64,000 nucleotides of DNA from Bradyrhizobium sp. sBnM-33 (lineage in GTDB: Bacteria; Pseudomonadota; Alphaproteobacteria; Rhizobiales; Xanthobacteraceae): positions 6,820,001-6,884,000 of the forward strand of contig NZ_CP136624.1 of NCBI RefSeq assembly GCF_032917945.1, given 5' to 3'. Position 1 is the stretch's first letter; each line of letters opens with the position of its first letter. The position numbers and the translations under genes were made by a program. Positions 1-64,000 of the stretch are shown one piece after another. The notes under the pieces were generated by a model. The model ran no database searches, had not been told where the DNA came from, and saw only the letters and a program-made list of their open reading frames with translations.

Positions 1-1124
1 CCCAAGGGCATACCCAATCGCTGCACACCAATGCGCTCGACGAGGCGCTGGCGCTGCCGACGGATTTTTCGGCCCGCATCGCGCGCAACACGCAATTGTT
101 CCTGCAGCAGGAAAGCGGCACCAACCGCATCATCGATCCCTGGGGCGGCTCCTATTACGTGGAGCGGCTGACGCGCGACCTCGCGGTGAAAGCATGGGGA
201 CATATTCAGGAGGTCGAGGCGCTTGGCGGCATGGCAAAGGCGATCGAAGCCGGCGTGCCGAAGCTGCGCATTGAGGAAGCTTCCGCCAAGACGCAGGCTC
301 GAATCGACGCCGGCAAGCAGGCCGTGATCGGCGTCAACAAGTACAAGCCTGTCAACGAAGCGCCGATCGACGTTCTTAAAGTAGATAATTCCAACGTGCG
401 CCGGCTGCAGATCGACAAGCTGAAGCGGCTGCGCTCCGAGCGCGACCAGAAAGAGGTCGATCAAGCGTTGGCCGCGCTGACGCGCAGCGCCGGCGAAGGC
501 AACGGCAATCTGCTGGCGCTGGCGATCGACGCGGCGCGTGCGAAAGCCACCGTCGGCGAAATTTCGGACGCGATGGAAAAAGTGTTCGGGCGTCACCGCG
601 CCGAGATCAAATCCATCACCGGCGTCTACAAGCGGGAGGCGTCCGCCATGTCCAACCGGGTCGCAAAAGTGCAGGCGCTGATCGATGCGTTCGAGACGGC
701 CGAGGGCCGTCGGCCTCGCATCCTCGTCGCCAAGATCGGCCAGGACGGCCATGACCGCGGCCAGAAGGTGATCGCATCCGCCTTTGCCGACGTCGGCTTC
801 GACGTCGATATCGGGCCGCTATTCGCCACCGCGGACGAGGCGGCGCGGCAGGCGGTCGAGAACGACGTTCACATCCTCGGCGTCTCATCGCTGGCGGCAG
901 CGCATCTCACGGCCGTGCCGGAGCTCAAGGCCGCACTGAAGAAGCATGGCCGCGAGGACATCATGATCATCATTGGCGGCGTGGTCCCGCCGCAGGATTA
1001 CGACGCGCTATATGCGGCCGGCGCGGAGGCGATTTTCCCGCCTGGCACCGTGATTTCGGATGCCGCCGAAGAGCTGATCCACAAGCTCAATGCCCGGCTC
1101 GGCCATAGCGAGGCGGCGGAGTAA
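1..1124 (+). CDS. scpA: Methylmalonyl-CoA mutase, C-terminal part (5' end outside window)
   Basis: The frame is open from base 3 with no start, so the gene begins before the window. The visible part carries the end of the TIM-barrel substrate domain ([20 protein letters not shown], then [18 protein letters not shown]), a linker, and a C-terminal cobalamin-binding domain with the base-off motif DGHDRG (His replaces dimethylbenzimidazole on cobalt) near base 740. The enzyme interconverts (R)-methylmalonyl-CoA and succinyl-CoA with adenosylcobalamin, the last step of propionyl-CoA assimilation. The mutase chaperone gene meaB lies 5.5 kb downstream on the same strand. Family assignment is secure; the symbol could equally be mutA/mcmA. 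Confidence 0.95.
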
Positions 1125-1161
1125 CCCTCCGCCGGGTTCAGGCTCTTCCAAAGGATAATCC

Positions 1162-1959
1162 TTGCGCGGCATTGCATTCCCCACGCTCATCCGGACAATT
1201 GGTTTGGCGGGCGCCATCGCATGTACTGCGGCGCTGCGCATGGCGTCTGCCGCCGAGCCGAAGCCGGATTTTTCCATCAAGACCAAGTGGGTCGAAGCCA
1301 GCATCTTTCTCGACGCGAAGATCAAGACCGATCCAGCCCTGGCGGCGAACTGCCTGGCAGAAGGAAAGGCTTGGGCCACAAAGAACCGCGCCGATGCCGA
1401 CAAGGAACGCAAGCAGGATCCGGACCTCTTCCGCAACGCGTGGTCGTTCGAGCGAAAATACGAGACGCGCTCGGTTGTCGATGGACGCTATGTCAGCATC
1501 ATCAGGACCGACTACAAATATACTGGTGGCGCGCACCCCAACAGCTCGTCCGACACGATCCTGTGGGATAAGTCAGCGGGCAAACGCATCAGCATCCGTC
1601 CGTTCTTCACCGAAACGGCCGACAACGGCCCGACGCTGAAAGCAATGCGGCAAGGCGTTATTGCCTCTCTCACGGCCGAGAAAAAGAAACGCGGCGCGGA
1701 AGGCACTGATACCAGCGCCATCGAAAGCATCGAGCCAAAACTTCTCAAGATCGGGCCAGTCGCACTGGCGCCATCGACCGAGGAAGGCAAGAGCTCCGGC
1801 CTGAACTTTTACTACGCACCTTATGCGGTCGGCTCCTATGCCGAAGGCGAGTATGTCGCCTTCGTGCCGTGGGAGATGTTGAAGCAATATCTGACGCCGG
1901 AAGGCGTCAGGATTTTCGGCGGTGCGCGACCGAAGGAAGACGAAGACCGGCCGCAATGA
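1162..1959 (+). CDS. Secreted DUF3298/DUF4163-type protein
   Basis: A 265-residue protein starting at TTG, chosen because AAAGGA lies just upstream and the frame then opens with a hydrophobic signal peptide ending near AAEPKP (residues 30-36). The mature part contains YKYTGGAHPNSSSDTILWD followed by a second conserved half, the pattern of the DUF4163/DUF3298 pair found in RsiV- and PdaC-like extracytoplasmic proteins. These domains bind glycans or lysozyme in some members; the ligand here is unknown. It lies 37 bp after the mutase on the same strand, so cotranscription is possible but a functional link is not evident. Confidence 0.75.
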   Translation: MRGIAFPTLIRTIGLAGAIACTAALRMASAAEPKPDFSIKTKWVEASIFLDAKIKTDPALAANCLAEGKAWATKNRADADKERKQDPDLFRNAWSFERKYETRSVVDGRYVSIIRTDYKYTGGAHPNSSSDTILWDKSAGKRISIRPFFTETADNGPTLKAMRQGVIASLTAEKKKRGAEGTDTSAIESIEPKLLKIGPVALAPSTEEGKSSGLNFYYAPYAVGSYAEGEYVAFVPWEMLKQYLTPEGVRIFGGARPKEDEDRPQ

Positions 1960-1970
1960 CGGCCGCACCA

Positions 1971-2441
1971 TCAAGCAGCACGGCGGCCTAGCGCTCGCTC
2001 CAGCGAATGGGTCCAGTCTGGAATCCAGGACTGGAACAGTGCTCGCCAACGATCCTCATCCTGCGGCGCGGTGTCGAGCTTTACCGACCATTCGATAAAG
2101 GTTCGGTTGCCTTCAACGATCGGAAGCAGATGCATCGTCCCCTCATAGCGCGTCGGCGCTGGAACCTTGGATTGCGACTCGGACGGAAATGGAAACGGAT
2201 CGATGCCCGCATAGGTCAGTGAATGCGCCTGGTCGGAATGGCCCGCCAGCCGCTGCCGGATCCAGTTGCCGAGATAGCAGAAGCGCCTGACCGCACCGAC
2301 TTCGTCGCCGCCTTTGTTGTCTTCGATCACGCTTTCGGTGACGCCTTCGATATAGGCCGGATAATTGTTGAAATCGCGGATCAGGGCCCACACGGTTTCC
2401 AGGGGATGGTTCAGCACGGTGCTGTAATAGGCTGTTGTCAT
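1971..2441 (-). CDS. SRPBCC (START-like) family protein
   Basis: A 156-residue protein beginning TTAYYSTVLNHPLETVWALI, the standard opening strand and helix of polyketide-cyclase/SRPBCC folds, followed by GAVRRF and a C-terminal amphipathic helix ending at ALGRRAA. I place the start at the ATG preceded by GGAGAG rather than 26 codons earlier, because the upstream codons match nothing in the fold. It is probably a cytoplasmic hydrophobic-ligand binder; the ligand is unknown. It is convergent with the preceding gene, with an 11-bp gap. Confidence 0.8.
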   Translation of the reverse strand: MTTAYYSTVLNHPLETVWALIRDFNNYPAYIEGVTESVIEDNKGGDEVGAVRRFCYLGNWIRQRLAGHSDQAHSLTYAGIDPFPFPSESQSKVPAPTRYEGTMHLLPIVEGNRTFIEWSVKLDTAPQDEDRWRALFQSWIPDWTHSLERALGRRAA

Positions 2442-2655
2442 GGTTCTCTCCGCAATCGATCGCGGCTCGATGCTGGGCCGCACACGGATCCCTATTTCGG
2501 GTAGCCCGATCGCCGCCACCCGATTTCCGGCTGTGGCGAGATGCCCGGTGATGAAACCGCTTCACTACCAATGCCTTGCGAGCGGAGCGCAAAGCCGCCT
2601 ACAATGCCGACATTACAAGAGCGCCTGACCTCGCGGCGCCGCAGGGAGGATCACC

Positions 2656-3651
2656 ATGTCCAAAAAGATTACCCGCCGCGCATTCGCGGCTTCGTCTGCT
2701 GCCGCCGCAGCCGTCGCGGGCTTTGGTTTCAAGCCGGCTTTGGCGCAGGCCTACCCGGCCCGGCCGGTGACCGTGATCGTGCCCTGGGGTGCCGGCGGCG
2801 GCACTGATGCGACCGCGCGCATTGTCGCGGCGCTGTTGGAAAAGGATCTCGGCCAACCCTTCAACGTGGTCAACCGCACCGGCGGCTCCGGCGTCGTCGG
2901 ACATTCCGCGATCGCGACTGCACAGCCCGACGGCTACACCATCGGCATGCTGACGGTGGAAATCTCGATGATGCACTGGCAGGGGCTCACCGAACTCGGA
3001 CCCAAGAGCTACACGCCGCTGGCCCTGATGAACGAGGACCCGCCCGGCATCCAGGTCAGTTCCACCTCGCCCTACAAGACCGTGAAGGAACTGGCGGACG
3101 CGATCAAGGCCGCCCCCGCCGGCAAGTTCAAGGCCTCCGGCACCGGTCAAGGCGGAATTTGGCATCTCGCGCTGGTCGGCTGGATGCAGGCGATGGGACT
3201 TGCCCCCAATCACGTTGCATGGGTGCCGTCGAACGGCGCCGCGCCGGCGATGCAGGATCTTGCGGCCGGCGGTCTCGACCTCACCACCTGCTCGGTGCCG
3301 GAAGCCCGCGCCATCATCGAGGCCGGCAAGGCGCGCAGCCTCGCCGTCATGGCTAAGGCGCGTAACCCTGCATTTCCCGACGTGCCGACGCTGAAGGAGG
3401 CGATGGGTATTGATTATTCGACCGGCGCGTGGCGCGGCATTGCCGGTCCCAAGGGCCTGCCTGCCGACGTCTCGGCCAAGCTCACCGCGGCGCTGAAGAA
3501 AGTTTACGACTCGAAGGAGTTCAAGGACTTCATGAGCAATCGCGGCTTCGGAACGGTGTGGGGCGACGCGTCGGAGTTCGCCGCATTCATGGACAAGGGC
3601 GACGCCCAAATGGGCGTGGCGATGAAGGCCGCCGGACTCTCTAAGGCTTGA
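2656..3651 (+). CDS. tctC: Tripartite tricarboxylate transporter substrate-binding protein (Bug/TctC family)
   Basis: A 331-residue periplasmic binding protein. It opens with an export signal containing a twin-arginine-like pair (ITRRAFAASSAAAAA) and an Ala-x-Ala cleavage site near residue 31; the mature N-terminus is AYPARPVTVIVPWGAGGGTD, the diagnostic Bug-family opening. The family captures carboxylates or other small acids for the TctAB permease. A strong ribosome site (AGGGAGG) precedes the ATG. It heads the operon tctC-tctB-tctA. The substrate cannot be read from sequence; proximity to methylmalonyl-CoA mutase and meaB hints at organic-acid use but is not proof. Confidence 0.92.
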   Translation: MSKKITRRAFAASSAAAAAVAGFGFKPALAQAYPARPVTVIVPWGAGGGTDATARIVAALLEKDLGQPFNVVNRTGGSGVVGHSAIATAQPDGYTIGMLTVEISMMHWQGLTELGPKSYTPLALMNEDPPGIQVSSTSPYKTVKELADAIKAAPAGKFKASGTGQGGIWHLALVGWMQAMGLAPNHVAWVPSNGAAPAMQDLAAGGLDLTTCSVPEARAIIEAGKARSLAVMAKARNPAFPDVPTLKEAMGIDYSTGAWRGIAGPKGLPADVSAKLTAALKKVYDSKEFKDFMSNRGFGTVWGDASEFAAFMDKGDAQMGVAMKAAGLSKA

Positions 3652-3693
3652 TCTTGATCGGCTGACATCGCCCGATATCCGCGGAGCCAGTAC

Positions 3694-4179
3694 ATGCGTC
3701 TACCCGATCGCGTCACGGGATTGTTTCTCGTTGGCCTCGGCGCGGCTGCCGCGTATGGCGGCTGGCAGTTGCCGCCGGTGCCCGGCCAGCCGGTCGGGCC
3801 CAACGTCTTTCCACTGGTGATCGGAACGGGCCTGGCCCTGTGCGGGCTTGCGATTGCATTCGGGATCGGCCGCAGCTTTGAGGAGGAAGAACACCTCATT
3901 CCGGCCGAGGGCGGCCAGGTGAAGCCGCCGACCGGCAAGCTTTATGGCCTGCGCGCCCTGCTCCCGCCGGCGCTATTGCTGTTCTACGTGGCGGTCGCCG
4001 AACGGCTCGGCTTCATCATCACGGCAGCGTTGATCGTGTTCGTTACGTCGACAGCGCTTGGCGCCCGCTGGAAGCTTTCGCTGCCGCTCGCCGTGCTGGC
4101 ACCGATCGGCATCCATCTGATCTTCTCGAAATTGCTGCGCGTGCCGCTGCCGGCCGGGCTGCTGCCGATGCCCTGGTGA
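3694..4179 (+). CDS. tctB: Tripartite tricarboxylate transporter small permease subunit TctB
   Basis: A 161-residue integral membrane protein with about four hydrophobic helices: one at the N-terminus (GLFLVGLGAAAAYGGW) and three after residue 85, separated by a charged stretch (FEEEEHL). Length, topology and position between the binding protein and the large permease identify it as the small TctB subunit. The gene lies 42 bp after tctC and ends 3 bp before tctA, so the three are almost certainly one transcript with coupled translation of tctB and tctA. Confidence 0.9.
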   Translation: MRLPDRVTGLFLVGLGAAAAYGGWQLPPVPGQPVGPNVFPLVIGTGLALCGLAIAFGIGRSFEEEEHLIPAEGGQVKPPTGKLYGLRALLPPALLLFYVAVAERLGFIITAALIVFVTSTALGARWKLSLPLAVLAPIGIHLIFSKLLRVPLPAGLLPMPW

Positions 4180-4182
4180 TCG

Positions 4183-5694
4183 ATGCTTAACACCCTCAGC
4201 CAAGCCTTCGCGCTCATTACCACGTGGGAAGTCATCATCGCGATGCTCGCGGCATCGGTCTATGGCCTGGTCATCGGATCGCTGCCGGGGCTGTCCGCGA
4301 CCATGGCCACCGCTCTTCTGGTCCCCGTCACGTTCTATCTGTCACCGATCGCCGCGATCGCCACCATCGTCGCCGCATCCACGATGGCGATCTTCGCCGG
4401 TGATATCCCCGGCGCGCTGCTGCGCATTCCCGGCACCCCCGCCTCGGCGGCTTACGCAGACGAAGCCTATGCGATGACGCGCAAGGGCGAGGCCGAACTC
4501 GCGCTCGGCGCCGGCGTCTGGTTCTCCGCCGTGGGCGGCATCGCAGGCACGCTGTCGCTGATGATCCTCGCGCCGCCGCTGGCCGAAATCGCGCTGTCGT
4601 TCTCGACCTTCGAATATTTCTGGCTCGCATTCCTCGGCTTGATGTGCGCCACGCTGGTCGCGCGGTCTTCCCCGGTGAAGGCAATCGCCAGCATGTTCAT
4701 CGGCCTGCTGGTCGCGTGCATCGGTATCGAAAATCCCGGTGGCGTACCGCGCTTCACCTTCGGCATGACCAATTTGTTCGGCGGCATCGAACCGATCCCG
4801 GCGCTGGTCGGCGTGTTCGCCGTGGCGCAGGTGATGCGGGCGATGCTGACACCGGAGCCGCCACCGATCCCGCGGCGTAAATTCGGGAGCATCATGGCGG
4901 GCCAATGGAAGCTCACCAAAAAGTACAACTGGCAGATGACGCGCGGGAACATCGTCGGCATAATCATCGGCGTGCTACCGGGCGCCGGCGCCGACATGGC
5001 CGCCTGGGTCAGCTACGCCATGTCCAAGCGCTTTTCGAAGGAACCGGAGAAATTCGGAACCGGCCACGTCGAGGGCCTGGTCGAAGCCGGCGCCAGCAAC
5101 AACGCCAGCGTCGCCTCGGGCTGGGTGCCCTCGCTGCTGTTTGGCATTCCCGGCGATACCATCGCGGCGATTGCTATCGGCGTGCTCTACATGAAGGGCC
5201 TCAACCCCGGCCCGACGCTGTTCACCGAAAAAACGTCGAGCATGTATGCGATCTACCTGATGTTCATCATCGCCAACGTCATCATGATCCCGCTCGGCAT
5301 CATCATGATCCGGCTCGCAACCCACGTGCTGCGCGCGCCGCGTTCCACCGTGATGCCGGTCATCATGCTGTGCTGCGCCGTCGGCTCGTTCGCCATCGGC
5401 AACAACATATTCGGCGTCGTTATCGTCGCGACCTTTGGCGTCATCGGTTATGTCATGGAAGAAAACGGCTATCCGGTCGCCGCGATGGTGCTCGGAATCG
5501 TCATGGGCACCATGATCGAGCAGAGCTTCGTGACCTCGCTGATCAAGTCCGACGGCAGCGTGCTGCCGTTCTTCGAGCGGCCGATCGCCGCGATCCTCGC
5601 CGCCATGGCGATCGGCGCGCTGATCTGGCCGGTGCTGGTCTGGGTATGGCGGAAGCTCAAGCGCGAGGCGCCCACCGCTGCGTCGGCGCGCTGA
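4183..5694 (+). CDS. tctA: Tripartite tricarboxylate transporter large permease TctA
   Basis: A 503-residue polytopic membrane protein with roughly ten or more transmembrane helices. Family signatures are IGSLPGLSATMATALLVP near residue 30 and its internal echo GVLPGAGADMAAWVSYAMSK near residue 265, the inverted-repeat loops that form the transport site in TctA proteins. It takes substrate from the Bug protein and imports it using the ion gradient. It ends the tct operon; no convincing intrinsic terminator follows. Length is normal for the family (about 500). Confidence 0.95.
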   Translation: MLNTLSQAFALITTWEVIIAMLAASVYGLVIGSLPGLSATMATALLVPVTFYLSPIAAIATIVAASTMAIFAGDIPGALLRIPGTPASAAYADEAYAMTRKGEAELALGAGVWFSAVGGIAGTLSLMILAPPLAEIALSFSTFEYFWLAFLGLMCATLVARSSPVKAIASMFIGLLVACIGIENPGGVPRFTFGMTNLFGGIEPIPALVGVFAVAQVMRAMLTPEPPPIPRRKFGSIMAGQWKLTKKYNWQMTRGNIVGIIIGVLPGAGADMAAWVSYAMSKRFSKEPEKFGTGHVEGLVEAGASNNASVASGWVPSLLFGIPGDTIAAIAIGVLYMKGLNPGPTLFTEKTSSMYAIYLMFIIANVIMIPLGIIMIRLATHVLRAPRSTVMPVIMLCCAVGSFAIGNNIFGVVIVATFGVIGYVMEENGYPVAAMVLGIVMGTMIEQSFVTSLIKSDGSVLPFFERPIAAILAAMAIGALIWPVLVWVWRKLKREAPTAASAR

Positions 5695-5864
5695 CTGCGC
5701 CGGGCCCCTCGCCTGCAGGGCAAGGCCGTAGTAAGCCAACGGCATAGTGAACTTCCCGTCGGCGCTGGGCGGGATACCGCCAGCGTGCTAGAATTTCACG
5801 ATGACCACGATCGCACATACTATGAGCGGCTTGCGGACACAGATAGATCCGCAATCAAATCCGT

Positions 5865-6593
5865 TTGTTACTTGCTGACATGCACTACTGGAATAAGCAA
5901 AATTTCGAAGGTCTCTCGAAGCTTTCTGAAGAGCTGGACGCGCACCCCAATCTAACGGCGTCGCTGGCAAGCTACTGCCGCTTTCGCGAAAAGGGATTGC
6001 GTCGCGAAGCGCTCTCCGCGCTTGAAGACTTTCTTCTAGCGGCGCGCTCATTTGACAGCGCCGTCGCCCGTTCGGCTGTGGTCACCATCTTGGAAGCAAA
6101 CGCCCGGACAAGCGGGACCCATCAATTCCTTACGCAGCCCTTGGTCACCCGGTTTCTGGTACCGACACTTCGGTCATGGATGGACGATGATCCGGCTGCG
6201 AGCACACCGATCCGATGGCTCGGCATACTTTCGCGTGATGATCAATTGCTTGGTAGAGCTCTCTCGATGTGCCCCGAGGATACTCCAGTGCGAAAGATGT
6301 TGATCGGGGCTGAGCTTTCCTGTGCCGAATATGCGACACATCATCTCGATGAAACCATCTTCCTTGGCAGTGTTGATGGCGTGGTCACAGCCTTAGCCCG
6401 CGCCAGATATCTCATAGCGAACGCCCCAGAGCCCGAGGCGCTTGCTCACCTGACATCCGAAGTGCATTACTTCGATGCCATGGTCGCCGACTGGATAACC
6501 TATTCGAAGGACCCGACAGGCTCCTTCCCCGAGTGGTGTACGAAGCACGGGAGGAAGTACGGCTATCCCATCAAGATCTACTACAAACGGTGA
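5865..6593 (+). CDS. Hypothetical protein, probably frameshifted near its N-terminus
   Basis: The uninterrupted frame from TTG 5865 (or ATG 5880) encodes about 242 residues with no family I recognise; it is helical, acidic and lacks a signal peptide or membrane segments. The adjacent frame upstream, from GTG 5785, encodes plausible protein (LEFHDDHDRTYYERLADTD, then SAIKSVCYLL) that would continue smoothly into the present frame (DMHYWNKQNFEG) if one base were added near 5877. I therefore think the native protein starts near 5785. Base composition is more AT-rich than its neighbours, suggesting a recent arrival. No ribosome site stands out at either start. Confidence 0.6.
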   Translation: MLLADMHYWNKQNFEGLSKLSEELDAHPNLTASLASYCRFREKGLRREALSALEDFLLAARSFDSAVARSAVVTILEANARTSGTHQFLTQPLVTRFLVPTLRSWMDDDPAASTPIRWLGILSRDDQLLGRALSMCPEDTPVRKMLIGAELSCAEYATHHLDETIFLGSVDGVVTALARARYLIANAPEPEALAHLTSEVHYFDAMVADWITYSKDPTGSFPEWCTKHGRKYGYPIKIYYKR

Positions 6594-6624
6594 ATTTGCC
6601 CGTAAACAAGTGGTTTCGAATACG

Positions 6625-7608
6625 ATGAGCAAAAGCACCGTTGACATCAAGGTTGTCGCCAAGGACCTCCGCGCCGGCCACCGCGCGGCGCTGGCGCGTG
6701 CGATTACCCTGATCGAAAGCCGGCGTTCCGACCACCAGGCCGCGGCGCGCGAACTGGTGCAGGCGCTGTTATCAGACACCGGCAAGGCGGTGCGCGTCGG
6801 CATTACCGGCTCGCCCGGCGTCGGCAAATCCACCACGATCGACGCGCTTGGCATGTTCCTGATCGAGCGCGGCCACAAGGTCGCGGTGCTCGCAGTGGAC
6901 CCCTCCTCGGCGCGCACCGGCGGCTCGATCCTCGGCGACAAGACACGGATGGCGCGGCTGGCGAATTCCGACAGCGCCTTCGTCCGCCCCTCGCCGTCGT
7001 CGGGCACGCTCGGCGGAGTCGCCGCGAAAACCCGCGAAGCGATGCTGCTCTGCGAGGCGGCCGGTTTCGACGTGGTGCTGGTGGAGACCGTCGGCATCGG
7101 CCAATCCGAAACCGCCGTCTGCGACATGACCGACTTCTTTCTCGCCCTGATGCTGCCCGGCGCCGGCGACGAATTGCAGGGCATCAAGAAGGGACTGGTC
7201 GAACTCGCCGACATGATCGCGATCAACAAGGCCGATGGCGACAACGTCAAGCGCGCCAATCTGGCGGCGGCCGAGTATCGCTCCGCGCTGCATATTTTGA
7301 GCCCGCGCTCGGAGCATTGGCATCCGCCGGTCGTGACCTATTCGGCGCTGACCGGTATAGGTATGGACACGCTGTGGCAGAAGATTTTGGATCACCGCAC
7401 CGCCATGAACGCCTCGAGCGAGTTTGCAGGCCGGCGCCGTGAGCAGCAGGTGAAATGGATGTGGTCGATGCTGGAGCAGCGGATGATGGCACGGCTGCGT
7501 TCCGACGCCGCGATCCGTGCCAAGGTGAAGAAGACCGAGGCCGAGGTCGCCGACGGCCGCATCACGCCGGCGGTTGCCGCCGAACAGATCGCGGAGTGGT
7601 TGCGGTGA
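6625..7608 (+). CDS. meaB: Methylmalonyl-CoA mutase-associated GTPase MeaB
   Basis: A G3E-family GTPase of about 327 residues. Visible motifs: Walker A GITGSPGVGKST, the DPSSARTGGSILGDKTRM segment of MeaB/ArgK proteins, the switch region VETVGIGQSE, and the guanine-specificity motif NKAD. MeaB loads and protects the adenosylcobalamin cofactor of methylmalonyl-CoA mutase, whose gene opens this window. The ATG at 6625 (MSKSTVDIK) is preferred over an in-frame GTG five codons earlier; neither has a strong ribosome site. Its TGA overlaps the GTG start of pcp by four bases. Confidence 0.95.
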   Translation: MSKSTVDIKVVAKDLRAGHRAALARAITLIESRRSDHQAAARELVQALLSDTGKAVRVGITGSPGVGKSTTIDALGMFLIERGHKVAVLAVDPSSARTGGSILGDKTRMARLANSDSAFVRPSPSSGTLGGVAAKTREAMLLCEAAGFDVVLVETVGIGQSETAVCDMTDFFLALMLPGAGDELQGIKKGLVELADMIAINKADGDNVKRANLAAAEYRSALHILSPRSEHWHPPVVTYSALTGIGMDTLWQKILDHRTAMNASSEFAGRRREQQVKWMWSMLEQRMMARLRSDAAIRAKVKKTEAEVADGRITPAVAAEQIAEWLR

Positions 7609-8249
7609 GCGAAAGGCTTCGCATCCTCGTCACCGGCTTCGGTCCGTTCCCCGGCGCGCCCTACAATCCGACGCAGCCGCTGGTGGCGCGGCTCACGCGA
7701 CTGCGCCGCCCTGCCCTTAGCGACGTCGAACTGTCCAGCCACATCTTCCCCGTAACCTACAACGCGGTCGATCGCGAATTGCCGCTGGCATTGCGAAAAC
7801 ACCGGCCGCATGCGCTGCTGATGTTCGGCCTCGCCTCGCGTACCCCTTATCTGCGGATTGAAACCCGCGCCCGCAATGCCGTCACCATGCTCTGGCCCGA
7901 CGCGGCACAAACCCACGCGCGCAAAGGGTCGATCGCCGACGGCGCCGATGCGCAAAGGTTCGGCCCGCACACAGCCAAATTATTGCGTGCGGCCAAGAAC
8001 ACCGGGCTCGATGCCCGCGCCTCGCGCGACGCCGGAAGTTATCTCTGCAACTACCTGAGCTGGCGCGCGATCGAATCCGTCCGTGGCGACAACGGGCCCC
8101 GTGTCGCCGCCTTCATTCACATCCCGCCGCTGGCGCGCAGCGGCGCGGCCAGGCGAAAAGGTTCTCCGCGCATCTCGCTGGAAGAGCTGGTCGATGCCGG
8201 CGAAGCGATGCTGCTGGAAATGGTGCGGCTGGCGCGACGGGCTTCGTAA
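7605..8249 (+). CDS. pcp: Pyroglutamyl-peptidase I (peptidase C15)
   Basis: A 214-residue cysteine peptidase that removes N-terminal pyroglutamate from peptides in the cytoplasm. The catalytic triad is visible: Glu86 in RIETRARN, Cys148 in SYLCNYLSW and His172 in FIHIPP, with spacing matching the classical enzyme (Glu81, Cys144, His168). The opening RILVTGFGPFPGAPYNPTQP is the family signature. The GTG start overlaps the meaB stop (GTGA), indicating translational coupling; a longer in-frame extension upstream would run through meaB and is not used. Confidence 0.92.
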   Translation: MSERLRILVTGFGPFPGAPYNPTQPLVARLTRLRRPALSDVELSSHIFPVTYNAVDRELPLALRKHRPHALLMFGLASRTPYLRIETRARNAVTMLWPDAAQTHARKGSIADGADAQRFGPHTAKLLRAAKNTGLDARASRDAGSYLCNYLSWRAIESVRGDNGPRVAAFIHIPPLARSGAARRKGSPRISLEELVDAGEAMLLEMVRLARRAS

Positions 8250-8253
8250 TTTC

Positions 8254-8294
8254 GTAGAGTGGGCACGGCGCAAGCGCGCCTTTGCCCACCCTAC
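8254..8294. repeat. Palindromic repeat (GTAG-GTGGGCA type)
   Basis: Inverted arms GTAGAGTGGGCA and TGCCCACCCTAC flank a GC-rich loop just after the pcp stop. It has the form of the dispersed intergenic palindromes common in Bradyrhizobium. It could fold as a hairpin at the 3' end of the pcp transcript, but it lacks a T-tract, so I do not call it a terminator. Confidence 0.6.
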
Positions 8295-8435
8295 AGACTT
8301 CCGTCGCACCCGACATTAACCCTACCCGAAACAATCGCGGCCTCTCTGCCCGGTCTTCACCATGCCCGGCGGCATTTTCGCGATACCTATGAAACGCGAA
8401 TGCCACGACCTGCAATCGCGCGAGGGCCATTCACC

Positions 8436-9806
8436 ATGGACATGAACCGCCGCCGTCTTATTGGAGCGTCCGCCGTCGGTGCAGCCGGTGCGCTTGCGAT
8501 GTCGCCTGACGCTGCGCGCGCGGCACCACCCACCTCCACGCTCGGGCGCGACGTCACGCAATATGGCGTCCGCCCCGGCAGCCCGGACGATCAGACCGCG
8601 AAACTGCAACGCGCGATCGACGAAGCCGCGCGCGCGCAAGTGCCGCTGGCGCTGCCGCCGGGGGTCTATCGCACCGGCATGCTGCGGCTTTCGAGCGGCA
8701 CCCAACTGGTCGGCGTCCGCGGCGCGACCAAGCTGGTGTTCACCGGCGGCGCCTCGATGCTGCAGAGCGAAGGCGCCAACAGCGTCGGCCTGACGGGCAT
8801 CACCTTCGACGGCGGCCGCATTCCGCTGCCGACGCGGCGCGGCTTGGTGCATTGCCTCGGCGGGCGCGACGTCCGGATCGCCGATTGCGAAATATCAGGC
8901 AGCGGCGGCAACGGCATCTGGCTCGAGCAGGTCTCGGGCGATATTTCCGGTAACATCTTCACGAAAATCGCGACGACCGCAGTCGTATCCTTCGACGCGC
9001 TCGGCCTGATCGTCTCGCGCAACACCATCACCGATACCAATGACAACGGCATCGAGATTCTCCGCACCGCGATTGGCGACGACGGCACGTTGGTTCTCGA
9101 CAATCGTATCGAGGACATCAAGGCCGGCCCCGGCGGCTCCGGGCAGTATGGCAACGCCATCAACGCCTTCCGTGCCGGCAATGTGATCGTGCGCGGCAAC
9201 CGCATCAAGAATTGCGACTACTCCGCGGTGCGCGGCAATTCGGCATCGAATATTCACATCACGGACAACAGCGTCAGCAATGTCCGCGAGGTCGCGCTCT
9301 ATTCCGAATTCGCGTTCGAAGGCGCCGTGATCGCCCACAACACGGTGGATGGCGCAGCCGTCGGCGTCTCCGTCTGCAATTTCAACGAGGGCGGACGGAT
9401 TGCCGTCGTACAGGGCAACATCATCCGCAATCTCTTGCCGAAGCGGCCGATCGGCACCGCGCCCGATGAAGATGCCGGGATCGGCATCTATGTCGAGGCG
9501 GACTCGACTGTCACAGGCAATGTGATCGAGAACGCGCCGTCGTTCGGCATCATCGCCGGCTGGGGCAAATATCTCCGCGACGTCGCGATCACCGGCAACG
9601 TGATCCGCAACGCCTTCGTCGGCGTCGGCGTATCGGTGCTGCCGGGGGCCGGGACAGCGCTGGTCAACAACAACATGATCTCGGAAACCCCGCGCGGCGC
9701 CGTGGTCGGCCTCGACCACGCCCGCACGATTACGACCGATCTGTCAGCCGAAGGCGCGCAGCGCTACGTGCAGGTCGTGGTTGGGAGCAACGCGGTGCGG
9801 CGGTAG
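8436..9806 (+). CDS. TAT-exported right-handed beta-helix protein (TIGR03808-like)
   Basis: A 456-residue protein beginning MDMNRRRLIGASAVG, a twin-arginine signal, with cleavage near ARAAPP. The mature chain opens like a pectate-lyase-fold protein (YGVRPGSPDDQTAKLQRAID) and then carries many parallel beta-helix rungs (N-x-I/V-x-x-N repeats such as GNRIKN, HNTVDG and GNVIENAPS). This matches my memory of the TIGR03808 family, a periplasmic repeat protein of rhizobial genomes with unknown activity. ATG 8436 is preferred because the TAT motif then sits at the N-terminus; an alternative ATG lies at 8400. The convergent neighbour is its usual partner. Confidence 0.85.
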   Translation: MDMNRRRLIGASAVGAAGALAMSPDAARAAPPTSTLGRDVTQYGVRPGSPDDQTAKLQRAIDEAARAQVPLALPPGVYRTGMLRLSSGTQLVGVRGATKLVFTGGASMLQSEGANSVGLTGITFDGGRIPLPTRRGLVHCLGGRDVRIADCEISGSGGNGIWLEQVSGDISGNIFTKIATTAVVSFDALGLIVSRNTITDTNDNGIEILRTAIGDDGTLVLDNRIEDIKAGPGGSGQYGNAINAFRAGNVIVRGNRIKNCDYSAVRGNSASNIHITDNSVSNVREVALYSEFAFEGAVIAHNTVDGAAVGVSVCNFNEGGRIAVVQGNIIRNLLPKRPIGTAPDEDAGIGIYVEADSTVTGNVIENAPSFGIIAGWGKYLRDVAITGNVIRNAFVGVGVSVLPGAGTALVNNNMISETPRGAVVGLDHARTITTDLSAEGAQRYVQVVVGSNAVRR

Positions 9807-9830
9807 CTCACGGTCTCTCCTCGCACCGCG

Positions 9831-10376
9831 CTACAGCGCGTTGCGCAACGCCGGATATCGTTGCTTGATCACGTCGAGATCGAGCGCCGGCAGTGGGATC
9901 TCGTCCAGTGCCAGCACATCCGGCACGGACGGCGCCTCGTCCGCCACGACGAGTTGGCTTTCCAGCGCGACCAGAACATCAGCGGGAATATCACTCGGCG
10001 GCGCGGCTGCAATCGGCGGCGGCGCGGCGACAATCGGTGGCGACTGCAGTTGCGGCTGAAGGTGCACGACCGCCGGGCGATAGCCCTCGTCGCGTGGCAG
10101 TGGCGTCAGCAGCAGCGGCGCCGTTCGACGGCGGCCTAGCCAAGCCAGGTCGATCGTCGTGTTGTCGAGCGAGGCTTCGCGGCTCAGCAGGTCACGCCAG
10201 GTTGCGACCGCGGCCTTGGCTTCCTGGATGTTTTCGAGGAATTCGCGTTCGGTGTGAAAGCGGCGCCAGCGCCCGGTCTCGAACAGTTCAGTGAGGTATT
10301 CCAACCGTTGCTCGGCAAGGCTGCACCAGCGCGCAACGATGTTGCGGCCACGTGCCACGTCTGCAGGATGTGCCAT
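9831..10376 (-). CDS. TIGR03809-like hypothetical protein
   Basis: A 181-residue protein with a charged helical N-terminal half (LAEQRLEYLTELFETGRW, FLENIQEAKAAVATWRDLL) and a Pro/Ala-rich C-terminal half (PPIVAAPPPIAAAPPSD). It has no signal peptide or membrane helix. The N-terminal segment and its position tail-to-tail with the TAT beta-helix gene fit a family (TIGR03809) that I recall as occurring with TIGR03808. Function is unknown; the coupling to the beta-helix protein is inference. Confidence 0.65.
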   Translation of the reverse strand: MAHPADVARGRNIVARWCSLAEQRLEYLTELFETGRWRRFHTEREFLENIQEAKAAVATWRDLLSREASLDNTTIDLAWLGRRRTAPLLLTPLPRDEGYRPAVVHLQPQLQSPPIVAAPPPIAAAPPSDIPADVLVALESQLVVADEAPSVPDVLALDEIPLPALDLDVIKQRYPALRNAL

Positions 10377-10719
10377 AAATCAGCCCGTAAGAGAGGGACG
10401 GACGCAGACGCAACCGAGACGAATCAGTGGAATGTGACTTTGGATATTCTGTGGAAAACTTTTTCGTTGTCCAGTGCGTGAAGCTACGGAAGTACGCAGC
10501 AATCGAAGAAACCCGCACAAACACGGGATGATCCGCTCTATTCACGGTCAAGCCGCACAGCAGCATGGCCGCGTGCGGGACGAGCCTCGATCATTTCATT
10601 TGAGAAGATTCACGGGAAGAGTGTGCATCTAGCAGACGAGTCGGAAAACTTGCAGTCGCAAGCCGTCGCGGTGCCGCACGAAACGCAGCTTCGTCCCAAA
10701 ACCTGCGCTGAAAATGAAA
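10377..10719. other. Intergenic region without recognisable genes
   Basis: About 340 bases between the start of the TIGR03809-like gene and the terminator hairpin. It presumably holds the promoter of that gene. I see no convincing ORF, RNA gene or repeat; the stretch around 10440 is AT-rich (TGGAAAACTTTTTCG) but matches no motif I can name. Confidence 0.4.
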
Positions 10720-10749
10720 GACCCGTCCGGGGGGACAACCGGACGGGTC
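10711..10749 (-). terminator. Intrinsic terminator downstream of the S8 protease gene
   Basis: A perfect 11-bp stem (GACCCGTCCGG / CCGGACGGGTC) with an 8-base loop is followed on the minus strand by TTTCATTTTC. It lies about 175 bases beyond the protease stop, in the right orientation to end the sigma/anti-sigma/protease operon. Confidence 0.75.
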
Positions 10750-10924
10750 AAGCTATATGGGGCGCTTGGGGTGGATGGGCGCTCGCGCCGAATACAGCCT
10801 ATGGGGAGGGATTACCGCTCCCACGTAGATAAGTCGCAACACCATCGCCGGACGTTCAAAACGACGGACGATTTTTTTAACCTTGTATTCGGGAACGATC
10901 GTCGGAAAATCGCTGCGTGGCAGG

Positions 10925-12637
10925 CTATTTTGCGGCGTTTGCGGCCGATTTGTCCGCTGCCATCGAGGGCAAGGGCTCGTTCAGTGCGCGGCTCACGGAA
11001 GTGTTATCCGCAGCCGGGTCTTGCGCCGGCGCTTTCTCCCCCGCCGGCTTGCCGGAAGCTGAAGCAAGCGGAACCGCCGGTGCGGCAGCCGCGGCGGTAA
11101 CGGCGGCAAAGGCATCGGCCTCGCCTGCCCCAAACTGATCGTCACGGCCGGGGCTGCCGAGATCGCGGGCGGTCCTGGTCAGGATTGCGCGAACATCGCC
11201 CGGCTTCAACGAAGGATTGCGCTCCAGCATCAACGCCGCAACGCCGCTGATATAGGCGGCGGAGAACGAGGTGCCGGATGTGATCTGGTATTTTTCATCC
11301 GGTGCCGGCAGGAAGATATCCGCGCCCGGCGCGGCAACCGCGATGTGGTTGCCGCGGTTCGATGCCGCAAACAGTCTTTCCTGCGCGTCGGTGCCGCTCA
11401 CCGCAATGACGTTGGGATTAGCGGCCGGATAGAGCGGCGGCGATTTCGCACCGGCATTGCCGGCCGCAGCCACCATCAGGATGCCACGGGCCGCCGTCGC
11501 CGCGATGCCTCGCTCGATCAGCGGATCCTTCGGACCGGCAAAGCTCATATTGATGATCTGCGCGCCGTGCTCGGCCGCATAGTCCAATCCCCGGAGGATT
11601 ACATAGGACGTGCTCTCCGCACCCTTCGATCCCGCGCCGAAGGCGCGGATCGCGATCAACCTCGCCTCCGGTGCGCTACCCATCAGCTTGGCATGCGCCA
11701 CGATCGCGCCGGCAATGCCGGTGCCGTGGACATGCGGACCTTCCTTGCTTCCGAGCGCATCGAAACTGTCGGCGACCGAATTGGCGAGTTCGGGATGCTT
11801 GGTGTCGACGCCTGAATCAATCACCGCAATGGTGACGTTCATGCCTCGGACGAGCGCGTGCGCCTGTGGCAGCCGAAGCTGGGCGATGGCGTATTGCGCG
11901 GCATCGCCCGCGGTCGAAGCCTTCTTCTGATCCTGCAGGAAGTAACGGAAATTGAGCTGCACCGAACGCACGCTGGCGTCGGCCGCAAGTTCGCGGCGCA
12001 CGGTGTCCACCGGCCGGTTATCGACGATGCGGAACAGGCCGATGGTGCCGGCGAGCAGCGGGAAGTTCTGCGACGCGATGCGCTCCAGGCCATGACGCCG
12101 CGCCAGTTCGTCGGCCTCGGCGGTGGATAACGCACCGTCGATTTCGGCGACGAGTTCGTTCTTGACCGCGCGCAGATCGACCGCAGCCTGTGCGTTGTTG
12201 TTGGCCGATCCGCCCTTGCCCTTCTTGGCCGAGGTACCGCTGCCGCCGCCGGCCGACATCACCGGACGATCGAAGCACTCGCCGTCGGGACCGCGAAGCG
12301 CATATGCGCAAGCCGGATAGAGGTTGGGCGAAAACCGCGCATGAGGCAGCGTCGACGGCACGCCGGCCCCCGGACGGACTCGCAGGGTCGTGGCGCCGAT
12401 CCGGGACGGCGGCGTCCGTGCGACGGTAGCGGCGCGCACAGCCGGCCGCGCCGCGACGGTCGGACTGATCCGCGGCGTTGTGGGTACTCGCGCGCCAACG
12501 TTCAGACTGGGGGTGCGCATGATGCTCTGCGCATGCACCGCCGAGGGTCCGTACGCGATCAGTGGCAACAGCGCGGCCGACAACACCCATGCCGCACGCC
12601 GGGTCCTTGTCCACCAACTCACGCCATCATGAACCAT
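10925..12637 (-). CDS. Secreted S8 (subtilisin-like) serine protease
   Basis: A 570-residue exported protease. A signal peptide ends near HAQS (residue 38); a Pro/Arg/Thr-rich low-complexity stretch follows (about 40-105), then a Lys/Gly/Ser/Asn-rich segment. An N-terminal pro-domain-like region spans about 157-236 (ELVAEIDG, TIGLFRIVDN, VRSVQLNF). The catalytic domain shows Asp274 (AVIDSGVD), His304 (HVHGTGIAGA), oxyanion Asn393 (AAGNAG) and Ser457 (TSGTSFSA). The C-terminus is Ala/Pro-rich. It is the last gene of an operon with an ECF sigma factor and a membrane anti-sigma factor, starting 35 bp after the anti-sigma gene, so its expression is probably under that sigma factor. Confidence 0.92.
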   Translation of the reverse strand: MVHDGVSWWTRTRRAAWVLSAALLPLIAYGPSAVHAQSIMRTPSLNVGARVPTTPRISPTVAARPAVRAATVARTPPSRIGATTLRVRPGAGVPSTLPHARFSPNLYPACAYALRGPDGECFDRPVMSAGGGSGTSAKKGKGGSANNNAQAAVDLRAVKNELVAEIDGALSTAEADELARRHGLERIASQNFPLLAGTIGLFRIVDNRPVDTVRRELAADASVRSVQLNFRYFLQDQKKASTAGDAAQYAIAQLRLPQAHALVRGMNVTIAVIDSGVDTKHPELANSVADSFDALGSKEGPHVHGTGIAGAIVAHAKLMGSAPEARLIAIRAFGAGSKGAESTSYVILRGLDYAAEHGAQIINMSFAGPKDPLIERGIAATAARGILMVAAAGNAGAKSPPLYPAANPNVIAVSGTDAQERLFAASNRGNHIAVAAPGADIFLPAPDEKYQITSGTSFSAAYISGVAALMLERNPSLKPGDVRAILTRTARDLGSPGRDDQFGAGEADAFAAVTAAAAAPAVPLASASGKPAGEKAPAQDPAADNTSVSRALNEPLPSMAADKSAANAAK

Positions 12638-12672
12638 GGGACCTCAGCTTGCCCGGCCCGCGCCAGGCGACC

Positions 12673-13386
12673 TTACGGCGTTGCCACCGCCAGGCTGACG
12701 ATCTTTTCACGCTGCAGCCTCTCCAGCAGAGCTGCGGCTTCGTCCTTGCCAACAGCCTTATTGCCGAATTGCAGGCGGAACATGCCGCCCTTGGCGCCAT
12801 CGACGATGGAGGCCTGGTAATTGTCGAGCAAAGCGGTGATGTCGGCGATACGGGCTTCGGGCGCGAACCGTACCAGCGCGCGCGGCGGCGCGGCGCTGAT
12901 GCCGAGATCGCGGGTGATGGGCGCCGACGACCGCTCGTTTACGCTCAGCGAAGCGGTCTGGAACGAAGCGGTCTGGTTCTTCATCAGCACGGCGCCGATC
13001 ACGCCGGCCTGCAACACGAGCGCCACCGCGCCGAGGCTCGCCGACCAGGCGAGCGTACGCGGCGACAGGCTTGCGAAAAATTCCGACACCCGCGCGGACA
13101 GGCTCACCGAGCGCGAGGGCTCGCGCGCAGGCTCCGCGTCGATCGCAGCAAACAGCTTCTGCATGGCGCGCGCGGACGGCGCTCCGAGGCTCTCGTTGAG
13201 GCTGATCGTCTCGGCGTATTCTTCGCGGATGACGGCATACTGCCGGGCAAGGGCGGGATCCCCGGCAAGCGCGTCCTCGACGCGGCGTGCATCGCGCGCG
13301 CTCAGGGTGCCGGCCGCGTGGAAGGGCAACAGCATCTCGATTTCGCTGGGATCGTGATCCAGCATTTTTTTGCTCGCTGCCATCAT
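12673..13386 (-). CDS. Membrane-anchored anti-sigma factor with protease-prodomain-like C-terminal domain
   Basis: A 237-residue protein. Residues 10-45 (EIEMLLPFHAAGTLSARDAR) resemble the helical anti-sigma core but lack the Cys residues of zinc-binding versions. One transmembrane helix lies near 112-136 (WSASLGAVALVLQAGVIGAV), giving a cytoplasmic N-terminus and a periplasmic C-terminus. The C-terminal domain (about 168-237) runs ALVRFAP, GGMFRLQF, LLERLQREKIVSLAV, the same order of elements as the pro-domain of the adjacent S8 protease. The ATG at 13386 overlaps the sigma-factor stop as ATGA, which fixes the start; a longer in-frame ORF upstream merely runs through the sigma gene. Confidence 0.85.
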   Translation of the reverse strand: MMAASKKMLDHDPSEIEMLLPFHAAGTLSARDARRVEDALAGDPALARQYAVIREEYAETISLNESLGAPSARAMQKLFAAIDAEPAREPSRSVSLSARVSEFFASLSPRTLAWSASLGAVALVLQAGVIGAVLMKNQTASFQTASLSVNERSSAPITRDLGISAAPPRALVRFAPEARIADITALLDNYQASIVDGAKGGMFRLQFGNKAVGKDEAAALLERLQREKIVSLAVATP

Positions 13387-13952
13387 GGCCAACCTCGCTC
13401 TATGCCTGCTGCTTTGAGCAACTCGGCCAATTTCTTGCGCGCATAAAACAAGCGCGTCTTGACGGTGTTCTCCGGAATGCCGACGATTTCGGCCACCTCT
13501 TCCACGGACTTCTCGTGGTAGTAGACGAGATCGACGATCTCCCGATGCTCTGGCGAAAGTGCCGTCAGGCACTTGCGCAACGCTTCACCCGTATCCTTCT
13601 TCTGCACCACCACTTCCGGATCGTCGGACGTATCCTCGATCGCGTTCGCGGCTTCCTCGTCCAGCCCAACGTCCTTGCGGCGCCTGAGTGCCGAAAGAGC
13701 CTTGAACCGCGTAATCGCCAAGAGCCAGGTAGTAACGGCGGATCGGCCTTCAAACTTGCCAGCCTGACGCCACACATCGAGAAAAACCTCGCTGATGAGG
13801 TCTTCCGCGACCTGCTCGTCCCTTACGAGCCGAAGCCCGAAACGGAACACCCTGACATGGTGCCTTCCGTAAAGCACCTGCATGGCGAGCCGGTCGCCTT
13901 GAGCGATCCGAGCGATCAGAACTTCGTCTGAAGCCGCCTGTGTCGCGCTCAA
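13383..13952 (-). CDS. ECF RNA polymerase sigma factor
   Basis: A 189-residue sigma-70 family factor. Region 2 is visible (HVRVFRFGLRLVRDEQVAED, WLLAITRFKALSALRRRKD), as is region 4 (LSPEHREIVDLVYYHEKSVE, IPENTVKTRLFYARKKL). It has no region 1.1 or 3, as expected for extracytoplasmic-function factors. It starts at TTG (MSATQAAS) with a weak ribosome site. It is translationally coupled to the anti-sigma gene (ATGA overlap) and is followed by the S8 protease, forming one transcription unit. It likely activates its own operon; the inverted repeat upstream is a candidate control site. Confidence 0.93.
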   Translation of the reverse strand: MSATQAASDEVLIARIAQGDRLAMQVLYGRHHVRVFRFGLRLVRDEQVAEDLISEVFLDVWRQAGKFEGRSAVTTWLLAITRFKALSALRRRKDVGLDEEAANAIEDTSDDPEVVVQKKDTGEALRKCLTALSPEHREIVDLVYYHEKSVEEVAEIVGIPENTVKTRLFYARKKLAELLKAAGIERGWP

Positions 13953-13997
13953 TGGCCGTCTCGCAAGATTGGTCGGACGGGGGTGGCCGGCGGTTCG

Positions 13998-14022
13998 ATG
14001 TGAAAGGTGAGATTCTTCACAT
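13998..14022. promoter_or_regulatory. Inverted repeat upstream of the ECF sigma operon
   Basis: Perfect 7-bp arms ATGTGAA and TTCACAT separated by 11 bases, 46-70 bp upstream of the sigma-factor start. The size and position fit an operator for a dimeric regulator or part of the promoter. No known consensus is matched. Confidence 0.35.
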
Positions 14023-14372
14023 TACGGCAATGCCCGGATTGCATGTGTGATCTACCCCACAGATGGACATTGCCAGGCCATTTTGCCGGCGAAGAGGAGC
14101 CAAACCCCAGAATTGGTACCATAATAGGGAAACACTTTCCTAAAGAGCGCCACCACCCCACAACCTTAGCAAGGCTTCGCCGGCGGGGCAGCATCTGCGT
14201 GACACCTAGGGTTCTGCCAGGCGGGTTCCGCACTATCGGAATCCGGCAGATTTCCGTTGCGGAATCAGTGCAATGGCAGGGTTTTAACGGAGCCGATTCG
14301 ACTTCAAAAGATACCAAACCTAAAGGCTTTCTTCCCTAAAGTTTCGTCCGGCATCACCAACAGCGGCGGGAC
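14023..14372. other. Intergenic region between divergent sigma and GGDEF genes
   Basis: About 350 bases that must hold the two divergent promoters. It is less GC-rich than its surroundings and has open frames on both strands, but their composition (rich in Cys, Trp, Pro and Arg) does not look like real protein. I see no RNA gene or repeat. Confidence 0.4.
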
Positions 14373-15521
14373 ATGAGCAGCGCGGCATCATTGCTTCAGG
14401 GGCAAGGCTCCCACAATGCGACCGCGCACGTCGGCCGCCTCCCGCTGGAAGTCTTGAAGCGCCGGGCCGGCCAGCGCCGCCAGATGCTGGCCGTGCAAGG
14501 CGTCAGCTATTCGCTCATCACCTCGGTCCTGCTGGTCTATTGCTACGCCGGCACCGTGCCTATCATCATTCCATCGACCTATTTCCTTTCCGGCATCGGA
14601 TTGGTGTCGGTTTTTGTCGTGTTGTCGGAAGCCCACTTCAACGACCGGTTCGAGGACCATTATCTCACGATCTTCCAGGTCGCCGGTCACGTCGCGCTCC
14701 AGCTTTGTTTTCTGCTGGCCGCGCCACAGATCGGATTTGCCTTCCTGAGCGTCGTATTCCTGATCTTTGGGTTCGGCGCGCTGCGAATGACCTCGCGGCA
14801 GGCGATCATCACCTGGACCCTCACCATGATCGGCCTGGCGCCGATCTTCCTGTTTACCAGCACCCCGATCGGCCTGCCGATTACCACCCAGACAGAACGC
14901 GTCGCGGCCATGCTTTCCTTTGTCCTGACGATCGGACAATGCGCCTTCGTGGGACTGTACGGCAGCAGCATGCGCAAGATGCTCTACGACCGCAGCTTCG
15001 AACTGAAGGCGGCGTACAAGCGGATCGAGGAGCTTGCCGAACTCGACGAACTGACCGGGTCGTCGAACCGCCGCAGCATCATGCGGATGCTGGAGGAGGA
15101 GATTGCCCGCGCGAGCCGCAGCGGATCGCCCTGCGCGATCGCGCTGATCGACCTCGACTGGTTCAAGCGCATCAACGACGCCTACGGTCACCCGACCGGC
15201 GACGAGGTGCTGCGGACATTCTCGATCACCATGTTTGCCAACATTCGCAGCGTCGACCGGTTCGGCCGATATGGCGGCGAAGAATTCCTGCTGGTGCTGC
15301 CCGACATGGACGTCGATCAAGCCATGCAGGCGCTCGACCGGTTGCGCGCCATTATTGCCGATCTCGACTGGAGCGCGTTCTCGCCGGGCATGAAGGTGAC
15401 GATGTCGGCAGGCGTTGCAACGCTGAACCCGAACGAGACATCAGACACTTTGCTCGCGCGCGCCGACAGCGCGCTTTATGCAGCCAAGGCGCAGGGACGT
15501 AACCGGATTACCAGCGCCTGA
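14373..15521 (+). CDS. Membrane diguanylate cyclase (GGDEF)
   Basis: A 382-residue protein. The N-terminal half has about six hydrophobic helices (residues 45-205, for example YSLITSVLLVYCYAG and IGFAFLSVVFLIFGFG). A linker (AAYKRIEELAELDELTGSSN) leads into a complete GGDEF domain. The active loop is GGEEF at residues 301-305 and the product-inhibition I-site RSVD (RxxD) sits exactly five residues before it at 292-295, so an active, feedback-inhibited enzyme making cyclic-di-GMP from two GTP is expected. The signal sensed by the membrane part is unknown. Confidence 0.92.
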   Translation: MSSAASLLQGQGSHNATAHVGRLPLEVLKRRAGQRRQMLAVQGVSYSLITSVLLVYCYAGTVPIIIPSTYFLSGIGLVSVFVVLSEAHFNDRFEDHYLTIFQVAGHVALQLCFLLAAPQIGFAFLSVVFLIFGFGALRMTSRQAIITWTLTMIGLAPIFLFTSTPIGLPITTQTERVAAMLSFVLTIGQCAFVGLYGSSMRKMLYDRSFELKAAYKRIEELAELDELTGSSNRRSIMRMLEEEIARASRSGSPCAIALIDLDWFKRINDAYGHPTGDEVLRTFSITMFANIRSVDRFGRYGGEEFLLVLPDMDVDQAMQALDRLRAIIADLDWSAFSPGMKVTMSAGVATLNPNETSDTLLARADSALYAAKAQGRNRITSA

Positions 15522-15583
15522 TCCGACATATTTCAGCTCCGGCGGCGAAGAAGCTCCGCCGCTTTTTGCTCCAGGACAGAGTC

Positions 15584-16693
15584 ATGATTTCGAAGACCGC
15601 CACCTCTCCTTCTCCCGGAAACCTGCTCGACGAGTTGCAGTCCACGCTTGCGCACGGAACGGTCGCTCGCCGGGTAGAGACGCTGCGCCGGGTGACCGAT
15701 CTCTTCATCAACGGCGCGGTGGATTATTCGGACGAGCAGGTCGGGCTGTTCGACGACGTCTTCCAGTGCCTGATCGACCACATCGAAACCTCGGCCAAGA
15801 TGCTGCTGGCCAACCGTCTCGCCCCGATCGACAGCGCCCCGCCGCTCACCATCCGCGCGCTTGCATTCGACGACGTCATCGAGGTGGCGGGTCCGGTGTT
15901 GTCGCAATCGATGCGGCTCGACGACAAGACCCTGATCGAGAACGCGCGCAGCAAGAGCCAGGCGCATTTGATGGCGATCTCGACCCGCAAGACGCTGAGC
16001 GGCGCGGTCACCGACGTGCTGGTCCAGCGCGGCAACGATCAGGTGATTCAGTCGACCGTCAACAATCCCGGCGCGGAATTCACCGAGCGCGGCTTTACCC
16101 GCCTCGTCAGCCGCGCCGAAGGCGACGACGATCTCACCGCCTGCATCGGCATGCGTCCGTCAGTACCGCGGCATCTCTACTTGAAACTGCTCGCCAAGGC
16201 CTCCGACACGGTGCGGCAGCGGCTGGAGGCCGCCAATCCGCAGCAGGTGGCCGAGGTGCCGAACGTGGTCAAGGAAGCAACGCGGCGCGCGCGCTCGGCG
16301 ACCTCGACGATCACCAAAAACACCGCGATTGCGCACGCGCTGGTGAAGTCGCTGTACGAGGACGGCCGGCTCGACGAATCCGAGGTCGCGTCGTTTGCCG
16401 GTGCCGGGAAATTCGACGAGGCCAATGCCTCGATTGCGGCGCTCGCCAATGTGCCGGTGGCGATCGCCGAGAACATGATGATCGAAAGCCGGGCCGAAGG
16501 CGTGATGATCCTAGCGAAGGTCGCTGGGCTGTCGTGGTCGACGGTCAGGACCATCATCAGGATGCGCGACGAACTGTCTGGCGCGAAGCCGACCGATCTG
16601 GCGGCCTGCAAGGATACCTATGAACGGTTGCGGCCTTCGACGGCGCAGCAGGTGCTGCGCTTCCACCGCATGCAGCAGAATGTGCCGGCGTAG
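15584..16693 (+). CDS. DUF2336 domain-containing protein
   Basis: A 369-residue soluble helical protein (ISKTATSPSPGNLLDELQST start). The repeated short helices, the segment RRVETLRRVTDLFINGAVDY and the overall length fit the DUF2336 family of alphaproteobacteria, whose function is unknown. The ATG at 15584 is preferred over a TTG six codons earlier. It follows the diguanylate cyclase by 62 bp on the same strand; cotranscription, and so a link to c-di-GMP signalling, is possible but unproven. Confidence 0.8.
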   Translation: MISKTATSPSPGNLLDELQSTLAHGTVARRVETLRRVTDLFINGAVDYSDEQVGLFDDVFQCLIDHIETSAKMLLANRLAPIDSAPPLTIRALAFDDVIEVAGPVLSQSMRLDDKTLIENARSKSQAHLMAISTRKTLSGAVTDVLVQRGNDQVIQSTVNNPGAEFTERGFTRLVSRAEGDDDLTACIGMRPSVPRHLYLKLLAKASDTVRQRLEAANPQQVAEVPNVVKEATRRARSATSTITKNTAIAHALVKSLYEDGRLDESEVASFAGAGKFDEANASIAALANVPVAIAENMMIESRAEGVMILAKVAGLSWSTVRTIIRMRDELSGAKPTDLAACKDTYERLRPSTAQQVLRFHRMQQNVPA

Positions 16694-16706
16694 GTTCGCA
16701 GCCGCT

Positions 16707-17345
16707 TCAATATTTCAGCAGCTTCGCTCCGGCGAGCGCGCCGATCGCCGCCACCAGCGCGGTCGCGATCGTGTACCAGGTCGCGACGAACAGCGGGGAA
16801 TCGTCGGTGCAATGCGAGGCGTAAAGCGTTGCCGCCAACCCCGCCGACAACAGTCCGGCGATGGCGCCCGACAATGCAGGCCGCGACGGGGCCCCATGGC
16901 GCAATCCGAGCAGCGCGCCGGCCAGGATCGGCAACGACATCAGCGGGATCGCTGTCAGACAGACCCACGAATTCTTGCCGACCAGCCGCGTCATCATCGG
17001 CACTCGTTGCGGCATCATCATTTCGCTGCCGATCCCGGCGGTCAGAATTCCCACCGGCGCCAGCAGCAGCCAGCCAAATCCGCGCAGGGAAGCTTCAGGC
17101 CGCGACAGATGCAGGCTGACGGCAATCGCCGAGATCGCGAGCGACAGCGTCACCGCGAATTTTAGGTCGAAAAACGGATTGCGCATCGCAATCATCACGT
17201 CGGGCCTGACGCCGAGCTCAGTGAAGAACATCAACAGCGAAATCGGTGCCGCGGCCAGGAGCGCCAGCATCAGTGCGAAGCCGACCGGGCGCGCGCGGTG
17301 CGCGCTGTCAGCGGCCAACGTTCGAATGAGCTGATCGGTATCCAT
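16707..17345 (-). CDS. osrA: NrsF/DUF1109 membrane anti-sigma factor, OsrA-like
   Basis: A 212-residue protein with six hydrophobic helices (for example VGFALMLALLAAAPISLLMF and FAVTLSLAISAIAVSLHL), typical of DUF1109/NrsF anti-sigma factors. Cysteines fall exactly at residues 129 (NSWVCLTA) and 179 (YASHCTDD), the positions I recall as the redox switch of Bradyrhizobium OsrA, the partner of EcfF. It starts two bases after the ecfF stop, so it is translationally coupled. It would hold the sigma factor at the membrane until oxidation releases it. The symbol is by analogy. Confidence 0.85.
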   Translation of the reverse strand: MDTDQLIRTLAADSAHRARPVGFALMLALLAAAPISLLMFFTELGVRPDVMIAMRNPFFDLKFAVTLSLAISAIAVSLHLSRPEASLRGFGWLLLAPVGILTAGIGSEMMMPQRVPMMTRLVGKNSWVCLTAIPLMSLPILAGALLGLRHGAPSRPALSGAIAGLLSAGLAATLYASHCTDDSPLFVATWYTIATALVAAIGALAGAKLLKY

Positions 17346-17347
17346 GC

Positions 17348-17893
17348 TCAGTTTTCCCGCAACTTCGCCGTCAAGCTGGTCAGCCCCCGGTGCAGCGCCA
17401 CCCGCACCGCGCCCTCGCTCATCGAAAATTTCGCCGCCGTATCCTTGATCGAGGCGCTGTCGACGGCGATCGACTGCAGCACCTCGCGCTGCCGCGCCGG
17501 CAGCGCCTGGAGTTGGGCGGCTACCTCGCTTGGCGAAGCCGTTTCGGCCGGCGTTTCGCCCGGCAGCGTCTCGGCGAAATCGTCAATATCGACGAAAATG
17601 CGCCGGCCGCGGCGGCGGAGCGCATCGATCAACTTGTTGCGGGCGATCGCGAACAGCCATGGGGCAAATGGGGCGGTGATATCCCAGGTGTGCCGTTTCA
17701 GATGGACCGCCAGCAAAATGTCCTGCACGATGTCCTCGGATTGATCGACCGGTTGCCCTGCGCGCGCCAGACCGCGGCGCGCCGCAGCCCGGAGCACCGG
17801 CGTGACGGCCTTGAGCAGGCGATGATACGCCGCGCTGTCACCTGCAATGGCCGACCGCATCAGGCCGGTCCATTCGTCATCCCGTTCGCGCAA
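17348..17893 (-). CDS. ecfF: ECF sigma factor, EcfF/SigF-like
   Basis: A sigma factor of 181 residues with region 2 (QSEDIVQDILLAVHLKRHTW, PWLFAIARNKLIDALRRRGR) and region 4 (LPARQREVLQSIAVDSASIK, MSEGAVRVALHRGLTSL). The open frame extends to a TTG at 17929, but that codon lies inside the candidate promoter; I prefer the TTG at 17893, preceded by AGGAG at good spacing. The DUF1109 partner with Cys129/Cys179 points to the reactive-oxygen-responsive EcfF of Bradyrhizobium, which as I recall activates methionine sulfoxide reductase genes; none are in this window. Confidence 0.88.
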   Translation of the reverse strand: MRERDDEWTGLMRSAIAGDSAAYHRLLKAVTPVLRAAARRGLARAGQPVDQSEDIVQDILLAVHLKRHTWDITAPFAPWLFAIARNKLIDALRRRGRRIFVDIDDFAETLPGETPAETASPSEVAAQLQALPARQREVLQSIAVDSASIKDTAAKFSMSEGAVRVALHRGLTSLTAKLREN

Positions 17894-17912
17894 GAGCGCT
17901 CCTACCCTGCAA

Positions 17913-17937
17913 TTCGGTCGATCTTTCAATTTGTTAC
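17913..17937 (-). promoter_or_regulatory. Candidate ECF-type promoter of ecfF-osrA
   Basis: On the minus strand GTAAC is followed after 16 bases by CGAA, close to the -35/-10 pattern of SigF/EcfF-type promoters (GTAACC, 16 bases, CGAA in Caulobacter). It lies about 20 bp upstream of the preferred ecfF start, consistent with autoregulation. The match is by eye. Confidence 0.5.
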
Positions 17938-17950
17938 ATCAGGACAATCC

Positions 17951-17968
17951 GATCACGAACTCGTGATC
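17951..17968. promoter_or_regulatory. Palindrome next to the ecfF promoter
   Basis: Perfect 8-bp arms GATCACGA and TCGTGATC around a two-base centre, just upstream of the candidate -35 element. It could be an operator for an additional regulator of ecfF or of the divergent gene at 18248. Confidence 0.4.
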
Positions 17969-18247
17969 GAGGGTCCCGTCGGCAGCTTGGGCTGGCTCCC
18001 TATCCTGGAATCGGGGCCGGCCGGCTGCGCGATGGCAGGCTCATAACATCGATTGCGCAGGCCCGCATCCGCGTGCCCGCTCTCTCTGGAGCAGCCGCGC
18101 CGGCAAAAATTCATGCCAGCTCGTCGATGTAACGCCATTGCCCAGCTTTTGCCCGGTCTTGCCCGAAGATTCCCATTTTCCGCCGTGCTGTGGACACCTG
18201 CGGGGTCTCATTTCGCCGCTGGGCGGCGGCCAATGGGGAGATTCCAT

Positions 18248-18925
18248 ATGACGATCCGAGCCAGCGCGGGGTCGGCCTTTGTTCTTGCAGCAGGGCTTCT
18301 GTTGAGTTTCGCAGGACCATCGCCGGCGACGGCTGCCGGCGACGATGGCGCCGCGGTATCGAAACCAGAGAACGCGACGCCCGAAAAGTCCGTCAAGCAG
18401 GGTTCTCGTCACCTGAAGAAACGCTCCGCCCACCGCAAATCCGCGCGTGCGGCATCGAAACCCGCCGAGGACAAAAACCCTGAGGAAAAGCAGGTCGCGG
18501 ATGCGAGCGGCGGCACTCCGTCCGCGATGCCCGAATGGCTCGCCAACGCCAACGCGCAAATGACCGCAGCCGATGCGCCGCCCGACAGCGCCAAGGGGAT
18601 GTCGGCCGCGATGTCTGAGAAGGCCAACACCGTCCTGCAAGCGGCGGGGGACAAGCCGGCTGACGCCGAGACGCCGGCCGATGCCACCGTAGTTGCGTCA
18701 GACCAGCTCAACGATGTCGATCGGGCGCTGCAGGCGACCGCGCCCGAGGACTCCGCCACGCAGACGGTCGCGATGGCTTCGACCAAACCTGCATCGGAAG
18801 CCTCTGATCAAGCCGCCAACAACGAGAGTTCCACCCTGGACAAGACCTCGCTGATCGGAAAGATCTTCATCGCCTTCGGCGCCCTGCTGACGATGGCCTC
18901 GGCCGCGCGCATGTTTATGGCGTAG
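18248..18925 (+). CDS. Hypothetical exported, C-terminally anchored protein
   Basis: A 225-residue protein of unknown function. It has a signal peptide ([19 protein letters not shown], cleavage near ATAAG), a Lys/Arg/His-rich stretch (about 45-75), a long Ala/Asp/Thr-rich, probably disordered middle, and one hydrophobic helix at the very C-terminus ([20 protein letters not shown]). The ATG with GGGGAG upstream was chosen over longer in-frame extensions. It is divergent from ecfF, sharing the 350-bp intergenic region. Confidence 0.7.
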
Positions 18926-19035
18926 CTATCGGGCTACCGGACGCGGCATCCCCGCATCCGGGATCCGTTCCAGCCCACTTGAAGCCCACCCCGGCAGCGG
19001 GCACATTGCCCGCGCAAGAACTACCGGGGTGGATC

Positions 19036-19815
19036 ATGGCAACGTTCGAAAACATCATTGTCGAGAGCAAGGGCGCGGTCGGCATCATTACGCTGAACCG
19101 GCCGAAAACGCTCAACGCGCTGTCCTTCGGCGTGTTTCGTGAAATCGCTGCCGCGGTCGATGACCTCGAGGCCGACGACAAAATCGGCTGCATCCTGCTC
19201 ACCGGCAGCGAAAAGGCGTTCGCCGCCGGCGCCGACATCAAGGAGATGCAGCCGAAAAGCTTCATCGACATGTTCTCCAGCGATTTCACCGCCATCGGTG
19301 GCGACCGCGTTGCCACCTGCCGGAAACCGACAATCGCGGCCGTCAGCGGCTATGCGCTCGGCGGCGGCTGCGAGCTTGCCATGATGTGCGACATCATCAT
19401 CGCCTCCGATACCGCCAAATTCGGCCAGCCCGAAATCACGCTCGGCACCATCCCGGGCATCGGCGGGACGCAGCGGCTGACGCGCGCGATCGGCAAGTCG
19501 AAGGCGATGGATCTCTGCCTCACCGGACGCATGATGGATGCGGCCGAAGCGGAGCGTTCCGGCCTCGTCAGCCGCGTCGTGCCGGCCGACAAATTGATGG
19601 AAGAAGCGCTGTCGGCGGCAGAAAAAATTGCCTCGATGTCGTGGCCTGCGGCCGCCATGGCCAAGGAAGCCATCAACCGCGCCTTCGAGACTCCGCTGTC
19701 GGAGGGGATGAATGTCGAGCGCAACCTGTTCCACTCGACCTTCGCGCTGGAAGACCGCGCCGAAGGGATGGCGGCGTTCATCGAGAAGCGCAAGCCGGTG
19801 AACAAGAACAGATAA
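19036..19815 (+). CDS. Enoyl-CoA hydratase
   Basis: A 259-residue crotonase-family enzyme adding water across the double bond of 2-enoyl-CoA in fatty-acid and short-chain acyl-CoA oxidation. Visible features: [19 protein letters not shown] opening, CoA and oxyanion motifs ([26 protein letters not shown]) and the catalytic Glu pair in [19 protein letters not shown]. The start at ATG 19036 leaves out a 19-codon in-frame extension with no homology. It is followed 16 bp later by the left arm of a palindromic repeat carrying an IS. Confidence 0.93.
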
Positions 19816-19830
19816 GGCCGCAGCCTCGCT

Positions 19831-19848
19831 GTCGTCCCTGCGAACGCA
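19831..19848. repeat. Left arm of a Bradyrhizobium-type palindromic repeat, split by IS copy 1
   Basis: GTCGTCCCTGCGAACGCA is the first part of a long inverted repeat whose remaining parts lie at 21335-21440 and 22927-22944. Bases 19839-19848 (TGCGAACGCA) are also the left target-site duplication of the first IS. Removing both IS copies and one duplication each rebuilds one element of about 120 bp. Confidence 0.8.
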
Positions 19849-21334
19849 CTAGCTGATTCACACATCTTTGAGGGTCTCCCAGGCGGAAGCCACGCCCAAG
19901 AAGTATTGGAGGCCATGCCTCATGGTGATGGGGCCGGGTTTGGTGCGAGGGTATCCATCCCATCCGCCGAGGCGAGCAATGATCCATGAGGCCCAAGCCA
20001 AGGTTTGCGGGCGATGTGGATTGCTTTGGAGTTTGGTTCTGCCTTCGTACTTGGTGGCCAGTGCGGCGAGCAGCTTGATCTGCTCTTTGTTGAACGCGTT
20101 GCTGGCAGGTTCGGCGCTGCGTCCGTCGCGAGCCTGAACCAGTTGCAGGATCACGACGGCAGCCTTGGCGGCGATCGCGGTGAGCTTGAGCAGCCGATCG
20201 GCGGTTTCGATCCGGCTGTCTTCGAGTTGCAGCCCCTGCGTTTTGATCAGGCGGAACAGCTGCTCGATAATCCAACGCTTTTTGTACCAGTTGACGATCT
20301 GCCAGGCAGACGCGACATCGTTCACGTCATGGGTCGTCAGCAGGTACCAGTGCAGCGGCTCGACGCCCGCTGGCGGATCGACTTCAACGACCTCGACCAA
20401 AGCGAGTTCGACTGTCCGCGGTAAGTCGGCAGACGCGTTCTGCGGCCTTCTGAGGGTGACCCGACCGAACCGCAGCACCAGCTTGGCCTGTCGGGCGGGC
20501 CGATCGGCACGCGCCACAACGTCGATGGTGGCAGTGTCGACGACGGGCCAACTGCTGGCGGTGGCATACATGCTTGCACCGTCGGCCAGCACGCGATCAT
20601 GCATGCTCCGCGTCAACAGATGGAAGTTTGAGGCCGATACGCTCGCCCATTTGGCATAGATGTCGCCCTCGCGATCGTCGATCACCGTGACCATCGTGGC
20701 CGCAGAGAGCACCTGCTTGGCTCGATGGGCCGTGCTGATCCAACGTTCCGACTCCTTCTGCTCCAGTGGCCGCTGATCGTGCGGCACCGTAACCCGGCCC
20801 TGGCGCGTCCAAATCTTCCCGCCTACCAGCCCCAGACAGGCGTCACTGGCGGCATCCACGGCGGCCATCGCATGCAACAGCAAGCCGTGGCTGTTCCCTT
20901 TGCCGATCTCACCCAGCCCGCGCCGACGCTCGGGTTGGGTCCTAAAGTTGATCTCGCTTGTATCCTGGATCGCCAGCACGTGCCGGCCGGCCGCCGCAAC
21001 CGCCGTCTGTTCGCCCCAGCCTGCGAGCAGTGCTTCCAAGCTCACGTTCTCATTGGCGAGAAATCGGCCGTATCGGACTATCTTGGCCCGATCACCATCC
21101 GCCGCTCGACGCAAGCACGAGCTGGCGCGCGTGACCATCCCTTCGAGCAGAGCCGCCCCCCTTTATCGAGACGGCCATCCCCGAACCGACCAAGCCTGAA
21201 TTGTTCGTTCAACATCTTGGCACCTCAATGGAATCGAAGTGCCAGATACAGAATCACAGCAGACCGTCGCTGCGGAAGGCCAAATCAAGACATCGAGTCA
21301 TTCCGTCGCAGCCGGCAATGTGTGCATCTGCTAG
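19849..21334 (-). mobile_element. IS4-family insertion sequence, copy 1
   Basis: A 1,486-bp element bounded by imperfect terminal inverted repeats that begin CTAGC (left CTAGCTGATTCACACAT; right, read inward, CTAGCAGATGCACACAT). A 10-bp direct duplication TGCGAACGCA sits immediately outside both ends (19839-19848 and 21335-21344), as expected for IS4-family elements. One transposase gene on the minus strand fills most of it. The internal sequence appears identical to copy 2. Confidence 0.93.
19858..21138 (-). CDS. IS4-family transposase, copy 1
   Basis: The continuous frame encodes 426 residues. The DDE-type signature Y-(2)-R-(3)-E-(6)-K is visible as YKKRWIIEQLFRLIK near residue 290; an Asp-bearing segment VIDDREGDIY precedes it. 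The N-terminus looks truncated: an ATG at 21215 opens a different frame (MLNEQFRLGRFGDGRLDKG) that would join the main frame (ALLEGMVTRASS) by a -1 shift at the A3G6 run near 21158. Either a programmed shift or transcript slippage makes the full transposase of about 450 residues, or the gene is damaged in both copies. Confidence 0.9.
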   Translation of the reverse strand: MVTRASSCLRRAADGDRAKIVRYGRFLANENVSLEALLAGWGEQTAVAAAGRHVLAIQDTSEINFRTQPERRRGLGEIGKGNSHGLLLHAMAAVDAASDACLGLVGGKIWTRQGRVTVPHDQRPLEQKESERWISTAHRAKQVLSAATMVTVIDDREGDIYAKWASVSASNFHLLTRSMHDRVLADGASMYATASSWPVVDTATIDVVARADRPARQAKLVLRFGRVTLRRPQNASADLPRTVELALVEVVEVDPPAGVEPLHWYLLTTHDVNDVASAWQIVNWYKKRWIIEQLFRLIKTQGLQLEDSRIETADRLLKLTAIAAKAAVVILQLVQARDGRSAEPASNAFNKEQIKLLAALATKYEGRTKLQSNPHRPQTLAWASWIIARLGGWDGYPRTKPGPITMRHGLQYFLGVASAWETLKDV

Positions 21335-21440
21335 TGCGAACGCAGGGACCCATACGCCGCGGCCGTCGTGTTGATGCGAGGACGGGCAGACATCTTCTCA
21401 AAACAACTACGCCCTGTGGTTATGGGTCCCTGCGTTCGCA
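21335..21440. repeat. Central part of the split palindromic repeat between the two IS copies
   Basis: This starts with the right target duplication of IS copy 1 (TGCGAACGCA), then GGGACCCATA and about 70 bases of interior, then TATGGGTCCC and the left duplication of IS copy 2 (TGCGTTCGCA). The outer segments are reverse complements of each other, showing that the original element was one large hairpin-forming repeat. Confidence 0.8.
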
Positions 21441-22926
21441 CTAGCTGATTCACACATCTTTGAGGGTCTCCCAGGCGGAAGCCACGCCCAAGAAGTATTG
21501 GAGGCCATGCCTCATGGTGATGGGGCCGGGTTTGGTGCGAGGGTATCCATCCCATCCGCCGAGGCGAGCAATGATCCATGAGGCCCAAGCCAAGGTTTGC
21601 GGGCGATGTGGATTGCTTTGGAGTTTGGTTCTGCCTTCGTACTTGGTGGCCAGTGCGGCGAGCAGCTTGATCTGCTCTTTGTTGAACGCGTTGCTGGCAG
21701 GTTCGGCGCTGCGTCCGTCGCGAGCCTGAACCAGTTGCAGGATCACGACGGCAGCCTTGGCGGCGATCGCGGTGAGCTTGAGCAGCCGATCGGCGGTTTC
21801 GATCCGGCTGTCTTCGAGTTGCAGCCCCTGCGTTTTGATCAGGCGGAACAGCTGCTCGATAATCCAACGCTTTTTGTACCAGTTGACGATCTGCCAGGCA
21901 GACGCGACATCGTTCACGTCATGGGTCGTCAGCAGGTACCAGTGCAGCGGCTCGACGCCCGCTGGCGGATCGACTTCAACGACCTCGACCAAAGCGAGTT
22001 CGACTGTCCGCGGTAAGTCGGCAGACGCGTTCTGCGGCCTTCTGAGGGTGACCCGACCGAACCGCAGCACCAGCTTGGCCTGTCGGGCGGGCCGATCGGC
22101 ACGCGCCACAACGTCGATGGTGGCAGTGTCGACGACGGGCCAACTGCTGGCGGTGGCATACATGCTTGCACCGTCGGCCAGCACGCGATCATGCATGCTC
22201 CGCGTCAACAGATGGAAGTTTGAGGCCGATACGCTCGCCCATTTGGCATAGATGTCGCCCTCGCGATCGTCGATCACCGTGACCATCGTGGCCGCAGAGA
22301 GCACCTGCTTGGCTCGATGGGCCGTGCTGATCCAACGTTCCGACTCCTTCTGCTCCAGTGGCCGCTGATCGTGCGGCACCGTAACCCGGCCCTGGCGCGT
22401 CCAAATCTTCCCGCCTACCAGCCCCAGACAGGCGTCACTGGCGGCATCCACGGCGGCCATCGCATGCAACAGCAAGCCGTGGCTGTTCCCTTTGCCGATC
22501 TCACCCAGCCCGCGCCGACGCTCGGGTTGGGTCCTAAAGTTGATCTCGCTTGTATCCTGGATCGCCAGCACGTGCCGGCCGGCCGCCGCAACCGCCGTCT
22601 GTTCGCCCCAGCCTGCGAGCAGTGCTTCCAAGCTCACGTTCTCATTGGCGAGAAATCGGCCGTATCGGACTATCTTGGCCCGATCACCATCCGCCGCTCG
22701 ACGCAAGCACGAGCTGGCGCGCGTGACCATCCCTTCGAGCAGAGCCGCCCCCCTTTATCGAGACGGCCATCCCCGAACCGACCAAGCCTGAATTGTTCGT
22801 TCAACATCTTGGCACCTCAATGGAATCGAAGTGCCAGATACAGAATCACAGCAGACCGTCGCTGCGGAAGGCCAAATCAAGACATCGAGTCATTCCGTCG
22901 CAGCCGGCAATGTGTGCATCTGCTAG
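21441..22926 (-). mobile_element. IS4-family insertion sequence, copy 2
   Basis: A second 1,486-bp element in the same orientation, exactly 1,592 bp from copy 1, with the same CTAGC-type inverted repeats. Its 10-bp duplication is TGCGTTCGCA (21431-21440 and 22927-22936), the reverse complement of the copy 1 duplication. The insertion point is therefore the mirror position in the other arm of the same palindrome. Confidence 0.93.
21450..22730 (-). CDS. IS4-family transposase, copy 2
   Basis: The protein is identical to copy 1 over all 426 residues, including the YKKRWIIEQLFRLIK signature and the upstream frame break at the A3G6 run (near 22750; upstream ATG at 22807). Identity implies very recent duplication or gene conversion. 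The right end of this IS supplies the last codons and stop of the neighbouring acetyl-CoA hydrolase gene. Confidence 0.9.
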   Translation of the reverse strand: MVTRASSCLRRAADGDRAKIVRYGRFLANENVSLEALLAGWGEQTAVAAAGRHVLAIQDTSEINFRTQPERRRGLGEIGKGNSHGLLLHAMAAVDAASDACLGLVGGKIWTRQGRVTVPHDQRPLEQKESERWISTAHRAKQVLSAATMVTVIDDREGDIYAKWASVSASNFHLLTRSMHDRVLADGASMYATASSWPVVDTATIDVVARADRPARQAKLVLRFGRVTLRRPQNASADLPRTVELALVEVVEVDPPAGVEPLHWYLLTTHDVNDVASAWQIVNWYKKRWIIEQLFRLIKTQGLQLEDSRIETADRLLKLTAIAAKAAVVILQLVQARDGRSAEPASNAFNKEQIKLLAALATKYEGRTKLQSNPHRPQTLAWASWIIARLGGWDGYPRTKPGPITMRHGLQYFLGVASAWETLKDV

Positions 22927-24801
22927 TGCGTTCGCAGGGACGACGTTCGTTATAGTACCACTCCGCGCCAGTGCCGCATTGACCAGCGCGCGATAGCCCC
23001 GTTCAGCAAACGTCGTGGGACGATCGAGCCCTAACCGCGCCAGGCATTCGCGGCTGGAGGCATCCGGCGGCTGTCTCATCCCCTGCCACAGCAACCCGGG
23101 CAGACGCAGCAGCGTTCGCTGCGCTTCCCGCAGCAACTGCAAGGCCGGGATTAGCCGCTGCTCGACCTCGGTAAAATCGCTGCCGAACGGAAACGACGGC
23201 AACAGTCCTGCCTCGCGCGCGGGCTTCAACGCATCCGCGATCCGCTCCGGATAATTCTCGCGCTGCGCGCGCGGAATTTCGAACTCCCTCGGCAGCTTGC
23301 CGGCATCTTTGGCGATTTTCGTCAGCTCATCCTGGAAACGCGAATCCGTGACCGCCAGCATCGCCGCGATGGTCTCGGCGTCCGACTTGCCCCTGACATC
23401 GGCAACACCGTATTCGGTGACGAACACGTCGCGCAGATGCCGCGGGATGGTCTCGTGACCGTAGTTCCAGCGGATGTTGGAGTGCGTCCTCCTGCCCGCC
23501 TGCCGCGTCGCTTCCAGCGTGAGAATCGACCGCGCTCCTTGAAGCGCGAACGCCTGCGCGACGAAATTGTACTGGCCGCCGACGCCGCTGACGACCTGGC
23601 CATTGTCGAGACCATCGGAGACCGCCGCTCCCATCAGCGTCGCCATCATCGCGTTGTTGACGAAGCGGGCGCCGACGCGCGCGCGGCGCTTGGCATCCTC
23701 GTCGCCATAGAGCTCGTTGGTGAACGATACCGGCATCATCTGGATGCGCGCGAGCTGGTTAGGCGGCATCTCGCGCAACGCGCGATAGAACGATTTCGGC
23801 CCCAGGAAAAATGCACCGTGCAGCACGACGCCGTCGACCTCGCGCTTGAGAATATCGGCCTCGATCAGGCTAAGAAACGCCTCGATCAGCATTTCGCTGA
23901 CCCCATACAGCCCCTTCGCGAACGGCGCGCTCTCCATCGGCTCCACGCCCGGCGCGAGCCGCTTCATGATGGCGCGGAACTGCGCATTGTCGCGATGACG
24001 GACGATCAGCCCCTGCGCCAGCGCATCGCCAACTTGCCCGATGCCGATCTGCAGCGTGCCGCCATCAGGTACGAGACTCGCAGCGTGAAGCCCGATCGCG
24101 TATTTGGTGTCGCTGACCGGCTCGGCCGGCGGGGCGAACAGCGGAAAATCCGTCGCGGGGCTGTCGAGCACGGCGGAAAATTGGTCCGCCGGCAGATCGC
24201 CCACACCCGGCATGAACGGCAGTTCTGAATTGACTTGCGCGAACACCTTGAACGAAGCGCGCCCCTCGGCGCGGGCGTGCAGCAGATCAAGCGCTGTGTC
24301 GGTGTTGCAGCTCAGACTGTAACGGGTCACGCCATCGACTACGCGCTTGGCCACTAGTGGCGTGACAACATTGAGCCCACGCGCCAGCAAATACGATGCA
24401 GCATGGGTATAATTTGCGGAGATGTAATGCTGCTGCGCGAACGGCACCTGCAGCCATTTGCCGGCGAGGAAGAAAAACTCGATCACCTTGATGTTGGGCG
24501 GCAGTTCTCCGGCATGCAGTGCATTCGCATAGGTCAGGTCGGGATAGTCACCAAACAGGCGATCGATCACGGGGCTGATGAAACGTTGTTCGAGCAGGCT
24601 CGAAGGCCGTAGCTTTTCCAGCGTCAGTGCCGAAAATAACGTCAGCTTGATCGAACGGTCGGCAGCGGCGCGTGCATACAGCGCGTTGACGACGTGGTTG
24701 GCCTTGCCGAGCCCGAGCGGCAATCCAACCACGAGATTGGTTCCGACATCGCGGATGATATCCTCCGCAATCGCTTCGGGATCGGCAAACAGCTTTGGCA
24801 T
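22846..24801 (-). CDS. Acetyl-CoA hydrolase/transferase family protein, 3' end altered by repeat and IS
   Basis: A 651-residue protein of the acetyl-CoA hydrolase/CoA-transferase family. The GxGGQ-type CoA loop (VVSGVGGQYNFVAQAF) and the active-site region FVTEYGVADVRGKSD are present. It would move or remove CoA from acyl-CoA such as acetyl- or succinyl-CoA. The native C-terminus appears lost: codons from 22944 down read through the palindromic repeat (NVVPANA) and then the IS end (LADAHIAGCD), stopping at 22846, about 30 foreign residues. The start is the ATG at MPKLFADPEAIAED. Confidence 0.85.
   Translation of the reverse strand: MPKLFADPEAIAEDIIRDVGTNLVVGLPLGLGKANHVVNALYARAAADRSIKLTLFSALTLEKLRPSSLLEQRFISPVIDRLFGDYPDLTYANALHAGELPPNIKVIEFFFLAGKWLQVPFAQQHYISANYTHAASYLLARGLNVVTPLVAKRVVDGVTRYSLSCNTDTALDLLHARAEGRASFKVFAQVNSELPFMPGVGDLPADQFSAVLDSPATDFPLFAPPAEPVSDTKYAIGLHAASLVPDGGTLQIGIGQVGDALAQGLIVRHRDNAQFRAIMKRLAPGVEPMESAPFAKGLYGVSEMLIEAFLSLIEADILKREVDGVVLHGAFFLGPKSFYRALREMPPNQLARIQMMPVSFTNELYGDEDAKRRARVGARFVNNAMMATLMGAAVSDGLDNGQVVSGVGGQYNFVAQAFALQGARSILTLEATRQAGRRTHSNIRWNYGHETIPRHLRDVFVTEYGVADVRGKSDAETIAAMLAVTDSRFQDELTKIAKDAGKLPREFEIPRAQRENYPERIADALKPAREAGLLPSFPFGSDFTEVEQRLIPALQLLREAQRTLLRLPGLLWQGMRQPPDASSRECLARLGLDRPTTFAERGYRALVNAALARSGTITNVVPANALADAHIAGCDGMTRCLDLAFRSDGLL
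22927..22944. repeat. Right arm of the split palindromic repeat
   Basis: TGCGTTCGCAGGGACGAC, the exact reverse complement of the left arm at 19831-19848. Its first ten bases are the right target duplication of IS copy 2. The arm lies inside the reading frame of the acetyl-CoA hydrolase gene. Confidence 0.8.
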
Positions 24802-25138
24802 CGAATGCGAACCTGGGCGTAGCTAGCAGGCAGCCGCCCTGGAATCGGACGCCAGCCACGAGAGCTATAGCCTATCTTCACCCAAAGATTCGTCTGTGAC
24901 GAACCGGCAACAGCCAAGCACGGATTTCACCGAATTAATGTACTGATGTCGCGCGGCAGTTTGCCTGTGGCCATGGTGCCCCCTAAACAGGTAGACGACT
25001 GTCGGCGGGGGCGGACGGACAATGCATGATCCGGAATGACGGGTAACCGGCACTCCTGATGGTCATGTTCAAACAAGAAGATAGAGCGGGATGACTCGAA
25101 GCAGGGTTATCACGTTCTCGTGTTGACTACGGAATCAA
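24802..25138. other. Divergent promoter region between acetyl-CoA hydrolase and tolC
   Basis: About 340 non-coding bases between two divergent starts. Short ORFs occur but none has a ribosome site or protein-like composition. I see no repeat, RNA gene or recognisable operator. Confidence 0.45.
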
Positions 25139-26554
25139 ATGACTAGGCGCGCCACCAGGGTTGGCCACGTTGAAAGATGGTTGCTTCGATCGGGCATTTG
25201 CCTTGCTGTGGCTTGCCTCGCGTTTGCGGCGCCGGCCGCGCATGGTGAAAGCCTCCCCGAGGCGCTGGCCAAGGCCTACCAAACCAATCCCGCACTCAAT
25301 GCCGAACGCGCCCGCCAGCGCGCCACCGACGAGAACGTGCCGCAGGCGCTTTCGGGTTATCGGCCGCAGATCGTCGCTACTCTCTCCGCCGGCTTTCAGG
25401 CGGTGCGCAACCTCTTGCCCGACAACACCGTCCAGTCGGCGAACCTGAAGCCCTGGACCATTGGCGTGACCGTATCCCAGACGTTGTTCAACGGCTTCAG
25501 GACCGCCAACAGTGTGCGCGTGGCGGAATTGCAGGTGCAGGCCGGTCGCGAGGCGCTGCGCAATGTCGGTCAGGGCGTGCTGCTGGATGCGGTCACGGTC
25601 TACACAAACGTTCTCGCCAACCAATCGCTGGTCGAAGCGCAGCGCGCCAACGTCGCGTTCCTGCAGGAAACACTTGGCATCACCCAGAAGCGTCTGAATG
25701 CCGGCGACGTCACGCCTACCGATGCTGCGCAGGCCGAGGCACGTCTGAGCCGGGGTCGCGCAGATTTGAATGCCGCTGAGGTCAATCTGGCCGTCAGCCA
25801 GGCGACTTATCTTCAGGTCATCGGCAACGCGCCCACCCTGCTCCGCCCTGCCGAAGCCGTGGATCGCCTGCTGCCGCGCAGCCGTGACGACGCCACCGGG
25901 CAGGCCTTCCGCGAGCATCCAGCGGTGATGGCGGCAAGCTTCGATGTCGACGTCGCCTCGACTTCTATCCGCGTCGCCGAAAGCAGCTTGATGCCGACGA
26001 TCACGCTGCAAGGCAGCGCCAGCCGCAGTAAGCAGTCGGACCCTACGCTCGGCACATTCGGGACCGACCAGGCTTCCGTGACCGGCCAGCTCACGCAGCC
26101 GATCTATGATGGCGGCATGGCCGCCTCACAGACCCGGCAGGCCAAGGAAATCGCAACTCAAAGCCGGCAGGTGCTGGACCAGGTCCGCAACCAGGCTCGC
26201 ACCGCCGCGGTCGGCGCCTGGGTCGCCAATGAAGGTGCCAAGATTGCGGTCACGGCATCCGAAGCGGAAGTGCGTGCTGCCACCGTCGCGCTGCAGGGCG
26301 TGCAGCGGGAGGCGGCCGGCGGCCAGCGCACTACGGTCGACGTGCTTAACGCGCAGCAGGACCTGATCTTAGCAAAGGCGCGGCTGATCGGCGCGCAGCG
26401 CGACCGCGTCATCGCCTCCTATACGCTGCTGAGCGCCATCGGCCGGCTCGACGTCAAGAATCTCGGCCTCAAAACGCCGGACTATCTGCCGGAAGTGCAC
26501 TACCATCAGGTGCGCGACGCCTGGCACGGCCTGCGGACGCCGTCCGGGCAGTAG
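25139..26554 (+). CDS. tolC: TolC-family outer membrane efflux channel
   Basis: A 471-residue outer-membrane factor. A signal peptide ends near AHGESLPEAL; the mature protein has the two internal repeats of coiled-coil helices and beta-strands typical of TolC (QTLFNGFRTANSVRVAE in the first half, QPIYDGGMAASQTRQAK in the second). It forms a trimeric outer-membrane and periplasmic tunnel for type I secretion or RND/MFS efflux. No inner-membrane partner adjoins it. An HME-type RND pump lacking its own channel lies 10 kb away, but pairing is speculation. Confidence 0.9.
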   Translation: MTRRATRVGHVERWLLRSGICLAVACLAFAAPAAHGESLPEALAKAYQTNPALNAERARQRATDENVPQALSGYRPQIVATLSAGFQAVRNLLPDNTVQSANLKPWTIGVTVSQTLFNGFRTANSVRVAELQVQAGREALRNVGQGVLLDAVTVYTNVLANQSLVEAQRANVAFLQETLGITQKRLNAGDVTPTDAAQAEARLSRGRADLNAAEVNLAVSQATYLQVIGNAPTLLRPAEAVDRLLPRSRDDATGQAFREHPAVMAASFDVDVASTSIRVAESSLMPTITLQGSASRSKQSDPTLGTFGTDQASVTGQLTQPIYDGGMAASQTRQAKEIATQSRQVLDQVRNQARTAAVGAWVANEGAKIAVTASEAEVRAATVALQGVQREAAGGQRTTVDVLNAQQDLILAKARLIGAQRDRVIASYTLLSAIGRLDVKNLGLKTPDYLPEVHYHQVRDAWHGLRTPSGQ

Positions 26555-26683
26555 GTTGTATTTTGTCGTGGTGTTAACCTGACGCTGATCATGTCCGGTA
26601 TTTTCAGTCGCCAGCAACTCGCCTTGCCCTAAAACTCGGGTCCATTCCCGCTTCCTTTTGATGATTCAATTTCGCGAGGCCTC

Positions 26684-27655
26684 GTGGTTTCAAACATCTT
26701 GCGCTGGTCGGCCACCGGCCTGTTGGTCCTCTTCCTGTCGATAATCCTTCTGATCACCTCATTTCGCATGGCGGCGTCGATACGCGAGACCGGCGTGCGT
26801 GCCCAACTGGCGCCAAAGACCGGCCATCTGGTGCCGACCCGTTCGGGTGGCGTGTTCGTGCAGGAGAAGGGTCCGGCGAATGGCATTCCCGTGGTCCTAT
26901 TTCACGGCACGGCGGCGTGGAGCGAGCTATGGCGGCACACCACCGACGTGCTGGCCGCGGCCGGCTTTCATGTGATCGCGCTTGACCTGCCGCCGTTTGG
27001 ATTCTCGGATCGTCCTGGCAGTTACACGCGGCAGGACCAGGCTTCCCGAATCAACGACGTGCTCGAGACATTGGAGGCCCCGCCCGCCATCATCGTCGGT
27101 CATTCGTTCGGCGCTGGTGCGGCGACCGAACTCGTGATGCGATATCCAGATCGGGCACGGGCCCTGGTGCTGGTCGATGCCGCGCTCGGATTGACGGCTG
27201 TGCCATCGGTGGCGCCTTGGGTGATCCAACCGCAATGGATCCGCGAAATCCTGGTGTCGCTGACCATCACCAATCCGATCGCAACGCAAATGCTGCTTCA
27301 ATCGATGATCGCGAAGAAGGAGCGCGCGCTGCCGGAATATGTAGCGATCCTGCAAAGGCCGCTGGCGCAGCGCGACAGCACGAGCGATATCGCCGACTGG
27401 CTGTATTATTTCCTCGGCTCCGACACCAACGCCGCGAGCGCGGACCGCAATGCATATGCGAAGCTGGAAGTCCCCGTCGCGATCCTGTGGGGCGACAAGG
27501 ACACCATCACCCCGGTCGAGCAAGCCCTCGACCTTCGAACGCTGCTGCCATCAGGTACGGAGCTGACGTTGCTGCCGGGGCTCGGTCACATTCCGCAGAT
27601 CGAGGACCCCGACCTGTTCAACGACGCCCTGCTCAAGACAATTGGAAAACTCTAG
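26684..27655 (+). CDS. Membrane-anchored alpha/beta hydrolase
   Basis: A 323-residue protein starting at GTG. An N-terminal hydrophobic helix (GLLVLFLSIILLITSF) anchors it, followed by an alpha/beta-hydrolase domain: oxyanion region VVLFHGTAAWSELW, nucleophile elbow GHSFGAG, acid residue in WGDKDTITP and catalytic His in LGHIPQIEDPD. Substrate unknown. It leads a tight run of four genes (next start 34 bp away, later ones overlapping), the other three encoding membrane-associated proteins of unknown role. Confidence 0.88.
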   Translation: MVSNILRWSATGLLVLFLSIILLITSFRMAASIRETGVRAQLAPKTGHLVPTRSGGVFVQEKGPANGIPVVLFHGTAAWSELWRHTTDVLAAAGFHVIALDLPPFGFSDRPGSYTRQDQASRINDVLETLEAPPAIIVGHSFGAGAATELVMRYPDRARALVLVDAALGLTAVPSVAPWVIQPQWIREILVSLTITNPIATQMLLQSMIAKKERALPEYVAILQRPLAQRDSTSDIADWLYYFLGSDTNAASADRNAYAKLEVPVAILWGDKDTITPVEQALDLRTLLPSGTELTLLPGLGHIPQIEDPDLFNDALLKTIGKL

Positions 27656-27689
27656 ACTGGCCCCGAGATTCGCACCGGCCGGAGACATC

Positions 27690-28112
27690 ATGGACATCAT
27701 CAGATTGTGCGCCTGGGGCTACGCCGCCCTGCTCGGCTTTGTGATTCTCACCGGCTACATCCCGGCCTTCATCGACGCCAATGACATGATCTTCGGCCTG
27801 TTTCGCCGCACCTGGTATGCCGACGGCCTGCATCTGGTGTCGGCGCTATGGGCCGCAATGGCGGCGATGACCTCGCGTCGCGCCTCGGAATTGTTCTTCC
27901 AATTATTCGGCGTGTTCTATTTTGCCGATGGCGTGCTCGGCCTGCTTACCGGCAGCGGTTATCTCGACTTCGGCATCCTGATCAACGGCGTCCTCAACCT
28001 GCCGATCTCGACGCGGTTTTTCGCCAACGCGCCGCATCTCGGCCTCGGCGGCGTGGCGATCGTGATCGGCTATCTGCTCGCGCCGCGGACGCGGACCGCC
28101 GTTCATGCTTAA
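27690..28112 (+). CDS. Small four-helix membrane protein
   Basis: A 140-residue integral membrane protein with about four transmembrane helices (WGYAALLGFVILTGYIPAF, GLHLVSALWAAMAAM, FFQLFGVFYFADGVLGLLTG, LGLGGVAIVIGYLLAP). The ATG at 27690 follows a GGAG site. Function is unknown. It ends eight bases inside the next gene, indicating translational coupling. Confidence 0.75.
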   Translation: MDIIRLCAWGYAALLGFVILTGYIPAFIDANDMIFGLFRRTWYADGLHLVSALWAAMAAMTSRRASELFFQLFGVFYFADGVLGLLTGSGYLDFGILINGVLNLPISTRFFANAPHLGLGGVAIVIGYLLAPRTRTAVHA

Positions 28113-29205
28113 ATGGCTGCGGCGTATTCTCGCTGTCGTCGCGATCCTGATTGCGCTGACGGTGCTCGTACCGCTGGCCTACATCGAGGGCACGTGCCGG
28201 CCTGCGGCGAGCACATCGGCCTCGGCTGCGCCGGCCGTCACCCTGCCCGCGATCGATGAGCCGGGTTACCGGCGCAAGCTGAACAACACGTTCTTCACGT
28301 TCCCCGAATGGTACATCGTCTATTCCTTCGAGGATTTCGGCCGCTTCCTCGACCGCTCCAGCGAAAGCCATTTCAACTATCTCGGACATATCTTCGGTTT
28401 CTGGCGCAGTTTCTGCACCATCAACCGCGCCGTGCCCGCGACAGGAGAATCGCTGGCCGAACTGAAGACGATGATTTACGTGATCGGCATCAGCTATTCC
28501 GTCGAATATGCCGTCAAAGGGTTCTACGAAAATACCATCGGCCGCGCGTTCGAATGGATCAGGGGCGAGAAGCGCACCCCGCAGGATGAATTCGGCCGCG
28601 CGGTGCTGCAGGATTATTCCGCGTTCCTCTACACCATCCCCTGGTACAAATATCCTTTCCGCGAGAAGCTCGACGGTCTCCTCGCGATCTCGGCGCCGAC
28701 GCCGAGCAAGGTGCGCAGTTGGGAGCGCGACTTCGCGCTCGGCGCGGAATACTTCGTCAAGATCGGTTATGCCTCGCTGATCCAGAAGGCGCTCGACGCC
28801 AGCAACGACAACGAGCCGCGCGACATCATGCTTGCCGTCGCGACGCTGCCGCCGGAGGTATTGGCGAAAGAGCCGCGCATCAAGCCGATCCGCGCACTCA
28901 ACGCACAATGGCAGCTCGTGCAGACGCCGCGCTACAAGGCGTTCACCGATATACTGCTGGGGTTGCTGGATCAGGGTTACGGGGTTGCAGAGATCGCGGG
29001 CAATCACGACATTTTCGTCACCGTGATTGCGCCCGACGCCGCCAAGCTGGATATCAAGGGTACGACGGAGCTGTTTTCACTGGAACTCGGTGCGAAGCCC
29101 GGCTTCCGCCGGGCGGGCCTGAAGGCAAGGATCGACCGTCTCGTCGACATCAACCGCGAGCTCAAAGCCAGGGCTGCAAGCATTGAGCACTTCTATGACT
29201 ACTAA
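28105..29205 (+). CDS. Conserved hypothetical protein with N-terminal membrane anchor
   Basis: A 366-residue protein with one N-terminal transmembrane helix (ILAVVAILIALTVLVPLAYI) and a large extracytoplasmic domain rich in aromatic residues (FFTFPEWYIVYSFEDFGRFL; FSAFLYTIPWYKYPF-like segment around residue 172). I do not recognise an enzymatic motif. It overlaps both the preceding gene (8 bases) and the following one (11 bases), so the three are expressed together. It probably acts in the periplasm with the adjacent hydrolase, which is inference. Confidence 0.75.
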   Translation: MLKWLRRILAVVAILIALTVLVPLAYIEGTCRPAASTSASAAPAVTLPAIDEPGYRRKLNNTFFTFPEWYIVYSFEDFGRFLDRSSESHFNYLGHIFGFWRSFCTINRAVPATGESLAELKTMIYVIGISYSVEYAVKGFYENTIGRAFEWIRGEKRTPQDEFGRAVLQDYSAFLYTIPWYKYPFREKLDGLLAISAPTPSKVRSWERDFALGAEYFVKIGYASLIQKALDASNDNEPRDIMLAVATLPPEVLAKEPRIKPIRALNAQWQLVQTPRYKAFTDILLGLLDQGYGVAEIAGNHDIFVTVIAPDAAKLDIKGTTELFSLELGAKPGFRRAGLKARIDRLVDINRELKARAASIEHFYDY

Positions 29206-29539
29206 CGGCCGTCAGCGCGGCGGTGGGCGTTGGGGCCGGATCGCCGGCGCAATCGCCCTCGTCGTGTGCGGCTGGCTTACCGTTATCTCCGCCTTGACCT
29301 TCGGCTCAGCCCCCGGCAAGTCGATGGCGGTGATCGGTCCGCCGGCCCAGGCACTGGCTGCTATCACCAAGGCCAACGGCCGTATTCTTGCGTCGAACAA
29401 CTACGTCACCATCGCGCGTTCCGACGACGCCGATTTCGTCGGCCGTCTCTACGCGGCCGGCGCGCTGTTGGTGCTCGACGCCGAACAGGCGGGCGGCTGC
29501 AGCGGCCAGCCGCCAAAGCGGTTCACCGCGCAGCTTTGA
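29195..29539 (+). CDS. Small single-helix membrane protein
   Basis: A 114-residue protein with one N-terminal membrane helix (IAGAIALVVCGWLTVISALTF) and a small soluble domain containing VTIARSDDADFVGRLYAAGA. The ATG at 29195 overlaps the upstream gene; a TTG at 29183 is possible. Function unknown; last gene of the hydrolase and membrane-protein operon. Confidence 0.65.
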   Translation: MTTNGRQRGGGRWGRIAGAIALVVCGWLTVISALTFGSAPGKSMAVIGPPAQALAAITKANGRILASNNYVTIARSDDADFVGRLYAAGALLVLDAEQAGGCSGQPPKRFTAQL

Positions 29540-29689
29540 CGGACCAGAGTTCCAGTCTCCTGGCCGGTCCACCTCGAACGGCTTAATCCTTCCGTACCTT
29601 CAGCTTCTTCTTGCCGCTTGGGTACCCATTTCGACCGAAATCCCTGTATACTGGTGGCGGGCCGACCTCCGGCCGACGGGCTAAAGACC

Positions 29690-30868
29690 ATGATCAAGAT
29701 ATCCATGAACCGAATGGTCGCGCCCCTGATAGGGCTTGTCGCGGCGAGTGGCATCGGAACGATCGTCGCCATGCAGTACATCGGGCGCGAGCCGACTGCT
29801 GACAAGGCCGCAAGCGTCGCGCCAAAACCGGCCACTGACGAGACAGCCAAGGGACCGGCCGCACTCGCAAGCGCGCAGGCGGCGGCAAACGCGGTGACAG
29901 CCGCGCTGGCCGGATCGACCACAGCGCCCGAGAGCGGCGACGGCTTGCCGGCATTCGATGTCGCCCGCATCGAGCCGAACGGCGAAGCGGTAATCGCGGG
30001 ACGCGCGGCGCCGGGCGTCACCGTGGAACTGCTGCGCAATGGCGAACTGCATGATCGCGTGGTCGCGGATCAATCCGGACAATTCGCGATGATCCCGCGC
30101 CCGCTTCCGCCAGGCACTTATGATCTGACGTTGCGCGCCAAGCAGCCCGACGGCAGACAAACCATGTCGAAGCAGAGCGTAACGGTGGCGCTTGAGCCGA
30201 ACCTGAAGGAACGGCCGGTCGTGGCGCTGATGGCGCCAAACAAACCCACTGTCGTGATGTCACAGCCGGCCCAGCCAAAGGGGGAAACCGCCGCCGTGGT
30301 CGTGGAGGCGGTCGAGACCGAGGCCGGCGGCAAATTCCATGTAAGCGGCCGCGCGCGCGCCGGCGCTCCGGTGAGGCTCTATCTGAACGACAGCTTCATT
30401 GCGTCGGTAACGGCGGGAGCGGACGGACGCTTTGCCGTCACGATCAATGAAGGGATCGGGCCCGGGAACTACCGCGTAAGACTGGACGAGGTGGATTCGA
30501 AGTCCGGCGCGGTCCGTGGGCGCGCCGAGGTACCGTTCAACGCGCCGGACCCCGTGGTTACCGCTTCGGTACCGCCGCGGACCTCACCGTCCAAACCAGA
30601 CTCCGTCGCCCTGCCGAAGTCCCAGGTGGCGGATGCCTCGGCCGGCGCCCTGTCGGACGTCACGAGCTCCTCCATCGTGGTGGTGCCGAAGATCGCGACC
30701 ACGACGGTATCGCGCGGCGACAGCCTGTGGCGCATCAGCCAGGCCACCCTCGGCGCGGGCACGCGCTACGCCACGATCTACAAGGCCAACCGAGAGCAAA
30801 TCCGCAATCCAAACCTGATCTATCCCGGCCAGACCTTTGTGATTCCCAACCGGGAAGCCAATCCTTAA
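29690..30868 (+). CDS. LysM domain protein with Ig-like/carboxypeptidase-regulatory-like repeats
   Basis: A 392-residue exported or membrane-anchored protein. An N-terminal hydrophobic segment (VAPLIGLVAASGIGTIVAMQ) is followed by an Ala-rich linker, two beta-sandwich-like repeats (ARIEPNGEAVIAGRAAPGV and GGKFHVSGRARAGAPVRLYL), a Pro/Ser linker and a C-terminal LysM domain (TTTVSRGDSLWRISQATLG, NPNLIYPGQTFVIP). LysM binds peptidoglycan GlcNAc, so the protein is likely tethered to the cell wall. The ATG at 29690 is preferred over a GTG 24 codons upstream. Confidence 0.88.
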   Translation: MIKISMNRMVAPLIGLVAASGIGTIVAMQYIGREPTADKAASVAPKPATDETAKGPAALASAQAAANAVTAALAGSTTAPESGDGLPAFDVARIEPNGEAVIAGRAAPGVTVELLRNGELHDRVVADQSGQFAMIPRPLPPGTYDLTLRAKQPDGRQTMSKQSVTVALEPNLKERPVVALMAPNKPTVVMSQPAQPKGETAAVVVEAVETEAGGKFHVSGRARAGAPVRLYLNDSFIASVTAGADGRFAVTINEGIGPGNYRVRLDEVDSKSGAVRGRAEVPFNAPDPVVTASVPPRTSPSKPDSVALPKSQVADASAGALSDVTSSSIVVVPKIATTTVSRGDSLWRISQATLGAGTRYATIYKANREQIRNPNLIYPGQTFVIPNREANP

Positions 30869-30911
30869 GGAGTGCCAAAACGGACTTTCATGCTCCTGCC
30901 GTTCTAAAGAA

Positions 30912-31134
30912 ATGGCCTTCGAAAAACAACGAACGCGTCAAAGACGCTGCTTGGTCGATACCGTACTCGGTCCTTGATGGCACCTTGGACGAATGCATCA
31001 CCAAGTTTCTGCAGCAACCGCTCAGCCAACGTCATCTCTACGAGATTCATACTGCCCCACAGGGGGAGTTGATCCCTAAAATAATCTCGGCCGAACTCGT
31101 CGTCGAAATTGCGAGGCTGCGAGATTTTTTGTGA
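30912..31134 (+). pseudogene. Small conserved-looking ORF with a one-base frameshift after its start
   Basis: The frame ending at 31134 encodes protein-like sequence (RVKDAAWSIPYSVLDGTLDE, then QRHLYEIHTAPQGEL and AELVVEIARLRDFL) but has no start codon nearby. ATG 30912 begins another frame (MAFEK); removing one A from the A5 run at 30922-30926 would give MAFENNERVKDAAWS as one 73-residue protein. It is either a recently broken gene or a homopolymer error. Function unknown. Confidence 0.5.
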
Positions 31135-31196
31135 TGTCTATGATGACGATCTCGCTTTGCTGAGCGATGCGCGATGCTTCGTATGGCAGACAGGCA

Positions 31197-32795
31197 TCAC
31201 GACGCGTACTTCTGGTAGAACGTATTGGTGAACAATTCGCCGGGATCATACTTCCGCTTCGCCGCGAAGAAGTCGTTGATCTCTGGGTATGAGCGCTGCA
31301 ACTGGTCTTTCGAATAGTAGAGCTGGTAAGGCAGGAAGAACCGGCCCTTGTGCGCGATGGTGAGGTCGATCAGCTCTTCCGTCGCCTTCTTCATCCGCCG
31401 GTTGCCCTCTTCGTCCGTGGTCTGGTTGATGTAGAGCACCAGCGAGAACGCCGGCTCCGGCGAATAAGTCAGGAAATTTTTTTCCTGATGCACGACGCGC
31501 ACCGATGCGTTCAACAGATTGGTCTTGTTGTCGGTCAGCACCTTGCGCATGCCATCGACAAACGAGACGAACTGGCTGCGCGGGATGAAATATTCGTGCA
31601 GGATGTCGGTATCGTCAGGCAGCGAGTTGCGCAGATAAGGCACCGAATCGTGCATCGGGTCATTGCGGTTGACGAGACAGGCTTCCGCCGATCCGATCGC
31701 CTGCGCGCGCGTCACCGTGCAGTTTTCCATCCGATGCTCGATGTGCTTCTCGGAAAGCCACTTCATCTCCTGAAACAGCGGACCTTGCTTTGATAGGTTG
31801 ATGGTCAGCCGCCGCAGTTTGGTGCCGCTGACTTCGCCGAGCGGCTGGCGCTTGAAATCGGTACCGTCGACCTTGGTGTAGGTATAGAGCAGCAGCTCCT
31901 TCAGGAACGTGCTCGGCGCAGTCGAGAGATGGCCGTACATCAGGCCGATATTGGTGTCCTTCTCGATCTCGCCGGCGAACAACGCCGGAAATTCCTTGTA
32001 GTCCATGACGCGACGGCCGGTCTGGTAGACGAGGTTGTCGGCAATATCGAGCTCGGCCTCGACGATCACGCCGAACAGGCCGTAGCCGCCGACAACGAGA
32101 TTGAACAGATCCGCATTCTCGGTCGACGATACCGTGCGCAGCGAACCGTCCGCCAGCATCACCTTCATCGACTTGATCGATTTCGCGAGCGCGCCGGCCT
32201 GATGGTCCATGCCATGGGCATTGACTGAGATCGAGCCGCCGACGGTGAAGATATCGGTCGATTGCATGGCGCGCACTGCAAAGCGCGGATGCAGCACGTT
32301 CTGGATGTCGTGCCAGGTCGCGCCCGGCTGCACCGTGACCGATCGCGTGCTCTCATTCAGCACGATCTTGTTGAAGCCGCGCATATCAAGCACAATGCCG
32401 CCCTTGCGGAAGGCATGCCCGCCCATGCTGTGGCGGACGCCGGCGGTGGTGATGGAGAGCTTGTTGTCGCGCGCAAAGGCCAGCGTCCTGGCGACGTCCT
32501 CGACGCTGCGCACCGCGACCACGCCATAGATTTCGGTCTTGTTGAGACAGCTCGCATCATTGATGCTGCCGCCAAGCTGCGACCATTTCACGTCCTTGAG
32601 CGGCGCTATCGCCTTGATCCGCTCCAGATCGATTTTCGCCTGCTCGCCGCCGCCGACCGCCGGGCCGCAATCCTTTTCGCCGGTAGGGTCGGCGGCGAGC
32701 GCCTGAAGCTTGCGATAGCTGTAAACGCCGAGCAGCATCACGACCAAGGCGGCCACGGAGACGCCGGTTTTGAATTTTTGCGAAAATTTCTGCAT
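31197..32795 (-). CDS. FAD-binding oxidoreductase (FAD_binding_4 type), membrane anchored
   Basis: A 532-residue protein with an N-terminal membrane helix (VSVAALVVMLLGVYSYRKL) and a PCMH-type FAD-binding domain: EIYGVVAVRSVEDVARTLAF, the flavin loop TAGVRHSMGGHAF, and TVQPGATWHDIQNVL. The C-terminal domain ends DPGELFTNTFYQKYAS, as in aldonolactone/vanillyl-alcohol-oxidase relatives. The substrate is unknown. I start at the ATG at MQKFSQKFKTG; the 55 upstream codons overlap the divergent gene and lack homology. Confidence 0.85.
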   Translation of the reverse strand: MQKFSQKFKTGVSVAALVVMLLGVYSYRKLQALAADPTGEKDCGPAVGGGEQAKIDLERIKAIAPLKDVKWSQLGGSINDASCLNKTEIYGVVAVRSVEDVARTLAFARDNKLSITTAGVRHSMGGHAFRKGGIVLDMRGFNKIVLNESTRSVTVQPGATWHDIQNVLHPRFAVRAMQSTDIFTVGGSISVNAHGMDHQAGALAKSIKSMKVMLADGSLRTVSSTENADLFNLVVGGYGLFGVIVEAELDIADNLVYQTGRRVMDYKEFPALFAGEIEKDTNIGLMYGHLSTAPSTFLKELLLYTYTKVDGTDFKRQPLGEVSGTKLRRLTINLSKQGPLFQEMKWLSEKHIEHRMENCTVTRAQAIGSAEACLVNRNDPMHDSVPYLRNSLPDDTDILHEYFIPRSQFVSFVDGMRKVLTDNKTNLLNASVRVVHQEKNFLTYSPEPAFSLVLYINQTTDEEGNRRMKKATEELIDLTIAHKGRFFLPYQLYYSKDQLQRSYPEINDFFAAKRKYDPGELFTNTFYQKYAS

Positions 32796-32910
32796 GAATT
32801 GATTCCAGGGATAGGAGAGATTCCGGGTAGGCGGATCTTTAGTCAAATTTGGGCGGCTTCTGGTTCGATAGACCGGTTGCGTTACCGAAGCGATAAGCCG
32901 GAGCGAACAA

Positions 32911-33455
32911 ATGCAGAGCTGCCGCATACACGTGATGGGGGCATCGGGTGCGGGCGTCACCAGCCTTGGCCGCGCGCTCGCAAGTGCGCTGGCCGTCCCG
33001 CATCACGACACCGACGATTACTTCTGGCTGCCGACTGATCCGCCCTTCCGGCATATTCGCGACGTCGCGGAGCGCCTGAAGCTGATGCAGGATATCTTCC
33101 TGCCGCGCACGGCTTGGGTATTGAGCGGATCGCTTAACGGTTGGGGTGACGTGCTGATCCCAAATTTCGACGTGGTGGTCTTCCTCGCAACCTCTCGCGA
33201 GATACGGTTGCAGCGGCTGCGTGCACGCGAGGCCACGCTGTTTGGCACCGAAGCGGTGGCGCCCGGTGGCTGGCGGCATACAGAGACCGAGGAATTCATC
33301 GAATGGGCGTCGGGTTATGAGGAAGGCAACGTGAGTCGTACGCAAGCAAAGCATCAGGACTGGCTTGCCAAACTGCCCTGCCCGTGCTGCGGCTGGATGG
33401 ATCGCGGCCGTTGCCCGAACTGGTCGCGAAAGTTTGTGGAACGATCCGCGGCTAG
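32911..33455 (+). CDS. P-loop NTPase-like protein (adenylate-kinase-type), frameshifted near its 3' end
   Basis: The N-terminus IHVMGASGAGVTSLGRALAS is a P-loop variant in which Val-Thr replaces the usual Lys-Ser/Thr, followed by HHDTDDYFWLPTDPPF and WVLSGSLNGWGD, as in FlaR/topology-modulation-type small kinases. At about 33379-33383 the continuous frame leaves the plausible sequence and runs to 33582 with Arg/Cys/Trp-rich residues; the next frame encodes the expected end (VLRLDGSRPLPELVAKVCGT) and stops at 33455. One extra C in the CCC run there would restore it. Activity unknown. Confidence 0.7.
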
Positions 33456-33555
33456 AGCGACGGCCCGGCGTGATTGGTGCCTTCTGGCGGCCCATTTCTG
33501 TGGGCGCCGGACGCTGCGGTCCGCAAGAAGATCTTGGTCGAAACCCGGCGCAGCT

Positions 33556-34473
33556 TTACGGGTTCTGAAGCCCAGCGCCTGACATTGCGGCCCGCTGCTG
33601 TACGCGCGGGTCACAGTCAAAATCGCGCAGCCAGTCGCCGGCCTTGCGCAGGCCGCCAAACGGAAACAGGTGAAATCCGGTGATCGGCGCGGTCGCCGCC
33701 GCAGGCGCCGACCGCAATCCCCTGACGACCTCGTCTGGCCCGGTATCCGTCAAAAGCCGGCCGAACCGGCCGATCTGGGCCCGCAGCGCGCGCATGGAAT
33801 TACCGATGCCGCAACGGAGCGCGAATTTTGTCAGTGTCGCCGGCGTTGCCGGACCGGCCAGGCCGATGATGACAGGCAGATCGATGCCGGCGCGATTGAG
33901 GGCGCCGATCCATTGCAGGATCGGCGTGCTCTCGAAGCAGAATTGCGTGACCACATCGACCCGCGTTCCCGTCCGCTGCCCCCAGTCGCGCCATGCCTTC
34001 AGACCGTTGAGCGCTTCCGGCAGTTCGAGATAAGGGTGGCCCTCGGGATGGCCGGCCACACTGACGGATGCAATCGCGTGCGCCTCGAGCAAGCCGCTGG
34101 CGACAACATCGCGCGTCGATTTGAATGGACCTCTCGCAGCGGCGACATCGCCGGCGATCAGGAGAATGCGCGACACGTCAGCTTCGCCGCGGGCTCGCGC
34201 CAGGCAATCGTTAAATGCTTCCCGCGAGGGCATTTCGCGCGCCGCGAGATGGGGCACCGGATTGTATCCGGCGCGACGCAGCGCGGCAGCCGTCTCAATG
34301 TTGTGGCGATAGTTGTCGCCGGGCAGGAACGTGATCGTAACGTCGGTGCCGGCAGCGAAATGATCGCTCAGTTGCACGACCTGATGCCCGCGCGAGGAGA
34401 TTTCGACGGAGGCCTTCGACAGCAGCGCGGCTAATCTGGGGGATTGATCGGAGACGGTCACGGACGCCTCCAC
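33556..34473 (-). CDS. Methylenetetrahydrofolate reductase-like protein
   Basis: A 305-residue TIM-barrel flavoprotein of the MTHFR family: VTITFLPGDNYRHNIETAAA, PVPHLAAREMPSREAF, RILLIAGDV, VAGHPEGHPYLELPEAL, VVTQFCFESTPILQW and PVIIGLAGPATPATLTKFA follow the order of the MetF barrel. The family reduces methylene-THF to methyl-THF, but divergent members serve other C1 pathways. It begins three bases after the stop of a methyltransferase-like gene, so the two are coupled, suggesting a shared C1 role rather than housekeeping MetF. Confidence 0.82.
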   Translation of the reverse strand: MEASVTVSDQSPRLAALLSKASVEISSRGHQVVQLSDHFAAGTDVTITFLPGDNYRHNIETAAALRRAGYNPVPHLAAREMPSREAFNDCLARARGEADVSRILLIAGDVAAARGPFKSTRDVVASGLLEAHAIASVSVAGHPEGHPYLELPEALNGLKAWRDWGQRTGTRVDVVTQFCFESTPILQWIGALNRAGIDLPVIIGLAGPATPATLTKFALRCGIGNSMRALRAQIGRFGRLLTDTGPDEVVRGLRSAPAAATAPITGFHLFPFGGLRKAGDWLRDFDCDPRVQQRAAMSGAGLQNP

Positions 34474-34476
34474 TTG

Positions 34477-35940
34477 TCATGCTGGCGCGCGGCGGCGCGA
34501 GATCACATAGGTTTCGTCATTGAACCAGAGGCCGCCATGTTTCTTCAGCACACGGTCGGTGGCTTCGAGATAGCGGCCATCGCGAACCACTTCCGACAAT
34601 CTGTTGTCCTCGATCTGCGCCACGTAGATCGCAGCGTTCCAGGCCGCGAACAGCGTCGAGGTCCCGATCGAACCGCTCACCTCGTCCGGCAGCGTGTGCA
34701 TGTGGTAGCGGAAGATCGAGCGTGCATCGGAGGACGCATTAAAAGTGTAGTGGCGTGCGGCCGCGCCAAGCTCGTGCTTGACCTGGCGCAGGATCGCATA
34801 GCGGTCGGTCTTGAAGGGATCGTCGCCCGGCCAGACCTGATCGATGATCTCGATGCCGGGATCCTTGCCGTGCGAATGGATGCCGATCAGCCGTCCGCCT
34901 GGACGCAGCGCCTTGACCAGCGGCGTCACCACTTTCGAAGCCTTGAACTCGACGCTCGCCCGCGCCCGGTAAGGCTGTGAGGCGATCACCAGGTCGTAAT
35001 CCGCCATCACGCGGCCGGGCCGCGGCATGATCGGATCGAGCAGGAACGAATGATCCTCGCGCCGCAGCGTCAGGATCACGGGACGCTGATAGACCGGATT
35101 GCCCGTCCTCGGGCTGATGCCTGCGCGCCAGTTCTCGGCGAGGAAGCTCTCGAGCTCGCCGATCTGCTCGGCAAAGCCGTGCGCGGTGTTGCCTGATAGC
35201 GTGACGTCTTTCCAGATCAGGCCTTGCGCTGACGTCACCGAACGTGGCGTCAGCCACGGCGCCTCGGCGTAATAGAGGTTGGTGACGACCAGCACGGTTG
35301 CGGGATGCTCGAACAGGCGGTCCGCCATCTTCTCCAGCATCAGGCGGACGTCTTCGTAACTTATTTCCTTCGCCACGACATAGAGCGGCATGGTGGGAAA
35401 GCGCGCATGCACGGCCCGCATTACCCGCGACAGCACGGTGCCGTCGCCGACGCCGGCGTCGAAAATGCGAAGCGCCGGCGGCGCCGGCTGCAAATTGCCG
35501 AGTTCGAGCGAAATACGGTTGCCAACCTCGGTCTTCTCGCTGCAGGTCGAGACGAACAGCAGGTACTTTTGCCGGTTGTCGAAGAATCGGAAGCCCGGCG
35601 GCGCGACGGTATTGGCAGCGGCCGCGCCATTCAGCGGCTTGGTCGAAGGCAAACTGGTAGGTGCGGCAGCCGACGCCGGCAGGTGCTCGGCGAGATAGGC
35701 GCGGACCTTGTCGAGCGTGCCGGTCGTGATCCGGGCGCCGTCGCGTAAGCGCGACACCAGCTTGCCGTCATTGACCACCAGCCTCCCGAAGGTCGATTCG
35801 GCCGTGCGCGTCTGGCGGCAATAGTCGCGGATTTCGCCGAGAATCTGCTCGGCCGTAGGCGCCGATTTCGCCGGCGGCGCGTGGCCGTTTTGTTGCCCCG
35901 TAGATCCTTGGTTAGATCCTTGGCTTTCCTCGATCCGCAT
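34477..35940 (-). CDS. SAM-methyltransferase-like protein
   Basis: A 487-residue protein. The N-terminal 100 residues are a small helical domain (AEQILGEIRDYCRQTRTAES) and a Pro/Ala-rich linker. A Rossmann methyltransferase-like core follows, with motif I IFDAGVGDGTVLSRV, a motif II/III region around YVVAKEISYEDVRLML and a later ALRPGGRLIGIHSHGKDPG strand. It ends NDETYVISRRRAPA. Substrate unknown. It is upstream of, and coupled to, the MTHFR-like gene. Confidence 0.72.
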   Translation of the reverse strand: MRIEESQGSNQGSTGQQNGHAPPAKSAPTAEQILGEIRDYCRQTRTAESTFGRLVVNDGKLVSRLRDGARITTGTLDKVRAYLAEHLPASAAAPTSLPSTKPLNGAAAANTVAPPGFRFFDNRQKYLLFVSTCSEKTEVGNRISLELGNLQPAPPALRIFDAGVGDGTVLSRVMRAVHARFPTMPLYVVAKEISYEDVRLMLEKMADRLFEHPATVLVVTNLYYAEAPWLTPRSVTSAQGLIWKDVTLSGNTAHGFAEQIGELESFLAENWRAGISPRTGNPVYQRPVILTLRREDHSFLLDPIMPRPGRVMADYDLVIASQPYRARASVEFKASKVVTPLVKALRPGGRLIGIHSHGKDPGIEIIDQVWPGDDPFKTDRYAILRQVKHELGAAARHYTFNASSDARSIFRYHMHTLPDEVSGSIGTSTLFAAWNAAIYVAQIEDNRLSEVVRDGRYLEATDRVLKKHGGLWFNDETYVISRRRAPA

Positions 35941-36044
35941 GGCTTGCTCCTGCGGTTGTCGCTGCCGTTATCAAGGAACGGCCGCCGGATCGCGTCAACC
36001 ACAAACCGAGTGGGCAGGAAACATGGGCACATGCCCACAACTAT

Positions 36045-39000
36045 TTAGCGTGCGCGGCGCGAAAACACCGAGATCAGCACCGGCAGCGTCACCAGGATCA
36101 CGATCGGTGCCAGCATCATGCCGGTGACAACCACGATCGCCAGCGGCTTTTGCACCTGCGAGCCGATCCCCTCCGACACCGCCGCCGGCAACAGGCCAAC
36201 GCCGGCCACCACGCAAGTCATCAGCACCGGCCGCAGTTGCAGCTCGCCGGTGCGGATCACCGCCCGCATCCGCTCACAGCCTTCGTCGATGAGCTGATTG
36301 TACTGCGACAGGATGATGATGCCGTCCATCACGGCAATGCCGAACAGCGCGATGAAGCCGATCGCCGCCGACACGCTGAAGGGAATTCCTGAGATCAACA
36401 ATCCGAGCACGCCGCCGAAGATCGCCATCGGGATCACGCTCATCGCAAGCAGCGTGTCGACCATCGAACCGAAATTGAAAAATAGCAGCACGCCAATCAG
36501 CGCGAGACTGATCGGCACCACGATCGACAGCCGCTTGATGGCGTCCTGCAGATTGCCGAATTCGCCGACCCATTCGATCCGCGATCCCGGCGGCAATTGC
36601 ACCTCGGCGGCGACCTTGTCCTGGGCTTCATGGATCGCACTGCCGAGGTCGCGGTTGCGAACCGAGAACTTGATCGGCAGATAGCGTTCCTGTTGTTCGC
36701 GGTAGATGTAGGCGGCGCCCGAGATCAGGTTGATCGAGGCGACCTCGCTGAGCGGGATCTGCGTGATCGTGCCGCCCTGCCCGGCCACGCCGATCCGCAA
36801 GTTGTGGATCGCCTCCGCGCTCTTGCGGTATTCCGGGGCAAGACGAACGATGATCGGGAAATGCCGGTCGCTGCCGGGCTCGTAGAGGTCGCCGGCGCTG
36901 TCGCCGCCGATCGCGACCTTGATGGTCGCGTTGATATCGCCGGGCGACAGTCCATAGCGCGCCGCGCGGGCGCGATCGATATCGATCTGGATGGTGGGCT
37001 GGCCGAGCGAGGTGAACACCGCGAGGTCGGTGACGCCCTGCACGGTGCCGAGCACGGATTTGATCTTGTTGGCGGTGTCCGTCAGCGCCTGCAGGTCGCT
37101 GCCGTAGAGCTTGATCGAGTTCTCGCCCTTGACGCCCGAAACCGCCTCCGAGACGTTGTCCTGCAGATATTGCGAGAAGTTGAATTCGACGCCCGGAAAT
37201 TTGTCCTGTAACTCTCCAAGCAGTTGCGCGGTCAGTTCCTCCTTGTCGCGGGTGCCGGGCCATTCGCTGTTGGGCTTCAAGGGCGCGAAGAATTCGGCAT
37301 TGAACAGGCCTGCGGCGTCCGTGCCGTCGTCGGGGCGGCCGTGCTGCGACACCACCGATTCCACCTCGGGGCGCGCGCGGATGATCTTGCGCATCTCGTT
37401 GACGTAGGCGTTGCCCTCCTGCAGCGAGATGGTCGGCGGCAACGTGGCGCGGATCCAGAGATTGCCCTCTTCCAGCTTGGGCAGGAATTCCAGCCCCAGC
37501 AACCGCGCGAACGCAATCGTCATCAGGACGAGCACGGCAGCGCCGGCCAGCACGATCTTTCGGTTCGCGATTGCCCATTTCAATACCGGTACATACAGCC
37601 GATCGAGCTGTTTCACGATCCAGGTTTCGGTTTCTTCCAGATGCGAGGGCAGAATGATGGCGCTCAGCGCCGGCGTCACCGTAAAAGTCGCGATCAGTCC
37701 GCCGGCCAACGCATAGGCGTAGGTCCGCGCCATCGGCCCAAAGATATTGCCTTCGACGCCGCTCAGCGTAAACAGCGGCAGGAAGGCGGCGATGATGATC
37801 GCCGCGGCAAAGAAGATCGAGCGCGACACGTCGGCGGCCGCAGACAAGATCGCGTGGCTCTTCATCCCCATCTTGGTATCGAACAAGATGTGGCTGCGCT
37901 CGGCTTCGGACATTGCGGTGGTCTGCGTCAGCCGCCGGAAGATCGCCTCCACCATGATCACGGTGGCGTCGACGATCAGGCCAAAATCGATCGCGCCGAC
38001 CGACAGCAGATTGGCGGATTCGCCGCGCAGCACCAGGATGATGACGGCGAAAAACAGCGCGAACGGAATTGTTGCGCCGACGATCAGCGCGCTGCGGAGG
38101 TCGCCGAGGAACACCCACTGCAGCAGCACGATCAGGATGATCCCGACCACCATGTTGTGCAGCACCGTATGCGTGGTGATGTCGATCAGATCCTTGCGGT
38201 CGTAGATCCGCTCGATTCTCACACCCGGCGGCAGGATCGAGGAATGATTGATGTCATGGACGAGCTTTTCGACCCGGGCAATGGTCGGCGAACTCTGCTC
38301 GCCGCGCCGCATCAAGACGATGCCCTGCACGATATCGTCGTCCTGGTCGAGGCCGGCGATGCCGAGCCGCGGCTTCTCGCCGATCGTGACGTGGGCGACG
38401 TCGCGGACCAGCACCGGATTGCCGCCCGACTGCGACAGCATGGTGTTGTTGAGATCATCGATCGAGCGGATCAGGCCGACGCCGCGTACCACGGCGGATT
38501 GCGCACCGATATTGACGGTGTTGCCGCCGACATTGATGTTGGCGTTGGAAACGGCCTGCAGCACCTGCGGCAGCGTCAGCCCGTTGGCGACGAGCTTGTT
38601 GAAATCAACCTGCAGCTCGTAGGTCTTGGTCTTGCCGCCCCAGCCGGTGACGTCGATGACGCCGGGCACGGCGCGAAAGCGGCGCTGCAGCACCCAGTCC
38701 TGCAGCGTCTTGAGGTCGAGCACGCTGTAGTTCGGCGGGCCCTTCAGGCGATATCGAAAAATCTCGCCGGTCGGGCTGAGCGGCGAGATGGTCGGCTGCA
38801 CGTTGCCCGGCAGCGGCGCGAGCTGCGACAGCCGGTTCAGGACCTGCTGCAACGCCTCTTCATAGGTGTAATCGAAGGAGAACTGCAGTTTGACGTCGGA
38901 CAATCCGTACAGCGAGATGGTGCGGATGGTGCGCAGGTTCTTGATACCGGCGACCTGGGTCTCGATCGGGATCGTGATGTAGCGCTCGATCTCCTCCGAT

Positions 39001-39167
39001 GACAATCCCGGGCTTTGCGTCACGATGTCGACCATCGGCGGGGTCGGATCGGGATAGGCCTCGATGTTGAGCTGCCTGAACGCGATGAGGCCGCCGACCA
39101 GCACGGCGATGAACATGCCGACCATCAGATAGCGGCGGCTGACGGCTAGGGCGACCAGGCGATCCAT
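36045..39167 (-). CDS. Heavy-metal efflux RND transporter, inner-membrane pump (CusA/CzcA family)
   Basis: A 1,040-residue proton-driven exporter with the RND layout: TM1, first periplasmic domain, TM2-6, second periplasmic domain, TM8-12. The TM4 motif DFGLIVDATVIMVE (near residue 400) retains the Asp-Asp-Glu set of CzcA-type HME pumps. Ion specificity (Co/Zn/Cd, Ni or Cu/Ag) cannot be settled by eye. It lies 25 bp after the adaptor gene on the same strand. No outer-membrane channel gene is in the operon. Confidence 0.92.
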   Translation of the reverse strand: MDRLVALAVSRRYLMVGMFIAVLVGGLIAFRQLNIEAYPDPTPPMVDIVTQSPGLSSEEIERYITIPIETQVAGIKNLRTIRTISLYGLSDVKLQFSFDYTYEEALQQVLNRLSQLAPLPGNVQPTISPLSPTGEIFRYRLKGPPNYSVLDLKTLQDWVLQRRFRAVPGVIDVTGWGGKTKTYELQVDFNKLVANGLTLPQVLQAVSNANINVGGNTVNIGAQSAVVRGVGLIRSIDDLNNTMLSQSGGNPVLVRDVAHVTIGEKPRLGIAGLDQDDDIVQGIVLMRRGEQSSPTIARVEKLVHDINHSSILPPGVRIERIYDRKDLIDITTHTVLHNMVVGIILIVLLQWVFLGDLRSALIVGATIPFALFFAVIILVLRGESANLLSVGAIDFGLIVDATVIMVEAIFRRLTQTTAMSEAERSHILFDTKMGMKSHAILSAAADVSRSIFFAAAIIIAAFLPLFTLSGVEGNIFGPMARTYAYALAGGLIATFTVTPALSAIILPSHLEETETWIVKQLDRLYVPVLKWAIANRKIVLAGAAVLVLMTIAFARLLGLEFLPKLEEGNLWIRATLPPTISLQEGNAYVNEMRKIIRARPEVESVVSQHGRPDDGTDAAGLFNAEFFAPLKPNSEWPGTRDKEELTAQLLGELQDKFPGVEFNFSQYLQDNVSEAVSGVKGENSIKLYGSDLQALTDTANKIKSVLGTVQGVTDLAVFTSLGQPTIQIDIDRARAARYGLSPGDINATIKVAIGGDSAGDLYEPGSDRHFPIIVRLAPEYRKSAEAIHNLRIGVAGQGGTITQIPLSEVASINLISGAAYIYREQQERYLPIKFSVRNRDLGSAIHEAQDKVAAEVQLPPGSRIEWVGEFGNLQDAIKRLSIVVPISLALIGVLLFFNFGSMVDTLLAMSVIPMAIFGGVLGLLISGIPFSVSAAIGFIALFGIAVMDGIIILSQYNQLIDEGCERMRAVIRTGELQLRPVLMTCVVAGVGLLPAAVSEGIGSQVQKPLAIVVVTGMMLAPIVILVTLPVLISVFSRRAR

Positions 39168-39192
39168 TCAGACCGGAGCTTTCAATGAGGGG

Positions 39193-40437
39193 TCAGCTGC
39201 CGGACGCGGCACGGTCGATGAACAGTGCGCCCTTAGTGACGATCTGCTCGCCGGGCTTTACATTGCCGACCACTTCGACGAGATCGCCGTTGATGAGGCC
39301 GGGCTTGATCTGACGCAGTTCAATCGTCTTGTCCGGATGCGCGACCCAGATCCGGACCTGATCGCCTTCATAGATCAACGCCTGCTTCGGTAGCCCGACC
39401 GCCGGACGATCGCCCGCCGAATAGATCGTGACGTTGGCAAACATTTCCGGCTTCAGCGTACCGTTCTTGTTGTCGACGGTGGCGCGGACGAGCAGCCGCC
39501 GCGTAGCCGGATCGATTGCGGTCGCGACGTAATTGATCCGCGCCGAGAGCGAACGGCCTGGCAGCGCCAGCACGTTGAACGTCACCTCCTGCCCGACCGC
39601 GACGTTGGCGCAGTCGCTTTCGCGGACGAAGGCCGTCATCCAGACGGTGGAGAGATCGCCGATCACATAGACGGGGTCGCTGGCGCCGGCGTTTACGTAT
39701 TGCCCCGGGCCGATCTTGCGTTGGACCACGGTGCCCGAGATCGGCGCGAAGATGGTGATTTCGGGATTGATGCGGCCCTTCTCCTGGAAGGTCGCGATGT
39801 CCTCGTCGGTGAGGCCGAGCAGGCGCAATTTGTTGCGCGCTGCCTGGACCGCCGTTTCCGACGAGCGCATGTCGTTCTGCGCCTGGATCAGCGTCGCCTG
39901 GCTCTGCTGATAATCCTTCAGCGGAACGGCCTTGCCCTCGAACAGATCCTTGGCGCGCGCTCCCTGCAACTCCGCCAGATCGAGCGCGGACTTCGCCTTG
40001 TTCATGGCGGTCATCGCCGCAATGAAATCGTTTTGTGCCTGAACGTTGTCGGCGGCCTCGATCACGAACAACGGCTGGCCCTTGACGACGCTATCGCCTG
40101 GCTTGGCCAATAGCTTGGTGACCCGGCCCGCATAGGGCGAGAACACCGGCGTCGAGCGATCTTCGTCGATCGCGATCTTGCCTTCGGTGACGTGCTCGGC
40201 GCGGAAGCCGTGTTCGGTGACGGGCTGAATGGTCAGGCTGGCCCATTCGGCGGGGCTCGGCGTGTAGCGCTGCAAGCCCCTGCGGGACTGACTCGAGATT
40301 TCCGAATGCCCGCGTTTTGGACCCCCGGCCGGTACGAAGCCGTAAACGGCCGCGCCGGCCAGCGCCATCAGGGCTACCGCCGCCGCCCATTGCGGTAGGC
40401 TAACCACCTGTAATTGCTTGGAAAAATTTTCAAGCAT
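39193..40437 (-). CDS. RND efflux periplasmic adaptor (CzcB/CusB family)
   Basis: A membrane-fusion protein of about 414 residues. An N-terminal hydrophobic anchor (QWAAAVALMALAGAAVYGFV) is followed by the barrel-sandwich lipoyl half (GRVTKLLAKPGDSVVKGQPL), an alpha-helical hairpin (DFIAAMTAMNKAKSALDLAE), the second lipoyl half and the beta-barrel (PISGTVVQRKIGPGQYVNAG). It links the RND pump to an outer-membrane channel. The ATG at 40437 (MLENFSKQLQ) is preferred because it puts the anchor near the N-terminus; upstream in-frame starts to 40503 exist. Confidence 0.88.
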   Translation of the reverse strand: MLENFSKQLQVVSLPQWAAAVALMALAGAAVYGFVPAGGPKRGHSEISSQSRRGLQRYTPSPAEWASLTIQPVTEHGFRAEHVTEGKIAIDEDRSTPVFSPYAGRVTKLLAKPGDSVVKGQPLFVIEAADNVQAQNDFIAAMTAMNKAKSALDLAELQGARAKDLFEGKAVPLKDYQQSQATLIQAQNDMRSSETAVQAARNKLRLLGLTDEDIATFQEKGRINPEITIFAPISGTVVQRKIGPGQYVNAGASDPVYVIGDLSTVWMTAFVRESDCANVAVGQEVTFNVLALPGRSLSARINYVATAIDPATRRLLVRATVDNKNGTLKPEMFANVTIYSAGDRPAVGLPKQALIYEGDQVRIWVAHPDKTIELRQIKPGLINGDLVEVVGNVKPGEQIVTKGALFIDRAASGS

Positions 40438-40575
40438 GCAGCTCGCACCAGCAGCGACAATTTGTCTCATCCCTGCTAATAGGGCCCAATTGGCGTCTCG
40501 CACAACCCCAAAAATGCGATGGCCCTAGCGGTCGAGGCTAAAGTTTGAGGAGGTAGGCCGGCGCCGCCAAAATCC

Positions 40576-41970
40576 CTACTCGCGCGCCGGCCATTGCGGC
40601 GGATGGCTGCCGAGCGGCATTGCCGGGCGGGCCCAGAATGCCGGGGTCTTCGACAGAAGCGCCGAGTGCCTCACCGACCGCAGCGTCCCGAAGCCCGAGT
40701 CCATCTCTTCGATGAAAGGCATCACCGCCTCCGCCTTGAGTTCCTCGATCGCAAAACCGTCGCTGACGTGCCCGAGATTCCACAGCCAGCGTCCGGTCTG
40801 CGCCAGCGACACCTGGACATGCCAACTGCCGCCGTCGCGCGCCTGGCGCGCCTTGGCCATCATGGCACCGAACGCCATGAAGTATCCGGTGGCGTGGTCG
40901 AGCATCTGCGCCGGCAATTCCTTCGGCCCGTCGACACCGGCGGCCTGCCCTTCGGCATGGTTGAATCCGGTCGCCGTCTGCACCAGCGAGTCGAAGCCGC
41001 GCCGCTCCGCCCAGGGTCCGGCGTGACCATAGGCCGACAGCGTGACGTAAACGATACCGGGATTGATGCGTGCGGCATCCTCCGGCGAGAAGCCGAGGGC
41101 GGCGAGTGCGCGCGGCCGATAGCCTTGCGAAAAGATATCCGCCTGCGCCAGCAGATCGCGCAGCACGCCACGCCCCTGCTCGCTCTTGAGTTCGACAAAA
41201 CTCGTCAGCTTGCCGCGCCCGGTATCGATGGTGAGCCACGGAATCGCCGGCAGTTCTGGGCCAGAGATCAGCAGCACGTCGGCGCCATGCGCGGCGAGCG
41301 TTCGCCCCGCAACGGGACCTGCGATGACGCGCGACAGATCAAGCACACGGATACCTGCGAGCGGCCGCTCGCCCTTGGGCCACGGCCTTGGCGGAGCCTC
41401 GCCAATCTTCGTGATTGAGATCAGCGGCAATCCGGCGAGCGCCTTGGCATGCGGCGTCGCCGACCATTCGTCATGCGAGCGCATGAAGGCAACGACACCA
41501 CCGCTCGTATAGGCCGCGGTCTCGAACGCCTCGCCGTCCCATTGCATCAGCGCGGCCTGAACCGCGTCACGCTCCGGCTTGCAGTTCAGCACGCTGCAGA
41601 CGGCGTCGCGGTGATGGGGAAAATTGGTGTGCAGGCGCACGAAGCCATCGCGGGTCTTGTAGATACCGGCGATGGCGTCCCAGGCCGGCGGCGGCGGCTT
41701 GCCGTCGACGCGCAGATAACGTTCGCTCCGACATTCGACCATGGCATGGCGCATATCCAGCGCGACGTCCTGCGCCTCGCCGCTGCGCATTTTCCAGATC
41801 TCGGCGGCTGCAAGCCCGGTTGCGGCGACGCTGACCTGCGCCGCGGCGGCGACGCGAAACGATGACGGCAATTGCGGTTCGTCGCCGGTCAGCGTGAGCG
41901 CGCCGAGCGCGGACGGATCGCCGCCGATCGATGTCCAGATAGCGGAGAGGATTTCCCTGGGGCTTTGCAT
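40576..41970 (-). CDS. CoA transferase, family III (CaiB/BaiF)
   Basis: A 464-residue formyl-CoA-transferase-fold protein. A divergent N-terminal half precedes the family signature RPLAGIRVLDLSRVIAGPVA and the Asp-bearing segment GFDSLVQTATGFNHAEG. Members move CoA between carboxylic acids. A duplicated architecture (YKTRDGFVRLHTNFPHH in the first half) makes it longer than the usual 400 residues. The GGGGAGAG site before the ATG supports the start. Substrate unknown. Confidence 0.87.
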   Translation of the reverse strand: MQSPREILSAIWTSIGGDPSALGALTLTGDEPQLPSSFRVAAAAQVSVAATGLAAAEIWKMRSGEAQDVALDMRHAMVECRSERYLRVDGKPPPPAWDAIAGIYKTRDGFVRLHTNFPHHRDAVCSVLNCKPERDAVQAALMQWDGEAFETAAYTSGGVVAFMRSHDEWSATPHAKALAGLPLISITKIGEAPPRPWPKGERPLAGIRVLDLSRVIAGPVAGRTLAAHGADVLLISGPELPAIPWLTIDTGRGKLTSFVELKSEQGRGVLRDLLAQADIFSQGYRPRALAALGFSPEDAARINPGIVYVTLSAYGHAGPWAERRGFDSLVQTATGFNHAEGQAAGVDGPKELPAQMLDHATGYFMAFGAMMAKARQARDGGSWHVQVSLAQTGRWLWNLGHVSDGFAIEELKAEAVMPFIEEMDSGFGTLRSVRHSALLSKTPAFWARPAMPLGSHPPQWPARE

Positions 41971-42012
41971 CGGCGCGTCTCTCCCCTAACGTTCTTTTCA
42001 ACATCGCACGCA

Positions 42013-42046
42013 ACGTAGCCCGGATGGAGCGCCAGCGAAATCCGGG
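42013..42046. repeat. Palindromic repeat (GTAGCCCGGAT type)
   Basis: Arms CCCGGAT and ATCCGGG around GGAGCGCCAGCGAA, preceded by CGTAG. This is the common short hairpin repeat of Bradyrhizobium-type genomes. It lies between the divergent CoA transferase and SDR genes. Confidence 0.65.
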
Positions 42047-42179
42047 AGCGGTCTCGCAAGCAGCGAGGCTTAGACCTGGCCCCTGGAATGATGGAAAACG
42101 AGAGGCTTTCCCGGTTTGAGCTTTCGTCGTGACCGCCGTCGCCGCTACAATGCGCAGGGGTCACATAAGGAAGAACAAA

Positions 42180-42950
42180 ATGGACTTGGGCTTGAAGGGA
42201 AGAAACGCCGTCGTGCTCGGCGGCACGCGCGGCATCGGACGGGCGATTGCGGAAACGCTGGCGGGCGAAGGCTCGGGCGTCGCCGTTTGCGCCCGCAATG
42301 CGGATCAGGTCGCGGCCACCGTTGCCGAGTTGAAAGGCCTTGGCGTGCGCGCGACCGGCGCACCCCTTGATGTCACCGACGCGGCCGCGCTGAAATCATG
42401 GGTATCGGACGCGGCCGGGGAGCTGGGCAGCATCGACATGCTGTTTTCCAATGCCGGCGCGATGGCGCAAGGTGGCGATCCCGCCTCATGGGAGCAGAAT
42501 TTCCGGCTCGACGTGCTCGGCGCCGTCAACGCGTTCGAGGCCGCGCGTCCCTTGCTCGAAGCGAGCGCGCAGAAAACCGGCGACGCCGCCTTCATCATCA
42601 TATCATCGATCTCGGCGGCGCAGGCGGATGGCGCCAGCTCCTACGGCCCGATCAAGGCGGCGCTGATCCACATGGCCAAGGGACTGGCGCGGCAATACGC
42701 TGACAAGAAAATCCGCGTTAACGTGGTGTCGCCCGGCACGGTCTATTTCAAGGGCGGCATCTGGAACATGGTCGAGCAGAATATGCCGAAGCGCTACCAG
42801 GATGCGCTGGCGCGCAACCCGACCGGCCGCATGGCGACGCCGCAGGAAATCGCCAATGCGGCCGTGTTCCTGGCGAGCCCGGCCTCTTCGTTCACGACCG
42901 GCTCGAACCTCGTCGTCGACGGCGCGATTTCGAACCGCGTGAATTTTTGA
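42180..42950 (+). CDS. Short-chain dehydrogenase/reductase (SDR)
   Basis: A 256-residue NAD(P)-dependent oxidoreductase. Visible motifs: cofactor loop LGGTRGIGRA (Gly-rich), FSNAGAM (NAG), catalytic Ser in IISSISAAQ and Tyr/Lys in SYGPIKAA, and the C-terminal SSFTTGSNLVVDGA of classical SDRs. ATG 42180 is preceded by an AAGGAAG site and begins the fold directly (LGLKGRNAVVLGGTRG), so the 17-codon upstream extension is rejected. Substrate unknown. Confidence 0.92.
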   Translation: MDLGLKGRNAVVLGGTRGIGRAIAETLAGEGSGVAVCARNADQVAATVAELKGLGVRATGAPLDVTDAAALKSWVSDAAGELGSIDMLFSNAGAMAQGGDPASWEQNFRLDVLGAVNAFEAARPLLEASAQKTGDAAFIIISSISAAQADGASSYGPIKAALIHMAKGLARQYADKKIRVNVVSPGTVYFKGGIWNMVEQNMPKRYQDALARNPTGRMATPQEIANAAVFLASPASSFTTGSNLVVDGAISNRVNF

Positions 42951-43006
42951 GAACGTTCGTAGGTATCGGCCGGTGAGCGCCGTGCCTACCGTCCACGCCT
43001 CCCCGC

Positions 43007-43111
43007 CGTCATTCCGGGGCAGCCCGCAGGGCTGAACCCGGAATCCATTTCACAGCGCAAGATGCGGCCTAATGGATTCCGGGTTCGCGCTGGGCGCGCC
43101 CCGGAATGACG
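43007..43111. repeat. Long palindromic repeat (CGTCATTCCGGGGC type)
   Basis: Outer arms CGTCATTCCGGGGC and GCCCCGGAATGACG and inner arms GAACCCGGAATCCATT and AATGGATTCCGGGTTC form a 105-bp near-palindrome. The same family appears inside dnaE2 at 53303-53410. It is a dispersed repeat capable of a long hairpin. Confidence 0.8.
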
Positions 43112-43361
43112 AAAGGTCTGAAACTCAATTTGGACGCGCGGTTTGCGCGTAAGCTGCCGAGTCCGGCTTGCCGCGGCTGCGAAAAGCAGCAGGCATTGCG
43201 GAGGCCTTAACGTGTCGACGGGACTGGCGGCGTTGTGAGGGCTCGGCTTACAACTCGCGAACCAAATCGGTCAATTTGAATCGATAAGCTAAGGGAACTT
43301 TACGAATTTTCCGTCACTGTGGCGGCTGCTTCGATGACCCAGCCGCTGGGTCGAACGACGG
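43112..43361. other. Intergenic region upstream of the PilZ gene
   Basis: About 250 bases without a convincing ORF or RNA gene. An AT-rich stretch just before the PilZ start (GGAACTTTACGAATTTTCCGTC) may contain its promoter, but the spacing does not fit the EcfG stress consensus. Confidence 0.35.
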
Positions 43362-43643
43362 ATGGCCACGATGATTGTCGACGAGCAAAGGACAAAGGTA
43401 CAGCGCGAACCGCGACGCCAGCTGCGCAAACGGCCGACATGGATGACGATCGACAATGGAATGACGAAGATTGAATGCTTTGTCCTGGACGTCTCACCGG
43501 GCGGCGCCAAGATCGCGACCGACGCCCCGTTCGACGTCAGGGACAGCTTTGAACTGGCGCTGGTGCCCGAACATACGACGCGCCAGTCATGCGAAGTGGT
43601 CTGGCGCCGGGGCAAGACCTACGGCGTGAAATTCCTGTCTTGA
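43362..43643 (+). CDS. PilZ domain protein
   Basis: A 93-residue single-domain PilZ protein. The cyclic-di-GMP-binding arginine motif is visible near residues 15-25 (REPRRQLRKR) and the second motif as DVSPGGAK near 43-50, followed by the beta-barrel strands (FELALVPE, CEVVWRRGKTYGVKF). It is a small c-di-GMP receptor or adaptor, a possible reader of the GGDEF enzyme at 14.4 kb. ATG 43362 opens the fold directly. Confidence 0.88.
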   Translation: MATMIVDEQRTKVQREPRRQLRKRPTWMTIDNGMTKIECFVLDVSPGGAKIATDAPFDVRDSFELALVPEHTTRQSCEVVWRRGKTYGVKFLS

Positions 43644-43691
43644 GGAGCGGTGGGGGCCGCAGCAGCTTGAGGATATGACCACCGCGGGGGG

Positions 43692-43762
43692 GCCTCATGG
43701 TTCTCCCGGCGACGCGAAGCATCGTCCGGAGACGGCGCCTTGCGCCTCCTCACCATGAGGGC
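43692..43762. repeat. Palindromic repeat (GCCTCATGGT type)
   Basis: Arms GCCTCATGGT and CACCATGAGGGC bracket a GC-rich interior containing GACGCGAAGC. This is another dispersed palindrome family, just after the PilZ gene. Confidence 0.6.
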
Positions 43763-43945
43763 AGATACTTGTCCCTCGGCGGCATATCAAATCTTACCCA
43801 AACACCAGCATAGAACCTCACCTTGGGGAGCGGCATCTTTGCCGCGCCTTGAAGGATGCAGGCCGTCTGTCGCCTCATGGCCCTCCTCGCCGCCGGAGTG
43901 CCATCCCGCCCCGCCCTACTCTCGTCGCCATTGGCTTCGATATGT

Positions 43946-43963
43946 GACTGTATTATTACAGTC
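43946..43963. promoter_or_regulatory. Operator-like palindrome upstream of the EF-hand membrane protein
   Basis: Perfect 7-bp arms GACTGTA and TACAGTC around TTAT, in a locally AT-rich stretch 32 bp before the next gene's start. Size, symmetry and position fit a repressor operator overlapping a promoter. The protein that binds it is unknown. Confidence 0.5.
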
Positions 43964-43994
43964 AGATGTCAATTCGATTACGACGGAGCGGCGG

Positions 43995-44912
43995 ATGAGC
44001 TTGGAATGGCAGGCGCGGTCAAGTTCCCTGGCCTGGTCAAATCCCGTGTCCTGGTGGTGGGGCCTGTTGACCTTGGTGAGCGGCGTCAACATCGCCATCT
44101 GGTTCGCGCTGTATCGCGAGCTTCCCGTCCAGCCGACCGGCGCTGCCGGCGGCACGTCCGGCATCGGGATGATGCTGCTGTTCTGCGCGGCCTATGTGTT
44201 CGGCTGCGCCTTCAGGTCGTTTCTGCCGCGCGCCGATGTGCAGCGGATCTGCCTATTCGACACCTGGCTGTCGAGCGTCATGGTCGGACGTTCGGTGGCG
44301 ACCGTGGCCGAGATCTGCTTCGTGGCGCAATGGGCCATTATCCTGCACCAGCTCGGCACGATGACCGGCGCGGAAACGGCCGTGAATGTCGCGTGGGTGA
44401 TCGTCCCGCTGATCCTAATCGCCGAATGCCTCTCGTGGTATGCGGTGCTGACGAGGAATTATCTCGGCAATGCCATCGAAAATTCGCTGTGGGCGGTCGC
44501 CTTCTTCGCCATCGGCGTCGGCCTTTGCCGCCTGCTTCCGGAATTCAATGGCGCGGTTCGCGTAAGCCTCGTCGTCGCCATCGCGGGGATTGTGGGCTTT
44601 CTGGCGTTTCTGATGACGATCGACGTCCCGATGTACTTGAAGCGCTGGCGGACCGGGGATGCCGATGGCGACAAGCGCCTGACGCCGCGCGAGGGCCTGC
44701 GCGATGTCAGCACGCGCTGGGTCGTGACGTACGACCTGGCGGAGTGGAAAGACGAGATTGCCTGGATGTCGCTCTATTTCAGCCTCGCCGTCTGGTCCAG
44801 CCTTGCGCTGTGCGTCTTCTATTCGCTCGAACATCATTTACCGCAGTACCGGACCGAAGCGGCGATCACGAGTGCAGCGCCGAGCACGACCGTCGTCGGC
44901 AGCACCCGATAA
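43995..44912 (+). CDS. Polytopic membrane protein with an EF-hand loop
   Basis: A 305-residue protein with about seven or eight hydrophobic helices (for example WWWGLLTLVSGVNIAIWFAL, GMMLLFCAAYVFGCAF, WVIVPLILIAECLSWYAV, VSLVVAIAGIVGFLAFLM). Between helices, residues 222-233 read DADGDKRLTPRE, a canonical EF-hand calcium loop (Asp at 1, 3, 5; Glu at 12). I do not recognise the family. The ATG at 43995 follows a GGAG-like site; a longer frame upstream runs through a repeat and the operator and is rejected. Confidence 0.78.
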   Translation: MSLEWQARSSSLAWSNPVSWWWGLLTLVSGVNIAIWFALYRELPVQPTGAAGGTSGIGMMLLFCAAYVFGCAFRSFLPRADVQRICLFDTWLSSVMVGRSVATVAEICFVAQWAIILHQLGTMTGAETAVNVAWVIVPLILIAECLSWYAVLTRNYLGNAIENSLWAVAFFAIGVGLCRLLPEFNGAVRVSLVVAIAGIVGFLAFLMTIDVPMYLKRWRTGDADGDKRLTPREGLRDVSTRWVVTYDLAEWKDEIAWMSLYFSLAVWSSLALCVFYSLEHHLPQYRTEAAITSAAPSTTVVGSTR

Positions 44913-45005
44913 GACAACAGCCACCGCGCTGAAACTTTACGTCGCATTGCCGCGTTACCCGCGTGTGTCGCGAGTAGCGCGGCTTTGTTTTCAGAAGGGC
45001 GTGTT

Positions 45006-45467
45006 TTGGACCGGTTTCAGGTAGGTATCCATTTTCTGACGCTGGCCGCAGCTTTCGCGCTCGCCATACCGATCGGTTGGGATCGTGAAAAGCGGGCGCG
45101 GAGCGCTGGACTGCGAACTTTCCCGCTGGTCGCGCTGGCAAGCTGCGGCTTCGTGCAGGCCAGCGAACAGTGGATGGTGAATTCTCCCGATGGCATGTCG
45201 AAAGTCATCGAAGGCGTGATCACCGGCATCGGCTTTATCGGCGGCGGCGCGATCCTCAAGCAGGGCGCCACGGTGCAGGGCACGGCGACGGCGGCAAGCC
45301 TGTGGGCCACCGGCGCGATCGGCGTTTCCGTCGGCCTCGGCAGCTACGACGTCGCGGTGACGATCGCCGTGCTTACGTTCCTGACGTTAAGGCTGCTCAC
45401 GCTGGTGAAAGAAGAGCGCGATCTCCAGATCGGCCCGGATGGCAAGGAGGAAGAGAAGAAGGATTGA
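45006..45467 (+). CDS. MgtC/SapB family membrane protein
   Basis: A protein of about 153 residues consisting only of the MgtC N-terminal membrane domain: four to five helices with the family motifs LAIPIGWDREKRARSAGLRT, IEGVITGIGFIGGGAILK and TAASLWATGAIGVSVGLG. Such proteins are linked to growth at low magnesium or ATP synthase control in other bacteria. I start at TTG 45006, with AGAAGGG seven bases upstream; an in-frame TTG at 44985 also exists. The soluble C-terminal domain of long MgtC proteins is absent. Confidence 0.85.
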   Translation: MDRFQVGIHFLTLAAAFALAIPIGWDREKRARSAGLRTFPLVALASCGFVQASEQWMVNSPDGMSKVIEGVITGIGFIGGGAILKQGATVQGTATAASLWATGAIGVSVGLGSYDVAVTIAVLTFLTLRLLTLVKEERDLQIGPDGKEEEKKD

Positions 45468-45679
45468 GTGCCTGGCCCGGAACCGGCCGCGGGGATAACG
45501 CCGCAGGAACAATCCGGCGCCTACGATGCATAGCAGTCACCGCACCGTGAGGGTGTTTCGTCGCCCGCGGACAGCATGAAATATCTGCGCCTCGCGCGAA
45601 GCCATTTTCTCAGCCGAAGAAAAAGTCCGGAAACAACATGATGTTAGGGTAACGCAATGATCAAACCTGGAGTTCGATC
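45468..45679. other. Intergenic region upstream of small ORFs
   Basis: About 210 bases after the MgtC-like gene. No convincing ORF or repeat; an AT-rich stretch at 45610-45660 (CGGAAACAACATGATGTTAGGG) may be a promoter for the small genes that follow. Confidence 0.35.
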
Positions 45680-45763
45680 ATGTGGAACCTCATCAACATA
45701 CTGTATCGGGAATATTGCCTGGCCCGGTTGGAGGAGATCCACAGGGTTCACCTCTCGCACTGA
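45680..45763 (+). CDS. Candidate 27-residue small protein
   Basis: ATG to TGA encodes MWNLINILYREYCLARLEE followed by IHRVHLSH. It has a good ribosome site (GGAG, eight bases upstream). The aromatic N-terminal helix plus the YREYCLARLEEI helix resembles tiny rhizobial proteins of the form MW-x-EYCxARLxE that I have seen annotated as hypothetical. No function is known. Confidence 0.5.
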   Translation: MWNLINILYREYCLARLEEIHRVHLSH

Positions 45764-45871
45764 ATACCGGTGGCGAGCAAGTGTCGCAAACGATGTCTAC
45801 GGTTCAGCCAGCCCACTTGCGGTGAATCGACTCAGGAGAATTCATTCGGATCGAGATCGAAGGAGGAGGAT

Positions 45872-46087
45872 ATGCAGCCATCGACAGACGATCTGCTGAT
45901 ACGCCAAATCAGTGCCCTGATATCAGCCACCGCTGCGGCGGCGTGCAGCAACAGAGAACACGCCCCATTCGTGGAGGCAAGGATGTACGAAAAGCTTGCT
46001 GCACATTGCGCCGAGAAGCAGACACTTGCAGCAGCGTTTGCGAAAAGCGGCGTCGGGGCGACACGGAGCGGACTGATCTACTGGTAA
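45872..46087 (+). CDS. Small hypothetical protein, 71 residues
   Basis: Starts at an ATG preceded by a very strong ribosome site (AAGGAGGAG). It encodes a soluble, helical, Ala-rich protein (DDLLIRQISALISATAAAAC, RMYEKLAAHCAEKQTLAAAF) with two cysteines. No family recognised. It is convergent with the slipin gene. Confidence 0.65.
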   Translation: MQPSTDDLLIRQISALISATAAAACSNREHAPFVEARMYEKLAAHCAEKQTLAAAFAKSGVGATRSGLIYW

Positions 46088-46152
46088 CGGAAGACGTGTC
46101 CAGACGAAGTCGCCAAGTTTCGGCGTCCGATCTCGGACGAACCGGAAGAGCG

Positions 46153-46968
46153 TCACGCCTGGGCCGCTTCTGATCCCCGCCGGCGATTTGCCGTCTCGCG
46201 CTGTATTCTCGCCGGCGCTGCCAGAGCTTGAAGAAACTCCACCGGCACCGGGAACACGATCGTTGAATTCTTCTCGCCCGCAATGTCCTGCAGCGTCGAC
46301 AGGTAACGCAGTTGCATGGACTCCGGCCTCCTTGCGAGCATCTCGCCTGCTTCTACCAGTTTCTCGGCGGCCTGCTGCTCCGCTTCAGCGCCTATGATTC
46401 TTGCGCGGCGGTACCGCTCGGCCTCGGCTTGACGAGCAATGGCACGAATCATGCTCTCGTTGATATCGACGTGCTTGATTTCGACATTCGCGACCTTGAT
46501 GCCCCACGCATCGGTCTGGCTGTCGAGAATTTCCTGAATGTCGCGATTGAGCTTGTCCCTCTCTGCCAGCATCTCGTCCAGCTCATGCTTGCCAAGCACG
46601 GATCGAAGAGTGGTCTGCGCCAGCTGGCTGGTGGCCGCCATGAAGTTTTCCACCTGGATAACCGATTTGTCGGCATCTACGACGCGGAAGTAGATAACCG
46701 CGTTGACCTTTACGGAGACATTGTCTCGAGAAATCACGTCCTGGCTTGGAACGTCGAGCACGAGCGTACGAAGATCTACCCGAACGAATTGCTGGACAAT
46801 CGGTACCAATATGATGAGCCCGGGACCTTTCACGCCGGAAAAGCGCCCCAATGTGAAAACGACCGCACGCTCATATTCCCGCATGATGTGAATCGCCGAC
46901 AGGAACACCGCAATGATCACGGCTGCGATCACGATGAACGGGAGGATATCTGTTACAAATGTCGGCAT
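46153..46968 (-). CDS. Slipin/SPFH (band 7, stomatin-like) membrane protein
   Basis: A 271-residue protein with an N-terminal membrane helix ([20 protein letters not shown]) and an SPFH domain ([60 protein letters not shown]), then the coiled-coil region [20 protein letters not shown]. Slipins organise membrane microdomains and are classically encoded with NfeD-type serine proteases, as here. ATG 46968 is preceded by GGAG and lies 11 bases after the nfeD stop. Confidence 0.93.
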
Positions 46969-46979
46969 GGTTTCACTCC

Positions 46980-48362
46980 TCATGATTTCGGTGAGGCGTC
47001 AGGATCTGGTTCGACGAGCAGTTTCAGGTTCTGACGTTCGAGAACACGCACGCGATCGCCTGGGGTGAACTCACTTTTCGATTTCGCCGCCCAACGTTCT
47101 CCCATGACCAGGACCTCGCCCTTGCCGTCGGCCCACCACAGCACCTGGCCAGCGCTGCGCAGCAGAGCCGCTTCGCCTGTGGTCACCTCGCGCTGATGCG
47201 CGCGCCAGACCGCCGCGAGCGCAATCACCAGGAATCCCGCACTGGCAATGGTGGCCGCGGCGACCACGGGCCATGAGAGATGGAAACCCGGCACGTCGCC
47301 GCGAAACAGGAACAGCGAGCCAACGGCGAACGAGATGACGCCGCCAATTCCGAGCACGCCGAACGAGGGTAGAAACGCTTCTGCAACCATCATCGCGATG
47401 CCTAGCAGCAGCAGGCCGGCACCGGCGTAGCTGATCGGTAGGAGATTCAGGGCGTAGAGGCCGACCAGCAGAGCGATTCCACCGATCACACCCGGGAAAA
47501 CGGCGCCTGGACTGATGAACTCGAATAGAAGCCCGTAGAGCCCGATCAGCATGAGTATGTAAGCGATGTTCGGATTGGTAATCGTGGCCAGAATGCGGTT
47601 GCGCCAATCGGCCTCGATTGCCGTTGTGCTCAGGCTCCCGGTATGCAGCCCGACCTGTTGATCATTGATCGTTACGGTTCGGCCGTCGGCTTGGGACAAC
47701 AGATCGGGCAAGTCCTTCGCAACAATCTCGATGACGCGCTGCGACTGAGCCTCGCTCGCGGTAAGAGTGGCAGCTTCCCGAACGGCTTTCTCCGCCCAGG
47801 AAACATTTCGTCCCCGAAGCTCCGCCAGTCCCCTGATGTAGGCAACCGCATCATTGATCGCCTTCGCCTCGCCTGCATTGGCCGGCGACGAGGCTCCTTT
47901 CTTGTCACCATCCTTCTTGTCATCATCCTTCTTATCATCGGTGCGCCAGCCGGAGCCGCCGCCAAGCTGGACGGGCGTGGCTGCACCGAGATGCGTGCTC
48001 GGCGCCATCGCGGCGAGATGGCTCGCATAAACAATGTAGGTGCCGGCGCTGGCGGCTCGCGCTCCGCTCGGGCTCACGTAAGAGATCACAGGAATGGTGG
48101 ATTTAAGTATCTCTCCTATGATCTCGCGCATTGAGGGGTCGAGACCACCAGGCGTATTCAGCCTCAGCACGATCAGCTTCGCCTGTCGCCGACGCGACTC
48201 CTCAAATCCGTCGCGGATATATTCAGAAGTCGCTGGCCCAATCGCTCCATTCACATCCAGAAGAATGGCGACGTTCGCCGGCTCGCTACTTTGTCCAAGT
48301 GCTGCTCCGGAGCCAAGTACGAGCAATGCTACGGTAATAAGCCTGTAAAGAAAGTGCACCAT
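46980..48362 (-). CDS. nfeD: NfeD-family membrane-bound serine protease
   Basis: A 460-residue long-form NfeD protein. After a signal peptide (cleavage near ALGQS) comes a ClpP-like protease domain ([20 protein letters not shown], with the catalytic Ser in [13 protein letters not shown]), then a Lys/Asp-rich insertion ([13 protein letters not shown]), a Lys-bearing segment [16 protein letters not shown], four or five transmembrane helices and a C-terminal OB-fold ([20 protein letters not shown]). It cleaves stomatin-like partners in characterised systems, matching the slipin gene immediately downstream. Confidence 0.93.
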
Positions 48363-48632
48363 GGTAAGTCGCTCAAAGACTTGCGCGCCGAAACAGTCAC
48401 AACTAGGTGGCCCATTCGCAGGTGAACCTGACTGTTACGGCTGGAGCGCAGGATCCGGTGCCGGGCGGGCGTGACGTATCTGAGCCCTGATGCGCAAGCG
48501 CGCTCCGCAGGTCATGTGAATCGAACGCACATCCGAAATCCCGGTTCCCCAAACATACGCCTCCCGGACGGATTTCATCTCGGTGTGCGGCCAACACCCG
48601 GCGGTCACGCCGTCCGAAAAGAGCGGCTCGAT
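48363..48632. other. Non-coding stretch between nfeD and the first dnaE2 fragment
   Basis: About 270 bases. The minus-strand frame of the dnaE2 remnant stays open into it (segment HTEMKSVREAYVWGTGISDV), which might be a scrap of another gene, but I cannot identify it. No tRNA or repeat could be supported. Confidence 0.3.
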
Positions 48633-48974
48633 GAAAATCCCGTGACGGCGGCAGGATGCGGACGTCGCGCGGGTGGCGGATTTTTTGCGCGGGATTATCC
48701 GGATGCTCGCGGCGATCGTTGTTGAGCGGTTCGACCAGCGCGGGCCCTGCGGGCGCCCGATGCTTGCGCTTAACGCATCATTGGCGAGGCCGATCAAATC
48801 GTGGGAGCGGTCGAACATCCGCAGCGCCACTAGATGCCTCACCTGCCCCGGACTGCTCTGGATATAGCCTTCGACCAGGATCAGGCGCGCCCGCCCAACA
48901 CTTCTTTGCGGTACTGCTCCATCACCTTCGGCCATACCACGACGTTGATGATACTGGTCTCGTCCTCGAGCGCC
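48633..48974 (-). pseudogene. Degenerate extra copy of the dnaE2 3' end (copy 1)
   Basis: About 340 bases align base by base with the true dnaE2 3' end (52298-52640), in the same orientation, including RLILVEGYIQSSPGQVRHLV and FDRSHDLIGLANDALS. It carries substitutions and at least one small deletion that breaks the frame, and its stop is altered. It is the most diverged of the three copies. It lies between nfeD and the TPR gene. Confidence 0.85.
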
Positions 48975-49100
48975 TCCAACAAGCGTAAGCATCGCTGACC
49001 TGCCCTGCGGTGCCAGATAAAAAACGTGGCGCGCCCCATGCAATCCGCATAATCTCAGCGCGCTCTGTCGGTTTTTTAATCCTGCCTTGGAGCTTTAATC

Positions 49101-50684
49101 ATGACCAAAACATCATTCGCGGTTGCCGCCATAGCGGCGGCTGGATTTTCGCTCGCGCAACCCGCATTGGCACAATCAGACGACAAGCTCGGTACGGTGA
49201 ATTTCGAAACTTCGTGCAAACCGGAAGCGCAGAAGCTCTTTAATCAGGGGATGCTGTACCAGCACTCGTTCTGGTATCGCGCCTCGCAAAAGGTGTTCGA
49301 AGATGCACTGAAGGCCGACCCCGAATGTGGCATTGCCTATTGGGGCATCGCGCTAAGCTTGCTGTGGAATCCCCACATTCCGACGCCCGCAAAGAATTTG
49401 ACCGAGGGCGTGGCCATGATCGCGAAGGGCAAGGCCGTCGGCGCCAAGACACAACGCGAACGTGACTATATCGACGCGCTCGCCGTCATGTATGCCGATC
49501 ACGAGAAGGTCGATCACCGCACCCGCATTCAGGCCTACGCGAAAGCGATGGAGCAACTGGCGCAGCGCTATCCCAGCGATGACGAGGCGCAGATCCATTA
49601 TGCCCTCGCGCTCAATACTTCGGCATCACCTGCCGACAAGACCTACGCCAGCCAACTCAAGGGAGCGGCGATCCTGGAGCCGATTGCAGAACGCCAGCCG
49701 CAGCATCCAGGCGTTTCGCATTATCTGATCCATCTTTACGACTATCCGCCGATTGCCGAGAAAGGCCTCAACGCGGCGCGGCGTTACGCCAAAATCGCGC
49801 CAGCTTCGCCTCATGCCCAGCACATGCCGTCGCACATTTTCACCCGCGTCGGCTATTGGACTGAATCGATCGCATCCAACGCCGAGTCCGCGCGCGTTGC
49901 CAAGGAATCCGGAGACCTCCACGATCAGCTACACGCCATGGACTACCAGGTCTATGCCTACCTGCAGCTCGGGCAGGACGACAAAGCCAAGGCCATCATC
50001 AACGAGATGACGGCGATCACCGGCTTTACCGAGACCTTCCTGCCCGGGCCTTACGCGCTGGCCATCTCGCCGGCACGTTACGCGGTGGAACGCGGTGACT
50101 GGAAGGCGGCTGCGAATCTTCAGGTCCGTCCAAGCCCCCTTGCCCAGGTGCAGGCGATTACCTATTCCGTGCGTGCGCTCGGGGCGGCTCGCTCAGGCAA
50201 TCCTGAAGCCGCCAAGGCCGACATCACCAAGCTCGCCGAGCTTGGTGACAAGTTGCGTGCGGCAAAGGACGCCTATTGGTCGGAGCAGGTGGACATCCAG
50301 AGGCAGGTCGCTGCCGCCTGGGTTCTCTATGCCGAAGGCAAGCAGGATGAGGCGCTGGCCGCGATGAGCGCGGCCGCCGATGCCGAGGACAAGACAGAAA
50401 AGCATCCGGTGACTCCGGGCGTTCCGAAGCCGGCGCGCGAGCTATACGGCTCCATGCTGCTTGAGCGTGGCATGCCCAAGGAAGCGCTCGCCGCTTTCGA
50501 AGCGACGCTGAGGAAGGAGCCCAATCGGCTCGGCGCCTATGCGGGTGCGGCCGTGGCTGCCGAAAGATCCGGCGACCTTGCCAAGGCGCGGGAGTATTAC
50601 GGCAAAGTCGTCGCGATCGCCGAAGGCGCAGACAAGGAGCGCACTGAGGTTGCCGACGCGCAGGCCTTCCTGCAAAAGCGCTGA
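49101..50684 (+). CDS. Secreted TPR-repeat protein
   Basis: A 527-residue protein with a signal peptide (AAIAAAGFSLAQPALAQS) and multiple tetratricopeptide-like helical repeats (KLFNQGMLYQHSFWYRASQK, QKVFEDALKADPECGIAYWG near the N-terminus; LGAYAGAAVAAERSGDLAKA near the C-terminus). It is probably periplasmic and a protein-interaction scaffold; partners are unknown. A GGAG site precedes the ATG. It lies, with the next gene, between two fragments of the dnaE2 3' end, on the opposite strand from dnaE2. Confidence 0.85.
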   Translation: MTKTSFAVAAIAAAGFSLAQPALAQSDDKLGTVNFETSCKPEAQKLFNQGMLYQHSFWYRASQKVFEDALKADPECGIAYWGIALSLLWNPHIPTPAKNLTEGVAMIAKGKAVGAKTQRERDYIDALAVMYADHEKVDHRTRIQAYAKAMEQLAQRYPSDDEAQIHYALALNTSASPADKTYASQLKGAAILEPIAERQPQHPGVSHYLIHLYDYPPIAEKGLNAARRYAKIAPASPHAQHMPSHIFTRVGYWTESIASNAESARVAKESGDLHDQLHAMDYQVYAYLQLGQDDKAKAIINEMTAITGFTETFLPGPYALAISPARYAVERGDWKAAANLQVRPSPLAQVQAITYSVRALGAARSGNPEAAKADITKLAELGDKLRAAKDAYWSEQVDIQRQVAAAWVLYAEGKQDEALAAMSAAADAEDKTEKHPVTPGVPKPARELYGSMLLERGMPKEALAAFEATLRKEPNRLGAYAGAAVAAERSGDLAKAREYYGKVVAIAEGADKERTEVADAQAFLQKR

Positions 50685-50707
50685 GGCGGAAGGCAGGGCA
50701 GCACGTT

Positions 50708-51091
50708 ATGAAAGCATATTTTCTGCCGATCCTACTGGGGATTCTCGTGACGCCGGCCGGTGCTGCCCAGCCGCTCCAAGTGATCGGATACTCAGGTCAT
50801 CTCGGCGAGTGGGAGTTGACTGCAACGGTTACGGAAACGGCTCCCGGCTCGACGACGGAATACGCCGGGCCGTTGACGATGAAGCACATTGGCATCTGCA
50901 CCCAGGATGGCCCGGAGGAGAAAACCGGTTCACTGCGTTTTCGAATCGCGGCCTCATCGTCCAGATTGAATGCAACAATATCGGTTGCCGGCGTCGAGTG
51001 CACCTATAGCGGACAATTATCGGACTCATATACTGGTACGATGAATTGCCCTGGTCGACAGGGAGTTCCCCTTAAGCTCTGGGTGAAGTAG
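50708..51091 (+). CDS. Small secreted hypothetical protein
   Basis: A 127-residue protein with a signal peptide (AYFLPILLGILVTPAGAAQP) and a beta-rich mature domain with three cysteines (GICTQDG, VECTYSG, MNCPGRQG) and a typical ending VPLKLWVK. No family recognised. It follows the TPR gene by 23 bp on the same strand and is probably cotranscribed. It is part of the cargo bounded by dnaE2 fragments. Confidence 0.7.
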   Translation: MKAYFLPILLGILVTPAGAAQPLQVIGYSGHLGEWELTATVTETAPGSTTEYAGPLTMKHIGICTQDGPEEKTGSLRFRIAASSSRLNATISVAGVECTYSGQLSDSYTGTMNCPGRQGVPLKLWVK

Positions 51092-51148
51092 CTAGGCCCG
51101 CTCACCTGGCGTCACCTGCTGCGTAGTGCAGACGCCGTCGACGTCAAT

Positions 51149-51413
51149 GAAAATCCCGCGACGGCGGCAAGATACGGATGTCGCGCGGATGGCGGTTTTT
51201 TTGCGCGGGATTATCCGGATGCTCGCGGCGGTCGTCGTTGAGCGGTTCGACCAGCGCGGGCCCTGCGGGCACCGGATGCTTGCGGCTTAACGCATCATTG
51301 GCGAGGCCGATCAAATCGTGGGAGCGGTCGAACATCCGCTGCGCCACCAGATGCGTCACCTGCTCCGGGCTGCTCTGGATGTAGGCTTCGACCAGGATGA
51401 GGCGCGCCCATCA
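51149..51413 (-). pseudogene. Degenerate extra copy of the dnaE2 3' end (copy 2)
   Basis: About 265 bases closely matching the true dnaE2 3' end, same orientation, still reading MFDRSHDLIGLANDALSRKH and ending ILPPSRDFH with an intact stop. Less diverged than copy 1. Its upstream edge abuts the stop codon of the HExxH protein within a few bases, so the junction looks like a recombination boundary. Confidence 0.88.
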
Positions 51414-51415
51414 TC

Positions 51416-52105
51416 TCATCGGGAAGCGCGCGCGTGTCGTCTCCGGATGAGCCACATCGCACATCTGACGAACCAGTCTGGCGCTCCCAGATACCGGAAT
51501 GCTTCAGGCGCTCCCTGGTCGTCGCGCTCTCGGTTGTTCAGATCGGAGAAATAGTCCTGTTTGGTGGCGTACCATTCCAATGTATGCACAATCTCTTCCT
51601 GCAAATGCTCGCTGTCCGGCAGCTTGATGAGGAAGTTCAGTTCGCGCCGAAGACAGATCGCCTCGATCCTGTAGCGGATCGTCTCATCGTAGTCGATGCC
51701 CCACACATCCAGCCTCGCGTGCGTCGCTTCATGGATGATCGTGGAGGCGATCATCTGAAGCGTCGTTGTTTCCGCAAGAACAAAACGCTCATCAAATACG
51801 CAAGCGTTTAATGATGAATTGTAGTGTGCGACAGCGCTTGGAAGCAGGTGAACCCATACTCGCTCAAGATTGCGGATGACGCGGTAGTAGTGAAGCGCGT
51901 CGTGGCTCTTGATCAGTCGAAGCGCGTCCTCGACGCGGCGGAGGGCGGGATGAGGCTCGGCTTCCCTGGTCCCTACCCAAAGTCCATCAACCTCTCGACC
52001 CCTCGACAACCAGAGTTGGATTCTCTCGACGCGGGATGGCTTTCGATCAGGCTTTCTGACCACGACTAGACCGCGCGATCTCCGCGATGATTCCAGGCAC
52101 TGCAA
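51416..52105 (-). CDS. Putative zinc metallopeptidase-like protein (HExxH)
   Basis: A 229-residue protein without signal peptide. The segment MIASTIIHEATHARLDVWGI contains HExxH (HEATH), and an in-frame Glu follows 15-17 residues later (YRIEAICLRREL), the arrangement of gluzincin-type zinc peptidases. The N-terminus is rich in Arg. No named family recognised. It starts at TTG. The gene is less GC-rich than its neighbours and is isolated between a dnaE2 fragment and the true dnaE2 3' end, which suggests acquired DNA. Confidence 0.65.
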   Translation of the reverse strand: MQCLESSRRSRGLVVVRKPDRKPSRVERIQLWLSRGREVDGLWVGTREAEPHPALRRVEDALRLIKSHDALHYYRVIRNLERVWVHLLPSAVAHYNSSLNACVFDERFVLAETTTLQMIASTIIHEATHARLDVWGIDYDETIRYRIEAICLRRELNFLIKLPDSEHLQEEIVHTLEWYATKQDYFSDLNNRERDDQGAPEAFRYLGAPDWFVRCAMWLIRRRHARASR

Positions 52106-52294
52106 ATGTTATCTCGTCGTCATGTCCGAATCCGACCGCCGTCAAACTGTAAGCTTATTTCGCTTTCGTGTTGCTTAGCCGTTTTATTCAAATCGTCTTG
52201 ATTGTCGGGACGGTGTGACGAAGTAGCCAGTGTCGAAAATCCGCAGCCGCCATAGATTCCTGGCTCGGGCTAAGACGCGCCCCGGTGACGCTGC
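52106..52294. other. Short intergenic region between HExxH gene and dnaE2
   Basis: About 190 comparatively AT-rich bases holding the presumed promoter of the HExxH gene. No repeat or RNA gene recognised. Confidence 0.35.
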
Positions 52295-55200
52295 TCAGTG
52301 GAAATCCCGGGACGGCGGCAAGATGCGGACGTCGCGCGGATGGCGGATTTTTTGCGCGGGATTATCCGGATGCTCGCGTCGGTCGTCGTTGAGCGGTTCG
52401 ACCAGCGCGGGCCCTGCGGGCACCGGATGCTTGCGGCTCAACGCATCATTGGCGAGGCCGATCAAATCGTGGGAGCGGTCGAACATCCGCTGCGCCACCA
52501 GATGCGTCACCTGCTCCGGGCTGCTCTGGATGTAGCCTTCGACCAGGATCAGGCGCGCGCCCATCACCTCTTTCCGGTACTGCTCCATCACCTTGGGCCA
52601 TACCACGATATTGGCGATGCCGGTCTCGTCCTCCAGCGTCATGAAGACGACGCCCTTGGCGCTGCCCGGCCGCTGCCGCACCAGCACCACGCCGGCGCAG
52701 CGGATACGGCGGCGGTCGTTTTTGTGGTTGATGTCCTTGCAGGCGACGACACGCTCTTTCGTGAACATCTCGCGTAAAAATTCCATCGGGTGGCCCTTCA
52801 GCGACAGCCGAACGGTCTGATAGTCGGCGACCACCTGCTCCTGCAGCGGCATCTGGGGCAACGGCTTGGCATTCTCGTCGGGCTGCTCGCGGGCGACCGC
52901 GGCCTGAAACAGCGGCAGCGGCACGTCATCGGGCAGTCGCCGCACCGCCCACAGCGCCGCGCGACGATCGAGGCCGAGGGAGCGGAAGGCATCGGCATCG
53001 GCGAGAAGGATCAGCGCGCGTTTCGGCAGGCCGGTGTCGCGGGCGAATTCCTCCAGCGAAGTGAAGGGCCCGCGTCGGCGGGCGGCGACGATGCGGTCGG
53101 CCCAGTCGGTAGTCACCTCTCCCGCTTGCGGGGGTCGAGACGAGCGGAGCTCGCTCTGAGGTCGGATCGCATCGCAAGATGCGATCCGGGTGGGGGAAAC
53201 TCTCTCCACACGGGCAGTGTGACTCGTGGAGGCACCCCCACCCCGACCCTCCCCCGCAAGCGGGAGAGGGAGCACAGTTCCTTTGCGGCTGACTGAGCCT
53301 TTGTCATTCCGGGGCGATGCGGCAGCATCGAACCCCAATGCGCAATTGCGCATTGTGGAATCTCGAGGTTCCGGGTCTGGTGCTAACGCACCATCCCGGA
53401 ACGACGACTGCATTCGTTTCAGCCGCTCCTCGTCTTCATCGAGCCAGTGGAAGCCGTCGATCTGACGGAAGCCCAAGCGCACTGCGCAGTACTTGCCCTG
53501 CCCCTGCTCCAGTGTGTTCTGCGCAAAACTGTAGGACACGTCGATCTCGCGCACCTCGACGCCGTTCTTGCGGGCGTCACCGACGATCTGTGCGGGCGCG
53601 TAAAAGCCCATCGGCTGCGAATTTAGCAGGCCGCAGCAGAACGCGTCGGGGTGATAATGCTTCAGCCATGACGAGACATAGACGAGCTGCGCAAAACTTG
53701 CGGCATGGCTTTCCGGAAAACCGTAAGAGCCAAAACCCTTGATCTGGTCAAAACAGCTCTTGGCGAATTCAGGGTCGTAGCCGCGCGCGATCATGTTGTT
53801 GATCAGCTTGGCCTCGAATTTGCCGATGGTGCCGACGTTACGAAACGTCGCCATCGCGCGGCGCAATCCGTTGGCTTCCTCGGGCGTGAATTTTGCGGCT
53901 TCGATCGCAATCCGCATCGCCTGTTCCTGGAACAGCGGCACGCCGAGCGTCTTGTGCAGCACGCGGTACAGTTCGTCCGAAGGACCATGCTCGGGCGCCG
54001 GCGAGGGATAGCTCACCTTTTCCTGGCCGTTCCGCCGCCGCAAATAAGGATGCACCATGTCGCCCTGGATCGGGCCGGGCCGCACGATCGCCACTTCAAT
54101 GACGAGGTCGTAGAAGGTACGCGGCTTCAGCCGCGGCAGCATGTTCATCTGCGCGCGGCTCTCGACCTGGAACACGCCGAGGGATTCACCTCGCTGCAGC
54201 ATTTGATAAACTTCGTCGTCGTCCTGCGACTTGATGTCGGCCAGCTCGTAACGCCGACCCTTGTGGTCGGCGACCAGATCGAAGCTCTTGCGGATGCAGG
54301 TCAGCATGCCCAGCGCCAGCACGTCGACCTTCATCATATGAAGCGCGTCGACGTCGTCCTTGTCCCATTCGATAAAGGTGCGCTCGTCCATCGCCGCGTT
54401 GCCGATCGGCACATAGGTGTCGAGCCTATCCTGCGTCAGCACATAGCCGCCGACATGCTGCGACAGATGGCGGGGGAATTCGATCAGCTCGGAGGCCAGT
54501 GCAACCGCGAGTTCGACCATCGCATTCGCAGGGTCCAGCCCGGCCTGCCGGACTTGCATCTCATTGAGGCCCTTGCCCCAGCTTCCCCACACGGTATCGG
54601 CAAGCGCTGCGGTGACGTCCTCAGTCAGCCCCAGCGCCTTGCCGACGTCGCGGATTGCGCTGCGCGGGCGATAATGGATGACGGTGGCAATGATCGCGGC
54701 GCGGTGGCGGCCATAGCGGCGGTAGACATATTGCATCACCTCCTCGCGCCGCGAATGCTCGAAATCGACGTCGATGTCGGGCGGCTCCAGCCGCTCCTTG
54801 GAGATGAAACGCTCGAACAATAGATCGACCTTGGTCGGATCGACCGAGGTGATGCCGAGCACGTAGCAGACGGCGGAGTTGGCGGCCGATCCCCGGCCCT
54901 GGCACAGGATATTCTGGCTGCGCGCGTAGCGGACGATATCGTGCACGGTGAGAAAATAATGCGCGTATTTCAGCTCGGCGATCAGGTCGAGCTCTTTCCG
55001 CAAGGTGGCGCGCAGCTTCTCGTCGATCACCCCACCGAAATATTTGTCGACACCGGCCCAGGTCAGGTCTTCCAGATGCTGTTGCGCGGTCTTGCCCGGC
55101 GGCACTGGCTCATCCGGGTACTGGTATTTGAGCTGGTCGAGCGAAAACGAAATGCGCTTCGCAAAGCGCATGGTTTCCGCAATCGCCTCGGGCAGATCGC

Positions 55201-55942
55201 GAAACAGCCGCGCCATTTCATGGATAGGCTTGAGATAGCGTTCGGCATTGGCTTCGAGCCGCCTGCCGATCGCGTCGATCGTGGTCTTTTCTCTGATACA
55301 GGTCAGCACGTCCTGCAGCGGTCGGCGGGCGGGATGGTGGTAGAGCACCTCGTTGGTCGCCAGCAGCGGAACTTTTGCGGCAAGCGCCAAACGATGCAGT
55401 CGCGCGAGGCGGCGTTTGTCGTCGCCGCGGTAGAGCAGGCTCGCGGCAAGCCACACGCCATCGGCATCAGAGTTCTTCAGGCGCTCCAGGGTTGCCTGCG
55501 CGCTCGCCACGTCAAAGCTATGCGGCAGCGCCAGCACCAGAAGCTGGCCCTCGGCGAAATCGAGGAGGTCATTGAATTTCAGGTGGCATTCGCCCTTTTC
55601 GATCCGCGTGATGTCGTCGCCGCGTTTGCCGCGGGTAAGTAACTGGCAGAGCCGGCCGTAAGCCGCGCGGTCGCGCGGATAGACCAGAATGTCAGGCGTG
55701 CCGTCGATGAAGACGAGCCGCGCGCCGATCAGAAGCTTTGGCTTATGCGTAACGGCAGGGTTGTCGAGCTCGCTCCAGGCGCGCACCACGCCGGCCAGCG
55801 TGTTGTGGTCGGCGATGCCGATCACGGGAATACCAAGCTCGCTCGCCTGATGGACATAGGCGCGCGGGTCCGAGCCGCCGCGCAGGAACGAGAAATTGGT
55901 GGTGATGCCGATTTCGGCATAGTCGGGCACAGGATTTTTCAT
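52295..55942 (-). CDS. dnaE2: Error-prone DNA polymerase DnaE2 (ImuC), with in-frame repeat insertion
   Basis: A C-family DNA polymerase of 1,215 residues for SOS translesion synthesis with ImuA and ImuB. An N-terminal PHP domain (YAEIGITTNFSFLRGGSDPR) is followed by the polymerase core with the catalytic PDIDVDFEHSRREEVMQYVY, the helix-hairpin-helix region and a C-terminal OB fold (GVVFMTLEDETGIANIVVWP). The ATG at 55942 overlaps the imuB stop (ATGA), fixing the start. Residues about 841-943 are translated palindromic repeats; without them the length is the usual 1,110 or so. Extra 3' ends lie downstream. Confidence 0.95.
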   Translation of the reverse strand: MKNPVPDYAEIGITTNFSFLRGGSDPRAYVHQASELGIPVIGIADHNTLAGVVRAWSELDNPAVTHKPKLLIGARLVFIDGTPDILVYPRDRAAYGRLCQLLTRGKRGDDITRIEKGECHLKFNDLLDFAEGQLLVLALPHSFDVASAQATLERLKNSDADGVWLAASLLYRGDDKRRLARLHRLALAAKVPLLATNEVLYHHPARRPLQDVLTCIREKTTIDAIGRRLEANAERYLKPIHEMARLFRDLPEAIAETMRFAKRISFSLDQLKYQYPDEPVPPGKTAQQHLEDLTWAGVDKYFGGVIDEKLRATLRKELDLIAELKYAHYFLTVHDIVRYARSQNILCQGRGSAANSAVCYVLGITSVDPTKVDLLFERFISKERLEPPDIDVDFEHSRREEVMQYVYRRYGRHRAAIIATVIHYRPRSAIRDVGKALGLTEDVTAALADTVWGSWGKGLNEMQVRQAGLDPANAMVELAVALASELIEFPRHLSQHVGGYVLTQDRLDTYVPIGNAAMDERTFIEWDKDDVDALHMMKVDVLALGMLTCIRKSFDLVADHKGRRYELADIKSQDDDEVYQMLQRGESLGVFQVESRAQMNMLPRLKPRTFYDLVIEVAIVRPGPIQGDMVHPYLRRRNGQEKVSYPSPAPEHGPSDELYRVLHKTLGVPLFQEQAMRIAIEAAKFTPEEANGLRRAMATFRNVGTIGKFEAKLINNMIARGYDPEFAKSCFDQIKGFGSYGFPESHAASFAQLVYVSSWLKHYHPDAFCCGLLNSQPMGFYAPAQIVGDARKNGVEVREIDVSYSFAQNTLEQGQGKYCAVRLGFRQIDGFHWLDEDEERLKRMQSSFRDGALAPDPEPRDSTMRNCALGFDAAASPRNDKGSVSRKGTVLPLPLAGEGRGGGASTSHTARVERVSPTRIASCDAIRPQSELRSSRPPQAGEVTTDWADRIVAARRRGPFTSLEEFARDTGLPKRALILLADADAFRSLGLDRRAALWAVRRLPDDVPLPLFQAAVAREQPDENAKPLPQMPLQEQVVADYQTVRLSLKGHPMEFLREMFTKERVVACKDINHKNDRRRIRCAGVVLVRQRPGSAKGVVFMTLEDETGIANIVVWPKVMEQYRKEVMGARLILVEGYIQSSPEQVTHLVAQRMFDRSHDLIGLANDALSRKHPVPAGPALVEPLNDDRREHPDNPAQKIRHPRDVRILPPSRDFH
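53113..53420. repeat. Two palindromic repeats in frame inside dnaE2
   Basis: First unit about 53116-53280, with arms CTCTCCCGCTTGCGGG and CCCGCAAGCGGGAGAG; second unit about 53303-53410, starting GTCATTCCGGGGCG and ending CATCCCGGAACGACG, the same family as the repeat at 43007. Together they add about 103 codons (for example VLPLPLAGEGRGGG) without breaking the dnaE2 frame. Confidence 0.85.
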
Positions 55943-57828
55943 GCGAACAATCCATGCACGAACCATCTGATAGGAGCGGGTTCGTCTCCCTCGTCCGCCG
56001 GTTCGCTCTCATAGAGCCCATCGCGAAAAATCCAGAAACGAAGTCCCGCTTCATCCTCGATGCGGAAATAATCCCGCGTCGGGCCATTGCCGCCCGGCTT
56101 CCACCATTCCATCGCGATGCGTTCGGGCCCCTCCACCCGCACCACCGCGTGCGTGACGCGCCGCCAGGTGAATTGATGCGGCGGGCCGTCGGGCACGGTT
56201 GCGAACGGCACTTTGATCGGCTCCGGTTTGTCGAACAGCCGCAACGGGCGCAGCGGCGGCTCGCCCTCGATGCGCTCCGGCCAGGCGGCCTGGGCGGCTG
56301 CCGCCAGATGATGCTGCGCTGGCACGGACAGCACCGCGCGTTCGGGAATATGCGTATCCTCCGGCAGATGCACGACCACGCGTTTTCCGCCGATACGCGC
56401 GGCGATGCGGTCGATCAGCGCGGACAGTTCGTCATTGTCATGGACGTTGGCATCGAGATCGCGCTGCTGCTGCACCACGATTTCGGTGCGGCAGGCGGAA
56501 AGGCGGATGAGATCGAAACCGAAACCGGGATCGAGGGGATCGTTGAGCGCATCGAGCCGTTCGCGAAACAGGCGGTCGATCACATCAGCCTTCGTCACCG
56601 GACGCCCGGTGTCTACGGGAATCGTCCGCACCGCGCCATCGGTGCGGAAGAAGCTCGCCTCCAGCCGCCGCGCGCCCTTGCCCTGCTTGTCCATCGCCGT
56701 AACAAGCATTTGAGCAAGCGCGGACAGGTTCATCGCGATCACGGTATCGGTGGCGACCGGTTCGGGAAACCGTTTCTCCACGATGTAATCCGGCAGCGGT
56801 TTTCGCGGGCTGATCGGCGCATCGGCCTGCCCGAGTGCCTGCTGTAACAGCGCCGTAAAAGACGCACCGAACCGCGCCGTGATTTCGTGCGGTGCGCGCG
56901 AGGCGACGTCGCCGATGGTCTTTAGCCCAGCGCGGCGCAGGCCGGCGGTGATGGCATCACCGGCGCCGAGCGCAGATACCGGCAACGGACTGACGGCTTC
57001 GGCCTCCTCGCCATCGGCAACGATCTTTCCGGAGGCGTGGCGCGTCAGCGTGCGGGCGCAGATCGCGGTGGAGGCGATTGCGGCGCTGATGGCAAAGCCG
57101 CGGCGGCTCAGCGCGCCGTTGACGATCTGCAGCAACGCACGCTCGCCGCCGAACAGATGGGCGCATCCGGTGATGTCGAGATAGAGCCCATACGGCGGAT
57201 CGAGCGCTACCAGCGGGGTGAAGCGGTCGCACCAATCGGCGATGTCTTCGAGCGTCTTGCGGTCGGCGACTTCATCCGCGTCGAACACCGTCAGCTCGGG
57301 GCAGATCGCGCGGGCATTGGCGAGCGGCAGGCCGATCGAGAGGCCGGCCTGGACGGCGACCTCGTCGAGGGAATGGATCAGGATGGCATTGTGCTGCTTG
57401 GCGACGACGACGGAGGGGAAGATTTGCGTCATCTCGATAGTGGGACTCGCGGCGACACCCCCACCCCAACCCTCCCCCGCAAGCGGGAGAGGGAGCGCAC
57501 CGGTCGTGTTGTTAGAGATATCAACCCGGGCACTGCTGTCGTTCCCTCCCCCCTTGCGGGGTCCGAGGCGAGCGAAGCTCGCTCTCGAGGTTAGGGAGAG
57601 GGGTGGCGGCAACGGCGGTGCTTGTGGCTTACCCCTCTCCCCAGCCCTCCCCCGCAAGGGGGGAGGGAGCGCACTGCCCGTGTCGCAGAAAGCATCGCTC
57701 GAAACCGCTTTGCAATTTTCAGCTTGCGCGGCGCTGGCCTGCGTAAGCTTGCGCTTGATGCGGTCGATGGGCAGGCGTGGCAGCCAGAGGCTGAGGATAC
57801 GCCGACGGTTCACTGAATAGGCACTCAT
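55939..57828 (-). CDS. imuB: ImuB, Y-family polymerase-like mutasome protein, with in-frame repeat insertion
   Basis: A 629-residue DinB-related protein without the catalytic acids of true Y-family polymerases; ImuB links DnaE2 and ImuA to the beta clamp. Seen: N-terminus RILSLWLPRLPIDRIKRKL, then after an insertion IFPSVVVAKQHNAILIHSLD, GLSIGLPLANARAICPELTV, LDPPYGLYLDITGCAHLFGG. Residues about 47-130 are repeat-derived. ATG 57828 is chosen because it begins the conserved N-terminus; it overlaps the imuA 3' end by about 110 bp. Stop overlaps the dnaE2 start (ATGA). Confidence 0.93.
   Translation of the reverse strand: MSAYSVNRRRILSLWLPRLPIDRIKRKLTQASAAQAENCKAVSSDAFCDTGSALPPPLRGRAGERGKPQAPPLPPPLSLTSRASFARLGPRKGGGNDSSARVDISNNTTGALPLPLAGEGWGGGVAASPTIEMTQIFPSVVVAKQHNAILIHSLDEVAVQAGLSIGLPLANARAICPELTVFDADEVADRKTLEDIADWCDRFTPLVALDPPYGLYLDITGCAHLFGGERALLQIVNGALSRRGFAISAAIASTAICARTLTRHASGKIVADGEEAEAVSPLPVSALGAGDAITAGLRRAGLKTIGDVASRAPHEITARFGASFTALLQQALGQADAPISPRKPLPDYIVEKRFPEPVATDTVIAMNLSALAQMLVTAMDKQGKGARRLEASFFRTDGAVRTIPVDTGRPVTKADVIDRLFRERLDALNDPLDPGFGFDLIRLSACRTEIVVQQQRDLDANVHDNDELSALIDRIAARIGGKRVVVHLPEDTHIPERAVLSVPAQHHLAAAAQAAWPERIEGEPPLRPLRLFDKPEPIKVPFATVPDGPPHQFTWRRVTHAVVRVEGPERIAMEWWKPGGNGPTRDYFRIEDEAGLRFWIFRDGLYESEPADEGDEPAPIRWFVHGLFA
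57439..57690. repeat. Palindromic repeats in frame inside imuB
   Basis: About 250 bases of repeat arms (CCCTCCCCCGCAAGCGGGAG near 57471; TCCCTCCCCCCTTGCGGGG near 57542; CCCTCCCCCGCAAGG near 57645) inserted near the imuB 5' end. The frame is preserved, giving about 84 extra residues such as ALPLPLAGEGWGGG. The first unit is the same family as the first unit inside dnaE2. Confidence 0.82.
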
Positions 57829-58549
57829 CACAATTCCATTCCATGATCCAGCGGCCGACCGGGCCATGACGGTTACGAACGAGCTGCGCGTCGAATACCG
57901 GCGCGCCCCACGCGCTCCAGGGCGCCGCAGGCATTAAAGGCGCCGCAGGCATTGAAGACGCGCCCGGCGGCGAATGCGCCGCGCGCACGATCCATCGGGT
58001 CTCCGCGGTCGAGGGGCGCGGCTCCGCCGCCACCCGCAGTAGCAATGCGGTGACGCCGGAGGCTGCTGCGGCCAGCGTGAGCTTGCGGCTGGCGACGAGA
58101 TCGAGCTGACGCGCCTGCCCCCAGACTTCCAGCACGACGGCGCCGAGCGCGTCGCAGGCCAGCGCGTCGGCGGCGGTCCGCAGCGCGGCGTCGGCGTCGG
58201 TGGCACGCACGGTGACGAGCAGCCGCGGATCGAGACCCAATTCGCACAGCCCGCTCATCGACAGCGCGCCCGCTTCAATTTCCGAAAAATCCTGCCGTAC
58301 CCAGACTAGCGGCCGGCGCGGCGATACCCTTCCCGCCAGCCCTGCGATGAAGCCGGTTGCTGATGCGCTCTGGTGTCCCTCGGCGAACACTTCATGCACC
58401 GTTGCGAGCGCAAGCCCACCCTGCAGCACGGCATCCGCCGCCTTATGCCCAAGCGCAATCTTGTTGAGGTCATGCGCATCGCAATGCGCCTCCAGGCGCT
58501 CGATGCTTCCGCGCAAACTCGCAAGCGTGCTTGTGCGTGCGGTGCTCAT
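57719..58549 (-). CDS. imuA: ImuA, RecA-like mutasome protein
   Basis: A 276-residue RecA/SulA-related protein, first gene of the imuA-imuB-dnaE2 SOS mutasome. Seen: LRGSIERLEAHCDAHDLNKI, ALATVHEVFAEGHQSASATG, LVWVRQDFSEIEAGALSMSG and the typical C-terminal segment GRWIMEWNCDECLFSEPSAY. A Walker A lysine is not evident. A LexA box lies 67 bases upstream. Its 3' end overlaps imuB by about 110 bp in another frame, unusually long but consistent with the conserved tail. Confidence 0.92.
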   Translation of the reverse strand: MSTARTSTLASLRGSIERLEAHCDAHDLNKIALGHKAADAVLQGGLALATVHEVFAEGHQSASATGFIAGLAGRVSPRRPLVWVRQDFSEIEAGALSMSGLCELGLDPRLLVTVRATDADAALRTAADALACDALGAVVLEVWGQARQLDLVASRKLTLAAAASGVTALLLRVAAEPRPSTAETRWIVRAAHSPPGASSMPAAPLMPAAPWSAWGAPVFDAQLVRNRHGPVGRWIMEWNCDECLFSEPSAYPQPLAATPAHRPHQAQAYAGQRRAS

Positions 58550-58615
58550 CCGCCGTTCCTTCAGAAAATTGGCCTTTACCGCTTCTTCCCGAGTGAACGC
58601 GGGGCTGGCTCATTT

Positions 58616-58630
58616 GTTCATGATATGTTC
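58616..58630. promoter_or_regulatory. LexA (SOS) box of the imuA-imuB-dnaE2 operon
   Basis: GTTC, seven bases (ATGATAT), GTTC: an exact match to the alphaproteobacterial LexA consensus GTTC-N7-GTTC, in an AT-rich stretch 67-81 bp before imuA. It predicts DNA-damage induction of the mutasome. Confidence 0.9.
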
Positions 58631-58899
58631 TAATATAAAGCTAACAGCGCCGGCAGAGTCAATCGAGATCGACGCTTTGCCAATTCATGAGCGGAATCAA
58701 AGGGATTCAAATGGCTGGATTTTGAAGACCGTCATGGCCGGGCTGCCGCCTTCGCTAAAGTTCGGCGGCCGAGTGAGCTTGTGGCCCGGCGAAGCCTTGG
58801 CGGAGACGGGTCCCGGCCATCCACGTCTTAGTCGCCGACGAAAGGAAAGACGTGGATGCCCGGGTCAAGCACGGGCATGACGAGAACGGAGAGTGTGAC
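58631..58899. repeat. Intergenic region with a palindromic repeat (about 58809-58862)
   Basis: Between the LexA box and the udgX start lies a dispersed repeat with arms GTCCCGGCCATCCACGTCTT and AAGACGTGGATGCCCGGGTC. The rest shows repeat-like GC-rich palindromes (CGTCATGGCCGGGCTGCC) but no gene. Confidence 0.6.
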
Positions 58900-60348
58900 A
58901 TGCGCATCATCACCCTCGATAGCCAAACCGATTTCGATGGCTGGCGTAAAGCGGCCCGCGCGCTGGCGCTGAATGGCGTGAAACCGTCCGACGTGAGCTG
59001 GCGCGTGGCTGATGATGCGCCCGAACTGTTCGAGCCGATCGCTCCGCCGCTTGAGCCGCCACAGGGCACCTTCAACGTGCCTGCAAAATTCGTCGAACTG
59101 GCGGAGGTTGCGATCCTGCACCGCAACCCCGAGCGCTTCGCCCTGCTCTATCGCCTGCTATGGCGGTTGCGAACGCATCACGATCTGCTTGAACTCGCGA
59201 CCGATCCTGATGTGGCTGAGATCACCGCGATGGCAACGGCCGTGCGCCGCGACGAGCACAAGATGCATGTCCTCGTCCGCTTCCGCGAAATAGGCCGCGA
59301 GCAGAAATCGCACTTCGTCGCCTGGTTCGAGCCGGAGCACCACATCGTCGAACTGGCCGCCCCGTTCTTCGCGCGCCGTTTCGCCGACATGCCCTGGTCG
59401 ATCCTGACGCCTGATCTCTGCGCGCATTGGGACGGCCTCGTTGTCTCGTTCACGCCGGGCGTCAGCAGAAGCGAAGCCCCTGGCGCGGACCGGCTGGAGG
59501 AAACCTGGTGGCGCTATTACGCCAGCATTTTCAATCCCGCCCGACTGAAAGTGCAGACCATGCAAAAGGAGACGTCCCGGAATCACTGGTGGAACCTGCC
59601 GGAGGCTTCATCGATTAAACCCCTGATCGAAAGCGCCGGACACAGCGCAAACGCGAAGATCGCGAATGCCGCGACCGAGCCGCAGAAGCGGCCGGAACTG
59701 CCGAAAGCCAGCTATAAGGCAAGCGAAATGCCCCGCAAACACGCCGATGATATCGAGACGCTGCGCGAAGAAGCCGCCGATTGCCGCGCCTGTCATCTTT
59801 ACAAGAATGCCACCCAGACCGTGTTCGGCGAAGGCCGGCAAACCGCGCGGATCATGCTGGTCGGCGAACAGCCCGGCGACAAGGAAGATCTCGCCGGAAA
59901 GCCGTTCGTGGGGCCCGCGGGGCAAATGCTCGACCGCGCGCTGGAAGAAGCCGGCATCGATCGCCGCACGGTTTACGTCACCAATGCGGTGAAGCATTTC
60001 AAGTTCGTGCCGCGCGGAAAGATCCGCCTGCACCAGAAACCGAACACGCCGGAAATCAAGGCATGCCGGCAGTGGTACGAACGCGAGCTGGCCGCGATCA
60101 AACCCGATCTGGTGGTGGCAATGGGCGCAACCGCAGCGCAAAGCGTGTTCGGGAAAATTACGCCGATCAACAAGAACCGCGGCCGCGCGATTGATCTCGC
60201 CGACGGCACCAGGGCGCTGGTGACGGTACACCCGTCCTATCTGCTGCGGTTGCCGGACGCCGATGCCAAAGCGCGCGAATACCGGCGCTTCGTCCAGGAC
60301 CTCAAAATCGCCGCCGACGTGCTGCGAAAATCGGCACATGCGGCCTGA
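58900..60348 (+). CDS. udgX: UdgX-family uracil-DNA binding protein fused to a DUF4130 domain
   Basis: A 482-residue DNA-repair protein. The N-terminal half (about 1-230) is a DUF4130/TIGR03915-type domain (FALLYRLLWRLRTHHDLLEL). The C-terminal half is a uracil-DNA-glycosylase superfamily domain with a Cys pair CRACHLYKNAT, motif A GEQPGDKEDLAGKPFVGPAG and motif B HPSYLLRLP. The UdgX R-loop is present as RGKIRLHQKP with His378 in the position that in UdgX bonds covalently to the abasic sugar. ATG 58900 has a GGAGAG site. It diverges from the SOS mutasome. Confidence 0.9.
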   Translation: MRIITLDSQTDFDGWRKAARALALNGVKPSDVSWRVADDAPELFEPIAPPLEPPQGTFNVPAKFVELAEVAILHRNPERFALLYRLLWRLRTHHDLLELATDPDVAEITAMATAVRRDEHKMHVLVRFREIGREQKSHFVAWFEPEHHIVELAAPFFARRFADMPWSILTPDLCAHWDGLVVSFTPGVSRSEAPGADRLEETWWRYYASIFNPARLKVQTMQKETSRNHWWNLPEASSIKPLIESAGHSANAKIANAATEPQKRPELPKASYKASEMPRKHADDIETLREEAADCRACHLYKNATQTVFGEGRQTARIMLVGEQPGDKEDLAGKPFVGPAGQMLDRALEEAGIDRRTVYVTNAVKHFKFVPRGKIRLHQKPNTPEIKACRQWYERELAAIKPDLVVAMGATAAQSVFGKITPINKNRGRAIDLADGTRALVTVHPSYLLRLPDADAKAREYRRFVQDLKIAADVLRKSAHAA

Positions 60349-60636
60349 ATTTCGCCAGTCCGGCAGCCGCAATTTCTGGTGAAATATAACGGGAAAATTG
60401 ACAATCCCGCTTGCAACCATTAATTGATAGAAGACACAATCGCATTCTCAAGGCAATGTGGGACGTCTGCTCACGCTATGATGCCCCACATGGTCGACGC
60501 GCTGCGCGGTTCCCTACCTCCAGCCCCGGCGCCGTGCAGCGCGCGACCCACTTGCTCCAGCGCCTTGCGTTGTACGCGCATGGGACCGCTCGGCGTTTAT
60601 CGATGCGACCTTCCAGCGGCACATATCGAGACGCTT
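60349..60636. other. Intergenic region, nothing recognised
   Basis: About 290 bases between convergent genes. Open frames here are Arg/Pro/Ser-rich and lack ribosome sites. A short inverted motif (ATGTGGGACG...CCCCACATGG, 60465-60493) might act as a hairpin but has no T-tract. Confidence 0.35.
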
Positions 60637-61107
60637 TTAGCCTCTCGCCACGGCCTCCAGTTCGGCAATATCGAACTTGACCATCTTCAGCATGGCTTCC
60701 GCAACGCGCTTGGCTTTTGCGGGGTCCGGATCATTCATCAATTCGCCGAGCCGTTTGGGTGCAATCTGCCAAGAGAGGCCCCAGCGGTCCTGCAGCCAAC
60801 CGCAGTGCTCGATCTTGCCGCCCTCCCTCAAGGCGTCCCACAAATGGTCAATCTCAGCCTGCGTGTCGCATTCGACCATAATCGAAAAGCTGTGGTTGAA
60901 CGGGTCGAGGGGACCCGCTTCGATCGCCATGTAGCGCTGGTCGCCCAGGGTAAAGGCCGCGATCTTGACGCTGCCGGGCGGGCCGCTCGGGCTCTCGGCA
61001 GGCAGCGACGAGACCCACTGGACTGACGAGCCGCGGATCAACGAGGTGTAAAAGCCGATCGCGGCCTCCATATCCTTTTCGAACCAGAGATGCTGTGTGA
61101 CCTTCAT
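60637..61107 (-). CDS. VOC-family (PhnB-like) protein
   Basis: A 156-residue vicinal-oxygen-chelate protein of the PhnB type: opens VTQHLWFEKDMEAAIGFYTS, has FTLGDQRYMAIEAGPLDPFN, MVECDTQAEIDHLWDALREG and CGWLQDRWGLSWQIAPKRLG. Such proteins are two-domain-swap dimers; some are glyoxalase-like, but most PhnB-like members have no known substrate. Stand-alone gene, convergent with udgX. Confidence 0.9.
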   Translation of the reverse strand: MKVTQHLWFEKDMEAAIGFYTSLIRGSSVQWVSSLPAESPSGPPGSVKIAAFTLGDQRYMAIEAGPLDPFNHSFSIMVECDTQAEIDHLWDALREGGKIEHCGWLQDRWGLSWQIAPKRLGELMNDPDPAKAKRVAEAMLKMVKFDIAELEAVARG

Positions 61108-61554
61108 CGACGCTGCCTTTCTCCATCAGACACCAGCCGGCGCGCGGCCGCTCCTGCGACAAGGACGGATGGAGGGGGCGGCGTTCCGACAGGGGCGATT
61201 AAAATATTGTGGAATTTCCTTGAACCACCTTTGGCCTGGACAGCGCGCGCATCCCTGGCCGTACGCGGCCGGGATAGCCCAACTGTCATTAACGGTTCGC
61301 AATCTCCTGATGGCATGGGTGCTGATGCTGCCGGCCGCGATCTGCCTGTCGTCGGCGAATTCTACGTACTGTTCTCGAGCCTGTTGTGACGCTATCGGCG
61401 ATGCGGTCGGGACGCTGCCGTGGCAGGCCTCGACGGATAGCGGGAGACCGGAACCAAACTGCGGCCTTCTGCTTTCCGCAAAGTACCTGACGAATGATAC
61501 GGCAGGACATCGACATTCACACAGCTCGCAACAGCTCTGCAGCCGGAACCCGCC
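61108..61554. other. Intergenic region between VOC and ppk2 genes
   Basis: About 450 bases. It must contain the divergent promoters. Several overlapping ORFs exist on both strands, none with a convincing ribosome site or protein composition. No repeat or RNA gene recognised. Confidence 0.4.
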
Positions 61555-62481
61555 ATGACCAAAAGGCTCCCGAATGGCACCAAGCCGATCCACGACCCGA
61601 TTCGGGCGGAAATGCTGGACAGTTTCGATGAGGAACTGGAACTTGAGATCGACGACGATCGCCTTGATGCGCTGACCAATGAATTTGCCGACCATACGGC
61701 AGAAGAGACGATCGATCGGCGCGTGTACTTCAAGGAATTATTCCGACTGCAGGGTGAACTGGTAAAATTGCAGAGCTGGGTGCAGCACCACCAGCTCAAG
61801 GTGGTGGTGCTTTTCGAGGGGCGCGATTCCGCCGGCAAGGGCGGCGTCATCAAGCGCATCACCCAGAGGCTCAATCCTCGAGTCTGCCGCGTCGCGGCGC
61901 TGCCGGCGCCAAACGAGCGTGAGCGCACCCAATGGTACTTCCAGCGTTACGTTTCGCATTTGCCGGCGGGCGGTGAGATCGTGCTGTTTGACCGTAGCTG
62001 GTACAACCGCGCCGGCGTCGAGCGCGTGATGGGCTTCTGCACCGAAGATGACGTCGAAGAATTCTTCCGGTCGGTGCCGGAATTCGAGCGCATGCTCGTG
62101 CGCTCCGGAATCACCCTCATCAAGTACTGGTTTTCTATCACCGATGAAGAGCAGTATTTGCGCTTCATGATGCGGATCCACGATCCGCTCAAGCAGTGGA
62201 AACTCAGCCCGATGGATGTGGAATCGCGCAGCCGCTGGGAGCAATACACCAAGGCCAAGGAGGCGATGCTGGAGCGTACCCACATTCCGGAAGCTCCCTG
62301 GTACCTCGTCGAGGCCGACGACAAGAAAAAGGCACGGCTGAACTGCATCGCGCATCTGCTCGAACAAATTCCCTACCAGGAAATCAAGCGCGAGCCGGTG
62401 GTACTGCCGCCGCGGGTTCGCAACCCGGAATATAGCCGCGGGCCGATTCCACCCGAAATGTACGTACCGTCGCGCTATTGA
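61555..62481 (+). CDS. ppk2: Polyphosphate kinase 2
   Basis: A 308-residue PPK2-family phosphotransferase that uses polyphosphate to phosphorylate nucleotides (or the reverse). Walker A is GRDSAGKGG, the lid/Walker B region FDRSWYNRAGVERVMGF, and the family segments IKRITQRLNPRVCRVAALPA and RTQWYFQRYVSHLPAGGEI are complete. The charged N-terminal 60 residues (FDEELELEIDDDRLDALTNE) are typical. Single-domain class I length; nucleotide preference (ADP or GDP) is not readable. Confidence 0.94.
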   Translation: MTKRLPNGTKPIHDPIRAEMLDSFDEELELEIDDDRLDALTNEFADHTAEETIDRRVYFKELFRLQGELVKLQSWVQHHQLKVVVLFEGRDSAGKGGVIKRITQRLNPRVCRVAALPAPNERERTQWYFQRYVSHLPAGGEIVLFDRSWYNRAGVERVMGFCTEDDVEEFFRSVPEFERMLVRSGITLIKYWFSITDEEQYLRFMMRIHDPLKQWKLSPMDVESRSRWEQYTKAKEAMLERTHIPEAPWYLVEADDKKKARLNCIAHLLEQIPYQEIKREPVVLPPRVRNPEYSRGPIPPEMYVPSRY

Positions 62482-62528
62482 GCGCGGGACCGAAGACTGT
62501 GCTCAGTCGAGACGAGCGGCAAATAATG

Positions 62529-62555
62529 AAGGCCTGTATTGGAGATACAGGCCTT
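62529..62555. terminator. Hairpin between ppk2 and the M20 amidohydrolase, possible bidirectional terminator
   Basis: Perfect 11-bp stem AAGGCCTGTAT / ATACAGGCCTT with a five-base loop, between two convergent genes (48 bp after ppk2). T-tracts are weak on both strands (CATTATTT on the minus strand), so terminator function is probable rather than certain. Confidence 0.6.
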
Positions 62556-62609
62556 CCCTCATGTGACCTCGCACTTCATGTGCGATCGAAGTTGAAGTGA
62601 CGTACGCCC

Positions 62610-63782
62610 TTACGATGCCGCCAGCTTGTTCTCGACCAGCTTGATCCAGTACGAGGTGCCATACACGATCGCCTCGTCGTTGAAATCATAGGCGGGGTGG
62701 TGGAGCCCGGCGCTGTCGCCGTTGCCGCAGAAGATGAACGCGCCCGGCCGCGCCTCCAGCATGTAGGAAAAATCTTCCGCGCCCATCAGCGGCGGCATAT
62801 CGTGAACGTTCTGGGCGCCGGCCACTTCCTTGGCCACCTGCATGGCGAATTCGGTTTGCTCGGCATGGTTTTGAGTCACGGGATAGCCGCGCTCGTAAGT
62901 GAGATCGATCTTCGCGCCGGTCATCCTGGCTACGCCCTCACACACCTCGCGGACCCGCTTCTCGACCGTTTCGCGCACTTCCGGCGTTAGTGTCCGCACG
63001 GTGCCCCTGAGTTCGGCGATCTGCGGGATCACGTTGCGCGCATTGCCGGCATGGAACTCGCAGATCGAGATCACCGCGGATTCCAGGGGATCGATGGTCC
63101 GCGACACGATCGACTGTAGCGCGGTAATAAGCTGAGAGCCGACGAGCACAGAATCAATGCACTTGTTCGGGCGCGCGGCGTGGCCGCCGAGTCCCTCGAT
63201 CCTGATATCGATCGAGTCGGTCGCGGCCATCATCGGACCAGGCCGGATGGCGAACGAGCCGACCGGGATGCCCGGGCCGTTGTGCATGCCGTAGACCTGC
63301 TCGATGCCGAACCGGTCCATCAGCCCGTCCTGGATCATGGCGGCAGCGCCTGCCCCGCCCTCTTCGGCCGGCTGAAAAATCACGACCGCCTCACCGGCAA
63401 AATTCCTGGTCTCGGCAAGATATCGCGCTGCCCCCAGAAGCATCGCAGTGTGACCGTCATGGCCGCAGGCGTGCATCAGGCCCGGCTTCTTGGAAGCATG
63501 AGGGAGGTTGGTTGCCTCTTCGATCGGCAATGCGTCCATGTCGGCGCGGAGCCCGATCACCCTGATCTCGCCCCTGCCGGGCTGCTTGCCCCTGATGACG
63601 CCGACGACGCCGGTGCGGCCAAGGCCGGTCGCCACCTCGTCACAGCCGAATTCGCGCAGGCGGTCTGCCACGAATGCTGCAGTGCGGTGGACGTCGTACA
63701 GCAGCTCGGGATTTTCATGGATATCGCGGCGCCAGGCCTGAATATCGGGTTGCAGATCGGCGACGCGGTTGACGATGGGCAT
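62610..63782 (-). CDS. M20-family amidohydrolase (hippurate hydrolase-like)
   Basis: A 390-residue zinc-dependent amidohydrolase. Metal-site motifs: LRADMDALPIEE, HACGHDGHTAMLLGAA (Cys/His ligands) and the catalytic Glu pair in IFQPAEEGGAGAAAM; the dimerisation lid (GLGGHAARPNKCIDSVLVGS) and the C-terminal His segment (SAGLHHPAYDFND) are present. Members hydrolyse N-acyl amino acids, hippurate or IAA conjugates; the substrate is not determined. Convergent with ppk2. Confidence 0.92.
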   Translation of the reverse strand: MPIVNRVADLQPDIQAWRRDIHENPELLYDVHRTAAFVADRLREFGCDEVATGLGRTGVVGVIRGKQPGRGEIRVIGLRADMDALPIEEATNLPHASKKPGLMHACGHDGHTAMLLGAARYLAETRNFAGEAVVIFQPAEEGGAGAAAMIQDGLMDRFGIEQVYGMHNGPGIPVGSFAIRPGPMMAATDSIDIRIEGLGGHAARPNKCIDSVLVGSQLITALQSIVSRTIDPLESAVISICEFHAGNARNVIPQIAELRGTVRTLTPEVRETVEKRVREVCEGVARMTGAKIDLTYERGYPVTQNHAEQTEFAMQVAKEVAGAQNVHDMPPLMGAEDFSYMLEARPGAFIFCGNGDSAGLHHPAYDFNDEAIVYGTSYWIKLVENKLAAS

Positions 63783-63954
63783 GGGATTTCTCGAACCTCA
63801 GATTGGAACGTTAGACCTCTGTAGCATGCAAGCGGTGGTTCACCCAACAGCCTGGGGACGCCGCCCATTCCCCGGGCGTCATGGCCGGGACTTGTACCAG
63901 CCGTCCACCTCTGACTATTAGGCATGGAGGGCGCGTGATGGGCGGAAACTGAGC

Positions 63955-64000
63955 ATGCCGAAAAGGCTTGAAGGCGATTTCGATTATATCGTGGTGGGCG
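63955..64000 (+). CDS. GMC oxidoreductase, N-terminal fragment (continues past window)
   Basis: The last 46 bases start at ATG and read KRLEGDFDYIVVG, the first beta-strand of an FAD-binding Rossmann fold as in choline dehydrogenase-type GMC oxidoreductases. Too short for certainty about the subfamily. Confidence 0.6.
   Translation, partial: MPKRLEGDFDYIVVG

Follow-up and report, generated by a model that had tools for sequence, protein, structure and literature searches.

Bradyrhizobium sp. sBnM-33 encodes an ECF sigma factor together with a membrane anti-sigma factor and a secreted S8 subtilase; the linkage of the three genes is strong, near one-to-one in the order Rhizobiales, and the ectodomain of the anti-sigma factor is, as judged from profile comparisons and predicted folds, a relative of the protease's own prodomain, of the fervidolysin type (PF22148). 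The operon lies in a 64,000-nucleotide stretch of DNA, here called the window, in which a sequence-only reading had described an operon of these genes and a prodomain-like domain on the anti-sigma factor; that observation holds. What might this arrangement do? We propose a conserved signaling module in which the anti-sigma factor reads the mature protease through the prodomain relative and is then cut, freeing the sigma factor, a proposal that we consider about evenly poised between right and wrong.

The operon and its products

The genome that carries the window is one contig of 9.18 Mb. The features discussed below are:

13969..13997, minus strand: putative ECF-type promoter, CGAACC-N16-CGACCAA, 16 bp before the sigma start codon
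13952-13383, minus strand: ECF sigma factor, 189 aa, TTG start
13386-12673, minus strand: membrane anti-sigma factor, 237 aa, ATG start (from position, weak zf-HC2 and NF052375 matches, and conservation in relatives)
12982..13038, minus strand: single transmembrane helix of the anti-sigma factor, residues 117-135 (best hydrophobic segment, hydropathy 2.11)
12949..12963, minus strand: FQTAS, a copy of [FY]x[TS]A[STG] near the end of the transmembrane helix, candidate juxtamembrane cleavage site
12676..12882, minus strand: predicted prodomain-like periplasmic domain of the anti-sigma factor, residues 169-237 (hhalign, PF22148 on relatives, AlphaFold, VIA-align)
12637-10925, minus strand: secreted S8 subtilase, 570 aa (PF00082, AlphaFold)
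11936..12169, minus strand: protease prodomain, residues 157-234
11123..11842, minus strand: catalytic domain, residues 266-505, with D274, H304, N394 and S457 (Pfam)
10749-10720, minus strand: terminator-like stem-loop of 11 pairs, 9 of them G-C, with a T-rich tail

The coordinates agree with the coupling first read from the sequence: the sigma stop and anti-sigma start codons overlap in ATGA, a gap of 35 bp separates the anti-sigma and protease genes, and the terminator placed 3' of the protease corresponds to the 11-pair stem, about 175 bp past the protease stop codon. The gene next downstream has no match in PHROGs.

The sigma factor has regions 2 and 4 (Pfam Sigma70_r2 and r4_2), adjoins its anti-sigma gene and matches PRK12515 (NCBIfam) at 348 bits, against a cut-off of 236. 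The anti-sigma factor is recognized by its one transmembrane helix, which the sequence-only reading had put at about residues 112-136, and by the overlap with the sigma gene; its cytoplasmic part matches zf-HC2 at 17.2 bits, below the cut-off of 22.2, and the same profile is above cut-off in six relatives (L280, L281, L283, L286, L291 and L296). A PDB sequence search with the anti-sigma factor returned no match at E<=10. The protease has the makings of an S8 zymogen: PF00082 matches residues 266-505 at 158.5 bits, the Asp-His-Ser triad and the oxyanion Asn occupy columns invariant among 44 aligned sequences, and in the AlphaFold model of residues 140-525 (pLDDT 91.4, pTM 0.90) the prodomain is docked on the catalytic domain.

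The anti-sigma ectodomain resembles the prodomain of its neighbor

The sequence-only reading had matched the two domains through three short elements in the same order. These elements are no evidence on their own; profiles and predicted folds carry the case, and the profile tests rule out a chance resemblance of the three. The anti-sigma C-terminal domains were aligned with the prodomains of the adjoining proteases from the loci collected. With 66 C-domains and 64 prodomains (63/64 used), the hhalign probabilities were 84.0% (P 7.6e-6, 64 collinear columns) and 89.8% (P 1.8e-6, 63 collinear columns); none of 60 column shuffles gave more than 2.2%, and a reversed profile gave 3.2%. With 73 nonredundant loci, some from outside the class, the probabilities were 88.9 and 93.5% (P 2.4e-6 and 2.3e-7; 100 shuffles, at most 2.2%), and 62-64 columns were collinear in the two sets together. 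The similarity claimed for the two domains is thereby upheld, at 84-94% and P from 8e-6 to 2e-7, far above the shuffles. Profile-profile comparison, which the reading had suggested, picks out the prodomain specifically; the cytoplasmic part of the anti-sigma factor reaches 0.5% with the prodomain and 4.8% with the C-domain. Likewise, a prodomain HMM (HMMER) detects 38 of the 167 anti-sigma C-domains (E<=0.01) and none of the 167 cytoplasmic parts.

PF22148 itself matches 4/66 anti-sigma C-domains (best E 1.7e-4) and 28/44 proteases, and in the relative L291, in which zf-HC2 also exceeds its cut-off, it does so above cut-off (24.7 bits versus 21.0). In the window's own pair PF22148 matches neither the anti-sigma C-domain nor the protease, so the family assignment of this pair rests on its homologs. 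The predicted topologies of the two domains agree, where unrelated folds would have told against kinship: the AlphaFold model of the anti-sigma domain (m7df25429d0cf) reads E27-32 H38-47 E50-55 E60-65 H72-83 E88-94, the beta-alpha-beta-beta-alpha-beta order of PF22148, with pLDDT 75-88 in the domain blocks (72.2 overall, pTM 0.54), and the protease prodomain model reads E18-28 H33-42 E45-53 E58-65 H71-79 E84-95. The limits first drawn for the domains (168-237 in the anti-sigma factor, about 157-236 in the protease) match the models within a few residues. The placement differs from that of PF22148: the domain terminates the anti-sigma factor and does not precede an S8 catalytic domain in one chain. 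Because profile-profile comparison, HMMER, Pfam on relatives and AlphaFold models agree, we take the ectodomain to be prodomain kin.

A strand motif shared by the two domains, [YF][RK]x[RQK], was set aside as too weak for use (34/73 anti-sigma factors, 16/73 prodomains). In a mirror-tree comparison of the 73 loci, the partial rho was 0.29 for C-domain versus catalytic domain, 0.40 for the control (cytoplasmic part versus catalytic domain) and -0.02 for C-domain versus protease prodomain.

A short tail and a juxtamembrane motif

Prodomain tails enter the protease active site. Does the anti-sigma domain reach as far? Counted from the conserved valine in the final strand, the anti-sigma tail has 7 residues in 39 of the 73 loci; it is no longer than 7 in 43, namely in the window and in 42 of the remaining 72, and has 8 to 21 residues in 30. 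The prodomains run on past this valine, with Tyr/Phe at +9 (70/73), Leu at +11 (40/73) and Gln at +12 (32/73). If it is these tail residues that enter the active site, the window's domain would recognize the protease without plugging it; since the domain ends before the expected active-site stretch, product-like inhibition appears less likely, and a role in docking or recognition is favored over that of a complete inhibitory decoy. Of the decoy prodomain first imagined on the anti-sigma factor, the prodomain kinship stands, and the simple form is weakened by the short tail and by ten of 80 loci that keep the domain without an S8 gene nearby.

The same tail bears on an alternative that we judge unlikely, in which the domain is a tethered inhibitor or chaperone, akin to a stand-alone propeptide, whose main role is to assist protease folding or to retain or block the protease at the membrane, and the sigma factor answers another signal. 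Tight gene linkage would suit such a role, as would the tails in 30/73 loci that are longer than the window's, and there is a precedent in SUB1-ProM, a stand-alone propeptide-like protein encoded beside subtilisin genes and reported as a potent inhibitor (PMC6993865); against it, the domain stops within 7 residues of the valine in 43/73 loci, the window included, short of the positions +9, +11 and +12 at which the prodomain is conserved.

Recognition of the protease by the docking domain that we favor would become a signal if it led to a cut. Near the end of the transmembrane helix, 46 of the 73 nonredundant loci carry [FY]x[TS]A[STG], which occurs elsewhere once in 14573 positions; in 45 of these 46 the helix ends 5 to 15 residues before it. 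Subtilisin-like enzymes prefer to cut at an aromatic residue with a small one close behind. The motif, with its aromatic and nearby small residue, suits this preference and is for that reason proposed as the cut site: it could be where the anti-sigma factor is cleaved.

The three genes stay together

The anti-sigma factor was found in 36/36 genomes of the genus searched, own included, and 30/30 genus loci have the sigma gene and, farther downstream on its strand, the S8 gene. Of 297 genomes drawn from the order, 86 had an anti-sigma match. Among 88 order loci examined, 86 bear the anti-sigma factor by profile, 85 of them with the sigma gene (the exception, L237, is cut by a contig end) and 81 with S8. 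The five without S8 comprise four with less than 1 kb of sequence remaining downstream and L237, half a gene at its contig end; L240, its probable other half, has S8 upstream of sigma. By genome (n=297), both matches are present in 81, the anti-sigma factor only in 5, the protease only in 4 and neither in 207, a very tight linkage of the kind that the proposed survey of co-occurrence was to reveal, although a Fisher P for these counts is not readable as a probability because the genomes are related. The protease profile splits into two score classes over the 297 genomes, at least 337 bits or at most 266 (the latter including partial matches). Some calls deserve comment: (i) the anti-sigma matches of G051 and G052 were not upheld at their loci, so G051 counts as protease only and G052 as neither; (ii) the protease of G046 is in two pieces, G201 and G248 end at contig edges and the match of G171 is partial; and (iii) among protease-only genomes, G226 has the anti-sigma factor at a contig edge, the contig of G112 starts just before S8, and G070 and G071 have no anti-sigma factor in the sequence stretch around S8.

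The genes remain neighbors even when rearranged: the protease is upstream of sigma in seven loci, two of which, L040 and L068, have one promoter sequence common to both, and the anti-sigma gene is inverted in L170 and L292. Co-inheritance without linkage was rejected on this ground, the genome counts themselves taking no account of phylogeny.

Farther afield, the best 80 of 237 candidate loci were named and S8 was sought up to 6 kb on each side; it is nearby in 70 (in L072 and L081 detected only by a longer profile), and the other ten keep the domain without S8 in the stretch. Thirteen genomes, 12 from loci at first without S8 plus that of L138 (S8 on the other strand), were searched, and S8 was matched in 11. 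Ten genomes in the end had no S8 nearby: a strong match lies elsewhere in seven of them, and G332 has a weak one only (9.6e-12); no match was found genome-wide in the 3.0-Mb assembly of L087 or in B. macuxiense (L089), and the L089 locus has no promoter motif either. The genomes of L082 and L093 contain a second, complete operon. Genomes that keep the domain and consistently lack the protease would have spoken against a link; consistent absence is not what is seen.

In a class survey, 21/337 genomes matched, own included, with S8 at 13/14 loci analyzed; seven weak matches without S8 (L173-L179) were set aside. In a phylum survey, 86/398 genomes matched, many in the cytoplasmic part only, and 18 regions were picked mostly for reach into the C-domain: S8 is present in 13 (8 of them from genomes outside the class), a caspase domain in two (L285, L287) and neither in three. 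Other Alphaproteobacteria, and further classes of the phylum, also have the module. Twenty anti-sigma factors whose match lay chiefly in the cytoplasmic and membrane part served as controls; S8 was present in four cases, each divergent; all four belong to one family (f64), with an ectodomain different by eye.

These distributions also inform a second unlikely alternative, on a par with a tethered inhibitor: a generic small beta-alpha domain, sharing an old fold with prodomains, senses something such as peptidoglycan, and the protease is regulon output only. Certain loci without S8 would fit, weak SPOR matches occur in 6/66 C-domains (best E 0.024), and unrelated ferredoxin-like folds score nearly as high in VIA-align, in which families absent from its list could still be alike. 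Yet PF22148 matches better than SPOR, above cut-off in L291, the profile comparison selects the prodomain specifically, and in the order the domain co-occurs nearly one-to-one with one S8 subfamily. A third reading, a receptor for foreign subtilases of plants or competitors with the prodomain as bait and the home protease as calibrator or mimic, has an analog in RsiV, an anti-sigma factor whose binding and inhibition of an external enzyme lead to its own cleavage (PMC5014341), and is quite improbable, because a partner protease of a single score class in the order survey indicates the home enzyme.

A putative promoter shared by many loci

When all spaced words ahead of the sigma gene were counted in 76 nonredundant loci, GAACC-N16-CGAC occurred in 52; in three shuffles no word exceeded 4. 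TGAACC/CGAC with 9 or 10 of its 10 bases precedes 63/76 sigma genes, 60 of the 63 with a 16-base spacer, compared with 44/1520 shuffled upstream sequences. Where the protease forms a separate unit, a 10-of-10 copy lies some distance before it in L068, L192, L196 and L145; in L323 and L325 the copy is a 9-of-10 variant, and L322 and L324 have no good copy upstream. Thirteen stretches with separately placed S8 (L140-L145, L147, L148, L150-L154) yielded a good copy in L145 and a doubtful one in L153; eleven had no coding-strand copy, some of these stretches being cut short. Copies matching 10 of 10 bases also occur at unrelated places (L150, L158, L196 and L323).

A model for sensing protease maturation

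How could these parts work together? The sequences support a sigma factor that would transcribe its own operon from the TGAACC-N16-CGAC promoter and be tethered at the membrane by the anti-sigma factor, whose periplasmic domain belongs, by homology, to the family of the protease prodomain. In subtilisins, the mature enzyme leaves the prodomain-docking face exposed. A prodomain-free mature subtilase would therefore offer this face to the anti-sigma domain; docking would permit a cut near [FY]x[TS]A[STG], by the subtilase or by another site-1 protease, and intramembrane proteolysis would afterwards free the sigma factor. The anti-sigma factor would thus report how much mature subtilase the periplasm contains relative to the prodomain-bound form. 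Every step beyond homology and linkage, including binding, cleavage and the direction of feedback, we infer.

A bolder version is possible, and we hold it more tentatively: an autocatalytic sensor of its own product, in which the anti-sigma factor captured the prodomain of the protease under its control, the sigma factor is freed by docking and a juxtamembrane cut when mature subtilase exceeds prodomain, the design is used across Pseudomonadota, and a swap to a caspase-like partner may have occurred in places. If the module works as proposed, transcription is switched according to how far a secreted protease has matured, which is sensed through a relative of its folding cap, and a sigma factor whose anti-sigma factor is in every genus genome searched gains a directly testable signal and target.

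Comparison with known systems

A literature search found no description of an anti-sigma/prodomain/subtilase circuit; the ECF reclassification (10.1093/nar/gkaa1229), outside its coverage, may list an S8 neighbor. The available text of PMC8999054, PMC6180224 and PMC7406223 does not describe the module. ECF54 has a subtilase in its sigma context, along with carboxypeptidase and CHAT domains (PMC8999054). In Sinorhizobium meliloti, RpoE6-EcfR6 (ECF26), also a rhizobial ECF sigma factor with a protease target, has the serine protease gene SMa0142 among its prominent targets; it differs from the present module in its divergent gene order and GGAATA-like promoter words, and "subtilisin" is absent from the main text (PMC6180224).

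The prodomains of pro-subtilisin and fervidolysin (PF22148; PDB 2zwo, 1r6v) are like the anti-sigma domain in fold and profile, and the window protease is by model itself such a zymogen; unlike the anti-sigma domain, they are covalently ahead of their protease. The closest molecule is SUB1-ProM of Plasmodium, a propeptide-like domain that likewise lies beside subtilisin genes, off the protease chain, and is reported as an inhibitor outside any anti-sigma or transcription circuit (PMC6993865). The closest logic is that of RsiV and sigma-V in Bacillus subtilis: RsiV is a receptor and inhibitor of lysozyme, and binding is required for site-1 cleavage (PMC5014341). An anti-sigma ectodomain acting as an enzyme receptor, reported for RsiV, is what we propose here; RsiV recognizes lysozyme, whereas the ectodomain described here is a predicted prodomain relative of a protease from its own operon.

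Candidate Regulon

The strain's own genome carries seven copies of the promoter motif (TGAACC-N16-CGAC), as against one in the control, and six of these lie beyond the operon's own:

L242, L245 and L248, together with L243, L244 and L246: extra motif copies, own genome

The genes behind these six extra copies may form a regulon; their products include a DUF805 protein, an SPFH/Band_7 protein and a trypsin-like protease with a PG-binding part.

Protease Genes Placed Apart

Several genomes contain a second high-scoring copy of the module's protease, among them those of four loci:

L322 (genome G261)
L323 (G328)
L324 (G166)
L325 (G301)

No sigma or anti-sigma gene lies near these copies in the locus stretches examined, and a variant promoter motif precedes the protease in two of the four. 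At three other loci (L068, L192 and L145), the motif is followed by a gene for a small secreted protein, rich in Gly, Tyr and His and with cysteine as its second-last residue, and then by the protease gene.

Related Arrangements

Bradyrhizobium macuxiense (L089) retains the sigma and the anti-sigma, C-domain included; a search of its genome did not find the module's protease gene, nor was the promoter motif found at the locus. At two loci, where the stretch examined holds no S8 gene, a caspase-like gene adjoins that of a distantly related anti-sigma whose end resembles a prodomain:

1844-3478 (locus coordinates), minus strand: caspase-like (Peptidase_C14) gene of L285
3588-5942 (locus coordinates), plus strand: caspase-like (Peptidase_C14) gene of L287

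At four loci of one family, f64 (L299, L303, L311 and L313), a pro-subtilase gene is divergent from an ECF/anti-sigma pair whose ectodomain bears cysteines and is, by eye, of a different type; this is a second kind of ECF-subtilase pairing.
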